A stretch of DNA of 64,000 nucleotides, from positions 2,816,592 through 2,880,591 of the forward strand of contig JAJEKV010000098.1 of NCBI GenBank assembly GCA_021234155.1, in the 5' to 3' direction. This document shows positions 1 through 64,000 of the stretch, piece after piece. This DNA is from Isoetes taiwanensis. Lineage: Eukaryota > Streptophyta > Lycopodiopsida > Isoetales > Isoetaceae. The notes beneath the pieces were generated by a model, which saw only the letters and a list, made by a program, of their open reading frames with translations, was not told the DNA's origin and did not search any database. A program made the translations under genes and the position numbers. Numbering within the stretch: the first letter of the stretch is position 1; each line of letters begins with the position of its first letter.

Positions 1-129
1 TCTCTTTAGTGCAAATTCCTTGACCCTGTATTGTTGCTTTACTATTCATACCCAGAACTCTGAACTCCTTTTAGTAGGAAGCAGTTACAAGCATAGAACA
101 AGCCCAAATATGTAATAAAAATAAAATTA

Positions 130-2227
130 CTAGGTAGGATGGACTAGTGGAAGCAAAGGGTGACGAGCTATCTGCCCTTCCTTGAGGTTCTTCTTCCACC
201 ATTTGAAGCTTTCCATGTCTTCTTCTTGCACTTGTCTCCTATAATCAAAAAAAGCATTGTAAGTAGTATACTTATAAATATAATAAACACGTATATGGTG
301 GCCACACCAGATGGAGAAAAATAGCTTGCTTTACAACATTCAAACATAAACATAACCCACCCTCTGTCTAATATATAAGGGCACCTTTAATGTTTACATC
401 AGCAAAGAGTTCGATCCAAATTCAAACCTTGCATTCTTTGTAGAAAGAACCCGTGCTCCATCAGCAAAATAACTTATTGCTAATGCAAATCGAGGAGTGC
501 AATTCATAGGTTGCGGAGGAGCCCAATGCAATGTCCATCCATGATGTATTGTCCTGAGAACATTACGTAAGATGGGACAAATAAGCTTCATAAAATCTAA
601 TGCTCACAAGCATTCACTTTTCATGCCATACAGCAAATGTATTCATATGCTCTTTATACAACAAACAACATGTCTAATGTTCACTAATGTAAAGTTTGTG
701 TACGTCTGTAGAACGTTACAGAATTGTTGTTTACCAAATGAGATGTCTTACTATGGTACTCACAAATCACCAGCTGATAGGCCCGTGTATGTATGGATCG
801 AGTATCCCCTTTCTTCTAAGCTAGCCATGCCCTCATTGGATTTCCAATATGGCAATGCGAAATCCCGATGAGAACCTGCATGATATGCAAAATAAAGACC
901 AAAATGGAGAACAAATATTCAGTAACAATGTGAAGCAAACGAACAGTGGGGTGCCAATGGCAAAGATGTCAAAGTAAAAGATGTTCTTAACAGAAGAGCA
1001 GCCTTAGAAGTAAAATATGTTATGTTATGTAGGCCTAAAATAGAAGAAATTATGCAACCTAAATGTAGGATGTTCTGCGTCAAAATTATCTCATAAATAT
1101 TAAGGATATAACAAGGGACTACAAAACGGGTCCTACCATCCTTGGGTGCAATATAATTACTAGAACCTGCCCCCAATTTCACACGACCAGTACAACCTGA
1201 ATTCAACAATGGAAAACAAGCGCCCAAGATCAAGCTTTGCAAATTCAAAGAATTCCATTCTCCTCATTTCGTGCCATTTTTAAAAATGACAAGGGCAAAA
1301 TGCTGGTGAGAAAAACTCATACTTGGTTGGCATGGGTTCTGTAGCAGGTTTAAGGGCACAAGAAATAGGAATGCATATAGTATGGGTTCTAGAGTTACCA
1401 GGCATTGCATCTAATAGAAAGAATACCTACAAATAATTCAAAAAATGTGATCTATATGTGTTATCTGGTAACCCATCAATATGATTAAAATTACCTGAAG
1501 CGAAATGAAGACTTGAATCAGAAGAAGAAAGATTATGTAGAGGAGTCCAAACTGTCAAAAATGAATTGGTATCCAAGGGGACCATGTTCAAATCAGAGTG
1601 CCAGTTAGTAACGTCAAAGCCCGGAAATTTTATGAAAAGGCAATCCTGATAGAGACGCACCTACAATAGCAAAGCATGCTACAATTACCCGCTGTTATGA
1701 ATTAAGTAAGACCTATTCAAGTATATCACCGACCTTCTCAGTATTAAGCAACTTAGAAACAGCAGCACACAATACAGAAAAGTGAGTAAATTCCTTAATC
1801 ATCCTCTTTTTTCTATGAAGATTGAAAATCTGAAGGAATCCAACTTCATCTGTACCCTGTGCTTCATAATGCAACTTATAAGTCTCAATATTTGTTTAGT
1901 AAACCAATTAGCAGAAATATAGGTCACCTTCTTCCGAAGTAATGATTGAGCTTGTTTCAGATCCAGTACCATGGACGGATCAATTCCAGGACAAAGGACC
2001 GATAATCTATGCCTATAAGCTGCAAGTAATTCATCGTCTGTTAGGTTGGTTAGGGATTGATGAAGGGCTTGAATGTTCGACGGGGGAAAGAATTTTCTGA
2101 TGCAGATATGGCCCTTCCTTTCAAATTCGAGCTGCTGTTGAATTGTGATGGAGGTCTGAATGGCTTCCTTTTTCGATTTTGGAGCATGGCCGTAAATCCG
2201 CAGCGATGCGAAGCACTGAGAGGCCAT
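130..2227 (-). CDS. Phytanoyl-CoA dioxygenase (PhyH) family oxygenase, six exons
   Basis: Six exons can be read on the minus strand with GT..AG borders: 2227-1928, 1793-1734, 1660-1495, 875-764, 553-398 and 238-130. They join in frame to 903 nt, 300 residues, the usual PhyH length. Seen: the HxD iron motif in NWHSDLN (exon 3), LHFASG joined to SHRDFALPYW across intron 3, the distal histidine region TIHHGWTLHWA, and the 2-oxoglutarate arginine in PRFALAISY. The C-terminal exon encodes a WKKNLKEGQIARHPLLP tail typical of plant and bacterial members. Family knowledge: Fe(II)/2-oxoglutarate-dependent hydroxylation, substrate unknown here. The start chosen is MASQCFASL at 2227; an in-frame upstream ATG exists at 2374 and would add 49 residues. 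No stop or frameshift is seen, so this is probably the one intact host gene in the window. Confidence 0.85.
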
Positions 2228-2532
2228 TTTTGGGATAACCCCGAGCCAATACACGCCACGAAGCCAAATTCTTTGCCAAAGCATGCATGTAAGAAGATTT
2301 AATGTTGTAGATATCAAAGAATTTGCAAATACCGTGCAGTTATCTTTCCCATTGACTGCAAATTCTGGCCACAAATCTCCTACCTTGTCTGTTAACCACC
2401 CTTTTTGGCATTGCAGAGCACCCTTCTCTTTAAATACCCCAATATGATTAAAATCAGTATATGACTATTGCATGTTAATGCCATCAGTAGCAACTTCCTA
2501 CATTTAAAATATTGACTAAGCAAGTTTCTTAC
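2228..2532. other. Intergenic, PhyH 5' side
   Basis: This holds the probable 5' untranslated region or promoter of the PhyH gene. The reading frame stays open upstream to 2374. No other gene is seen. Confidence 0.4.
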
Positions 2533-2664
2533 CCACGATCTGCGTGCCAGTGTACAAGATCTGCTGTCACACCCTTAGTTACAGAAAATACAGGAAACAG
2601 GCTGTCTGGTTGAACAGGTCTCGGATCAAGTTTACCAAGAACACCTGCAGCTGTGTCAATATAC
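2533..2664 (-). pseudogene. Single exon of the beta-lactamase domain of an ABC1/beta-lactamase fusion
   Basis: On the minus strand an acceptor (cacag) precedes position 2664 and a donor (gtaagaaa) follows 2533. The exon encodes YIDTAAGVLGKLDPRPVQP followed by SLFPVFSVTKGVTADLVHW, the start of a class C beta-lactamase-like domain, including the S-x-x-K motif (SVTK). In plants this domain is known as the C-terminal half of an ABC1-kinase fusion protein. No neighbouring beta-lactamase exon is seen on either side, so it looks like a stranded exon rather than a working gene. An ABC1 exon lies 200 bp away on the opposite strand. Confidence 0.7.
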
Positions 2665-2869
2665 CTGTGATATCCAACACTTACATCAGATAAACTTCCT
2701 ATCCAAATATGCTCCAAAACAATCAAAGAAAAAGTATGAATTTTGCCAATATTAATTCAAAACCAAATTCTTCACAAGCTTTGGAAGTTGTAGACCTATT
2801 CGTGACCCATTTTTAGTAGCAAATGCCGCAATTTATCTTCTAACTCAAATTTGTTGTTATTACCTGCAG

Positions 2870-2998
2870 GGTGATTATGCGGCATTATTATCTGCCTTTT
2901 CTGAGATGGGGGTGCATCTGCATATTGACATGCCAGAAGAAGCAATGAAGCTTATAGGCATGTTTTTCCGTCGTTCTATGCCTGCCAAGGAAAGTCGG
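2870..2998 (+). pseudogene. Single exon of the ABC1 (UbiB-like kinase) part of the same fusion gene
   Basis: A plus-strand exon of 129 nt (43 codons, phase 0), with acceptor cctgcag before 2870 and donor gtgagt after 2998. It encodes GDYAALLSAFSEMGVHLHID and then a segment ending FFRRSMPAKESR. This matches the region just after the kinase core of plant ABC1 proteins that carry a C-terminal beta-lactamase domain. It is divergent in orientation from the beta-lactamase exon at 2533-2664, so the parental gene has been rearranged. No other ABC1 exon is visible. Confidence 0.65.
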
Positions 2999-3155
2999 GT
3001 GAGTCTTGAGTTCAAAGGGAGTTCTGGATAAGAATTACTTGAATCCGTCAGTAAAGCAATTGCCATAGCCGGTTAGGCTGTTCGAACAGCATCGAACCAG
3101 TAACAGGGCTGACCTGGCATTTACTGGCAACGGCCAGTTTTTAGCAGTCACAAGC

Positions 3156-3242
3156 ATATCCTAGGGATATTCTAGCATATACCTAGGATATGCCAAACGC
3201 CCACATAAACAAGGGTTTGCCCCCCTAGGGGCAACCCAAAAA
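3156..3242. repeat. Dispersed repeat, copy 1 (other copy at 58,595-58,680)
   Basis: An 87-bp stretch containing TATCCTAGGGATA, CATATACCTAGGATATG and a CCCCTAGGGGCAACCC block. It recurs with few changes inside the hAT element. Nature unknown; it directly precedes the SINE-like sequence here. Confidence 0.7.
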
Positions 3243-3429
3243 TGGCGACTTGTGCGACATGCCACAATAGAATATTCTAAGGAATATTCTCCCATGGAAC
3301 CCTCCAAGACATCTCCAAAAAAACCCTCCAAATAAAATTCCCCATGATAAAACTCACTCTCAAAGATAGATAGTAGTTTTAACATCACGCCACTAGGCAG
3401 CATCCAACTGGACATGTGACCACACACCA

Positions 3430-3582
3430 CACTACATTGCTTGGTTGGGCCCTGCCCCCAACCACCTTACATTGCGTCTGTTGGGATTTGACCCCCAACA
3501 GTACCGAGTGCGATTCTGGGCGGTCTCGAACTCGAGACCACATTGCTAAGGAACTAGTGTGTTACCACTAGACCAAACGCCG
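3430..3582 (-). repeat. tRNA-derived SINE-like sequence
   Basis: Read on the minus strand it begins GGCGTTTGGTCTAGTGGTAA, which contains a pol III A box (3561-3575). A B box, GAGTTCGAGACC, lies at 3522-3533. The spacing fits a tRNA-derived promoter. The remaining cloverleaf does not fold as a tRNA by eye, so this is a SINE head rather than a tRNA gene. The extent of the body toward 3243 is uncertain. Confidence 0.6.
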
Positions 3583-3599
3583 GAGATTTGTAATATACG

Positions 3600-4317
3600 T
3601 CGAAGACATCAAGCACTAATATAAAACATTGTCAAAAATTGAGAGCAGTATCAAATAGTTCTTGTACATGCCTTCTAACCAATCCAACCAATCTTCCTCA
3701 AAAGAGCGTGGCATGGCATGCTTCTAAACGAAATTGCAGTCCAATTTTCTAAGGAATATTTTTGATAGGATGTGGACTTGAAATTCATATGCATGCAAAT
3801 AGTTGTTGTCTCTTAGCATTTGAATACATGGGATGTTAGAAAGATTAGTTGTCCACAATTTCTGCATATTCAACCTGGCATACAGAGTTGGCAGGGACTT
3901 ACGGTTACAATTGCTTTTAGATGTACACCATGTTTAAAGCATGGACTAAAAAGCACATTAGTATGTTCTATCAATATGCAAAGGCATGTACTCTCTTTGA
4001 ACAGATGGATTGATTGCTAACAAGATAAAACATGTAGCCATTTGCACTCGTTTCTCTATATTAAGATAGTGTGATGGATAAATAAAGAAAATTGTATTAG
4101 AGCAGTATGATAAATAAAGCAAACAGAAAGCTTATTCAAAAACGTTTATTATCGCCGCCACCATCGTTATTGTTACTTTTTCATCCATTTTCAATACTAT
4201 TTCTCTTTGCACAGGAGCATGGTTCAAGCTCCAATGTTAATTTAATTATGGCAGCTTCAAATTACAGGAATTGAGGCAACAATGACAGGATTATTGCTGA
4301 ATGTCCAATTGCATAAA
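3600..4317. other. No gene seen
   Basis: AT-rich sequence with only short open frames. Nothing recognised. Confidence 0.4.
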
Positions 4318-4455
4318 TAGAATAGTTTTTTTAACGTCCACGGAGACCAATAGGTCATGGGACCCATACAATGGGCTAGTACAATCATTACTACTAGGAT
4401 TAAAAAACCCCTGCCTCGAAAGGTTTTCAAGGGAAAAACCTTTGCAGTAATGATG
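4318..4455 (-). repeat. SINE-like retroelement, minus orientation
   Basis: On the minus strand a body with GGTTTTTCCCTTGAAAACC and GGGTTTTTTAATCC ends in GGTCTCCGTGGACGTTAAAA followed by an AT-rich tail. The same 3' end occurs at 5040-5175 (plus) and 24,640-24,800 (minus), each with a different simple tail. Confidence 0.5.
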
Positions 4456-4639
4456 ATACTAGACAAGCAGAGATAATGACTACTGAGGGCTCAGTAATCC
4501 ATTTGCATAGAGAACTAAATCCTAGTTTCAGAGGATGGGTTGTTGATCTATCTCGACTAAAGACCACTACTGAAATGAAAGGCCATAAGTGTAATATGCC
4601 TACGACTCTTTTTCAACTTTGCAACAAACTAGACCTAGA

Positions 4640-4772
4640 ACATGTATGTCTCGAGTTCGAGACCGCCCAAAATCACAATATGTATAGACCCTCTCGTGGC
4701 CTATCGTACAGTCCCCATGGACTTTAAAATAATATCTATCTATCCATCTATCCATCTATCCATGTATCTATC
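4640..4772 (+). repeat. tRNA-derived SINE fragment with (ATCT)n tail
   Basis: The B box TCTCGAGTTCGAGACCGCC at 4648-4667 matches the SINE at 3430-3582. The 3' end CCCCATGGACTTTAAAATAA is followed by an (ATCT/ATCC)n microsatellite (about 4733-4770), a typical SINE tail. The A box is not clear, so the 5' part is diverged or missing. Confidence 0.55.
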
Positions 4773-5039
4773 TTAAGCAACTACTATAACTCTCAACTAC
4801 AATTCCTTTTGAGCTTTACATTTTGCCTCTAGCATTGGCATTCTGCATGCTATACAGATGGTTTCAATGCAGATTCTTAGCAGACCAACTCAGTACAGAT
4901 CTTAAAAGGCATACAAAGTCAATGCAGATCCTTAGAAGCAAGATCCTTGATGCAAAATTTAAATCAAACCAAAACATAAAATTTCTCAGAAATATTTAGT
5001 TCCTGGAGAAGGTATGAATTTGCATTTATTCTTATTACT

Positions 5040-5175
5040 GCCACAGTTTTTCCCTCGAAAATCCTTCGAGGTGGGGGTTTTTTAACCCGAATAGTAGCAA
5101 GTTTGTTGCGCTCCTTCATTGGGTCCCATAGGTGCATTGGTCTCCGCGGACAATAAAAATCATTCTTTCTTCTTT
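5040..5175 (+). repeat. SINE-like retroelement, plus orientation
   Basis: Inverted relative to the copy at 4318-4455: TTTTTCCCTCGAAAATCCTT, then GGGGGTTTTTTAACCC, then GGTCTCCGCGGACAATAAAA, followed by a (TTCT)-rich tail. The two copies in opposite orientation give an accidental 850-bp foldback. Confidence 0.5.
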
Positions 5176-6786
5176 TTTCTTTTTTTTGGATTCATGTTAC
5201 ACATGTGAAAACATATCTTATATGTCCAATGCCCAATGGTAGCATAGCTTCTAGGATAGACATCTATTTCTGAATTGAGATTGATAAGAATAGCAGAGTT
5301 ACCATGTTAATAATGAAAGACCCCTCAAGCATGATAATATATTAGATTTATAATCTCTTTCATGTATCCTCTCAAATCTGGCCAGGTTTTTCTAACAATT
5401 GTCTCTACCATTCAAATCTGCAATATCTGCTAGCATGTTTAGTACTTCAATTCTATTACTTAACAGTTAAGGTCTTGTAACTAACAATGAAACCTTTTGA
5501 GGCATAGAGATGTTATTGGTTTTTGGACATCATACTATGCATAATGTGTCTTTAGCCTATGTACACTATTTATGGAAGTAATTAATTGTATAATTTATTT
5601 TAAAACGGAAGGTCACAAAGGCAAGGATCCCTTTTCCCTGCTCTATGATAATGAGAAAGTATCCCTTTTCATGTGCTCTGGGAGAGTGGTCACAGTTTTG
5701 AGAATAGAGCAATTTCCACTTGTAAAGTATTGTCATCTGCCATCGGACAGTTGACGTCCTAATTGAACGTGTCAACGGCTTTTTTTGCCTTGTGCTTATG
5801 GATCGATTCTCAGCATATTATATCTGCCATGTTTAAATATTAATTTTTGTAGAATGCATCTATACAACTTCGTTATAGAGTTACATTCCTTTCATATGAA
5901 GTGGATAGATCAGATGCATTATACAGGCAAAATAAAGATGAGGAGATGGTGCTACTTTGTCATGTAAACAATGTTGAATTTTTGATACGCAAGGGATTTG
6001 CAGCTAAATGTTTATTGATCACATCCCTGGATTCACACTTGATTGACACAAATTGCACTCTATCATTTAGTGTTGCATGTCTAGTTGCATAGTCTCAAGC
6101 CTTGTTGGCCTGTTTTCTGGCTTTTCCTGAGCTAAAAAGATTGAGCTCCGTCTCGACAAAGTTCTTACCATTTCTCTGGTCTAATAACTTAGTCTTCTGG
6201 TATAACTTCTAGAACAAGAGGTCCTACTTAATTGACAATGTTTTCTTTGTAGAAGTTGTGGTCATCATATGGACGTCTGCTAGTAATTAGTACAATTTAG
6301 TGCTAACTGAATTCTGTTTTTGTGTGATTCATCTTATTATCCTTGTTTCTCTATAATACAGTTGAGTGCCATTCAAAAATGGTTTAACTCGGGAGTTATT
6401 GCAAGACTAAAGTAAGGATGGGCCTAACATCACATATATTTGCCTTGCACTATTGTTGCATATGAAACAGTCTCGTCTCTTCTCTGGGAATACATATCAA
6501 TAGGAATAGTAGCTAGCTCAACTGGCTTTTTACATTTTCAAATGAATAATTTCTGATATGTTTAGATATACCCTTCTCCAACACATATATATGTAGTGGT
6601 ATGCACTCCTTGCCAAAGAACATCTGTAAGAGCTAGCTCTGCATAATAAAGGGCTTAACTTGCATGAGATTAGAAATACAAGTGAAAGGTATGGCCTTGG
6701 AATGGCTCATATTTGTCCCTTGCAAGTGTTCCAATAAGGACATACAGTCCAGCCTCTCTAGTAGCTCCAATTATTGCATAACCAAA
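5176..6786. other. No gene seen
   Basis: AT-rich intergenic sequence. The open frames are short and show no recognisable domain. Confidence 0.4.
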
Positions 6787-7106
6787 TTAATGATAACTAT
6801 AAACAACCTTATTCTGCTTGTGTAGTCTCATAGACAAGATAGGAAAGTGAAACATAAATGTTGTAGTAGGATCCTTGTTGGTGGATCCCGTTGGAGGACA
6901 ATATATCACTTTGCTTTCTTGCGCATCCATTGACTCAGCGATGTTGGAAACTGACTGGAGTCTTAACAATTGTAGCTTGGTATAGTTCAGGCCATTTATT
7001 GACATGGGAGGTTCTCCAGTCGAAGGTTTTGCTAGAAACAATGGGATAGAGGCAGCATAGATTGCTTCTTTTGCATCAACAGTGTGGACAATCTTCGGGC
7101 AATATC

Positions 7107-7358
7107 TCAAGCGAGGCCAACTAGGGGGTAGTCAATATATTTTGAGTACCTGGCAAGAATATGATGGAAAGCAATAGAAGAAATGGTGGTACTGACACGG
7201 GATGAGGGATTTGGAAAAGATGTCAAAAGCATAGTCAAGAAAAGGAAAATCGTAGGAGGACTAGTAGGGAGGAAATCACGTCCCTTAGCTATGCACCAGT
7301 TCTTGAAGAAGGACCAAGCATGCTGATAACATGTGCTGCCAGACCTAGAACACATCAA
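7107..7358 (-). pseudogene. DIRS tyrosine recombinase, N-terminal arm-binding part
   Basis: The frame has TCYQHAWSFFKNWCIAKGRD followed by a P-T-SPPTIFLFLTMLLTS segment and RVSTTISSIAFHH, the core-binding (SAM-like) helices of DIRS/Ngaro recombinases. Frameshifted continuation on 7110-6787 shows no catalytic motif. Probably dead. Confidence 0.55.
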
Positions 7359-7938
7359 GACCTTCTAGAAAGAAACCTTCAACTCAAGTACGTCAACATC
7401 ATCATCTAAAGCATTCCAAAACTTTGAACAATACATGAAACAAAAACTCACCTAGTTAGTATTGACGATCCACAAAGCAATAACAGGTCTGGTTGGTTTG
7501 TGGCATGGCAGCTTTGAAGATGGACTCATCATAAGGCCTTGTCCACCTGCAAGAAAGTACAAATTATCCACAATAGCTGTATCCCACTCTCCAGCATCAT
7601 TGTGTAGCAAAGGCCACCACGGGGCTGACTTCCAGTGAAAAATTACCAAGGTACAATCGGCTCGGCAGGCTTTAGAGAAAGAGAAGGCTTTGAAAACCAA
7701 AGCAGGAGGGCAAAAACAATAGCTATTAGTATCATGCCAAGACTGGGCAAAAGGATCAGGTGGACAAGAGTCTCTCGGAATAGGACGCCAACAATTAAAT
7801 TTAGGAAGGAAATGGTTATTCAAATTAGCAAAGTGGTCCCAGTCACGAGGGCCCCAAGCTAGGTCAATGATGCGAAAAACTTTAACTGGCAAACTATAAT
7901 CATCAAAATCAAGCTTAGAAAGGTAATCAGCTCGCTGA

Positions 7939-8322
7939 TTAAGAATACGGGAATCCTTGCAGGTTTGGGAACAAAACTATGACGAAGACAAAAGATGAAA
8001 TTTTGAGGTACAAACAGTGAATAGTCGGGACTTTGGAGCTGCCTTTCGTCAAAATGTAATAAGAATTTAGAGAATACTCATAGGCAAGAAGGCATTTTCC
8101 ACTGAAATCCTCAGCATGGAGTTTAAGACAATGGGCTAAGGCTGATAGTTGACGAATGATAGAAGAAGAAGACTGCTCTAACTCATCAAAAAACCCATTG
8201 AAAGAATTGCACATAGTAGAGTCATGTACCCAAACCTCCCAACCTGAGCCACTAACATCATAAGATAAGGAAACCACCGGGGAGACTGGCTCACAAACGT
8301 AATCTTTCAGCAAATCAAACAA
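7939..8322 (-). pseudogene. DIRS RNase H domain, degenerate
   Basis: An open frame with SYDVSGSGWEVWVHDS (family form DxSGSGWG) keeps the first aspartate. The later REL motif reads RQL, losing the glutamate, and the DN motif before the IL..GS segment reads EY. By family comparison the metal-binding set is therefore incomplete. It lies between the RT end and the connector of the same retroelement. Confidence 0.6.
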
Positions 8323-8730
8323 CTCTGCTATGCATTAATCTTAACTAAGGTAAGGGGGCATAGACGCACAACTTGGGACCAAGTCTTAATGGAGGCATAG
8401 ATGTTCAAGAGATTGAAGCTAAGTAGTTTGCAAAAAGGACCAAAGACAGTTCAAAGATGCAATCATACCCAAAAAGGATGCAAACCGGTGAGCATGCACT
8501 TTAATATCTGAAATGAGAGACTTGGCAAGCGCTAAGAACTTCTAAGGACGCTGTGGCGCAATGGAAAGCAAACTTGTAGACGAGTTGACTATAAATCTAG
8601 AAATTTTACTTCAAAGGAAAACGTAAATTGACATATATGTGGAGCAATGACAAAACCTGCAGATTCAAACGTTTGCAAAATAAAATTACGCAACTCATAA
8701 AACTGACCAGCAGCAATGGCAAAAAGGAAA

Positions 8731-8734
8731 TCAT
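8731..8734. repeat. Target-site duplication, left (TCAT)
   Basis: TCAT immediately precedes the left inverted repeat and recurs at 19,079-19,082 after the right one. Removing the element and one TCAT rejoins the DIRS frame so that it reads Y-A-D-D-F-L-F-A. This independently confirms both the insertion and the 4-bp duplication. Confidence 0.85.
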
Positions 8735-8759
8735 AAGCACGATTTAATTAATTCGAGAA
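8735..8759 (+). repeat. Left terminal inverted repeat of the 10.3-kb element
   Basis: Starts AAGCACGATTTAATTAATTC and matches the reverse complement of 19,054-19,078 at 23 of 25 positions. Confidence 0.85.
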
Positions 8760-9303
8760 TTTCGGAATTCTCGTTTAGCATGAAATAGGTTCTTGGGTGT
8801 CTATAAAACACCGCAAATGGTTGCAGCGGAGTAAAAGTTGACGTTTTTGCCGCTGCTTTTTGGGCACAAACAGCGACGTATCCGATTTGGACATGTATAA
8901 GGCTATCCCAAGCTCCTTCGGGAGCAAGAGCGTCCACGGGGAAAGATTGAAAACACTTTCGGCCGGGATCGCCACGGCGAAGATTTGAAAGCTGCCTAGG
9001 CAAAGATGGATGTAATATTACAATTCCGTTAAGCTCTTCACATGGATAAAAAGAATTGAAAGTGATAATGAGGATCGCGGTGGCTTAACATTGTGAGTTG
9101 TCGCGGTGAAGGAATGTTTAGACAAAATAACTGAAATAGTAAACTCAAAGCATTGTAATTTGTATTCCTCAAACATTTCAATGTACATTTCTTTGCCATG
9201 TGGGCAGAAATTAGTCCATCTGGGTTTCCGATACTGTCTCAGGTACAACACCGAGCTCAGCAGCTATCCTAGCTACATGTTCCTGTCCCCTTTGGAAAAC
9301 ATC
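8760..9303. other. Left subterminal region, no gene recognised
   Basis: Between the left inverted repeat and the first coding region. A minus-strand frame at 8731-9003 resembles no family known to me. A short imperfect palindrome (AGAATTTCGGAATTCTC) lies next to the repeat. Confidence 0.4.
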
Positions 9304-10030
9304 TTACGTGGTCCATCTCGGTAGCTTTGTTTTATCCGGGATTTCTACGGACATGGCTGCGCAAGGAGTTGGACATGTGGATCCGGTCCTTCGATTGTCG
9401 GGCGGTATCCATGGGGTCCCGCCGACATCTGCGCCACTCTGCTCAGCACATGCGATATCGGGTGCATGGAAGAGTTTGGTTTTTTTCATTGCTGGAACCT
9501 GATGCTCTTGTGTGCCTGATGGCTCACCCTCTTGATCCGCAGGGTCCATACCTACGTATTCGAAACTCGACCCGCCTGTCAAGAAAGGCATGTAGGCATC
9601 AAATTTTTCATTTAAAGCCCCCAATTTTTGAAACACGGGCTCTAGCGCAGAAATACCTTTCTCAGTAGCCTCCAGAAGTCTTTTTCGTTTCACTCGCATT
9701 CTTTCCTCGTAGCTTTTCTCATCCATTTGATCCAAGATTGAATCGATGTTAGATATATCCATTTGTTGGGTAATGTTTAAATTGATCGCATTAGGATCAT
9801 TCTCGAGGACTACCTTATCCCGTCATCTGTCTCCCAGTATACATCGACCATTTTTTCGAGCTTATCCGGAAAGCCCTCGAGGCGGCACACTTTACCCTGG
9901 CTTTGAAAGCAATACTCTTCTTTCCTGTGATGGCGACACGAAGCGTGCCTGGCGAGGAAAAATCAGAACACAACCATCCCCGGCCTGAGCTTGTCAAGCG
10001 GTGGTAGGCATATGATGTCCTCAGCGGCAC
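9304..10030 (-). pseudogene. Unrecognised coding region of the 10.3-kb element
   Basis: An open frame (9762-9304, 152 codons) encodes a basic, helical segment (MDEKSYEERMRVKRKRLLEA) followed by an acidic, low-complexity C-terminus. Its frame continues upstream without an ATG through NDPNAINLN, then after a one-base shift near 9822 joins a frame with YCFQSQGKVCRLEGFPDKLE and VDVYWETDDG up to about 10,010, with one stop. The content looks coding (acidic/basic patches, W and Y kept). I do not recognise the family. It may be the C-terminal part of a second protein of the element, transcribed opposite to the DUF7869-like gene. Confidence 0.4.
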
Positions 10031-12800
10031 TTCATCGCGTGGTCACCTTCCATTGGAGCAAACTTACTTTTGGGTTTCCAAGTGAAATATATGCGCCATT
10101 TCTTCTTCATTTCTCATCGATTATCTTCGTCACCAGCGGCGGGCATTGGTGGCAAAGGCGTCTTACGTGGTCGCGGCCTTTTTGTATCCAAGCGAAGCTC
10201 CGACTCGGCATAATGGCGTTCACCACCGGAATTAAACTACACGTTGATGCACATATGGGTGATGTAATCGATATTCCTTCACCCTTTTCTTGTTCATATC
10301 CCTCGTCATATGTACCCTCTGAGAAATATGGGACCGCCTTGAATACTGTTTTTTTTCTTGCAAGCAATGCGCAAGTTCACACCGCATCGTAAGAATCACA
10401 AGGTGATAAATGTTAGCGAGTTGTCATCTTTGGATATTCGTGTGAAGAGTTCCATGTATTTTTGTAACGTCCATAATGTAGACAATCCTCTAATGTCTAT
10501 GAACACCATAGTTGCGTTCTCGATATCGGAGTGGAGGTAGGAATCCCTACCTTTGTTACAAAGATGCACAACATTTTTTCTTCTCCTTGATCTTGATAGC
10601 CTCTTGGGTTTCAAAATCGATCTAATGGGTTCTAGAAATGCAACGCAAATTACCCACAACATGTTCCTTATTGTAATTGGCTTTCCGCGTACTCGTATCC
10701 AATCGGATATATCCGAATCCGTTCGCGGAAAGCGGGAAAGTCAGAAAAGCAACTCCTCCCAAAAGTGTAATCTTTTCCAAGCCGTAAGGAGGCGCGTATG
10801 ACAAAATCTCTTTCAGATGAAGGCGGGGCTTCTAATATCAATGGCGTTACCGGCAATTAAACCCGCCATGATATCCGCTTTGCACCTTAACGTATGTCTT
10901 TCCTTCCAAAATCTCATCGAAAGTAGCCGAGAAACCCTGTGATTAGACATGCCTCGAAGGTATCTTAACCGGGTTTTGTTGAAGAAGTCCGCCGAGGGGC
11001 TTATCGGGGAAAATCTCCATGCTCATCACAAAGCTTCTTGTTGACCCATCATTTGGCCACTTCCATTAACTTTTCGAAAACCCGCTCCTCCATAAAAATA
11101 AATTGCTTCTCGTCCTTTAGCTCCTTCACCTTTAACGTTGTGGTAGCTATCTCGTGGAAGTCCTACAAAACAAATGGTTAGGAAAAATGCCCCGCGATGT
11201 CTTTGAAACAAAGATAATAAAAATACCTTCCATGCCGAGGTGGTGGCGTACCAATGGGACCTTGAGGAGGACAACCATATGCTTTATGTTGATCTCAGTA
11301 GGCTGTTGAAGCTTCTCTAACAATGGTTCTCTGTGTATACGGTGTTAGCGATGACTTCATTAAAATCAATGCTCAACTCAATATATTCTCTATCATTAAA
11401 TTTCCGTTAAGCACTCTTGTTCTTCTCCTCGCAGGGCTTTAGCAAACTCCATCTATTTGTTCCGTTCTCCAACAAGACAAAGATAGCAGTTTTGAGTTTG
11501 CACATATACCGCGGGTTACCGATATTATCCAAAATTTCTTGCCCTTCAAGTCATCCTCCTCACTCCATGTGATCTTTTTCGAAATAATGTGCACTTGTAA
11601 GTTAGGCGACCCACAAACCGGAAATCATGAACAATAACAATCACCGGGTAATGGGGTCGAAGGGGACAACATCGGTGGTGTGAGCACCTCCGTGGGATAC
11701 GTCTTGAAACTCTTCACGAGTGCCCTTGCGTGGTCGTTTGAGCGCATTCGATGCGTGAGGTTAGCTTGAGCCGGGTTCGCGAATCGAATATTGAAACCTT
11801 CATAAACCGGTTCACACCAGCGGGTAGAACCCGTTTGAATTGTTCAAGCTTCATGCGGTTTGTTCTACTTAATTTGCGTTCTTCTTGAGATTGAATTTGA
11901 GGTCCGCTCGCCAGATTCGGAAGCAATAGAAATGCTAGCCTCTTGGACGATGCAAAGCACTCGAGACGGAAGGGGGTGTTGGAAGAAGAAGGTTCTCCGC
12001 TATCGTAAGTATTGAGTTTGCCGAGTTTGATTTTGAACTTTGGGATGGTAGGATCTTTTAGGCACGATGGGGAGCACAAATAGCGGAGGTTGAACGGGAT
12101 CTATTTGAGCAGATGGTTGGGCGGTGGACTTGAGGCTCAACGGAGAGGGCTCTTGGTTCGTGAGGCCTACGCTATAGCTACTGGCTTCACATGTTTTTCT
12201 TCACGAGCCCTTAACCAATTCGTGTCCATTACGAAGGCATCTTCTCATCTCGTTTGGCTTTTTCAATGCAATGCTAGGTGGTTTCTTATCCACCCGCAAA
12301 CCTTTTCGCATGTCGAAGCTGGACAATATATCCCATTGCCCGTTATTCGAGACGAGAGATTCGTGCGGGGGGGCGATACCAGCAGTATCCTTTTCGCCTT
12401 TGGTGAACATTCTTTCCAATGGGTAGGCTTGTTTAATTTGCTAGTCGCCATGAGCGAGGGATCATAGTTTGTCCATTTAAGGACATACTCAATGAGCCTA
12501 CAAATTCGGTAGGTGTCCTCTACGCCGCATATAATAGCGTCCTGGACATTGTTTTTTGTTCCTTCCCCACATAGCGATTGCAATTCCCTATCTGCTTTGT
12601 ATGTCATCGGCTTTCTTGCCAGTCCTGAGGAACAAGCGAGAGGTCTTTCTGGCGGTCGCCTTTCGTCTGTGGAATTGCCTGTGCAATTTCTATACACCAC
12701 TTTCTTTCATTTGAAGGTGTGATGATCTTATTGGGTTCAACGTCTGGGCCGCGATACAAATCGAGCCAAGTAAGAAGTGGAGTCGATATTCCCTAATGCA
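10031..12800 (-). other. Degenerate stretch, possible continuation of the minus-strand gene
   Basis: Minus-strand frames at 10,367-10,107, 10,662-10,396, 12,079-11,714 and 12,700-12,263 are amino-acid-rich but recognised as nothing. CpG is frequent and CAG/CTG almost absent: 2 counted by hand in 10,141-10,740, against 19 in the 600 bases 7441-8040. Frames break often, as expected if many CAG/CTG sites are miscalled or mutated. Confidence 0.35.
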
Positions 12801-12825
12801 CAAGTTCTTCGGTAACATCGTTGAG

Positions 12826-13090
12826 AGTCGCGGTCGCGATCTTCAAAGGGAAAACTTAGGACGATCGCGACCGCGATCCTCATGAGTGATTCGGAAGATC
12901 GCTGATCAGTAGCGGTGGTGGTACATCCAAGAAGATCGCGAGCGATGTTGTTGACCACTCAACTGCGATGTGACGTATTTATACCACCGAAGCAATCAAC
13001 CAGGATCGCGGACTTGATCCGTCCGACCACTGAGCAGGATCGCGACCGCGATCCGTCCATTCCTGAGCAGGATCGCGACCATGATCTGTT
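12826..13090. repeat. Cluster of GGATCGCGACCGCGATCC-type palindromes
   Basis: An 18-bp near-perfect palindrome or its halves occurs at 12,827-12,844, 12,864-12,880, 13,001-13,020, 13,034-13,054 and 13,067-13,086. The last three sit in imperfect repeats of about 32 bp that share GAGCAGGATCGCG. It could be a protein-binding array or a structured region. Open frames crossing it (Ser/Arg-rich on the minus strand) are by-products of the repeat. Confidence 0.55.
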
Positions 13091-15200
13091 GAAGTCGAAC
13101 CTAATGACTACATTACGAAAGGTAAAAGAGTCTAATTGAACATGCACTATCCAGAAAGAAATCGCTTGCATGATCTTCTTGGTGAGGTTGGAACTAACCT
13201 TCTGCGGGTTGGCTTTGGTGCCATGGATCGCCCGGCCTTGAGGAAAGCTTTCGAAAAGCGGGTTGATTCGGACCGTGGTGAAAGGCGCTTCGGAGGAGGG
13301 CGAGGAATCCGCGAATCATGTCCGAAATCATTGGCGGAATGAAAGTCCAAGGGATCGCGAGGTAAATATCTTGGGCGGGGAAGCCGGATTATTTTATCCA
13401 AACGACGTGCTTGGATCCGACACGCCATAAATTGCAGCCGTATCACGGCCCGGCATTCATAAATACCCACCATTAATCAACCAGGATTAATGGACACACA
13501 AATTCAAATTTGAAAAGTGTGCGTAATAAAGTGCACCTCAAATTCAAAAAGTAATGCGTGTAGTAAAGGCCCTCTGGAACCATAATTAAAGGCGTCTCCG
13601 GGCGGCTTGGTTGAAAGGCCCGAAGAGACAACCGATTTCAAATTTTAAACCCTGAATTTCGCTCCCGATGAAGAGGCGGGATTTCGATTTATGTCGGCGG
13701 TGTTAGAAAAGTTCTTCGTTCTTCTTGTGCTCGTTGGATTTTTGGAGGCTCGATCTGCTCATCGAGGGGGCTATAGTGCTCGGCTTGAAGCGCTCGCCTA
13801 ATCTAAGCTCTGAGGGTACAAAATCCTAATGCCTTACCGCTTCTATCCGGCTAGAAGTTGTCGAATTCGGGAGAGATTTTCGATTTGTTGTTTATGTATA
13901 GGTTATAATAGTGCCCTCACAACCATAACAACATATGCACCATCTCTTTCTTGGTATATCTTTGTTCGGGGATCGTATAATCCGATTAGCGAGGCCCAGT
14001 TGAATTGTTTATTTTCGGACTAATTGATAGTGAGGGAATATCACGGTAACATAATGGTTACGCTAATGGTAGTGCTAATGGTTTTGCTCCCATTTGTTCA
14101 ATTCAGCGTGATCTCCATTCGGGATTAGCCCGGCCGAGGGCAATTTTTCGATTTGTGGAAATAACGGTACCGCAATTAATATTCACATAGACATTTGATT
14201 TGCGAGACTTATTCAAGCATCTATTTTTGCTTTCGATTCGACTCGATGGGATGTGCGCATGAAAGAATCGCGACTGCGTTCATCAGGAACGCCATAGCGA
14301 GTTACATAGCGCCTTACGAGATTACTTCGAATTAATCGCGATTCGCGATCTTTTCGAGGTAAGTCTAGTGGATAGGTGGTTTTAAATGGTTAGTTAGATT
14401 AGACAAAGTTTCTAGGTAGATTTGAAGGATTGAAGGTCCACCATAGAGGTCAGGATGGATCGCATGGCCGCGATCTCCCTTCTGTTGTTGTCTTGTTCTT
14501 ACGTCTTTTTTTACCCATGTGTTCAAGGGAATCGACTTGATCTTCCCGAGGTATTATGTCGTCCCTTTGGGTCTTTGAGAGTACTGTGCATTTTTTCTTC
14601 TAATGAGGGTCGGCGCGCCATCGCCATCGCGATGTTGGACGATGTTGACTTTATTCGGGATGGAAGCTCATGGTCTTTCTACAATTGGGGAAGAAGGTGG
14701 TGAGGGCGAGTGCATAACTTCAAAAATCACCACAACGTCCCGTGCCGTGCGGTAATTGATAGTAGTTTCTCTAGTCGTTGTCTTTGATGGGCGGATACCG
14801 CCGCTTGGTTTAAGCGGAATTGAACCACCTAGATGAGGCTGTTGGTAGCTTCATTCTTTGGTCCAAAAGCGGCGTTCATGATGAAATCACTCCGTTAACC
14901 CGATGTTAGCACACCACGGTCGGGATCAAACGGATAAATTGGCAAGTTCCAAGTAAACTCCGTGAAGGAAACAATGAACCAATTGAATGCGAGGGGGATT
15001 TTGCGAGGGATAAACTAGTGGAAAAGACATGTGAGTTCTTGCCACGAGTCTGCCGCAAACCGCTTATGCTACAGGGTGTCATCGTTTTGGGCAGATCCAA
15101 ACGATGCCGTATCGACATGAAGTTGGGTGAAGCATGGATAGGGGTTTACATTATGAATTTGTTGCCAATGCGGAGAAGATTTCTATGCTCTGTCGGGCTT
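13091..15200. other. No gene recognised
   Basis: Short open frames only. CpG is frequent and CAG/CTG is low. A further GCGATTCGCGATC palindrome lies near 14,340. Probably an intron, untranslated region or unreadable coding sequence of the 10.3-kb element. Confidence 0.35.
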
Positions 15201-15439
15201 GTGAAATGCCACGGATGCATGACTTGGTGAGATGGCCAATAGCATTGGTTCTCGTTGATGATATTCGGTTTTCTAGCCTAATTTACGGTAGTGAAGGAGC
15301 CCGAGGTTGAGAAGGAAGCTTCGCCATCAGGTAGGAGGCTGGAGTAACAAAAAAGACAAGTACCACATGGTGAGCGGGAAGGCGAGAGGGCTTCGACCCC
15401 AAAAAAAGGTGATAGGAAAACCACACGAAGCTATCTTGC

Positions 15440-17745
15440 GATTCGGGTCCTCGATGTCTTTGCTTTAAGAGATGTTGTGCTAATTTCACGATTAAGGAGG
15501 TATCCGCCATGAGGACCTTTCTTGGAACATGAAAAGCTCGAACGCACGACTTTTGCGTACAACATGCTAGATCTTTGTTCGGAGAATGGATGTGTGAAAA
15601 GCTAATCTTTGAACAACGGGGAAGTGCGTGAAGGCATGGCATAGTGCATACGGTATCCCATTTCTACATTTTACAAATGGAGGAAGCTTTTATGGAAGGG
15701 CACAGGATTGCGGAGCATGGAAACTCCGGGTCCATGAAGCCAAGGTCTCATACACTTGGCCGGGGTGTCTTTGTGCTATCTATGTACATAGATGAAAATG
15801 CTGAAACTATGCCACACAGCTCAAAGGTTACGAATGGGGAACTAGAGAAAATGTGAAGAGATTACCTTCCATCTTGACTAAAAAGGACATACATCAAGAG
15901 GTAGATATAACCGGTCCACTAGATGATTAGGAAAACATGTTTCTCAATCGTCCTTCTTGTCAACATGGAAGGAGAACCACTGTAGGTAGCAATCGCTAAA
16001 AGGATAGCATTTTCTAAGTGTAATAATGTATTGTGATAAAGGAGAAACTTGCCAAGACTAGGGATCAGAGAAAGAAGAGAGCTTCGTAGTGGAAAGGAAA
16101 TCTCACATGGCGATTTCAACTTTCTGCAGGAGTCTCTCTTTGGGTCGAGGAGAGCTTTGTCTCATCGATCTCTGAAAATGCCTTAACCATTATACATGAT
16201 AAGATGGATCGAGAATAAGGCGATGGTTCCTCGATGTCCGGAGAAGCTAGCAAAAATCGTATGGAGGGGTGAGCGGTTGAAGGTGAGTCTTCTTGGTGCT
16301 CTCATGCATGGGCATGGTGTAGGTGCTTTGGGCCACTTCTCATTTGGACCTCGGCACGATGATTGAATTTTCATGTGGGATCTTTAAATCATACCACGAA
16401 AACACTAGAGAATCAATCGAGGGACAACTGGGGTCATTTGAGAAATACTGAGATCATCGAGGAAGATCTTTGAGGGGTGGAGCAATTTTGAACACGGAAG
16501 CCCTTAGGACAAAAATGGTGAATGGCACTAGAAATGATTTTATGCCTCCTATCAAGGGCCCTCGATCACAGAAGAAGTTGCCTAGGAGGCTTTACTTGCA
16601 GCTAGACAATTGCTCGGGACAAAACAAGAACAGGTATCTTTTCTCTTACTTGTCATACTTGGTGCGGTTAGGTGTCTTCGATCGGTGCAACCGGGATTCA
16701 TGATGGTTGGACACACCCACGATGACATAGATGCCCTCTTTGGAAACTACTCTACTCTATTGAGAAGATCGGATGCCTTGACTATCCGGGAGCTTATGCA
16801 ACTCTTAAAGTGTAGTTCAAAGTCTCCTACGCCCTACCTTGTCCGAGGTTCCCAAGCTGAAAGAATTCGTGAAAGGTTTTATCCACGATAAGAAGGACCG
16901 TTTATGTGGTCATTTGGAACCTCTACTCTTCAAGTTCTCGCGATGAATGATGGATGGCCACTAATGTTCTACAAGATGAGGCCGGGGCATAGGGAGTGGC
17001 TACCTAAAAGGGAATTAAAATGTGGAAGGAGGATGCCCAAGGCTTACCTATGATTCCTAGAGGGTCACCTAAGGTAATGCAGCCATATCGAGCTTGACGG
17101 ATATAGGTGCCTTGAGAGCTTCAATTGCTAAGTACATGATGCACTGGGCAGCTATTTCTAGAGCGGCGATAACTCATGGTCTAACACATATATGAATGAA
17201 GTTATTGACTCTTGGTCCACCTTGTTGCGAGTGCTTGGGGGCGTTCAGCCCGAGAACCGTCATTCGGATTTCGCCCAAGACGAGACAAACCGCATTAGAA
17301 GAACCCGACAACTTATTGGTGGATGAACACATTGGTGCATCTCATTATGTCGGGCCTTTCTCGGGTAGACCCAAGAACCCATTTGAAATATTAGGCCCCT
17401 ACCAAGATGTGAAGAAAGGAATGCTCTTATTTGATCAGACCACATGATAAGCGCCTCGGCGTGGATGGCCTTTGCGGAAGAGGACCCGATAGAGAGGACC
17501 CTAATCTCCCTCACTATGAAGAGGTGTTTGTTTCTTGGTTTGAGCCTGTTGCCAGAAAGGGTACCTCATATGCAATGCAGTATAGGGATTGCTGGAGCAA
17601 GAATTGGAGACCGAATCCTAATGACCCGCCACGCTACCAACATTTGAAAACGATAGACTATGGTTGGGCCGTAGAGACCAGGCCATTGTCAGTGGTGATC
17701 CCCGATGAGTGTGGGGGCTCAGTTGCAAGAATTAGTGGCTAAAGA
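15440..17745 (+). pseudogene. DUF7869-like protein gene, frameshifted (candidate transposase)
   Basis: Plus-strand fragments in several frames line up in the family order: GKCVKAWHSAYGIPF (about 15,620) after a conserved CCANFT-type stretch; a segment with HRIAEHGNSGS (15,690-15,745); LYLQLDNCSGQNKNR (about 16,590-16,635); after a one-base shift VGHTHDDIDALFGN (about 16,706); and a C-terminal stretch with FVSWFEPVARKG and DYGWAVETRP (17,431-17,742). The LDNC and GHTHDDID blocks are the hallmark of DUF7869 proteins, which have an RNase H-like look with acidic residues spaced as in a DDE nuclease; a transposase role is inference. At least three frameshifts or stops are visible, several in a CAG/CTG-poor stretch. 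A working parent copy probably exists elsewhere. Confidence 0.65.
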
Positions 17746-17911
17746 AGCTAAGGACGATGATGAGAACTCTTGAGGTATGCAATGCTCTTTTACATAATTA
17801 CTATATCATTCATAACATGCAAGTTACAATAGACTAGTTATTATTCATTACGCTCTGCGTTTTTCATCTCAACACTAGAGCACTTACACTATACAATGCT
17901 AAACAGGTGAT

Positions 17912-18154
17912 TCATTCACCTTCAGGATCTGTCGTAGTGATCCCTGATATCTCATAGCTCATTCGCTCAGGAAGCCAAATCAGATGGATCATTACACGAA
18001 TTGACGCAGGGCAACGAATCTCAGCGCCCAAAGCTTTTCTTCGCAGGTAAGGATCAAGAAGAAGATGCCTGTCTAGGCAACCAACAAGATCAGAGTGGCT
18101 CATTGAGCACTTGATCGCCTCGATGTGGTGAATTGATGAAGGCAAAAAATCCAT
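17912..18154 (-). CDS. 80-residue protein A, paralogue of the gene at 18,559
   Basis: Start MDFLPSSIHHIE at 18,154; stop at 17,912-17,914. An in-frame ATG further upstream would make 126 residues, but the 80-residue start is preferred because it gives a gapless alignment with the neighbour: 29 of 80 identities, including C16, C26, LDP at 33-35, C48, H57, WLP at 60-62 and YE at 67-68. Three conserved cysteines and a histidine suggest a structural or metal-binding role, unproven. The family is not recognised. A TATA-like block lies 37 bp before the start. It is intact while the neighbouring DUF7869-like gene is broken. Confidence 0.6.
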   Translation of the reverse strand: MDFLPSSIHHIEAIKCSMSHSDLVGCLDRHLLLDPYLRRKALGAEIRCPASIRVMIHLIWLPERMSYEISGITTTDPEGE

Positions 18155-18184
18155 GGGAGAAGAATGGATTTTAGCCCCGAAGTG

Positions 18185-18235
18185 AGAAGCTTTTATAGTG
18201 AAGTAGAATGATTGAGGTGAATTATTGGGGTAGCC
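18185..18235 (-). promoter_or_regulatory. Conserved core promoter of 80-residue gene A
   Basis: Minus strand CACTATAAAA (18,191-18,200) sits 37 bp before the ATG, preceded by an AATTCACCTCAATCATTCTA block. The same block occurs at the same distance from the second gene. Its conservation outside the coding region argues for a shared promoter. Confidence 0.55.
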
Positions 18236-18319
18236 TTCGGCGCCATTATTGCTCGTGTATAAGACCGTTGTATAAATACAAGTATAATACATCTTTCGTA
18301 TAGATATATGTATGCTTTT

Positions 18320-18395
18320 AAAACGTGTGCTTGAGTAATTCAGGTGTGGTTGAAATTAGGAACTGTGCTTTAGTAATTCAAGTGTGATTGAAAAG
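18320..18395 (+). repeat. Two subterminal repeats related to the element end
   Basis: GTGCTTGAGTAATTCAGGTG (near 18,324) and GTGCTTTAGTAATTCAAGTG (near 18,367) recur about 43 bp apart. They resemble the terminal repeat (GTGCTT...ATTAATT). They could be transposase-binding repeats. Confidence 0.45.
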
Positions 18396-18558
18396 CTTGC
18401 AGATGTAGTGGAAGTCGAAGAGCACAACCCTACACTACACTCAGGTATGATACATCAAACAATATTCATTGTGCTATTACATCCTTACATAGTTTATAGG
18501 TGCTCACACCATTATTATATCATAAACAGATACAATAGTCATCACTGATAACATTGAT

Positions 18559-18801
18559 TCACTCATCATCAACATCAAAGCTCGTGATGCTATTCAGCTC
18601 ATAGATCTCCTGATCAGGAAGCCAGTAAATGTGGACTTTAACACGAGTGAGCTTCTTGCAAGCACTAGCAGGTCCATCAGCTTTAGATAAGAGCCATGGA
18701 TCAAGCTTAACGCTATTTCTAGCGCATTCGCCCAGATCGTTGTAGCTCAAGTAACACTTGAAAGAGCGGATGTGCTCTGGACGAGGCATTGAGGAAGCCA
18801 T
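18559..18801 (-). CDS. 80-residue protein B, paralogue of the gene at 17,912
   Basis: MASSMPRPEHIRSFKCYLSY at the start, stop at 18,559-18,561, 80 residues. It aligns without gaps to protein A at 36% identity while keeping the cysteines, LDP, HxxW and WLP positions. That pattern suggests an old tandem duplication held under selection for protein sequence. It lies last before the right end of the 10.3-kb element. Family not recognised; by position it could be an accessory protein of the element. Confidence 0.6.
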   Translation of the reverse strand: MASSMPRPEHIRSFKCYLSYNDLGECARNSVKLDPWLLSKADGPASACKKLTRVKVHIYWLPDQEIYELNSITSFDVDDE

Positions 18802-18831
18802 AGAAGATGAATGGCCTCTACCCCCTCGTCA

Positions 18832-18880
18832 AGCCGTTTTTATAGTGAAGTAAAATTATTGATGTGAATTATTGGTGTAC
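18832..18880 (-). promoter_or_regulatory. Conserved core promoter of 80-residue gene B
   Basis: CACTATAAAA on the minus strand at 18,837-18,846, 36 bp before the ATG, with the same upstream block as gene A. Confidence 0.55.
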
Positions 18881-18902
18881 AATGTAGGGCCATTATTGAG
18901 CT

Positions 18903-18962
18903 TCTACGAGTATATGTGTATGTGTATGTATATGTGTATTTGTATGTATATGTGTATGTTAA
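18903..18962. repeat. (GTATGT)n-like microsatellite
   Basis: About 60 bp of imperfect GTATAT/GTGTAT repeats between gene B and the right end of the element. Confidence 0.8.
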
Positions 18963-19053
18963 TTACCTCATGTTTCTTGTGCTCGAGAAGTAGGTGAAAG
19001 TATTCGTGCTAGAGCAAATTAGGTGTGCTTAAAATTCTCAAAATGGGCTTATT

Positions 19054-19078
19054 TTCTCCAATTAATGAAATCGTGCTT
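19054..19078 (-). repeat. Right terminal inverted repeat of the 10.3-kb element
   Basis: The reverse complement starts AAGCACGATTTCATTAATTG and matches the left end at 23 of 25 positions. TCAT follows at 19,079-19,082. Another AAGCACACC copy sits just inside, near 19,022. Confidence 0.85.
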
Positions 19079-19749
19079 TCATCTGCATAAGAGATGCATC
19101 GAACAGATTTTGCTCTAAAATGCTTGACAATCTGGCGGATCAATTTAGTAAAAACATAACATGCAGTGGAAAGGCCAAAAGGTAGAACTGTGGAAAGGCC
19201 AGGCTGAAGGATGCATAGCAACATGGTGATAACCAGAATGAAGATCAAGGGTAACCAAGACATCGTCCCTCCTCACTACTGAAGACAACTCATTGATGGC
19301 CTCATACTTAAAAGGTCTCTGCTCCAAAAACTGGTTGACAAACCGAAGGTCTAATATCAAATGGAGTTTTTGGAACCACTCTGGAGCAAATGAAAGGAAT
19401 GACAGATTTCTTAGTAGCAGCACCGGCTAATCAAATCTTGGATGGAAGAATGCACAAAAGCAGAATGCTGGTCCTCAAGCTTGTGATTTGGTCTAGACCA
19501 AGGTCGTGCAGGCGGGGCACCTAACCAGGGAAGCTTGTAACCATAGTAGATCCAATCCAATACCATGGCACTATTGCAAAAAGTTTGCCAGAAAGAGAAA
19601 TGCAATTTCAAACAGCTACTAAGGGAATGGGTAGGGGTAGTAGACATAAGATTTTCATTTGAAGAACAACAGCACCAAATTAAAACATGTTAGAACCCGA
19701 GTAATATAGGCCACCACAAGAAGCAAAAAATACACCTTGAACAAACAAA

Positions 19750-19905
19750 ATTCAATCTTAAATAAAGGAACCAAGTGTTCGTGATGTTAAGAAGGAAAAT
19801 GTGTACATTGATATAGCAAATGTAAAATTCAATCTTAAATAAAGGAACCAAGTGTTCGTGATGTTAAGAAGGAAAATGTGTACATTGATATAGTAAATGT
19901 AAATT
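19750..19905. repeat. 77-bp tandem duplication
   Basis: Two near-identical copies of a 77-bp unit beginning TTCAATCTTAAATAAAGGAA (at 19,751 and 19,828), inside the DIRS 5' half. Confidence 0.9.
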
Positions 19906-19915
19906 AGTACAATAA

Positions 19916-20440
19916 CATCTGCAGGAGAAACATCGGAGCAATTAAATTAACATCTATTATTATTGTAGAAAGCGGCATTAGCATTTGTAGCCATCGGGAG
20001 ATGCAGCTGTTGGGGGGCAGGAGAGACCAAAGCTCTAGCAGGACACTGCATAGCCATATGACCTGGCCTCTGACAAACAAAACGTAAACTTGACATACCA
20101 TAAGGTCGCTTCAGTCTACCCTGATTGGTACACCATTCAAGAGCTAACTTACGAGCTTGCCGCAACCTCTTAGCAGGAGAAACATCGGAGCAATTAAATT
20201 AAGATCTATTATTATTGTAGAAAGCGGCATTAGCATTTGTAGCCATCGGGAGATGCAGCTGTTGGGGGGCAGGAGAGACCAAAGCTCTAGCAGGACACTG
20301 CATAGCCATATGACCTTGCCTCTAACAAAGAAAACACAAACTTGACATACCATAAGGTTGCTTTAGTCTACCCTGATTGGTACACCATTCAAGAGCTAAC
20401 TTACGAGCTTGCCACAACCTCTTATCATGATTAGAACTAA
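19916..20440 (-). repeat. Tandem duplication of the DIRS gag zinc-knuckle segment, about 250 bp per unit
   Basis: Two copies of about 250 bp. Both encode a TN..LKRPYGMSSL-type stretch, the knuckle, and QQLHLPMATNANAAFYNN. The upstream copy (about 20,173-20,430) keeps a CX2CX4HX4C knuckle (CFLC..GHMAMQC) but has a stop inside it. The downstream copy is open but has lost the first cysteine (RFVC). The two were damaged independently after duplication. Confidence 0.75.
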
Positions 20441-20499
20441 AAGCCCCTAGCTCAAAGCACTCGGCCACCTTTGGACCATCCATATCCTTTATAATTACG

Positions 20500-20526
20500 A
20501 CTTGAATTGAATTGAATTGAATTGAT
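20500..20526 (-). repeat. (TTCAA)n tail of LINE 1
   Basis: Minus strand CAATTCAATTCAATTCAA directly follows the LINE 3' end, as expected for a short-tandem-repeat LINE tail. Confidence 0.65.
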
Positions 20527-20614
20527 TATTCACGATCTCGTAAAGACCCTGCGGTCTAGGAGACAAAATGTTTACATAGTAGACGCACTTCTTAAAAAAA
20601 CCTCATGACCTAGG

Positions 20615-23123
20615 CTACTTATTTAGTTGTGCATCACAAACAAGCAACATTTCTGTGAGGAAATTTTCTAGCTTCCATAATGGCAACTGAAAAAAAGTAT
20701 AAATATTCACACAATCTATTTTCTGGATCTTGTGTCGCTCTCTTACAGATGTATAAGCTGCACAACTAAGCAAAATGTGATGCTCATCCTCCACTTCCCC
20801 TATTTGACATATCTGACATATGCGACTGGACCTTGGTAATTTATGCCACCTTCCACACTCGACTTGTAGGTGATGGGAGCTAACCCTCATCCGACAAATC
20901 TGGTGTTTAGATGACATAGGCAGATGGTCTATCAAGTACTGTTGTGTTGTGTACATAACCATGGGATTTATTTCACGCCTGTAAAAGTCCATCTTGCCTT
21001 GTGGGTTGGCCTATAATCTCTCGATCACTTTGGTCCGGACAAGGTCCCGAATAGCTTCTTCCTGTGATGGCATATCGTTCATGCTGATGTTCCATCTTTG
21101 CAGCCATAATTCTCCATCTGCATACCAGCCATTTTCCTTGCTTTGTTCCATTGCCTTATATGGTAGCCTTTCATGTGGTAAGGCTTTAACTTTGGTTATA
21201 TAAACAAGGTATTGATAGATTGCCTCTACCTCCAATGGCAATATACCAACTTCAACAAGCATCATGGCATATGGTGTTTGGAGTTTACCTCCTAGCTCAT
21301 CCATTAGATAGCGCTTTTGGACTGCTTCTATATCTTTCCATTTTTTCCTTGCTAAACCTGGTCCCCATATCTGGCATCCATACAATGTAACAGGCATAAC
21401 TAAAGCTCAATATAAATGAAGCCGCATGGACCAGTCCCATAGCTGAATTGTTCTACATTTAGCTTGTGTTGCATATAAAGATTTCTTTCCACCAACAATT
21501 CTCTTATCTACGGCTGTATTCCATCTGTAATTTTCTGTTATCTCAATTCCCAAATATTTATAGTTATGAACATGTTCAATGGGCTTACCTTTTATCTGAA
21601 AAACATGTTTTTTCCTCGTGCCAAACATCATAATTTTTGTCTTGTCGAGATTGACCGCCATTCCTGCTTGATCGCAAAAGGATGATAGCACCTCTATATG
21701 TTGTTGCAAGCCTTCCGTTGTTCGTGCAAGAAGCACTATGTCATCTGCATATAGAAGGAGCATATCCTGGGAGCACTACTCCGTCATAACAACTTCTGTT
21801 AAGCCACCCTTCTACTTCATCAATATAGATGCCAAATAAAGTTGGAGATGTAAGGCAACCCTGTTTAACACCAAGATTACTGATTATTTGCTTATCACAC
21901 ATTTCTTATTCAATGGAGTGCTCAATTCAGCCAGCACTTGCTCATATAACCTTGCTACAGCAAGTTGCAGTCCCTTAGGAACATTAATAGCATCTAATCT
22001 ATCCATAAGTTGTTTTCTTGCTACAGTATGAAATGCCCTTTTCAAGTCTACAAAACATGCATACATTTCCCTATTTATTCCCTTAGACTTCTCAATGGCT
22101 ACTCTTATTGTTGCTAGATGGTCTGTAGTGGAGTAATCTATATGAAAGCCGGCTTGCCCAATAGCTCTGATATCTTGCTTTTCAGCCCATCTTAAATAAC
22201 TTATGTTCCACTGCTGTCCCAAAAAGCTTTGCCATAAGACTGCTTATCATGATTGTGCGAACAACTCGTAATCTCATTCACTACTGCGTTTGCTGCCCAT
22301 TTTATCATCTCCGCTCTAAGCCCAGTTGTATCTGCAGCCTTACCATTTGCAAGCTTTCTGATGGCTTCTCCTATATCCTCTGATGTAAATATGGGCTCCA
22401 ATGTCATATCTCCTATATCTATAGGTGGCTCATCTGCTTTATATAACAGCTCGTGTGCATAGTTATATAAGTCAAAGGCATCTACATCATTTTTGCTGTA
22501 TATGACGTATTCAACTATTTCCAGAAGTCCTTTGGGCAATGTAAGAGCTTATTGTAAAGCTCAATTTGCCGTTTTTTCAGAAATATAGTCTTCTTCCTCT
22601 TAAGTAACTTGCGGTATTCTTTTAGGTGCTCTTTCTTTTGCAGCCCCCATAATATCTTAAATTTCCCTCTCGTTATCTGACATTCTTCATCAAACCAAAG
22701 TTTATCTCTTCTTTTCTTTTCCTTTTGTATAGAGAAAATATCTCTTGCAGTATCTAGTATTATATTTTGCAGATTCCAACAGCGAAGATGCACATCACCA
22801 GGTGGATTCCAAGTTTTAAGAGCTTCTGTCATAGCTTGCGCATATATGTCACGCTTAGCATAGTCTAACATATTCAATTTGTTGTTTGAGTGGCGTTTCT
22901 GTTTCTGTTTCTCTCTATGAAAATATTGCCTTCCTATTTTCAGCTTAAATAGCAATGCACATTGCTCTGATTCTGGGCATTCTTCCACCATAAAATCATT
23001 TATCAGCCTCGTTGTTGTGTGTACATCTGTCACTACATAGTCTACAATACTGTTTCCATTTGCCATCTTATTTGTAAAAGTATGTGATAGCGGGTATCTC
23101 ATGCATCCATTTAACAGTAGCAA
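20615..23123 (-). pseudogene. LINE 1 ORF2: endonuclease end, reverse transcriptase, Cys/His C-terminus
   Basis: Successive frames: 23,123-22,515 holds NGNSIVDYVVTDV, the end of the APE-type endonuclease, followed by a linker; 22,539-21,884 holds ANGKAADTTGLRAEMIKW, then GFHIDYSTTDHL and ACFVDLKRAFHTV of the RT fingers and palm; 21,763-21,407 holds LLYADDIVLLA and NYKYLGIEIT; 21,397-21,011 holds MPVTLYGCQIWG; and 20,992-20,615 holds a CQICQIGEVEDEHHILLSC finger-like motif. The catalytic YADD is intact. At least four frameshifts make it non-functional as read. Confidence 0.8.
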
Positions 23124-23296
23124 ATCAAAGCAATTGCATAGCGAAAGTAATGCTTACCCATTGTGTTAATGTTTTTATCCAGCGAGCGTCTCTACCAATC
23201 TTCGCTACCAATCTTTGCCTGCTATCTCCCATGCTTCCTTCTCACAGATCCATAAAGGATCCTTGCTTTCAGCCACTTGCCATGATGCTACCTCAC

Positions 23297-23745
23297 TTAT
23301 TTCCTGTTACCCATAAGAGTGTTATCTCTGTCAATGCTCTGTTGAACAGAAGGGGTAAGGTGCTTCTCTAACCTCAGCTTATTCTCGATATCTACAAAGA
23401 CGTTGAGAAAATCAAACCGGCATACATTTCCCTCAAATCTAAACGCTGATGTGCACGCCTTCTTGCTCTTCCGCTCAATCTCAAGCTGCAAAGCTGAAAT
23501 TTTTGCATCTAACTCGCTCAGCTTATCATCCTTGTGAGTGGCAAGCCTCTGAACATCCCTCTTGCCCAAGCTGGGGCAAGTGTCTAATCTTGAACCTGAT
23601 CTTGAACCTTTTCTTGGAAAGCATCCATCAAATTATCCTCCAGCCCAGAGCACTCTCCCAAGGGGCGCTTCCTCAATCTGATGGATGCAGCCTTAGTCAC
23701 TGTAGCCTTGCCAGCTGTCGCCTTAGCAGCAGAACCTCTAGGCAT
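23297..23745 (-). pseudogene. LINE 1 ORF1 remnant
   Basis: Starts MPRGSAAKATAGKATVTKAA at 23,745 (basic, Ala/Lys-rich) and runs to 23,584. After a frameshift it continues at 23,569-23,297 with a coiled-coil segment KLSELDAKISALQLEIERKS. A basic start plus coiled coil fits a LINE ORF1 nucleic-acid-binding protein. Confidence 0.5.
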
Positions 23746-23890
23746 GATACAAAGGAAAATACGGCGCAAACTAGAATGATAAAAAAATCTTAAGACCACA
23801 GACCAGTTCTTAAGAGCCAAGCCAGAGAAAGGCTGCGAAGAACGTGGAATCAAAGCAGCTATAAAGCAAAGACCAATCTGATTCATGCTG

Positions 23891-24639
23891 TCAAACTGAA
23901 TTCATGCTGGCAAAAGGATGGCACTCAAAAAACTCCGATTGACTCTGCCAAATCTGCTTCATTCTAACAAAAAGGTGGCATCAAATAAACCCTGTGGGCT
24001 CTGCGAGGAATTGGAAACATGGAGGAATAGAAATATAACGGAATTGAAACCGAGAGGAGAAAGAAAATCAGTTTCCCACTGTAAGAACTGCTACACTGCC
24101 CCAAACCGACCAATTAGCAGAGCCTTCTTAGAATAAAAATGCTCCAGAGCCCAAATATAAGAGCAGACAGCAGGGTCGGAAAAAACCTCGCAGAAAAATC
24201 TCTTGAAAACTGCAAGATCGAATTCGCAAATAAAGACCTTATTATAGATGGCCAAATCCAGAAAAGAAACCGTCGGATACTTCTGAAACAACCGAACCAA
24301 ATAGAGTAACAAATGGCTGAAAGATGATCAATCGTTGCCACAAAAAGTCCAAGGAAACACGGCGAAGGATAAATACGGCAGAAATCGCCTAGATAAGGAT
24401 GAACAGACACAGAAAATGGAGCAGACACAAATATAGCGATGGTTAGATGCAGGATCAGGGTCGTAATGGCAGAATAAGGAAAACCAGCGTAAAAACTTAT
24501 ACTAGCCTTGCACAAAAGACCGAAAAGGCATGCAAGAAAAGGAATGGGTAAGGCACCGAAGAGCAATCATCAAACGTGAGATGAATATGCGCTGATGGAA
24601 AAAAAAGAGTCTAAAGGGATACAAAGAACTTTAGGAAGG
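23891..24639. other. No gene recognised, possible LINE 1 5' region
   Basis: A hydrophobic open frame on the minus strand (24,566-24,114) lacks any family match. It may be the 5' untranslated region of LINE 1. Confidence 0.3.
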
Positions 24640-24800
24640 AAGGAAGGAAGGAAGGTACTTTTATCGTCCACGGAGACCAATCGGTCTATGGGACCCAATA
24701 CAAAAACGCAGCGAAGCGGATTCTCCGCCGGATTAAAAACCCCCCGGAAGGGTTTTCGAGGGAAAACCGCGTGGCGACAATCAGCCGCCGACAAAGCGTG
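24637..24800 (-). repeat. SINE-like retroelement with (TTCC)n tail
   Basis: Minus strand: GGTTTTCCCTCGAAAACCCT, GGGTTTTTAATCC, then GGTCTCCGTGGACGATAAAA, then a (TTCC)n tail at 24,637-24,656. Same family as 4318-4455 and 5040-5175. Confidence 0.5.
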
Positions 24801-24859
24801 CTAATCATATAAAATGCGTAAACATCCCAATATATACTGGTCATGCACCACCCCGTAGT

Positions 24860-25975
24860 GCCTAGTCACGGAACTGACGGCGAGGGGCAAATGTGACCTC
24901 TCGCGGTCCGATTACCTCTGGATGTATGACCCCGAGAACGCGTCTTGACGACGGTGTGTTCATCGGCAAATGCAAGAACACGTCCGCCGTACTAAGGGGT
25001 GTCGGCGGATCGGCCGAACAACTGGGCAACTCACGGAAAGTGTGAGACTCATCCTCAATGGCACCCGTTTGACAAAGATCGACAGAGCCATCTGGCGGGG
25101 CTCCCCAATCCACCTGCCCGTCTCGATGCGAAGATGGTGGGCACTGTGCGAATGGAGGCAATGAGTCCGCTTTTTAGGGCATTTGGGAACGCAGGTAGGC
25201 TGTGGGCCCGGGCTAACACGGGGTTGATGTGCTCCCTTGTAATGGGCCATTTTGACCGCTCTAGAGCAATGGGGTCCCGAGCTTGCCAAGGAAACAAGCA
25301 TCTAAGTACTCATGGGTCGCCACGACATTGCCATGCCACCGTAGACGCGCATTGCTCTCGCGACGTTCCATCGGGCGAACCACCGATCTCTTACCCCCAG
25401 CGGGGCCTAAGCCGCTGCGGACTCATGGCCACGGTGTAAAGCCTACAAAAGGGGCCGAAAGCATCACCCATAGTAACCACTTTTCACGAAAATAGGCGAT
25501 GTATGTCTATCATTTTGCCGTGAGCGGCAAAGAATCCATTTCTGCAGCGAGAATCGATAGGGGATGAAGGTTTCACCCCAAGTGCCCGTGCCAAAAATGC
25601 CTTACGCACACTGCTCCAAGTCATTCCAGTCGCCAAAGAGGCGGCCCGGGCCCCAAACCTCGACCCGTCTGACGAAAAGGGCGACGGGCTCGAACCGGTG
25701 CGAAAGGATGTGGCCCGATGGCCCCAATCATATAGCTCGCACGGTGACTGTATTGCATGGCATAAAGCTTTCGGCCCTGCTTTGTCACCCCGGATAGGCG
25801 CCTCAGCCCGAGGCGAGGGGGAACTCCACCCAGTGTACTTGTAGGTGGGCGTTGCGTCCCTGGTCGCCCCCCGATATGTGAGTGCAGGAGGCATGGGGTG
25901 ACGTGAAGAGGATATGAGAACCACCCTGGTCTTGGCCAGATTGACGATTACATATCTACTTAGGGTGAGATTCCA
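24860..25975 (-). mobile_element. LINE 2 fragment, C-terminal half of the RT
   Basis: Minus strand near 25,950: VNLAKTRVVLI, then a TYRG stretch, a shifted frame with PTYKY.GVEFPPRLG-like text and TKQGRKLYAMQYSH, and at the 3' end (25,161-24,970) LRIETGRW and AIEDESHTF. These correspond to the region after YADD and the Cys/His C-terminus of LINE 1, so both belong to one clade. The fragment is more GC-rich than LINE 1 and badly frameshifted. Confidence 0.6.
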
Positions 25976-26020
25976 CTACTCGAAGGAGTTCTCTGTTTCA
26001 CCAAAACTGCCTCTGTTCAA

Positions 26021-27222
26021 AACATGGTTACCGGAACGGGGAACCCGAACGAACTGAGGAACGCCACCCCAAATCTTTGAACAGGAACAGGAACACCCGA
26101 AGCGGGAACATCCAACTTTGGAAAAAATAAATTTTGAAAACGGATTTGGTATTCCTATGAGCTAATTAACCTATTGAACTAGTTTCAAGTTTAAAATGTC
26201 AAAGGTGATGTATAATAACGGCCAAATGAAAATAAGGCTCTACCGTATTACATATTCTTATAAATAAACATAAAAACACCACATACTTTAACTTTTATGA
26301 CAAATATATCTTAAGCCATCATTATAAAAAAGAAATCTTCTATTATAGCAAATATATGGCATGATAGCCTCAAAACATATTCATAGTAAAGTAGCTAAAA
26401 CAATAGTTTTCAAAACATTAATGTCATGACAATGCTTTAACTAGTAGAACTAAAATCATTTTCAGATCCACTTCATCCCACCATTTAGATGCATCACGCT
26501 TAAACTTGGCTCTCTTTGGCATGGGAGCTCTGTGCTCTGCTTCTTCTTCCATTTAACTAAAGAGCAATAAACAAAACAAATGCACGAAAATCAATCAAAT
26601 GCTAGTTTTGCTTCAGCTCTATGAGTATGAATGAAATAAATAAATGCAGAAGAACATACCTTAAGAATGATTCAATCGATGTACTGTTATGTGGCAGCAA
26701 ACAGTTCTCCCTAGCTGGCTAGCTAGTTTTCAACAATGATACAGACATCTACTACCTATTCTAATGAAGAAGAAGGAAAGAAGGGGCGTTTTGCCTGCTC
26801 TCTACCTAATCTCTGGAGTCTAGCTGGAACTGAGAGGGCTGCGTTGCTGCTTGCTTCTCCTCCTCTGCTGATTGAAACTGAATCGAGCTGTCTCTGTCTG
26901 TGTATGGCGGCCATTCAGCCGGAAACAAAAAGAGAGGAGAAGGGCTTTCTGCCATGTTACGAATGAATATCAGAGGACCCAACCTACCAAAATCGAAATT
27001 AAAGTAAAAGTGAAAAATAAAGAAAAAAAGGGTGAAGGAAATGGTCAAAACAAATTTTATAGTTGGGAACAACGTTCCCAACTTACCGGAACGTTGTCGG
27101 AACGGCGTTCCGGGTAACCCGCACAGTTGGAACGGGAACAAAAGTTCCCGGAACGTGGCATGCCTTGGAACGTGTTCGGAACCGGAACGGCGTTTGGAAC
27201 GCCGTTCCCGGTAACCATGGTT
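26021..27222. mobile_element. 1.2-kb inverted-repeat element with GGAACG-rich ends
   Basis: The left end ACATGGTTACCGGAACGG (26,022) and right end (reverse complement AACCATGGTTACCGGGAACG, to 27,222) are inverted repeats, followed inward by many GGAACG/CGTTCC copies on both sides (26,022-26,110 and 27,065-27,210). The interior is AT-rich with a spliced-looking minus-strand transcript. It looks like a non-autonomous DNA transposon with subterminal repeats. No clear target duplication was found. Confidence 0.6.
26424..26552 (-). CDS. Short ORF of the 1.2-kb element (42 residues)
   Basis: MEEEAEHRAPMPKRAKFKRD, then ASKWWDEVDLK and a short tail to the stop. It is preceded by an acceptor (ctctttag) just before the ATG and a matching donor (AAG/gtatgt) about 110 bp upstream (near 26,660), so it looks like the second exon of a spliced transcript. 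It may be the N-terminal remnant of a transposase. Family not recognised. Confidence 0.35.
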   Translation of the reverse strand: MEEEAEHRAPMPKRAKFKRDASKWWDEVDLKMILVLLVKALS

Positions 27223-27306
27223 AAAAAACTTAAGCTGCCGCTGCGTTGATTCCACTGCAACAATTCCCTTGAGCTAAAACTAAATCGTGGAGGAAATCCG
27301 TCGGAG

Positions 27307-27411
27307 ATGAGGAACGCGTGTAAAGATCTTGATGCCCTCCGGAAGTTTGCAAACTGTCCATTTGATTGGCTTGCTGCTAAATGCCAGGCATTAACGTCCG
27401 CCAGTGGAATC
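27307..27411 (+). pseudogene. Possible host first exon interrupted by Helitron A
   Basis: The frame MRNACKDLDALRKFANCPFD continues with WLAAKCQALTSASGISA up to the presumed Helitron start. It looks protein-like, but the family is not recognised. It would be cut by the Helitron insertion. Confidence 0.3.
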
Positions 27412-27802
27412 TCAGCCTTACTTAAAAAGTTTTTGGGGGTTTTGGCTCACGCCGGAGTGACACCCGGAAAAAGCGTCAATTTCCGGCGAAAGCGTCAATT
27501 TCCGGCAAAAAAGCGTGACTTTTGGGGTATTTTTTCTTTCCGGCAGTTGTTTTTGGCAAATTTCCCCTCTCATATCCGTTCCTCTTTGTTAGCCTCCACT
27601 CCTGTAACGGTGGTTTAGATTCAGGCAAAGCTAATCTAACGGGCCATCACATGGCGGATAGCCGGATTCATTCATTCTCGCCATTCCTTAAAATGGTTTC
27701 GAGCATCCAAAACCCTACCGTGGAGTGGATTCCCGGGGCGCCTGGCTAAGTGGAAGGAGGATTACGGTGCAAGCGATTTTTTCCCTAAGCGCCAATCGGT
27801 AT

Positions 27803-27965
27803 AGCGGCATTTCTTCACGAGGGTGACATTTCTTCTTGAGGGCATTTCTTTACGAGGTAAAATCGGTGCGGCATTTCTTCACGAGGGCAATCCGGTGTAG
27901 CGGCATTTCACGAGGCGGCATTTCTTCTACGAGGGCATTTCTTCCGGCATTTCTTCACGAGGTAA
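27803..27965. repeat. Irregular tandem repeats of GGCATTTCTTCACGAGG
   Basis: Six or seven copies of a GGCATTTCTTC(AC)GAGG motif with variable spacing, near the 5' end of Helitron A. This lies in a CAG/CTG-poor patch, so the unit may really read CACAGGG. Confidence 0.7.
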
Positions 27966-28375
27966 AATCATTCTAAGAAATACGTTTTTACACGGCGATG
28001 ATTCCAAAGATGGATGGTGGAAGGTAAAGCATCAAAGCAAGCAGAGGTCGGAGAAAACAAACAAGTAAATCGTCAAGCAAGCGAGGAGGTCGTCATTTGT
28101 GGATGCGAGGCCGGTCGGCAAGCGACGCTTTAGGGTTGCAAAGCGAGGTCTCGAGGGGCGTTCTTCTTTATTCATTTGTGGGTTCCGGAGTTCGGCCAAA
28201 CAAAGCTGCGGCAACAACCAACCAAGGTTTTTCTTGGTTACATTTTTTCTTAACCGGGTGGCGGCAAAGAAACAACGTTTACAAACAGGTGTTCTTCCTT
28301 CTCTTAATTTTCTTACGGCAGGAAATAACATTTGCTTATAGCAGAATCTAAATCGTGTTTGTGCTTTCTGTCTGC

Positions 28376-28401
28376 TGTTTGTGTTTGTGTTTGTGTTTGT
28401 G
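28376..28401. repeat. (GTGTTT)n microsatellite
   Basis: Four to five perfect TGTGTT units. Confidence 0.85.
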
Positions 28402-31400
28402 AAGCAGAGAAGTCGTCGAAATAATAGAAGTCGTTGAAACAAAGGAAGCTTAAGGTACAATATATTCCATTGTTTTGGGGTTTTTTTAGAGTTGGAGTTC
28501 TTACAGGATAGGAATGCATGCACAGCCCAACCCCCGTAGGGAATGCATTGTCAGGCAAGGTTCTGCTTTACAGGAGGTATGGTAACAAACCAGCTTAAAA
28601 CTTTTGCCAATGTTGTCTCCTCGGTTGTTGTTGCTGCAAACATTCATCATTTAGCAATGGCAACCAAATAGATTTAGATTATCATTGTATGTGGCTGTAG
28701 ATTGTGGATTTAGGATCCCCAAAAATGTTACATTTTACATTTTCATCTGCTTAACTATCATTGTAGGCCCATGTGCATCAATGTGGGACCTTCAAGCCAA
28801 AGACTAGAGTGCAGATCACGATTTGAGATCAGGCGAAGCAACTCGCATCTTCTTATCAGATCTGATGGTGATGGTGCATGGACGTGTGGTGTAGATTGTA
28901 TATTGTTAGAGATCAATAGATTCATCTAGCATCAGGTAGCAAACCTTCCAGTTTGTTCATTTCTCTTGCAAATATGTTCTTTGATATAGGCCTGTTGTAG
29001 TACAGGTTAGCAGATTGTACAACTCCATTGGAAGACACATTCTTATTTACCAGATTAGAGAAAGAAGGCATTGATTTTGTCTAGCATTGTTAGACCTCTT
29101 CATGCAGGTTAGCACATGCAAATATATAGCTGCAGTTGCAACATGGCTTTTCCTTGGATTTTGTGCCTCCTTTGCAATTTGAATCGGAACCACATCACTT
29201 GCATATGGTGTACCTAATTGTCACTGCTGGCTAGATATCGTTTGGAAAGACCTTAATTTGTTTCTCTGTTTATGTGGTTGATATGCTTTATAGGTAATGG
29301 AGATCCTCCAACAAGTCATTCTGTAGAAAATGCCTTGCTTAATATTCAGTCTGTTACTGCTTTTCCAAAATTTTTCTATAGCTGTTACATCAATTCTGGA
29401 CTTGGGTGCCATTTCAGACTTCTTTTTTGTTGTGCATGGTTCTATTGATGTTGTCTCTTTGTCTTTAGTTCTGGAGCATTCGAGCAAGTTCAGTCTCTGA
29501 TGCGAAAGCTGCAAGGATGGTCTCTTTATTGCAGAGCTATAATTTTCACTGGAGCAATTGTGCAAGCTAAGGTTTAAGATGAACAATTTGAGATCTTTAC
29601 ATTTCTATATGATTAGGGTCTGGTAGAATAAGCGGTGGTCGAATCAATTTTATCCATTGCGACTACAATGATCTAGAAAGGTGATTTGATTTTTGGATAT
29701 AAAAGTTTTCGACTTGCAGAGCCGTAGATGTCATTTGGAGCGATCCTTGAAGGTAAAAATAATACAACTCCATATTATTTTTTTGGATTCTTTTTGAATT
29801 TTAAAATGGTAGGACAAGGAAAAAGCAACGAGTTTCATCGAGTTGATTCGGATGTTGGTATGTTCGGATCGATCTTCTACTATTTTTGAAATGTAGATGC
29901 ATCTAAGCCTTAGATATCTCAATGTTTGTAAGACATGCCATGGCAAAGTTGAATGATAAATGTCATCTTTGACCTTTATGCACCTTAACGCCATGCCACA
30001 TGAGTTCAATGATAGAGGTATACCCGACAGGGCCAATCCTCAATGGTTCTTTGTTTTTTATAGCTTGAGTTCTTTATGCTCGCTATGTTGGTATGACATA
30101 TCAAGGTTCAAATCCTTACAATCTACATTTTTTCTATTGCTACATAAATGATGTGCACCACAAGTGGCATATATATGCCTCCATGCAATACTTTTGCTGA
30201 GTTGCTATTTTTGTTGCTTATTCTGAAAATGATTTGTTTACATTAGCGCTATATGTCCGGACATGTATATTTCTTCTCACTTTTACACGATATCCATCTT
30301 CTCACTTTTACGTGATATGCATATGTGAAATAATAATAAAGCACATAAAATGCCAGAGCAAAAGAAGAGGGAAGGTCCTTCAAATGTATTTTCAGAATCC
30401 TAATTGTACCTTATAGATGCAGCACACTAGATTATTCCATCAGTTAGAGAGTGCAATGTTCCTTTATGGCATCTTTAAAGCTTCTACTGAGTGTATAAGT
30501 CTTCACCTACGAATAGACAAATGAAAAACTGCATTAAATTGTATTGTGAAAGTCACGATCCCAATATGTTACCAATGACAACAATGATGTTGCTACACTA
30601 CTGATATAATGATTATGAAGTTTATATCATTGCGATATATGAAGAAATGAGTCCTTACATTAGCACAAATGGGTTAGAGGATATTCATAAAAGAAATCAC
30701 AATCTTTTTATTTTTGAGTTATAATGTTGTGCAATTGCAGAAGCGTTAAAACATCAAAGGTTAAGTGAAGCATATCAAGATGGGATGATAGAGTGGATTT
30801 TAATAAGGTGTAAGTAAGTGAAAAACATACGAAGATTGGGTGGTAGAGTAGGATTTGATGCATGCTGACTGAATGCATTTTTTAGGGTGTTAAGGTCGAG
30901 ATAATTTAGGGGCAATGAAAGCAATGGAGAAGAAAAGGACGATAAGAAATGGATAAAAAAGGACATTAATGTAGGGAGCTAAAAGGAGAGAGGGTCGGAT
31001 TTGCAAGGGCAGAGTAGATCAACCAGCTGCAAGGGCAAATTTCACAGAGAGCTTCTGGCAAGAATCCAACTTTGGAAGAATTCGGTGGCCGATGAGGAAG
31101 AGGCCAACGATCAATATAAAAAACCCATAAAGATACATATACTTGGGCATACGTTTGCATTGTAACCATATCACTAGATCTACTATTTTGCAAGTTTATT
31201 TCCTTTTATCATGTTGTAATGTTGATTGTTCTGTTCAATAATTCCTTTTTCTTTGTACTTTTACGCCTAGAGGTACAGATGTCAATGTTGAAAATTTGCA
31301 CAAAGGCTTCACCCGTATTGATATTAAAAAGAGGGTTCTGTTATTCACCTTGCCCAGATTTGACTAATCCTATATAATTTGGAGAAAATAGCTTTGTTTC

Positions 31401-31476
31401 ATTACGTGTGCATTGAATCCCTCCGTCCGTCCCTCCCTTTGTAATATCATCTATCTCATTTTATTCATTTCTCCAG
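28402..31476. other. Helitron A interior, no gene recognised
   Basis: AT-rich sequence with only short frames. Nothing identified. Confidence 0.35.
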
Positions 31477-31640
31477 AACGAAGATACCACGCTCATGTGT
31501 ATGGGGTAGCAAGTGTGAAAATTGAGGAGCCCATTGCAAAGGTCAAAGAAATATTTTGCACCGACGAGGTTGATAAGTTGGAGCACTTCATCCAACTAAT
31601 TGATGACTTCCTATTTGTTAGCGAATGTGCCTTGAATGAG
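31477..31640 (+). pseudogene. Isolated exon carried by Helitron A
   Basis: Acceptor tttctccag before 31,477 and donor gtaggt after 31,640 enclose an open 164-nt exon encoding RRYHAHVYGVASVKIEEPIA and then a segment ending FVSECALNE. The coding quality is high, but I do not recognise the protein and see no partner exons. It is probably captured host sequence. Confidence 0.45.
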
Positions 31641-34230
31641 GTAGGTGGAGGATGGAGTACATGTATCTACCTATTGGGTAATGTAGTGCTTTGGCTAACC
31701 TCCAATTGTTTGACTCTTTTATTAGATGACAAACGACACTGTGCACTGGTGAATTGGTGTTTTAGTATCAAAGGAATTCACATGTGCTGGAATATGTAAT
31801 GGAGCGCATTTTAAGTTCTATAAATCATTTTGTCCTGAGACAATATCTAATTCCATTATACGAGCCTACCTTCGGGAGGAGTTGTCTCATATATAAATCG
31901 TGAAACATCGTGGGCAGTTTGAATCAATGACTTACACATGCATTTCACTTTTACCCCATCTAAGATGTTATCTATAGGAGAAGCAAAGATATCATGGAAG
32001 CATCCAAATCTTGGCGAATATCAAGATATGCTATCAACGGAAGTTGCAGATATGGACATTAAAGAATGAGTAAAAACATATGCCATGACATTAGCCCGGC
32101 AACGCCGGGCACACGTTTACTAGTTTACTTACTTAAAAAGTTTTTGCCCTTTCTCTTTCGTGCCAGTGTGCCCTTTCTGGGTGTTACATTTGGAACACAA
32201 AAATGGGTTTTCCAGCAAAACTTCTTCTTTCAACGTATTTTTTTTGCTTCTCTTCATTTTTTTCCGGCAGCAACTTTCTCTCTTCTGGGTGTGGGCGGTG
32301 CCCGCAATGTAGCATGGCGGCAAGAGTTCGCAAACCATAGCACAGCAATCGGGCGATGTCTTGGTTTTCCGGCACCTCACAAGCTTCAATCCGGAACTCC
32401 ATATCTTCTTAAGCTTTTTGCAGGCAAACGTCTTTTTTTCGGCACTCTTTCCGCTCGCCTTCAAATCATATAAAATGTGTGGGATCTTTAGTACTTATTT
32501 TCCTTCGGGGCCTGGCATGTGTTACGCTAAACCAGATCGACTCTGATCGATTCCCTCCTCCGCTTTCCATCATTTTTTCCTCAAAATGCAGAAGAAAGGC
32601 AGTTTTGTAGCACGAGAGCTTCATCGAGCAGAGCTATCTCATCCGGCATCCGGTACACCTTATCCGACAGCAAGCAGGTGGTTTATTAACCATTTTTCTT
32701 TAGAGACTTTTCTTTTTAAATTAGCAATGCATTCCATTTTTCTCGGGAGGAAAACGTTCATATGAGCGTTTTTTCCCCAGCAGATGGACGTTCTCATCAT
32801 CCACCGTCCAACGATTTCTGAGACCACGAAATTGAAAGGGCAGAGGATTCAGCAACTCATTTTACCCCTCAGGAACTGCCAGCAGCATTCGGCATCAGGT
32901 ACATGGCATGCTTTTGAATCTTTGGTCTTCAGGGGTCCTCAATCTTGGCATGCTTTTATATCTTTGGTCTTCAGGGGTCCACAATCTTCATTTCCTTTAG
33001 GTTTAGGAATGAATTGACTAGAGCAGCAGCTTAGAGCAAGGGCTGCAAGCAGAGGTAATGTTGTTTATCATTTTTGTTTTCTGTTCAAATGCTACTTTGC
33101 TCGGAAACAAAAACCAGACTATATCGCTCATCCAACATCTAAATATATGACATTCTTCTTATTTCTTTTTTACAGGACACATACTTGGAAGCTCCTCTCT
33201 CATGCCGGTATAGCCAATGGTTTGGCCCAAAATGTTAGTGTGTAAGAACTTTCAGGTTTTTATCCATTTTCTAGCCATTACAGATTCATTCCAGGTTAAG
33301 GAAGGTGATTGCTAGCAAAGGTGGTTTGAGAAAAGGCGATGCCAGCAGGTCTCCATCTCCATATTTATGCTCAATGAGGTGCTTGCTTTGATTGACAAGT
33401 TTGCTATGTTGTATTGTATTTATTATTTTTAGAAATGGAAGCCTGTCGAAGCATTCCGGATGGATTTCTTTTTACCTTTCCTTTTCTCATCTTTGTTGAG
33501 CTGCATTTCATATAAATATGCAATAACTTGCTCAAGCTTTTATTGCTTAACGTGTTGGCAGGTTGTGGGATGCATAACTTTAACAGGCGCTACTGTGATT
33601 GTTCTGGTGAACCATTACTTATGTCTTATAATGGCTGTATTTGAGAAAATAATTGTTGGATGGTGATCATGCAGCTAAGATTAGGGGAATTTTGTTAAGA
33701 GCCCTTAGTGAAACAACAATTCCTTTTTGCATAAAATGCTTAACCACTTCCCTATTATTGCAGGCAGAGTTTTCAAATCTGATGAATGCAACAGAGAAAA
33801 TAGAAAAATGTCAGTGTTCTGCAGCGTCAATCTCATAGAAGCCTTCAGTTGGCCAACTTCAACAACCTATTTTTGCTTTCGGATATTATGCAGATGCTCC
33901 AAAGTTCTCAATTGTTAAGGTATTTCTAGCATCTATTCTGCACATTCTGAAGTTCTCTAATTTTTTGTTTCATATGGTTTTTATGCTTTTTAAATTTCTT
34001 TTTGCCAATTCCATCTTCTGGTCGGCATTGGACAATAATAGGTCGGGGAGTTCTTGGAGGCACAGCGCCGTTGATATCCATTTGCTGAATTAGTCACATC
34101 TGGTGAGACAGTTGGAGACATGCATCATGTTTCTTGGGCACTTCATTTACAGGTCTCTCTTCTTGAATTTTTTAATTACGTTTTATCTGTTATCTGAAGC
34201 ATGCTTTTTATTTACCATATACACTTGACC

Positions 34231-35333
34231 AGGCTGTATGAGATGATAGTGGTTACCGGCAGTATGATAAGTATATGGCATTAGTAATGTCAAGGAAAAA
34301 TATATGCTAAGTGTGTTGCCGAGTTCTTCCTGCTTGCAATTCATCTTGCAGTTCAATGGCATTTGGAATTGCAAGGAATTCTTCCTACTTGCAAGTCATC
34401 TTGCAGTTCAATGATAATTCTGTATCATGCATGATTCTATTTCATTTGAACAAGAAATATTAAGGTCCTTGATCTATGGTCTAAAACCATAGGTGTCCAA
34501 ACTGTTCGGATATCATGGACATGATTGAAAACAATAGATGATGTCCCTGTGTCCTTAGAGTTACAATATATGATCCGTCTTCTGCACCAATATTTTTTAC
34601 ATAAGAGGTCATTGCATTCAGTATCTGTTATTTAATGTTCTCCTATGTGCAGACAGTGGCCTCTAAATCTCAACCAGTAGCATCATAGCTTATTGCAGCA
34701 GCATAGTATAGCGTTGTCTTGATCCAAAGGCTTACGAAATGAGAGATAAGAATTAGAGCTTTAGGCACTTGACCAGGCTGTATGAGATGACCAGGCTGTA
34801 TGAGATGATAGTGGTTACCGGCAGTATGATAAGTATATGGCATTAGTAATTTCAAGGAAAAATATCTGCTAAGTTTGTTGCCGAGTTCTTCCTGCTTGCA
34901 ATTCATCTTGCAGTTCAATGGCATTTGGAATTGCAAGGAATTCTTCCTACTCGCAAGTCATCTTGCAGTTCAATGATAATTCTGTATCATGCATGATTCT
35001 ATTTCATTTGAACAAGAAATATTAAGGTCATTGATCCATGGTACAAAACCATAGGTGTCCAAACTGTTCGGATTTCATGGACATGATTTAAAACAATAGA
35101 TGATGTCCCTGTGTCCTTAGAGTTACAAATATATGATCCGTCTTCTGCACCAGTATTTTTTACATAAGAGGTCATTGCATTCAGTATATGTTATTTATTG
35201 TTCTCCTATGTGCAGACAGTGGCCTCTAAATCTCAACCAGTAGCATCATAGCTTATTGCAGCAGCATAGTACAGCGTTGTCTTGATCCAAAGGCTTACGA
35301 AATGAAAGATAAGAATTAGAGCTTTAGGCACCA
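34231..35333. repeat. Tandem duplication of about 563 bp
   Basis: Two copies of a unit beginning AGGCTGTATGAGATGATAGT (34,231 and 34,794) and ending near a GAATTAGAGCTTTAGGCAC block (34,769 and 35,332). They differ at scattered positions only. A short extra copy of the start sits at the junction. Confidence 0.85.
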
Positions 35334-35876
35334 AATTACTGCTGATCCAAAGGCCTCGTACAATCAGGAGTCTACATAGCCAATAACCTAGCACATCTAT
35401 TACCCATTGGACACGTTTTCTGAAACTCATATTTTGGGGCAAAATTTTAAATTTTATTATATCGTAGTTACTTTTGGACCGATATCGACACTTAGATGAA
35501 TTAAGCCTGTTAATCATTTTTATATGTCATTCTAGGTCCCTCATTAAGCACAATACATATATCCATAAGGACAGCAATATTCAAGTATTTGCTGGAAATT
35601 TTTACTTTTCCAATTTCTTGCGATTTGAGAGGCATAGCTATGGTTTGCATTAACTTATCGCTTATGCAGGATTTGGCAATCTAAATGTGTGCTTGGAGAA
35701 AGACCATTGTGTCACTCATCAACATAAGCAATTGAAGACAACGGGCAAGTCACAATTTTGTTGATACATGTCTATCCTATGAAGCACGACACTCTTATCG
35801 TAGAAGCATTAATAATAGCATCCCAGGCTAAATAATAGTAGAATTATTAATAGCACCTTTGAAAGAAAGAATAAAA

Positions 35877-36347
35877 TTATGCAACTATCACTCGTATATA
35901 ATCGAGTGTCAATTTTTGTTTGATAATATTTGTTTGAAAACTATTTATTTGAGAAGCCCTTCTGCTGACAGGTGGTATGTAGTATAAGACGTATGTGCAA
36001 GCACTTATCGTGCATTTACGGCGGCTATGACGGTCTTTTCCCCTGTTTCGTGCTCGCCGCTCCCATTCCTCTCTGGCCGCTTTGGGTGGCCGCATTAGCA
36101 GCACTTGGGATGATTTTAGAATGTAGGTATTGGCATTCCAATCCAGCCGAAAATATGAGCTCCATGTATTCAATCGGGGGCCAGGCAAGGCACGATTCTG
36201 GCTGCTCGGATATGCGCAGAACCGCATTGCTCCAAATGAGCTACCCAAATGGGCGCCCATAAAATAATATCCGTGGATTTGACCTCGTTTAAACTCGCTA
36301 TGGCAGATCCAACTCGCTTTCTTTGCATCTTTCGTTGTAGTGACCAA
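35877..36347 (-). CDS. Open frame of 156 codons, unrecognised
   Basis: MVTTTKDAKKASWICHSEFK and onward, including GYYFMGAHLGSSFGAMRF and a basic Arg-rich stretch. It lies in a locally GC-richer patch within Helitron B. No family is recognised and no splice sites are obvious. It may be chance. Confidence 0.2.
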   Translation of the reverse strand: MVTTTKDAKKASWICHSEFKRGQIHGYYFMGAHLGSSFGAMRFCAYPSSQNRALPGPRLNTWSSYFRLDWNANTYILKSSQVLLMRPPKAAREEWERRARNRGKDRHSRRKCTISACTYVLYYIPPVSRRASQINSFQTNIIKQKLTLDYIRVIVA

Positions 36348-36421
36348 GGATTACGATGGCGTAGGATCCCCGTGAGTGGGGCTTATATTAGGGTAAAAAT
36401 TACTCAGGGGATTAGGTGTAG

Positions 36422-36631
36422 GAGGTAGAGAACAGAGAACAAGATCTAATTGAGATTTTCAAAGTCCTTCATCAAATGTGGGAAGAAGATTTTCAGGCCA
36501 AGCTCCAGAAAATGTCGGAGGATATTGCACCAGGAAGAGGGCTTGATATCTACGTGCTTCCTTATTTGGGTGTTCGGGGAGTTGCCGTGTGTTTGGAACA
36601 GTATACGGTATCTCGAGAAGCAAAGGCGTAA
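36422..36631 (+). pseudogene. Protein-like open frame, unrecognised
   Basis: An open frame without an early ATG encodes DLIEIFKVLHQMWEEDFQAK and then DIYVLPYLGVRGVAVCLEQY before a stop. The composition looks coding. A related ATTGAGATTTTCAAAGTC block recurs near 37,376, so it may be part of an internal repeat of Helitron B. Confidence 0.3.
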
Positions 36632-38486
36632 TGATACCCTTGTGTGGCATAATTTACTTGATTGAACCTCCTCTCAACAGAGCCTTATTGATGATAAGCC
36701 GCTTCATCCGGCGGCGGGGCTAAGGGCCAATTGTAACGCCTTTGTATCGCCAATTGCTTGAGGATTTCTCGACCAAGGGGCTCGGTCTATCAATCACTTG
36801 CCAAGGTTAGTTGTTATCTTCAAGATTCGCCAATTTCTTCTATAATTTCGCACATGAGTCCCGGCAACCTCTTCACACAATTGATATAGTTCATTTTACT
36901 AGACCGAAAATGACGTGGCGTGAAGACTATATTGTCCATAGCCGGAGAATTCATTGAACACAACGCCGAGATTAGAAGGCATCTAGTTTAATGATCATGC
37001 ATAATTCTTCAATCCGAGAAAACATAATCGGTCAAAATCACCTATGTGGCCTTTTCTCCTTTTTTACATGACCAACAAGGCCCCGTGATACAATCAGATT
37101 TTTTCCATAGTTTGATCTTGCCATCTTCAGTATTATCCATATATACTTAAAATCAGATCATTGCCACATGAAGTTCCTTGAGATTGGCTTGATCTCTTAG
37201 TTAAGAACTGGAATATCTAAGTTGAACTCTATCATAACACCTTTTAGCAGTAACAAAGATATTAATATGGCAACTCATATTAATCTTAGTGTTGTCCCCT
37301 TCCAGTGACTTTATAAACAGGATAATGATTCTATTAAGCTTTATAATATTAAATATGGATTTTAAGTTTTCCTATTGAGATTTTCAAAGTCTTTCATGGT
37401 TGCACAGCGTTTGGAAGATGCAGAAATGGTGTTCAATGACATATCTCAGCAGAATACCAAGGCAAGCAGACAGAAAATTTGTTATTTGTAGCATATGAAC
37501 TTATTAGTTTTTGATACTGAGTGCCAATGAATGACATGAAGTAGCTATTATCAGAAAGAAGTATATGATACATTTAACTTGCTGTGTGACAGACCTTCCA
37601 AGTCTTTGTCGCACTAGAAGGTTCACAAAGTCCAACCTATTACAGCTGTTCACCATCATATCCATGCCTCCAGGACACAGTTCTACGGTTTTGTGACAAA
37701 ATTTAGGCTTAATGCATCTGAATCCAGCAGTTCAGCATCCATGTTCAACATTTCATTACAACTTTCATGCAGACATGGATCTACATATTTAGCATCTTCC
37801 CAAGTTTATGGGAACACCTGCTAGCTGTTTGAAGAAGGAAACAACAAATAATATGTAACTGCACTCCGTGCATCAAGGCCAATGCAATCACCCGACCACA
37901 AAAACGAAAAAAGTGAGATGTCCAGGATTGATGCCCGATGCTGCAAAAAAGAATGTTTCCTGTAAGTACCTAAATTTTACCTAAATATTGATCACCAAGT
38001 GCAAAGGCATGTCTCATAAACAAACTAAAAATCTAGACAACATGTCCACAATAAGGTCCCAAAAACTTTGTCCAATTCTTAAAAACTTTGGTGCTCAAGG
38101 TATATGATGCAATTGGGTTCTATAGACAAATATTCATGATGAGCAAAATTTTTCACTTGGTTGCAGAATATATATGTGCAAATGTCATATTTATCAAAGA
38201 CTGGCATATGCTGGTTACCAGGAGCCTACATCTACTACATCTACGCTTCCTTTGGCCCGATCTTCTTCTTTCATAATTCCATGGATATGCTTATATGCTG
38301 AATCTTTTGTGGCAATATGATCTTCTATTATTGCTAGGGTTTGTTAGCTTTTGTTTATTCTCGGTGCTGCAAGGATTGCCATTGAATTGTTGGTTGATTT
38401 AGTGGAGGTTGTCAGGTGCTAATTGTTAGACTTTAGTGTGTGCTTGCTATTGCTTGCTTTGTGCACATAGAAACATAAGTATTAAT

Positions 38487-38584
38487 TGAGCTATGATATG
38501 GTATATTGGCTAGGCAATGTGCTAGGCTGGTCTAGTTGAGCTATGATATGGTATATTGGCTAGGCAATGTGCTAGGCTGGTCTA
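38487..38584. repeat. 50-bp perfect tandem duplication
   Basis: TTGAGCTATGATATGGTATA and the following 30 bases are repeated exactly once at a 50-bp period. Confidence 0.95.
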
Positions 38585-38651
38585 AGCTGTAGGTGATCTG
38601 CAGCAGGTGTATATGCCATGTGATAGAATATTTTTGGAGAGAATTTCCTCA

Positions 38652-38730
38652 CTAAACTCCTATTGATAAGTTGTAAGGGCTAACTGGTAGAATACTCCTA
38701 TTGATAAGTTGTAAGGGCTAACTGGTAGAA
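38652..38730. repeat. 38-bp perfect tandem duplication
   Basis: A unit with ACTCCTATTGATAAGTTGTA is repeated in tandem without mismatches. Confidence 0.95.
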
Positions 38731-39035
38731 TGCATCAATGGATGATTGACAATACTTTATATATCTCTCATGATATGTATATAAATAGATGATTCGCAGC
38801 ACATTAAATCTCTCTCATGATATGCTGCATGATTTTAATAATTTAAAATCTATTATGTGTGTTACTTCCAGGGTCAGTATCATAGGCTTTACGATGACTA
38901 TTAATACACAGTGCCTTTCTATTTTGCTTCGAGTGGCCTAAAGACTTAAGTTTAAATCTATCCATGGAGCAGTATTTATAGGGCTCCTTAAACTACAGAG
39001 GTTAGAATTCCCCATGCTCAAACACAGTCCAATTT

Positions 39036-39088
39036 TTGTATGTTCGGAACTTAGATTCTTTTTGTATGTTCGGAACTTAGATTCTTTT
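39036..39088. repeat. 26-bp perfect tandem duplication
   Basis: TTGTATGTTCGGAACTTAGA plus TTCTTT occurs twice in a row. Confidence 0.95.
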
Positions 39089-39216
39089 GATTTAATGCAA
39101 AACATCTTTCGTAACGAGTCGTTATGGTCAATATTCTTCTATCGTATGGGCAGTGAACACAAGGCAATAAAATGCAGGTTCAAATTCTGCATGTTCTAGC
39201 ATGTATAGACGAGTTT

Positions 39217-39492
39217 GGGAAGAGAAACGTTCGCGGCGTTGGGGAAGAGAAACGTTCGCGGCGGCCTTGGCCGCCGCGATAAGTTTCTTGTACTACTAAT
39301 TTAGACAATGTCACTTGGTGAAGCTAAATGAATATGAAACCAAATTATGAGATTAGTTGTTTTATATTTTCCATCTACATTTTCACTAGCATTGATTAGA
39401 ACATAGTAGAACAATACAAATTATTGTCTACAAGAAATTTATCGCGGCGGCCAAGGCCGCCGCGAACATTTCTCTTTCTCGACTTCCCTGTA
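39217..39492. mobile_element. MITE with inverted repeats and a GC palindrome in each arm
   Basis: Left arm GGGAAGAGAAACGTTCGCGG (with a 25-bp tandem duplication of itself), then GCGGCGGCCTTGGCCGCCGC and TAAGTTTCTTGTA. Right arm (39,427-39,492) carries the same blocks inverted: TACAAGAAATTTA, GCGGCGGCCAAGGCCGCCGC, CGAACATTTCTCTT. The middle is about 120 bp of AT-rich DNA. Length of about 276 bp and no coding capacity fit a foldback MITE. Target duplication is unclear (GTAT on both sides is possible). Confidence 0.75.
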
Positions 39493-40439
39493 TTTAGATT
39501 AGTTGTTAAAGGGGAATACTGGTAGAGTTATTGGTTTTGTGCCAGTTGAGAGAACATACAGAGACATTTATTTTAATGGTATGACCAATAGATGTCCTCA
39601 AACTGTGTGTTGATTAACATGATGATGACAATTTTGATGGGGTAAGCACTTGGAACATTATATAATAGTCAAAATATGTTTTCCTTGTGTGCCCAGTTGA
39701 GTAATGTGCACTTGTATCAAGCCAAAATGGCATGAGTTTTGAAACGAACCAAAACCGTAGTCTTTGAATGTCTAAGCTTGAAAGATTTGAATCACAAAAT
39801 GAATGAATTATGAACCATTAGGTTGAGAAACTTTACTAATGGTTTTGTGAAAACGTCATTAGGTGAGATAACAAACAGCTTCAAGGCCCATTTTTTGGCA
39901 GCTTCGATGATTCTTTAAGGAAATAGTAGCTTTGAAAACCGGCTATGGCGTAAGGATGTCGAACGGTCCATTCCGCAAGATGGCGATGGCTTCATGCTAG
40001 AATAGAGCAAGAGTTCCCCTGCTCTGAGGCAACACTTCCAAGGGTTAATGCAGCAATCAATACCGGCTAACACAGATATTTATCAGGTAAATTAGATATC
40101 CGATAAATCAGTGTATTCTGGTCCTTCACTCCAAAACACACCTCTGTCTCTCGACTCCCAAAACTGTTGTGTGCAAAAGTTGCCACAAAATTTCCCTATC
40201 GAAAGTTGCCTTTGCTCGGATCTTTTTGATATGGTGGTGCTCGGGGGAGCGGCTGTAGAGCATGAGAAGAGAAAGAAAGACCAAAAGAATTACCCAATAG
40301 TCATTAAAGTTAGATAAAAGGCTAGATAAAAGGCCAAGGGTGACCTTTTTTAATACCATTGAGAAAGTTTAAAAAGGGCAAGGGCATTTATTTTTTAAGC
40401 AACATGGACCTTAAGGAAATAAAGGCATTTTGTTTAAAT

Positions 40440-40900
40440 AGGGCTAAAGGGGACGGTATTAAAATAGGAAACTTATCTTCGCTTAAAAGGCATCAAAACT
40501 ATAAATAAAGGTGAACTATTTTCTTATGCCAATGAACCTTTATACCTTTTGCAATATCTTCTTTTTTATTTTGAGAGGGCTTTGGTTTCTGTGCGGGAAC
40601 GCCGCATGTAACGCCGGATGCGGCGTTCCCTCTTCCCCTTGCGGCATTATTCGGGTGGCATTGCCCTTCGCCTCTTTATTTCAAACATTCACATTTCGCT
40701 CTCGACCGGACTTCTATGGCTTCTACATATCGGATTTTTCCTTCCTTGCTGCATCTTCCTTCCCCTGGCTTCTGAAACAAAGCTGGAAGGGCTTAAAAAT
40801 GAGTATGGCTTTGTGGCGATTCTCCCTTAATCCTTCTTTCCTTTCTTCACCTTATGGTGCTCCTGAAAGCCGAGATAGTTTTCATTGAAGCCTTTTTTTA
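40440..40900 (+). other. Protein-like open frame after a TATA-like box, unrecognised
   Basis: CTATAAATA at about 40,499 precedes an open frame (40,511-40,888) rich in Phe/Ser with no known domain. The local composition resembles the starts of Helitrons A and D, so a hidden Helitron 5' region is possible. Unproven. Confidence 0.2.
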
Positions 40901-41322
40901 ATCCTTTTCTTGGAGACCAACATCACGGCAGGATATCTTTGCAGCGTGGGCATGAAGTTGCGAATGAAGATGCAACTGTTTTATGGATTTTTGCAGTTTA
41001 AGATCAAGATCAAATAAGCGAGGTCGCAAAATGGTGACCTATTTTTTCTTAAACAATATGTTGTGCCCTCTTAACTGCTGGTGGTGTTTATATCAAGGAT
41101 GGTGGTAATCAGGAACGTGAGCTCAGATCGCCTCCAGAGATTCAATGCATATCATCGAACAGAAGAAGCCATTTCATGCAGGAACTACCATAGCTATGGT
41201 GATTGCTATAAAGAAGGATGAATGGGAAATGAGGTACAACAACTTCTTATGACCTCTAAAACGTCCATTATTTTATTAAAACAGGTTTGATTCTTATCAT
41301 CTTTCTTTTCTAGGAAGGGGAT

Positions 41323-41358
41323 TAGCATAGGTTTGGGGTCTAGCATAGGTTTGGGGTC
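41323..41358. repeat. 18-bp perfect tandem duplication
   Basis: TAGCATAGGTTTGGGGTC is repeated twice. Confidence 0.95.
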
Positions 41359-43023
41359 TGGAGCTTTGTAAAATCAACTATATTATGTCTTAGGCAGATA
41401 TAAAATGCGCTGGCCTTCTGTGAGCTATGTGCTTATCAGATATCGTTGGTTGATTCTTCTGCATCTTAATTGTGCAGCATAAGGAATGGTATAAGAACGC
41501 AAGATATGCAGGTACACAATTTTATGATTATACTGTGTTCGTGCTCCATTTGATTTGCTTAACAAGATCCAATATAACTAGGTAAGTCTGCATTGTTTAC
41601 TTCATGGTAGTCTTTTTGCCTCTATGCTATATAGAATTATGTCTCATAAATGTCGATGTTTATGCATGTAATGCAAATGTTAAATTTGTTAAGAAGCCTT
41701 TCTTTTTATTCTTAATCTGCAAATATACACATGTAATTATTTTTACAGGGCAGAGTCTATAAGTGCTAATCACCCTTATCCATATTCTACAGCCAGCTAC
41801 TACATTAAGTTAGACGGGTGATAAGCCTTGGCATATTATTTGTATCATATCATTGTATTCTTTTGCTGGATTTTTTTTCTGAATTGCTTCTACTTTCTTA
41901 TAGGCACAGCCATTTTATCCATGGTGAAAATGAGTCCACATAGAAGGATTTATAGCCAAATCCACCGAAGATGTATTCAATTGGTAAGTTTTCTCAACTA
42001 GAATGCTAAAGTTAAAGTTACAACCTACAATCTTTTGCTGCATGTTTTTTTCTTATTTCCATGTTTTGTTAAGCTGGTTAATATGTGTTTCAAGATATAA
42101 GAGATGAATGAGGTTGATATGTTTCATGATTAAAAAAATAACTGGAAATATATATTTTGATGTGAATATGTAAAGATGTGACAGTACTGTAAAGCAATGA
42201 TTGTTGAGAGCAATGGTATGCTAAATGCTGCGGGTCTATGTGCAATAGGTCATAATATGTGCTTTGAGTTTGCATGGCTTCAATAACATAGTTCTGAGTT
42301 GCTTAATGTCTCTGCAGCTTCAACGACATGGTACTAAACTGCTTTTCTAGCTGCACTTATATTGCAGCAGTAAATTTTCATTGCAGGAAGAAAAATATCA
42401 TACTTGCATCAAGAGTCTCCAATATATGGCTTATTTTAAGGTTTCCTGCATCTTGCACCTGTTAGAATAAATGATCAACAATTAGATATATGGCTCAACT
42501 TTTGTCCATTTTCCAGATTCATGTGACAAATCCAAAATTTTCAAACCAATTTCGAGAGTTGTAAAGTGTTGAAATTTCCAAGGTGAGATGCAACATGATG
42601 CATCTGATTACTATAGCCATCTCTTGACATATAACCAAGTGGCAATAGGTTCTGGATGGGCTACGGGAAACAAATTTAAAATTTATGAGGTGAGTAACTA
42701 AAAATCCTTTTTCTTTGTATTTGGTTTGGTTCCATTTTCCATTTTTTCAACTAAATCTATTTGCATGTATGCCATATAGAGAGGTGCATCTTGCACTTTT
42801 TCTCTATGCATGCATTTACAATCTACTCATAATTGTCCTGAGTATTGCAGTGATGACAGTGAAATGTGTAGTATTAAGTGCTTATCTGGTTGTTATCATA
42901 ATCTTTCAATTGCTGTTGGCAGACAAGGGTTGGGAGTGACTTAGAACACTGCAGCAGGAAAAGTATCAAAACTGAAGAACCGATACACTCCTAGCATGAA
43001 GTGTACTTTAAAGTCTATATGGA

Positions 43024-43773
43024 ATGCCTTTTAAGTCGAAGAAAAGCAAGGAGCCTCTAGCAGGTCAAGTGCTGGAGGACTATCTCAAGGTATGGTTTGG
43101 TTCTGAATCAATGAGGCCAGGAATCTATTTTTTTATTGCGGGAGCATTGAGATCCTTCAATGAAGAATGCTTGATTTCGACATCATTAGAATTGTCTACT
43201 TTTTTTTATACACCATTTAAGTTTGGCATATTTGATGTTTCTGAAGTGCAACATGAAGTTTTAGAAGTGTTCATTGCTACTGTAACAGGGACATTCCTGT
43301 CAGGCTATGTTGATGCTCAGATTATGTTTGGAGTTGTATTTTTTGAATCTACTTACTGTCGGATTTGCAGGCATTCCATGACCATTCAAATGCTTCCAAG
43401 GATTTTAAGCCTCATGTTGGCAAACATTTGAAACAAAAGTTCAAAGATGAGCACTCAAGTGACAAATACGCAAGAAGTTGTACGGGATCTCTTGAAGAAA
43501 TCTGCATAGGCAAAAAGGTTAAGTTTTATTTCCCAGCATTTATATTCTTCCGTAAGGCTGCAAGGTGAATGTTTGTTATCAGAAAATTGTTCCTGTACAT
43601 TTAGAGGTCCGTGTGTATACTCCAGCTGGCATTGAAAATGAACTTCAAACTGCTAAGAATGAGTATCTGCAGGCAACTATTGTACTTAGGTTTGCAGACA
43701 AGCTGTCAATTCCAAAGATTTTGGAGGCCAACCTGCATCAGTTTGCTAAGGACGATGCTACAATGGTTGCTTG
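43024..43773 (+). pseudogene. Three captured exons of one unidentified host gene
   Basis: Exon 1 (43,024 or earlier to 43,089, donor gtatgg) encodes MPFKSKKSKEPLAGQVLEDY. Exon 2 (43,371-43,517, acceptor ttgcag, donor gttaag) is exactly 49 codons and encodes HDHSNASKDFKPHVGKHLKQ and ARSCTGSLEEICIGKK. Exon 3 (43,583-43,773, acceptor ttatcag, donor gtaagt) encodes IVPVHLEVRVYTPAGIENEL and ILEANLHQFAKDDATMVAW. All are open with good splice borders, so the source gene is real, but I cannot name it. The donor of exon 2 (GTTAAG) is weak. Position inside Helitron B suggests gene capture. Confidence 0.5.
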
Positions 43774-45888
43774 GTAAGTTGAGAATCTAACTTGCCATTT
43801 AAGAAAAATGGTGGATAATTGCGTGATGAACGCAAATAGGGTTGTTCTTGAGGGTGTTTTCTTATTGCTTCAAATGTAGGAATCTTCTTAAATTATGAAG
43901 TGTAATGTCAGCTAGCTAACATCAGGTGGATCCAACGTGTTTGGCATCCTTTTTTCTTTCAGATAATTTGTGTTCACATGCACTTAGATTGTATGTCATA
44001 GTTGTGGTGGTGAATTTGCCACCTAACTCTGTCCAAATTTACCATGTTGCTTTGTCAGGTAAAATGTTGTCACAGTTGTATATCATACTCTTACAGAAGC
44101 AAATAAGCAGAAACAAATAAGCAGGTCTACCATCTGAAATTAGTTGCGGATGTTCATATGTTAACGGTAATGTTAATGTTCAGATGTTCACAGGTTTTCA
44201 AATGATATGATTGCAGCTCTCACACTGTTAAATACAAGCTCATTCAGTAGATCCAATAGTTTATGTAGTAGATCCAGTAAAAGCTTTTGCAGCCAAAACC
44301 ATTGAGGGAAAATAGCCATATGATGTTAAAACCACAAGAAGCAAGTGGTCGTTGCAACCTGATGGAAGGTTTGCACAAACCGACATGCAAGGAAGTAAGG
44401 TTAACACAATTCAGCAATTGCCGACTGCTTTTGTTTCGTATAGAGACTCTCAACGCATATATTTACTTTAAACTTCAAACAATATCTGAAACCATTAAAA
44501 CATGACATTCATTTGGTCTTTGACCGAATCACTGTTCACAAATAGTTTTGTTAGAAATTCTGGCATTCAATTCAACATCGGTATCTTGGAATTTAATGCA
44601 TGAATATAGAAACCTTGCTGACAATTAGATTATAGGATTCAAGTCAGAAAGAGTTATTGTATAGAGCTAATGACATATTAGAATGAATTTTTCCTTAAAA
44701 GATCATAATGAAAAATGTATTGAGTTTTTCTCATTTGATATATTTTGATTGAGTTTTAGATGTTGGTGTCTATGACAACATGGTGTACATTTATTTCCTT
44801 GATCCTCAAAAACTTGGCAGACTTAGCGATAGTTGTATGAAATTTGGAGCCCTTAAAATTATCACTTCTTAGTTCTAATCTAAAAGAAATATGCTTCTAA
44901 CATGTCCCCAATGCCTGAAAATATGTCAAATACATGTCCTAATGCCTGCAAATATGTTTTTGCAGACAAAGTATGTCAAGCTGTGTCCAATTTTGTATAT
45001 ATTTTAAAATCAATAGTGGTGAAGGCACATCATAAGTTCCACTTTCTTTTACATGGCACTACGTACTAGAGATGTCCTCCATAATAATGGAGATGTTGTA
45101 GTGCACACAAGACATAAGCTTACATTAGATGATATTTACATTTAGATGTTTGAAACAATTGAACTCTTGCACTATGAGTCTGTCTCTTTTGGGCCCTTCT
45201 TACTTTGAGGTGCACTCAAAGTTTTCTTTTCCCATATCAAGAGCATTTATAAACCTCAGTAATGCTATTCAACAAATACAACTGAAACTTATTTTCTAGA
45301 TAAGCCTTACGGATGTATTTAACCACATTCCTTACGGCCAGTCAATCCATACTCTTCATTTTGCATCGAATGTCAGCTTTTATGATTATAGACATGCCAA
45401 AATGTGTTGTGGAATATGCTCAACTTAGACAAAACAACGCCATATTTGAGTTGCCCAATTTATGTATAGAGGAATGCCACATGGGACCCTATTTTGGGGG
45501 ACCAGTTGGCATTCCTTTACAAGATACAAGTGTGTTTAATGCACCACAGCACAGATGTCAATTTAGGGTTGAAGTCCTTGGGTCTATTTCAAAAAATGCC
45601 TTAAAAAATCTACGTGCATAAAATGTAAATTCAAATTAGGTGAGAAATAATATGTCCAATAAGTAATAAGCATGATGGATGTGAAGCGTTAGTTTCTATA
45701 TCGACTTTATAATAAATATATTCAAAGTTTAAAGGTTCAAAATATCGATGGGCCCTCTTCACAATGGTATATATTGAAATAACATCTAATACAACACCAA
45801 AGCAAATACTTGAGCACATAGACCAACTCACAATGCCATGCGACCATGACTAATGCCCATAAATGCATTCCACAAGTCCACGACTAAT
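43774..45888. other. Helitron B 3' part, no gene recognised
   Basis: AT-rich. An open frame at 45,313-45,621 has no recognised domain. Confidence 0.35.
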
Positions 45889-45917
45889 GCCCGACATCGC
45901 CGGGCACACGTTTCTAG

Positions 45918-47729
45918 TACCTTATATAAAAGAGTAATAGTGGCAACGTGAAAGGGGCTGAGCACCTGGCCGGCAGCATATAGAGACAAACGCGACAACA
46001 ATTCTCTGCTACAGTAATCTTTGGACGCGCTACAGTAACTCCAAGACCAACTCCGACATCATTAGACTAATTCCGGCCCTGTTGATCCGGCCTCAGCTAA
46101 TTCTTTTTGCAGGGGAATCCAAGCTCGTTACTGTGAAATTCTTGGCAGATCGTGGTGATCTGGGAAAACCCAAATTCATAGCCTTTCCACTAATTTGAGA
46201 ATTTGCTAAAGAGGATTTTTTAGTGTTAATTTGTTCCACATATTCCGTCTTTCTCTGGATTTCTTGCTCTGGAACAGCCCGGTTGGGTGGAGAGCTTAGC
46301 CATGAAGGCTGGATTTTGTTGATTATTAGCTGTTCGAGTTCATTCTGTGATTATTGTTTTGTTGTAAATTCTTGAAGCCGTATCACTTTCCTGCCTGTTT
46401 GATATTGCTATCTAAAAGCATTTGAGAAATCTGCTCAGTGGAGTTGGTTCATAAGAATCGGAATCAAATTTTTGCCCGCCCTAGAGTCTAAGCTTCTGGG
46501 TTCTAAACTTGTTTGCACGTTTCTGGGTTCTTTTGTTTCGCATTTTAAGCTTAATTGCTTGCTCTGGTCCCCCAAACATGCTGCAGTTTATGGAGCTCTG
46601 GGATCTTAAATACGCATGCATCCGACACTGGCTATAGCGGTGCATCTGATTCCACATGAAATTTCTGTCATAGCTGCTTCCACATCATTTTCTGCTGATG
46701 CCGAAACATTAGTTGCAACTGGAGTCAGCAAGAAATAGCAAATCCGGCAGTTTCATAAGAACAATAAGAACAGGGCGCACAGGGCGCAGGGTTTTTCTAG
46801 AATCTGGCCGCTCTCTTTCCTATTTGCCTTTTGAGTAGACCGCCGGAATTGGCTATGGCTATGTCTCTGTTGAAATTTTCTATGGCAGATCGCATGTGCG
46901 GAGAGTTAGAGTGCTTACTGGTCAGGAATGCGAATGCCGGATCAAGCTATGAAGATCTGCGAATCTGTCTATCTTATCCACATTCGACGAAACAGATGAG
47001 ATACGTGGCATACGAGGACATAGATGGGATACGTGGCACTTAAATATAGAACAGGATTGCGGCGCAGAAAAAATCGAGTGAACGACGAACAAAAATGAAA
47101 AATTTGAGAATGATTTATATATGTTTAGATATACATCACACGTTTATACATTTTAGCAGTTTAAGAAATTCATGAAGCAAGGCTTCATGCAATCTACATT
47201 TCTAAACACAAGCCGTGGAGATTCAACCCCAACTTATGCGCAGCAATGCCCGATGCATGTTTACTGGCCAAAATGTTGTGGTGTTGGAAGTTGCAGATAT
47301 GGATATGGACTAAAGGCTAAGTAAAAAGGCGAGCTAGTACATTAGCGCGAAAATGTCGGGCACATGCTTGTGGTCTTTTGCACAATTTGTTTCCTATGTA
47401 GAGAAAGTTAATCCATGTGATCATTAAACAAATGGCATTTTGAACAACTAGGGTAGAATTAGCATCGGATTAATTGATTGAATGATTGCACTTAAGGACT
47501 TCTTTATAAATTCCGCCCTATTTATGCGTGACAATATAGCGCGGCAACGTCGGGCACATTTATTGGTAATAAATACATCGATGACACTATCATTAGACAA
47601 TTTCAATAATAAAAATAGTTACAAAAGCGAATCATTCCATTCTCACCAGTATCAACATAAAATGGTGTTGGAAAATTTTCACAATAAGGATGAACATTAG
47701 CCCGGAAACGCGAGGCACACATATTCTAG
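45918..47729 (+). mobile_element. Helitron-like element(s) C, degraded 3' ends
   Basis: Starts TACCTTATATAAAAGAGTAA immediately after CTAG of B. Three successive 3'-end-like blocks follow: GCGCGAAAATGTCGGGCACA (47,345), GCGCGGCAACGTCGGGCACA (47,540), both lacking CTAG, and GCCCGGAAACGCGAGGCACA then CTAG at 47,726-47,729. So C may be one element with repeated ends or a stack of truncated ones. The 5' sequence differs from A, B and D, so it is another subfamily. Confidence 0.5.
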
Positions 47730-50700
47730 TCTACTTACTTAAAATGTTTCTTGGGTTTTTTTTCTGATGCCGGTGTACCCTTTTTCGGCGTCACTAGGCA
47801 TTTTCTGGCCTACTCACTTCTTCCGGCAATTTTTTCTCTGGAACTACATTTTCGCAACGCCCAAGCAGCTAATTTCAGGGGGCGGTGGTGGATTGGCCCG
47901 TTGGGTTGGCTTTACGTTACGGCAATGCAAACTGCCTTGCTTAGGTTTAAGGATCTCATCATTCCTCTATTTTCCTTGGATGGATTGCTTCAGGAAATGC
48001 CGGATTTAAACATTTTGCAGTGGCTCTAGCTCCAAGAGAGACTCAACCTTAAGCACATCCGAAGTCTAGGTTTCTATCCTCTTACAAGGAGTGCCGGATT
48101 TCGTATCAAATGTGTAGAGCTACAATATTTTTCGTTACAAGATTTCATATTATTGCAAGATTTCGTGACAAAATATTCATAGCTTCTTCAACCTTTCTTC
48201 CGGAAGTTTGCCAAAGTATATATTCATAGCTTCCATTTTTTCTCACAGATAGGTGCTCACGCCGGATCTACTGGTAATCTCACGTCGGATCTCGCAGCTA
48301 ATCTCATTCTCCATCTTTTTATTTGATCTTTGGCCATTTCGGCAATATTTCAGCCTACAGCATTCTAAGCTTATCCTTGAGCCGGGTGGATGCATCTATG
48401 ACCAAAATCGTTGTTCCCCATCCTGAGTAAGCATTGTATGAATCAGATTTTGTGTGTTTTGAACGGGAGCTAAAGATGTCTTCATCTCCTAGCTGCATTC
48501 TTGGCATTCAATATTTCTACCAAAATTTTCGTGGCATGCAACATCCAAGATATTCGGCCTTGTTCCTTTTCCCAGCACATTTTCATGGTGCATTTATCTG
48601 TGTATTTTCATGGATTAATCTGCATTTTTGTGCATTTATTGTAAATCGTAGGAGCAAATCAGTGTGGAGCAAGTTTTTGAACCTGCGGATGCATGGCTAC
48701 GACTTTTTCTTTCCGTTTTCCTCTCTGTTTTCACAAAAAACTTGCACGATTAAATCTTAGAAATCTTCTCTTCTCCAGTGGCACTGGTTTTACATACAAC
48801 ATTGTCCTCCATTCTGTTTAGAGCTGGGGTTTCCGGCCTGTTGATAAGATTTTTTTTTTCTGGCTTTTGTGGCTTCGAATCATATATGCATCTCACCTTT
48901 TGATAAGTTGCTAGATCACTGATCGGGTGATGATGGCGATGCAAAAAAGGACTTTTTCCTAAGTCCATAGATGTATTTCATGCACCTGCTCTGCATAAAG
49001 CCTGTTTGAAAAGGATCAGATGATCGAAATGGTTTAAGTATATAGAATGTGGTAAAGAATTTAGTTTTTCGGTAAAACGTTTGGGTTGCTTCTATAGACT
49101 GGCAGATTAAGACTTCTCATCATTCATCTATTCACTCTTTCAAGGTAATTATTCAGATGACTAATTTATTGCAGGTTCATGACACATCCACATGTTGGTA
49201 TTTTGATTTTTGATGCAGGCCAGATTCGTTCTCATTTTGCTGGACTGTTATTTCATGCTTCTTCTCATTTTGGTAGACTGTGTTATGCATGCTGCTGGTA
49301 AAACATCTCAGGCATTTAAAGTAGAAAGTCTGAGGCTCAGTATCATCTTCCATTCACTGCTCCACTCTTATGATTGTCTGGGCAGATTGATTGTAGAAGC
49401 AAGCAAGGAAGTGAGTTCGTGAGGCCACTCATCATTTTATGTATGAAGAAAGTTCCTGCTTTGTTTGCAACAGCAAGAAAAGAATTCAGCTTGCAGGTAA
49501 ACTTCTTATGTTGTTGAAAGTTTTCTTTTTATTGCGCTTTTACCCAGCTCTTGCAAAGGGTTTTTTTAATCAATTGTAGGTGAGTTTTAAGTTGTTTATG
49601 CATATTTCCATAAGGTCACAAATAATAGAAGCATTGAGCAGCTCGAGGTAAGTTTGAGGTAAGTTGTAATGTATTAGAGGTTACTGATTTGTTTGTGGAA
49701 TAGTCTGCGAGTCATTTATAGTTAGTAAAATACCTGCCTAAATCGGTCATCTGATCTTCATGACTTTAATGTTGCGGACTATTCATTCTCATAGCTTCTC
49801 TTTTTTTATTTCTGAAAATACAGCAAGATAAGCATCGGGCCATTGCTCTTCTATTTTATGTTGCTACAGTGATACTGCCTAGACTTAACCTAGCTTCAAT
49901 AGTTCTATAATCCTTTTTGCTATGCAGTTTCGCTATGGAATTGGGCTGGTGAAGTTAACACTGCCTCAAATTTACCAGGTAACTAACGATTATTAAAACT
50001 TTGCAGTATTTACTTTTTTAATGGAATGGGTTTCAGTAGCCTTAGCATTCAGGAATATACGTTCTGCTCCGGCTTTGACTTCATGTAAAGATCCTTCAAT
50101 GAAAAAATCATAAAAGGCACGTTGATATGCATATTTTCCGCATAATAACTGGAATGTTGCTGAAGGTTCCAACATGTATAACTCTCTTTGCTCTGTTCCT
50201 CCTTTTCTTTCTTTAGATGAAGCTGCACATTTTGGTAGACTCTATGCTTTCGTTTTAAAACATATGCTATAGTGCTTGGTTGTCTTCTGTTCAAATAAAA
50301 GCTTTCCATATGAACATGTAAATGTGTGTTTTTACATTTTTCTACATGCTTGATACATAGTGATAATGTGTGTATTGTCTGCATACTTTGATAAATATGA
50401 GAGTGGTGAAGGTGGTTTGTGCCACCTCTCACAAGGCACTATGTTGCTAAGAACCTCTAACAATATTCTTATGCCTTTCCCAGCATATGCGACACATAGA
50501 TTTGTGTCTTTAGATCAATGTAATATTTGTTTCTGATAAATAAAGATGCTGCAACTTAATATATTTCTGATAAGTTCTTGGTTGGTTTATGCTATATATT
50601 CTACTCACTTAGTTCCTCACTTGCACGAACCAACTTAACGAAGCATATTAAAGTGGGTTAGGTTTAACAATGCAATTTTTTGTGCACCCACCAATAGTCT

Positions 50701-50836
50701 CTTTGACAAGAATTCTTCACAATATCATGTGATGTTGCCAAAAGTTGCAAATATAGACGTAAAGTGCGAGTAAAAATATATGTCAAGATATTAGCCCGAC
50801 GTTTTAGCCCGGCAATGCCGGGCACACGTTTACTAG
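47730..50836 (+). mobile_element. Helitron-like element D
   Basis: Starts TCTACTTACTTAAAATGTTT right after the CTAG at 47,729 and ends with hairpin GCCCGGCAATGCCGGGC (50,807-50,823), ACACGTTTA, CTAG (50,833-50,836), then T. TC...CTAG ends, a hairpin about 10 bp before the end and a following T are the standard Helitron signature. No coding gene is recognised inside; open frames are short. Confidence 0.75.
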
Positions 50837-51309
50837 TCTTCATTTATATGTCATACCTTCAAGAGGTCATGGATCTGCGGGATCAGCTATGTCCTAAGAC
50901 AATCATATGATATATTACTATATATATTTATATCAGACTTACGCACACAATTTGCGATCCTGGACGTCGAGGATGGAAATTGGCGGCCCAAATTGGCTGG
51001 TGGAGATTTGATATATTTGGGCGCATCTAAACCGTCAGTTGAGATGAGGTGGACGATCCAACGGTCCCTATTGATTTTGATTTTGATCGTCGATCTGTGA
51101 GATCCACCACGTTGGGCAATCCTGATCGTTGGTCTAAGGCTCACGTTGATTTAGATATATGCCATATGACGCGATCTCAGCCCTTGATGGGATGCAAGAT
51201 CCTACGACTCACATTGCATGCTCGGCTGTCAAGGAGGGGCTTTAAATTGTTTTTTATGTTGTTTGATGGATTCAAACCTTAGTTTGAGCTCCCCAAACAC
51301 CTTACCCTT
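50837..51309. other. Between Helitron D and the hAT element
   Basis: A GC-richer patch (about 50,960-51,250) with GATCCAACGGTCC and GATCGTCGATC palindromes, of the type found in transposon ends. No gene. Confidence 0.4.
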
Positions 51310-51317
51310 ACCACTAC
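51310..51317. repeat. 8-bp target-site duplication, left (ACCACTAC)
   Basis: ACCACTAC abuts the left terminal repeat and recurs exactly at 63,539-63,546 after the right one. Confidence 0.9.
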
Positions 51318-51332
51318 TAGTGTTGTCTCTAA
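51318..51332 (+). repeat. hAT left terminal inverted repeat
   Basis: TAGTGTTGTCTCTAA, a perfect inverse of 63,524-63,538. Confidence 0.92.
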
Positions 51333-53534
51333 TTTTTTCCTACCCTTAGAATATGATTTTTTTTTGGCGAATATTTGTCAAATGAGAATAGCCAACTTGG
51401 CGAAAGTCCAAAAAATCTTAATAAATTCTATAATCCATGAGGCGAATCTTCTAGCATTCACATCAAATGCTTGAAAGTTAGAGTCAATATACATGAGCAC
51501 ATGGTGCATTTGCAATGCTTAGCTCTAATGAGTATTTATTGAGAATCTCTTTAACAAACTGTGCATGCATCTAGGCATCATGGGTCATGGGCATGCCTAG
51601 AACCTAGTAGGACGAGCACATGCATGGGCGTCATGAATTGGAACATGAACTTCACTTTGTCTATCGTGCAAACATGGAACAAGTATTCCCACGGAATAAG
51701 ACATGCGTGGAGAAAAAATAGCCAATGGGGAATTGTGTTAGCTATAGGTTGTGCCCAACAAAGAAAATGTGTAGAAGTATTTGTCAATAGGCCGAGAGGT
51801 TGCATGTTATTATTGTGAGATTTGCTACGCTTCTTCATGATCAAATTATGCTTTGCCAGACTTGGTTTGATAGCTACGAAAAATAAAAGGATTATAGAAT
51901 ATAGTCAACTACACCACAACTCACAACTTTTTAATCCTTGACCAAAAATAGAAATTCAAACAAATGCACCAAAAATGAGTCTAAGTAATAGGGAAATTGC
52001 ATTTCAATGCAAAAGGCAAAGGCCTATTTGTATACTATAAGATAGTTTATGAATGTTGTGGCAAGACAATATTTCGGCATGGGTATTTCATTGGTGTGTC
52101 TAGATGCATTACTTTTTTCTACAAACAAATTATGTCCAACGTGCACCAATGCTAACAATCCAGGTAGATTTTTACAAGTTAGTGAGGGACGATGCTCACA
52201 ACTTAACAAACATCTTCGAGTCTTAATAAATTAATTGGCGCCTTTTACAAAATATTAAGATGCATTGTCAATAGAATGTATTCTAAAATTTCAAGTTGAA
52301 TACCTATACAAGCAAGCATACTTGCATAACAAATACATAATGGTCTAGCCTAGCTCAATAATTACCCAAATAATTTGGTTATGAAGGAACCACCTAAGGA
52401 TAGTTACCTCGTAATTGAAAACGAAAAACATTTTAAGCTCATATCCTTAGTCAACTAATATCCTCATATCCATATCCATGGACACTAAAACTAACTAACT
52501 AAAATAACAAGGTGCTGCGCACGAGGGGTTGCCCTCTGATGGGTTTTGTTTACGCTTAACCTTAAACCAGATCATCCTCATAACATCATGATGTGCAACC
52601 ACACCATCGTCATATATACTCTCTGTCCCTATCAAGTTTTTCAATGGAGATGATATATCAGATGATAAATACAATTAGCTGCCGATGACATAGGAGATTT
52701 AGAGGGAGTGGCTGATGAAATACTAACTCATTAGACTATTCTGCTTTTTTATTGAGCCGATAGTCTTAGAAGACAAATAATACACTTCATTTTCCTCCAG
52801 CACAGAAGCATAAGGCATCATATGATGCTACTTGTGAGGTAACCTGGCTGCAGAAGTCTCAACATCTTGGCTTTTATAAAATTGATTGCATAAACAACTG
52901 CAGATCCCCAACTGGTCACTAAAAACAATTGGTATTTGGCTACTACAAAACCATTTTGCAAGATGCATATGCAGGCCATGTATGTTCATCACAGGCAGCA
53001 AATACAGACCTGAGCGTTCTCCTCGTTGCTTCTGGCGGGCTTGTATGTCCAGCATGGATTCCTACGTGGCTCTCAAAGGGCAGGCAATAGTGTGATATCG
53101 GTGCCTTTGCCACTATAACACCCTGCCCACCGAAGGAAAATTTAGGAGATGGGCGGGCACAGGTATGATTCCACCCTTAGACATATGTCACCCCTCCAAC
53201 TTACAATGACTTAGGGCACGTTTTCCACACATCAACTATTCGTTGATTTTCATTGATTTTGAAGCTATACCCGCTGGCTGGTGCCCTACGGACCAACGAA
53301 CATTCATTGTCTCTAATGCATGGTATTACTTGAATAAATTGTTGGCATCATTTTGATTTACTGAAGCGAAAGTCGTAACTTACAGTGTAATCTTGTTTAA
53401 ACGGCTATTTTGACAAAATGAAATTTTACTATCCTGATAGTCCTATTTATTTCATGTGTTTATTTTACAATGCAGGAACATTGCTGCTTTTCGGCCCAGA
53501 AACTTGTGTTTCTTTCTATTAGGCAACTGCAAGC
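51333..53534. other. hAT interior, no gene recognised
   Basis: AT-rich, with GGCGAA subterminal motifs in the first 130 bp. Short frames only. Confidence 0.4.
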
Positions 53535-56500
53535 TTATTTAGGGTGAACTGAAATATCAGGAAACTTATTTGTAATCCTGTTCAAGTACTTGATGATAGT
53601 TGGATCTGCTGATTTTCGGAGATGAAGCAAAGACGAGAGAATGACTACGGAGAGCGCAAATCTTTGGCGACAAGATGCATGAATACACATATTGCCAAGA
53701 CAAAATAGAGCAATCTTCAAAGGAGAGTCATTGTTTGTTTCTCGCCTTCGTGTGAGAGTGCTAATGAGCTATCAACAATTACTTTGATCAAAGCACGGGA
53801 CCAATGCCATCACCCAAAGTTATGAACATTTGAAACAAGTATTATTAATAAGGCAACATGCACGCATACCCGCAAAACCCCTTGGATATAATGTCCTCGC
53901 AGAGCTTATTAGAATTCGAACAAGATTCTTGAGAGCTCAGCAAACATTTGCTTTTGTTTTATCCTCCTCGTCTCCTAATAAAAGATTTGCTAAGTGCGAA
54001 TTGCCGCCAAAGATGATCATAAAGTTGTACATTGTGATATGCGGCATTACCAACCTACATAAGCGTGTGTATTAGCAAGGTTTTTAGCGTAATTCTACAT
54101 TAATGGCAAATATAGTAAAGCTACCGTAAAACATGCGAACTTCACGGTATTGCGATCGGGATCCGCACATCTATCAATAAGCAAAGTTATGATATTATAT
54201 TTGACATGCGTAAAAAAAACGGCGAGCAAATGTTTATTTTCAAAATGCGAATAATCATTGGAAAGCGGTCGGGGCCAAAATAATAGCTTACTAGGGAATC
54301 ATAAAAGTATGGGGTATGGCGGCACATGTTGCCTAAAGCATTACACACCTTTGCCCGCACATTTGGATCACCGTGTGTTAAGAAATGCCTTACTGCTTCC
54401 CACAGATTTGCATCTCCTATGGACTCATAAAAATCGTAAGTTCACATCTTCGCATTAGGAACAATGATATCAAACCGCATGAGAATGAACAAGGTTGAAT
54501 TTACCTTTGACATTCGAGCAAGGTTAGATATTATCATAAGAACATCGATACCACATTCACGAGGGCTTGATCGGTCCATCAACTTAGCCATAAGAACTGG
54601 AGACAGAAAACCTTCTTTTACTATCTCAATCGCCAACGCCACGGAGTTACGTACCATCCTTGACACAAGGGCCTTGAGGCTTGCTAACATCATTTGAATC
54701 AAGCAACTCCAAGCACCGTACAAGTTGCGAGGGCAGCATGGCTCGGAACAACCCAAACATGATATAATTTCACAACAATCATAATTAGCAGTCATGAATG
54801 AGATCAACTATTGATAACTAACAATGCCCCATATTGAAACAATTCTAATATACTCATATAATAAAGAAGGCCCTGAATGAGGGGCGACTTCAAAAATTAT
54901 AGCTCTTTCTGGCTATGTGCTTGTTCACTTGGAGAATTCATAATGCATATTACTAATGCATAGTTTGATTTATCCATACAGCAATCTTAGACTGCTTGAA
55001 CTACTTGTGAATAACCCTGGTAACACATATGCTCGGGTAGTACATCACATGAGATTGAAAAACACGGATCCACGTTTTCAAACCTCTTGAAGGAGTTGCC
55101 GGTATTGTGGTATAACTGCATTGACAAATTTTTTGATAAATCTCCATCATTAGCGAGAAGATCCTAATGTTGTAGATGAGAACGAGAATGGAAAATCTAG
55201 AATTTCAATGATACATCGTACAAGCTCCCGGCAGCCACCGCTCCCTCCATTCTTGCCTTCCCATAAGCGCACATGTACAAGATGTCTCTTTCCAAGTAAA
55301 CTTAACAATGTAACAAGGATGTCTTTTTCTGAGCAAAATATCATGGAAACCACACTTAGGTAATAAGTGTGCAATGGTCTTGACAGTCCATACCACCCCT
55401 TGTGGAGAGAGACCAACGCCACCTTCAAAATTGTCAGGATAATTATTTGTATTTTTTGGACACATAATGACATGAGAAACAAATGAAGACCTCTAGAAAA
55501 GGCCTCGTCTGATCCAGCACATCTAATTTTTGGTTCAACAAGTCCAACAAAGCCATCCCAGAGGCCATGCCAATTAGTTAGCATTCCAGCACTTCGTACA
55601 TACAAAACCTGCTCACTCTTATCTGAGTAATGAGAGAAAATCTCAAATTCATGAAACTTGATATCGTTTAAAGGTACCAGGGAAAATACTGATTCTGCAG
55701 CTACCCTAGCTTTGTCATCATTTGTATCAGAGTTGAGCAATAGTATTGATGCCAGAGCAAGGATTGCCCCTGCCTTCTGTGGATGAAGAATGTGCGGTGC
55801 AGAAAAAACACCAGGTAGAGCTAGATTTGCTAGTGCTTCCAGGCGGGCCCGCTCTTTAGGTGGGGACAAAGTCACAGATTTGCATCTCCTATGGACTCAT
55901 AAAATTCGTAAGTTCACATGCCGCATTAGGAACAATGATATCAAACTGCATGAGAATGAACAAGGTTGAATTTACCTTTGACATTCGAGCAAGGTTAGAT
56001 ATTATCATAAGAACATCAGATACCACATTCACAGGGCTTGATCGGTCCATCAACTTAGCCATAAGAACTGGAGACAGAAAACCTTCTTTTACTATCTCAA
56101 TCGCCAACGCTCTGGAGTTCTGTACCATCCTTGACACAAGGGCAACAGGCTTGTTAACATCATTTGAATCAAGCAACTCCAAGCACCGTACAAGTTGCAG
56201 GGCAGCATGGCTCTGGAACAACCCAAACATGATATAATTTCACAACAATCATAATTAGTAGTCATGAATGAGATCAACTATTGATAACTAACAATGCCCC
56301 ATATTGAAACAATTCTAATATACTCATATAATAAAGAAGGCCCTGAATTAGGGGCGACTTCAAAAATTATAGCTCTTTCTGGCTATGTGCTTGTTCACTT
56401 GGAGAATTCATAATGCATATTACTAATGCATAGTTTGATTTATCCATACAGCAATCTTAGACTGCTTGAACTACTTGTGAATAACCCTGGTAACACATAT

Positions 56501-57626
56501 GCTTGGGTAGTACATCACATGAGATTGAAACACACAGATCCACGTTTTCAAACCTCTTGAAGGAGTTGCGGTATTGTGGTATAACCGCATTGATGACCTT
56601 TGATAAATCTCCATCATTAGCGGAAGATCCTAATGTTGTAGATGAGAACGAGAATGGAAAATCTAGAATTTCAATGATACATCTTTGTACAAGCTCCTGC
56701 AGTGCCACCTCCCTCCATTATTGCCTTCCCATAGCTGCACATGTACAAGATGTCCCTTTCCAAGTAAACTTAACAATGTAACAAGGATGTCTTTTCTGAG
56801 CCAAATATCATGGAAACCACACTTAGGTAATAAGTGTGCAATGGTCTTGACAGTCCATACCACCCCTTGTGGAGAGAGACCAACGCCACCTTCAAAATTG
56901 TCAGGATAATTATTTGTATTTTTTGGACACATAATGACATGAGAAACAAATGAAGACCTCTAGAAAAGGCCTCGTCGATCCAAAGACATCTAATTTTTGG
57001 TTCAACAAGTCCAACAAAGCCATCCCGGAGGCCATGCCAATTAGTTAGCATTCCAAAGACGCCGTACATACAAAACCCGCTCACTCTTATCCGAGTAATG
57101 AGAGAAAATCTCAAATTCATGAAACTTGATATCGTTTAAAGGTACCGGGGAAAATATCGATTCTGGCAGCTACCCTAGCTTTGTCATCATTTGTATCGAG
57201 TTGAGCAATAGTATTGATGCGAGCAAGGATTGCCCCCCGCCTACGTGGATGAAGAATGTGCGATGCTGAAAAAAAACACCGGGTAGAGCTAGATTTGCTA
57301 GTGCTTCGGTAGGGCCCGCTCTTTAGGTGGGGACAAAGTCAGCATGCAAGATAGCCCCTTTCTACCTTGAGATGCTAAACCTTGTGCAATTGCAGAGAGC
57401 AATAAGCTAGCATGAAATAATAGTCCAGATGTGGAAGTAGATCTAGAGCTCTCATTTGCACCAGCCCCATTACTCACTCCACTATGTACCAATAATAATC
57501 TGAATATTGCACCAACAAATTGTACCATCACCACCTCCATTCCCTTGCATGGTGGAGACTCTTTCATCGTATACCACCGTAAGAAGCACAAACAATAGGA
57601 GATAGAACACAGCATCGAAGAAGTAC
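53535..57626 (-). pseudogene. TIO: TIO (FUSED-like kinase) C-terminal ARM-repeat exons, truncated, inside the hAT
   Basis: Minus-strand segments follow the C-terminal half of plant TIO in order: LLRCCVLSPIVCASYG at the acceptor 57,626, GGGDGT..VGAIFRLL, ASLLLSAIAQGLASQGRK, HPQKAGAILALASILLLNSD, TNWHGLWDGFVGLVEPKI, GLSPQGVVWTVKTIAHLLPK, EILDFPFSFSS, KPVALVSRMVQNSRALAIEI, DRSSPVNVVSDVLMIISNLA, LTHGDPNVRAKVCNALGNMC (near 54,370), VGNAAYHNVQLYDHL (near 54,040), NSNKLCEDIISKGF (near 53,900) and SPLKIALFCLGNMCIHASCR to the C-terminus at 53,535. TIO is the FUSED-family kinase that acts at the phragmoplast in cytokinesis. The kinase domain and roughly the first 60% are absent. Several frameshifts and stops are present, many at CAG/CTG sites, so some may be sequence error. 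Confidence 0.82.
54402..57341 (-). repeat. 1.47-kb tandem duplication inside the TIO segment
   Basis: Unit 1 runs 54,402-55,873 and unit 2 55,874-57,341; both start CACAGATTTGCATCTCCTAT and end GGTGGGGACAAAGTC. The units are nearly identical except at CAG/CTG sites. The junction places the end of exon LTLSPPKERA next to a repeated downstream exon, so the order of ARM exons would be broken. Confidence 0.9.
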
Positions 57627-58594
57627 CTGCAAGTCATAATCCCCTTGCCTGTCAGCACCAAAATAAATGAAATGGCAACCTGCATATTGATTAGCAATGC
57701 AATTCCAACGGTTTAAATGGGAGCTGCATATATACAAACTTAAATAATGTCCACAACTTAAACAATATCTTGGGTTTATCTCATATACATATGTTTTAAC
57801 AATAAACAAGAAATGAACGTGCCTAGACTATGGCAAAAATATATTACAAATTATAAGGGCCACTAAGAAATAGGTACAATGGTCATGAAGTAGGCATGCC
57901 TGCTAAGTAATAGTCTTAGCTGAATTATACAAGGAAAGACTTGAGAACCACAAAAAGAGCAGAGACAGAAGGGACATAGTAGATTTGTGTCAACTGAGTA
58001 TGGTCCAGTTCTCTTATGATTACATCTAAAGAGGAAGATGTTACCGTTTTAGACATCCAATAACCTTACAGCAACTCATAAGCATTATGATCAGAAATGT
58101 GTATCTTTACTTGTTCATGAACTTGCTCAAAAATGAAGGAATATCCAAAATAATAGAAACACACCTTAAGCGGCCAAAAATAAACAGAAATTCTTCATTC
58201 TTCCTTGTTGATAAAGAGTCACAAACAGGTTGGAATGGTGGACGGCTCCCCAGAGAAAAGAAAACTTCATGATACTAAAGGAGTGACATTACCAACTTCA
58301 TGATATTAAAGGAGTGACATTAGCAAGTCTAAGAAAGTAAGACGGGCAGCAAACCAGAACCACAAACAATCTTTTCTAAGAGAAGACAAGATAGGATTTT
58401 GAGAAGGCCAAATCTTTGGTATTAGAGTTGAGAACATTTCTTGAACTGCTACTACAAATACAATCTTTTCGTAAGAGAAGACAAGATAGGATTTCTGAAG
58501 GCCACCTCCCGGTTAGCGGTTCGAAGAGCGGCTGCCCACCAACGTAAGTGACCCAGAGTTTCAAATGAATCATAAGTTTGAGTAGTCACCAAAG
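57627..58594. other. hAT interior between TIO and transposase
   Basis: No TIO exon is seen upstream of 57,626. It contains two local duplications: a 31-bp period at 58,264-58,325 (ACTTCATGAT..GGAGTGACATTA) and a 94-bp period pair (CAATCTTTTC..AAGAGAAGAC at 58,367 and 58,461). Confidence 0.5.
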
Positions 58595-58680
58595 ATATCC
58601 TAGGGATATTCTAGCATATACCTAGGATATGCCAAAAGCCCATATAAACAAGGGTTTGCCCCCTAGGGGCAACCCAAAAA
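58595..58680. repeat. Dispersed repeat, copy 2 (see 3156-3242)
   Basis: Same orientation and nearly the same sequence as 3156-3242, here inside the hAT. Confidence 0.7.
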
Positions 58681-59715
58681 ATCAATAGGCGGGACCACGA
58701 CCACGACGAGCTATTTCCATTTCGAGCTATTTCCATTTCTTCCTCTAATAATAAAGGACGGCAAGGCATGGACTTTTTTAACTTTATTTGCAAGAGCATT
58801 CGCACTCTTTTTTGAACTTTATTTGCATTGACTTTGCAATTCGACCTCTTCCCCTTAAGTTAGAAATATAAGAAAAATACCAATCTTTAACATTAGGGTC
58901 ATGCCGGATGAACTTAATGCATCCTTTCTCTATACAATCCGGCATGTGATTCAAGGTAGAAAATATTGTAAGGCTATGTTTTTCTAAGAGACAGGAATGA
59001 TCAAAACTCTGTTTTCACTTGGTTTTCAACCCAATAACATTGAAACGACTAAACTAATGTAGTATTGGCATTCTTTGAGAACATCAGAGCGAGAACCTCA
59101 GAAAGTGTATATTCACTTTGAAGTTATGTGATGATAAGTCTGTATTTATAGGGATTTTAGCTAGTTGTAGACCACCGATTTACACCTGTTACCTTTTTTA
59201 GATAAGACAGAGGTAAGACTCACGAAATTGCTACTGAACCATTCAAGATGGTATGACAAATACCTATATCTTTAACAATTTAAACATGTTTTCAACATGC
59301 TACCTTGTTTTAAATTGTGCCTCAAAATTTATCTGCAAGCAAATCTCGAAAATTGTATCTTTTAGTTAATAGATCCAAAAGAAATCTTGTTAGTAACAAC
59401 AGGTCTTCCACATTTGCAAACATTGAATATTTCTGGGAAGAAAAATAAAGCTTACTCTGCCGCTGCTAGTACAAAATGCTTAATCTTAGGACCACCTTGT
59501 CCACCATGCGTGCAAAAACAAATTATTTATGCCTGTTTCAGCAAATAGTCATAGCCCAAGAACTAAGTCACATGTAGTAATTTACTAAGAAGGAGCAAAT
59601 TAAGTATCTAAACTTGCCAACCATCCAAGTCTTCTTCATGAGACATAACCGCAGCAGCATGGAGATCTTGTGAAGTCTTAGATTTGTTCCTCTGCTGATA
59701 ATTTCTTCTATTAAG
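58681..59715. other. No gene seen
   Basis: AT-rich stretch downstream of the transposase stop. Probably its 3' untranslated region and spacer. Confidence 0.4.
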
Positions 59716-62700
59716 CTATGAATTCCAAATGGCCAATGCGTTCTCGTAAGGAAAATTTGTGTCATCATACTTACATGCATAGATACGAAGACTGCTATCT
59801 AGATTCTCAGTCAACTTGTTACGTACCTTATTCTTGAGAATGCCTAATGCACTAAATGTTCGTTCTTCTTCCACAGACCCAAGAATAAATGATTGACAAA
59901 GATCTGCAAGCCTAAAATACTCTGACATACGTTCACAAAGCACTTGGCTATTGCCAAGTATTATCCACAACTTTGTAATAATTCTTGGATCCTTCTTGAA
60001 TTCATCGTCAGAGAACTTCTCACATTGTGCCCACATAGTTGCACCAAAACAAATAGACTGCTCCTTCAATTTCTTTTCATCCAAAATGCCATTAATCTCT
60101 GCCATGCCATTTTGAGATGATGTTTTACAAAAGTGAGTAGAAATAATCTTCAACCTTCCCTTAAAATCCTCCTGTATTCTTTTTAGCTCTCTATCCTTCT
60201 CCTCTACTGTTTCTAGCTCTTTATTCCTTCGCCAAAATCGTAGATGAACTATGGCAGTAGCTTCCAAGAGCTCATCTCGTGGGAAGCGCTCTCTAATTTC
60301 ATTTGAAACCGCTGCAGCTACCTCCTTAAGGTTTTTTCTTACTTTTGTAGTAATGCTTTCTAGATCAGTTTTAGGAACGGGTGCCCTCCTTACAAGCCGT
60401 CCACGAATTCGATGTTTTGGAGAATACATCTGCATGTGGTGCATAATCAAGTAAGATAATATTGATTTTTACTAATTAAAAACAGAAAGATCTATCTGAA
60501 TCAATCTTGAATGCACTTTCATACAAATATTTCCTTTGTTATTGTATCTTAGAGAACTCTTGGGACTGTCACTTTCAATATCAAGTAGTTTGTACCACGC
60601 TAAGAACTTGTCTTTATTGTATGGTACATCTAGTGCAGAAGAGTATAAGCACCCAAGAGTCATGCAACACAGTTTCCTTGCTGTTGTGTACTCAGAAATA
60701 TACATTGTTTCCTTGGATGCCATTTTCACGAGCATGTTCATCTCATTTAACATGGGCAGCAAACCTGCAGACAATTTTTGAAGTCCTTAAAGTCACGTCC
60801 TAACGACATTCCATCAAAGATCTAGAGAACAAAACTGACTTCTCTCATTGTTTTAGCAACCAAGTTGCTGCTCCAACTACAATGGCCTGTTTTAGTTGCA
60901 GTACAATGAAGTCAAGATAAACGTGAAGGTGAAATTACAGCAGATTAGGTAGATGGAGACCTATTCCATTCTAGTACATTGATGGAGCAAAACATATCAA
61001 CATTCTATTATACTAATAAATACAAGCTCCAAGAGATCACAACTCATCAAGAGCGTACACTACATCAAAAAAGCCAAGCACATGCAAGTACCTCACTGAA
61101 TTTAATGTGGAATTCATCCACCAACAAAGGCATATAGAAATTCATGCTAAAAACTAGAAGAAAATAACAACACAAAATTGTTGTAAGAAGGCGACATTAC
61201 CAGCAAGTCTGAACAATGTCTCCAAATCCGTGAGGCGAGCTAATAATTCACTTGCCTTCAAACCAACAAGTGCAGGATATTCTTCAAGAAGACGCTTTGC
61301 TGGAAAATATGAAGATATCCATCTTGTATTCACTGTCTTCATAAGCTTTTTGCCTTTAGTTAATCCTTTAGACATATCTCGGAATTGCAAGTTCCTGCTA
61401 ACATCATAACATCATCAAAAGAAAATAGAAACCTAAATAAGAGAATGAAAACATGCCTTCAATAACATTACCTTTTTGGACTGCGGCAAAAGAACGTGGC
61501 TGCACAACTTACAAGTCCTTCAACATTCTCAATGCATTTAAAAGTATCCACAATTTTATCCGATGGGCCATGCAATGAATGGCCAATGCATAAGGGGCCA
61601 ATGTGGTCTGAATTCTCACACATAATCCAGTTCGATGTCCTTGCATGACGGAGCATCCATCAACCCCAATGCACACAAGTTTCTTGGCAATGTTTTCAAA
61701 GGACAATTCTAATTCAGTAACAAGATTCTCCTTCACGATCTCAAATAAGCTTAGGGCTGTGGCATCCTTTGTCATCTTTGTAACAGCAACAAAGTATGAT
61801 TCCCGCACATGTTTATGTACACAATAAATGGTCATGGAAACCCAAGAAGTGAGGTCCTTTGCGCTGGCCTCATCTAAAGATATTGCAAAATAGTCACATT
61901 TCTTTAATGTTTCTATCAAGTCATCTTTGATGACTCGATCTATTGCTTTACCAAACTCCCAACCACCATTTCTTGACCAATGTGATGAAGGCAGGTTTTG
62001 AGTGCCAATTGCAACCAAATACGGCTTAGCATATTCATAATCTAGCATGGGTCGTCCCCTCCTCAAAATATGAAAGACTGTTTGTATTTGTATGATTTTG
62101 CTCCTCATTTGCTTCTCTAATGCTTTTTTATGCAAGCTAGGAATTGAATGTTTCTGTTTTATCTCCTCTTCCCAAATCCACTTCTTATATAATGCTTCAT
62201 TTCTAACATGCAAACAATCTGCTGCTGTCTTCCATCTTACCACACTTTCCTCTTTTCCATCCACAATCTTCTTCTCATATATCTTTCCCAAATGCTTCTC
62301 AATTGTGTCCAATTTTGGTTTGCATCATTATGAGGCCTCGCGATTCTTCCATGAACAAATAGAACACCGTGCTAAAACTATTAGTCCGTTGCTGCCTCTT
62401 CCTCATATCTCTCTATGCAAGGGTATATTTACGCCCAAGTCATTTTGAAATTCCCTTTCACTAGCAGCCCATCCTTTCCTCCCTCGCTTCCTCTTACGTT
62501 CTTCTTCCATCTCAATGTCTTGTGGTTGGTTGAGATTGCAAAGCATTGCCATGCATTCATCAAGATTTTCATTCTCAATTTGAATGGCATCTTCGTCTTC
62601 TCCATCCATCTTGTCCATTTGAGGTTCAAAGTCCTGCTCCAATATCGAATGTGAATCAGCCATATTTGAAGTAGAGGCATGGTTTGTGGAGCCATTGAAA

Positions 62701-62738
62701 TAGGCAAGGATGCCTCCTACTTTAGGCCTCTTATTCAT
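59716..62738 (-). CDS. hAT transposase gene, several exons, KIAA1586/ZNF862-like type
   Basis: Minus strand. Exon-like pieces: 62,738-62,403 (MNKRPKVGGILAYFNG, acidic then basic KRKRGRKG); about 62,312-61,470 with KLDTIEKHLGKIY, CDYFAISLDEASAKDLTSW (first catalytic Asp), KKLVCIGVDGCSVMQG (second Asp) and AIHCMAHRIK (the CxxH motif); 61,390-61,154 with VNTRWISSYFPAKRLLEEYP; 60,774-60,530; and 60,450-59,716 ending with SVEEERTFSALGILKNKVRN and a C-terminal dimerisation stretch, where the hAT glutamate lies. A one-base shift near 61,555 is needed to continue into IVDTFKCIENVEGLV, and exon 1 to 2 joining is unclear, so integrity is uncertain. The catalytic residues are all present. It lies near the right end of the element. 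Confidence 0.75.
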
Positions 62739-62753
62739 GATAACTCTCTGCAA

Positions 62754-63523
62754 AGCAAGACTCTTTCTTAATCAATAGAGTGGCTATCATGACTGTCGTG
62801 CAAATGATTGTAGTGTAAGGCACTAAAGTTTATGCTTCTAACAATAAAACATAGGTGATATATTGTAAGTATTCACAATTACATATTCCAGCAGGTATAC
62901 ACTATTACACATTATCATTCACAAGAGATTTTAGCAGAGATTTTAAAGCCCATAAATTTTAAAATATGCATCAAATAGTACAGTTTCTTGCAAATAGAAA
63001 TCTGCTTATAAGTACCTTCTTAACTTGGCTGCAATCAAGCTTGGCAAACACCGAATCTCTTATTTCTCAAAGCTTAAGATGTTGAATCGATGACCTTTGA
63101 AGAACTAGATCTGCATTCGTCCATACTTAGTACCGGCATTTTTTTAAATCATATACAAGGTTAAAAAGCACATAAAAATGCTTTGAATTTGTGGCTTAAA
63201 ACCTCAAAAAGGCATGCAATATTGCTTCCACAATATGGCGAATCCACCAACAGAATGGCGACCATGGATTTAGACCATATTGCTTCCATAAGAGCGATAA
63301 TGGCGAATCCAGACCCTTAGAACCTCAAAGCCGTCGAAAAGTTGGCTAAACTTCATTACATACGTTTCCTGAGGATAGGCGAATTCGATGGTGGTGGCGG
63401 GAGGATCCACCGAGATCTTGGCTAATAATTTTTTTTTTTTTTTTTTTTTTTTTAAGCCTACCTAACATTTGTGCAACTTTTTTTTTAAATTTGGAATATT
63501 CGCCTTTTGGCGAATATTCGCCC
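62754..63523. other. hAT right subterminal region
   Basis: Presumed promoter side of the transposase gene. It contains GGCGAATCC repeats at about 63,237 and 63,302, GGCGAATTCG near 63,378, and paired GGCGAATATT near the end. No coding sequence. Confidence 0.5.
63429..63453. repeat. Poly(T) run
   Basis: About 25 uninterrupted T in the right subterminal region. Length is likely unreliable. Confidence 0.9.
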
Positions 63524-63538
63524 TTAGAGACAACACTA
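63524..63538 (-). repeat. hAT right terminal inverted repeat
   Basis: TTAGAGACAACACTA, the exact inverse of the left end, followed by ACCACTAC. Confidence 0.92.
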
Positions 63539-63546
63539 ACCACTAC

Positions 63547-64000
63547 ACCAGGTTTTAATTTGTTGAAATAATTGAAAATTCAAATAGATTTATGGGTGAG
63601 GTTAATCAATTTTAGAATGTTCTTGCCTAAACCCTAAACTCTAGAAAAGCTCTTGCCCAAATATCCCACATACATTTGTGCAAAAAAGAGGCCTCTCATA
63701 AAAGGGTCTTCGACACATAGATGGGTATTCCGATTCAATGCCCATCTTAAGCTTTCTAGATGCTTATAGGTGAGCATGTTCTAACTAGTTCTAGCATGTT
63801 CTAGAATTTCTTAGAAAATTCTAGATGCTCATTAACTTGCAAAGAGTAAAAGTAGAATGTTATAGAATGTTTTCGAAAGTTCCAATGTTCTAGAATAGAA
63901 CTTTTTGTAAACTTTTGCAAAGAGTGAAAACGGAATATTCTGAAACACAATAGAATGTAATGTTCTACATGCTAATGGGTAAGCACCTCAGTTTAAAAGT
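63547..64000. other. Flank of the hAT, no gene seen
   Basis: AT-rich, with many variants of TTCTAGAATGTT (63,615-63,960). No gene. Confidence 0.4.

Follow-up and report, generated by a model that had tools for sequence, protein, structure and literature searches.

A large DUF7869 transposon of Isoetes taiwanensis, its palindrome arrays and a possible system of family-specific self-recognition

In a 64,000-nucleotide stretch of Isoetes taiwanensis DNA (hereafter the window), a reverse transcriptase reading frame is split by an insertion that carries a DUF7869 gene together with further genes. This locus raises the question of what kind of mobile element bears DUF7869, and what its additional genes may do for it.

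Ends of the element and its copies

The insertion is a decayed, dead copy of a large and abundant DNA transposon (family I). It is 10,344 bp long (8735-19078, no strand assigned), as delimited by comparison of its ends and by further copies. The left terminal inverted repeat (8735-8759, plus strand), which begins with AAGCACGATTT, pairs with the right one (19054-19078, minus strand) at 23/25 positions (21/23, 18/19), and the target-site duplication TCAT lies immediately outside at 8731-8734 and 19079-19082. All 25-base inverted-repeat pairs in the window with at least 19 matches and a span of 10,300-10,399 bp are registers of this single pair of ends. Once the flanks are joined with a single TCAT, the two halves of the reverse transcriptase form one frame (...RCISYADDFLFA...) and its YADD motif is restored. 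The rejoined peptide matches RVT_1 with an E value of 9e-9 over residues 13-95, spanning the junction, while the fragment at 19145-19426 alone gives only 0.19.

A sequence-only reading of the window had claimed that the repeats, TCAT and the restored YADD define the ends to the base. This claim held; the same ends were found in other copies, and the differing boundaries that would have refuted it were not met. That reading also took the interrupted host to be a DIRS retroelement, of which only the reverse transcriptase is confirmed, plus a weak Dam-type match at 7452-7976 (E 0.47). A profile search of the host element returned neither a recombinase nor an RNase H match, and the DIRS label rests mainly on the reading itself.

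Family I is present in high copy number. Both ends could be placed in 17 copies. Of these, 13 are flanked by a perfect 4-bp duplication (TCAT, ATAT, AGCT, TTAT, GATT, TGAA, ATTT, TACA, AATT, TACA, ATTT, CCTA and TTCA) and one by a 5-bp duplication (TATGT), whereas C31, C907b (ATAA/AGAA) and C1028 lack a duplication. An exact AAGCACGATTT at both ends, at a fitting distance, was the criterion by which seven of the 17 were chosen, so that decayed copies are under-represented; in addition, C31 and C103 have a common left flank and are possibly a single insertion.

DUF7869 and the sister families

Gene B, the predicted DUF7869 transposase, lies in several frames on the plus strand with approximate limits of 14910-17742. 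Two pieces of the window match DUF7869 (PF25273) with E values of 9e-13 and 2.9e-15, and the stretch matched in two frames (16566-16831, plus strand) contains the motifs LQLDN and GHTHDDID. In 11 open reading frames from outside the window, the second and third conserved aspartates are present in 11/11 and the first in 10/11, the D1 of the eleventh lying in another frame. It is likely that DUF7869 is a DDD transposase, because it is also present in families with other termini that likewise have 4-bp duplications; its activity and RNase H fold are inferred. The fold remains unproved, since the AlphaFold model of the transposase core (L159 with L160) reached a pLDDT of only 33.6 and was not used for a fold search, and since DUF7869 matched no solved structure in the PDB. 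No relative of DUF7869 was found in viral contigs. The domain is not named in the open-access literature searched, and the present analysis gives it a likely function as a transposase.

The sister families have inverted repeats of their own. Both delimited copies of family III have 4-bp duplications (GTAG and AACT), as do both of family II (AATT in C1081 and AATG in C1034b). Outside family I the counts cover only these four copies, the ends of families IV and V and of C1018, C1041 and C1093 not being fully delimited. The ends initially assigned to C1081 lay at least 2 bases too far out and gave no duplication; the boundary AACAAG, obtained by copy comparison, gave AATT. C1034t was rejected as a family II member, having 0 family II palindromes, and was reassigned to family III by its transposase and termini. 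The earlier proposal, which tied a DUF7869 protein to a mobile element bounded by inverted repeats and a 4-bp duplication, held over many copies. It was to be refuted by DUF7869 copies outside such repeats, and copies outside the AAGCACGATTT repeats do exist; the claim is therefore widened and not refuted, because all 4/4 delimited copies lie within repeats of their own.

The Sola superfamily is characterized by a 4-bp target-site duplication and a DDD transposase. The duplication is met by 13/17 copies of family I, by 2/2 of family III, and by C1081 and C1034b of family II. The gene plan also matches that of Sola1-1_Ec32 (PMC12477816). It is likely that these elements form a large DUF7869 group, probably of the Sola1 cut-and-paste type; homology to Sola transposases is inferred from the gene plan, no Sola sequence was compared, and the earlier label "Sola-like" is still an inference.

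A tandem gene A with a 13-site palindrome array, once attributed to C1030 of family IV, was reassigned to a separate element VI beside or inside that copy, because, of 82 places with this type of gene A, only C1030 is within 15 kb of a listed DUF7869 (150 listed places were used).

Gene A and the palindrome arrays

The extra genes, which the sequence-only reading could not relate to known elements of this kind, are partly explained. They are a ParB-like/methyltransferase-like gene (gene A) and two small paralogues, C1 (17915-18154) and C2 (18562-18801), both on the minus strand, with 39% identity (E 3e-19) and no known function. Gene A of the window is broken up on the minus strand (9304-12706, approximate limits). 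Its piece at 9304-9822 matches other copies, and those at 10396-10740, 11714-12100 and 12263-12706 were likened by eye to frames of other copies; the piece at 10396-10740 (minus strand) holds a degenerate motif IV region (ENATMVFIDIRG), which was recognized from other copies of family I.

The methyltransferase part is well supported in the sister families. Gene A matches PF01555 with E values of 2.9e-17 (family II) and 5.4e-15 (family III), and by profile it matches MboIIA (2.2e-10), RsrI (4.2e-8) and CcrM (4.6e-7). The motif DLPYGFK/DIPYGFK occurs in 6/6 gene A rows, and all 150 scored genome matches to the methylase, out of 1444 candidates, lie above the Pfam cut-off. Motifs IV and I are retained in families II and III, from which methylase activity is inferred. 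In family I, there is a gap at LPYGFKLKD and VLDFFSAGTAS replaces VLDAFSGSGTT, so the motifs of an active methylase are not met; by profile, the link to methylases is weak (E 9e-4 at 23% probability, E 0.008 at 5%). Nevertheless, it is likely that gene A is under purifying selection in family I despite the lost catalytic loop, with dN/dS values of 0.29, 0.36 and 0.40 in close pairs. The comparison lacked a neutral control, and for two further values, both 0.09, dS was close to saturation.

The ParB-likeness of gene A is marginal. Family II matches TIGR03764 (E 8.4e-4 and 0.029, far under the curated cut-off), phrog_1033 (0.031) and DUF6551 (0.0068), ParB family profiles did not match family III or the family I exons, and no ParB structure in the PDB was matched. 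No match to this part was obtained by tblastn against phage records, and no relative was found among 208 pattern matches in viral contigs or 115 in prokaryote genomes. The methylase exon matches 953 phage records, of which two were fetched for the ParB comparison and rejected as plain methylases without a ParB match; a set of 80 loci was left out of this comparison.

Families II and III thus carry a gene for an N6/N4 methylase with a marginal ParB part opposite the transposase. Between the top-150 lists of DUF7869 and methylase matches there are 17 pairs within 9 kb, of which 17/17 are divergent and 4.9-6.2 kb apart; shifted controls gave 4, 2, 0 and 0 pairs.

Every family examined has a palindrome of its own, arrayed mostly between genes or in introns (inferred from gaps between open reading frames). 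The window copy has five 16-bp palindromes of the type GATCGCGNNCGCGATC (12826-13086, no strand assigned), starting at 12826, 12863, 13004, 13038 and 13071, with up to 2 mismatches allowed; two are within 1. Palindromes are present in 12/12 copies of family I, 5/5 of II, 2/2 of III and 2/2 of V, and shuffled controls gave a mean of 0.00-0.03 and a maximum of 1. In the genome, whose assembly drew on nanopore reads (PMC8566536), GATCGCGNNCGCGATC was counted 838 times vs 1 in the control, and the palindromes of other families 3392 vs 0 and 437+466 vs 0+0. The cross-table of palindromes and families is diagonal, except for III/IV and for the VI sites in C1030. In a putative contig of the fern Azolla, an intact DUF7869 gene is preceded by three 29-bp palindromes spaced 51 bp apart.

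Self-recognition and its alternatives

The explanation that we favor, with moderate confidence and without binding, methylation or expression data, is a DUF7869 transposon with family-specific self-recognition that counters silencing. Gene B would act as a DDD transposase that cuts the terminal inverted repeats and makes the 4-bp duplications. Gene A, on the opposite strand, would encode a ParB-like DNA binder joined to a methyltransferase fold of the beta class (N6-adenine/N4-cytosine), and its ParB-like part would bind the palindromes of its own family between the divergent genes and in the introns inferred for gene A. Methylation of the element's own DNA may follow in families II and III; for the window family, whose catalytic loop is lost, binding alone would have to suffice. 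The most likely effect would be that element promoters are kept or reset unsilenced, on copies of the same family only. The ends, the duplications, the gene plan, the methylase motifs and the family-specific palindrome arrays are seen directly in the sequences, whereas the transposase activity, the binding, the methylation and the anti-silencing are all inferred. The palindromes could instead be used by the transposase or by a host factor.

Less likely is that the palindromes are transposase sites, with gene A as an unrelated passenger or a transposition helper. En/Spm, with its subterminal TnpA sites, provides a model. Transposase sites share the family specificity of the arrays, and some palindromes are closer to the ends (element positions 230-380 in 7/11 family I copies, for example 336 in C908). 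However, 71/84 sites in the 11 copies lie mid-element at 4.05-6.55 kb, beside gene starts, and the family II arrays lie between genes and in apparent gene A introns. It is unlikely that the palindromes are the methylase's own recognition sites in a replication or transposition switch, of the kind known from Dam and Tn10, without any anti-silencing role. Beta-class methylases are sequence specific and the family I site contains GATC, but sites of 14-24 bp exceed those usual for methylases, and family I retains its arrays though motif IV is lost. Least plausible of all is that the repeats are functionless products of slippage or hairpin-prone tandem repeats. Steps of 34 bp and 41-43 bp between sites do resemble tandem duplication; on the other hand, the unit differs in sequence between families I, II, III and V, and again in the putative fern contig, yet is a palindrome in every case, and separate clusters within one element are more than 1 kb apart. 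The sites were chosen by their core, hence core conservation is no independent evidence against slippage.

Four known systems come closest to the elements described here. Sola1-1_Ec32 is likewise a large DNA transposon with a ParB-like and N4C/N6A methyltransferase gene opposite the transposase, but it is 21.5 kb long and represents one family of a brown alga (PMC12477816). ParB-methylase genes on Sola1 elements are thus already published for Ectocarpus, and the authors already suggest binding and modification of the element's own sequence (PMC12477816). The word "palindromic" is absent from the searched text of that paper, and its relevant passages hold no methylase-dead variant. The VANDAL elements of Arabidopsis also encode a second protein, VANC, with short family-specific motifs in dense arrays in introns and upstream, and related elements differ in their targets (PMC5735166). 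Family-specific motif arrays in noncoding parts are met here too, the introns being inferred, and a self-recognition system convergent with VANC is inferred by analogy, no VANC sequence having been compared. Unlike the present elements, VANDALs belong to the MuDR type, the relevant passages do not describe VANC as a ParB or methylase protein, the motif YAGTATTAY is not a palindrome, and hypomethylation was shown experimentally there (PMC5735166), whereas it is only inferred for the Isoetes element. Fungal TET/JBP-encoding DNA transposons similarly carry a DNA-modification enzyme, but they oxidize 5mC in other lineages, and the text mentions neither Sola nor ParB (PMC12730594). Bacterial ParB-parS shares the ParB-like domain and clustered palindromic sites of about 16 bp; here, by contrast, the match is weak, no helix-turn-helix was identified, and the transposon protein has no known partition role. 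The cognate palindromes, the land-plant expansion and the methylase-dead clade were not found in the open-access literature searched (passages only; works cited by PMC12477816 may hold prior art) and appear to be new.

A bolder reading, which we consider tentative and would not quite back, is a parS-like self-recognition code in land-plant DNA transposons, in which each family has its own ParB-like reader and palindromes, active methylase readers write N6-methyladenine/N4-methylcytosine on family copies only, and the window-family clade relies on binding alone. If true, it would add to VANC a second, independent anti-silencing system and provide a land plant with a source of 6mA/4mC, possibly with the same code in a fern (the putative Azolla contig). 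Two questions become testable: by what means a transposon family recognizes its own copies, and whether enzymes write 6mA/4mC in land plants. Candidate binding sites are supplied for the ParB-methylase proteins reported in algal transposons, and the methylase-dead clade, apparently still under selection, offers a natural case for telling binding apart from methylation.

Ends of the elements and their families

The window element occupies positions 8735-19078 with TCAT at either side, and 23 of its first 25 bases match the opposite end as a terminal inverted repeat. When the flanks are rejoined without the element, an open reading runs through ...CISYADDFLFA..., and RVT_1 matches the rejoined-flank peptide across the junction (E 9e-9, versus 0.19 for the 19145-19426 fragment alone). 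Based on this open reading and match, the TCAT on both sides and the matching ends, the insertion site and ends of the window element are real; the ends, duplication and YADD restoration claimed in the sequence-only reading thus held. Its assignment of the host to DIRS is plausible and remains unproved, as only a reverse transcriptase and a weak Dam-type match are seen in the host. A second retroelement, represented by an RVT_1 fragment at 21407-21775 on the minus strand (E 3.8e-12), adjoins the host.

In the genome searched (1,658,258,908 bases, 1110 contigs), AAGCACGATTT, the end of the window element's own family (family I), occurs 1019 times, versus 552 for the reversed control. The left 566 bp of the element gives 630 candidates, the 40 scored being 90-100% identical, and the DUF7869 profile gives 9908, with 150 of 150 scored above the cut-off; candidate counts here and below are approximate. 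A perfect 4-bp duplication without a fixed target motif flanks 13 of the 17 family I copies with both ends (seven of them picked for exact AAGCACGATTT at both ends), so that the boundaries expected in other copies are confirmed; the remaining four show a 5 bp duplication (one) or none (three). One end is undelimited in C919 and C668. The sequence-only reading named DUF7869 copies outside any such repeats as a refutation; copies outside the family I repeats do exist, but the four delimited lie within termini of their own with 4-bp duplications, which broadens the claim and does not overturn it: AACAAGRTTGC with AATT (C1081) and AATG (C1034b) in family II, and AACAACGT with GTAG and AACT in 2/2 copies of family III. 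Therefore, the 4-bp duplication reaches beyond family I. Families IV and V, whose ends are not delimited, are left out of this comparison.

The copies at C31:159201 and C103:147925 have a common left flank, AAAAACCCAGCT, and may represent a single insertion, the contigs being duplicates or haplotypes of one another. Copy C908 (L007/L008; 12,018 bp) has both ends and exceeds the window copy by 1.7 kb, possibly through a nested insertion.

Gene B and its linkage to gene A

The DUF7869 gene (gene B) has three candidate catalytic aspartate motifs, (H/I/V)D.MDQ, LQLDN (family V: IQLDN) and GHTHD.ID. Of 11 open frames from families I to V, all carry the second and third motifs and 10 carry the first; in the eleventh (IV, C1030), the first-aspartate part sits in another frame, and two window pieces in this comparison are partial. 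The DUF7869 domains sampled form clusters, family I being 30-39% identical to the others where an alignment was reported, and II to V sharing 58-79% (V and Vb, 88%). Gene B is probably the transposase; this is inferred from linkage to the inverted repeats and duplications and from the conserved residues, because fold prediction gave no usable support, and its excision activity and fold are themselves inferred.

Between the DUF7869 and methylase (gene A) match lists, at least 17 pairs lie within 9 kb, all 17 divergent and 4.9-6.2 kb apart, versus 4, 2, 0 and 0 pairs when the methylase list is moved both ways by 20, 50, 100 and 200 kb. A second methylase list gives at least 18 pairs, 16 of them divergent (controls 2, 2, 0, 0). 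These are lower bounds, each list holding only the best 150 matches. Near the right end, two small minus-strand paralogues, C1 and C2 (39%, E 3e-19), make up gene C, which is present in 12/12 family I copies (some broken), is absent from the 10 sequences of other families examined, and has no assigned function.

The two halves of gene A

Gene A occupies the left part of the element, on the strand opposite to gene B, and three family I copies have open frames of 622-657 residues there. Motif IV (ADLPYGFK or ADIPYGFK) is found in 6/6 rows, one being Vb, and motif I (VLDAFSGSGTT) in 4/4 rows of II and III, where Pfam N6_N4_Mtase matches at E 2.9e-17 and 5.4e-15; among solved structures, the gene A profile matches MboIIA (2.2e-10), RsrI (4.2e-8) and CcrM (4.6e-7). 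Gene A of II and III thus carries a methylase with intact motifs I and IV, whose activity is inferred. The motif IV exon taken alone has no significant family match in profile searches. For family I, Pfam alone gives 0.038 for the methylase half; hhalign pairs motif I with VLDFFSAGTAS (E 9e-4, probability 22.8%), and the motif IV exon with ENATMVFID-IRGFSALW..., where LPYGFKLKD falls in a gap of nine residues (E 0.0083, probability 4.8%). Because the collinear order is persuasive despite these low probabilities, this half is most probably a degenerate relative.

Upstream of the motif IV exon, the region GGNHSFKAR...LTDEEAK....N.DNEY fits ParB best, with family II matching TIGR03764 (E 8.4e-4 and 0.029), phrog_1033 (0.031, below an unnamed top family at 0.007) and DUF6551 (0.0068); the ParB-like exon of family I copy C1007 has FWIISGNHSIFAAQVLLSM...LTDKEY. 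No ParB profile match is found for the family III protein or the family I exon, and the solved-structure search returns no ParB structure. The ParB-like reading is therefore favored without being proved.

Close copies of gene A have dN/dS of 0.29, 0.36 and 0.40, and two pairs have 0.09 at near-saturated dS (about 3); in the other five within-family pairs dS is saturated and dN is 0.27-0.45. Without a neutral control, these ratios suggest that gene A is under constraint. Copy C1007 (L037/L038) is a mosaic, its C1 being 96% identical to the window's C1 and its gene A sharing only 55% identity with the C908 gene, which may reflect exchange between subfamilies. A further gene A type with a degenerate methylase (L069:3023-5483, plus strand; 4170 genome candidates) lies beside palindromes of its own type, ATGGCGCNNNNGCGCCAT, at 1514-2016; 81 of its 82 places are away from the best 150 listed DUF7869 places, and its transposase is unidentified.

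Family-specific palindromes and their putative recognition

In the window element, the space between genes A and B holds GC-rich palindromes. Allowing two mismatches, every one of 12 family I copies has 3-11 sites of GATCGCGNNCGCGATC, and 53.6 kb of window flank has none; at one mismatch the palindrome is found in 11 of the 12, C668 having none. Most sites in 11 copies (71 of 84) fall between element coordinates 4.05 and 6.55 kb, the commonest step being 34 bp (14 times). Family II has TGTATTCNNGAATACA (5/5 copies; recurring steps of 41-43 bp, only once in C1018), family III GTATGAATTCATAC (2/2), related family IV the similar GTATAAATTTATAC, and V and Vb CTATGCGCGCATAG (2/2). At one mismatch, the cross-table of palindromes and families is diagonal apart from III/IV and C1030, which also has 21 palindromes of VI, a further element type. 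Dinucleotide shuffles, in which family I was represented by 10 of its 12 copies, give means of 0.00-0.03 sites (maximum 1) versus 5-19 observed. Exact genome totals, which cover all locations and not only such elements, are 838 for family I (1 for the reversed pattern), 3392 for II (0 reversed), and 437 and 466 by strand for V (0 reversed).

The most economical reading, favored on that ground and without biochemical data, is that the gene A protein would bind the palindromes of its own family and so act on its own copies. Methylation of own DNA may serve as a signal in families with intact methylase motifs, and the window family, with its degenerate methylase, would work without methylation. 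This is close in logic to VANC21 of Arabidopsis VANDAL, whose short binding motif is densely repeated in introns and upstream regions of its own family; under the action of VANC, DNA methylation is lost along the whole of its targets (PMC5735166). The parallel is possible by analogy only; binding, methylation and effects are inferred.

Neither gene A nor the gene plan is new in kind, since a ParB-methylase gene is published on Sola1-1_Ec32 of Ectocarpus (PMC12477816). In the literature searched, which excluded the two references that this paper cites for algae, there is no report of cognate family-specific palindromes, nor of a methylase-dead clade, land-plant elements of this type, or DUF7869 as the transposase.

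An intact 915-residue DUF7869 relative (E 1.5e-51) lies on contig L159 of a Trichormus bin. The contig is probably DNA of the fern Azolla, which hosts a cyanobacterium of this type, as inferred from the bin. DUF7869 proteins on two short contigs binned as a cyanobacterium and an actinobacterium (L160, L161) appear to be eukaryotic contamination, and L160 resembles the window family type, judged on motifs. Upstream of its DUF7869 gene, the putative fern contig L159 has three 29-bp palindromes, 51 bp apart.
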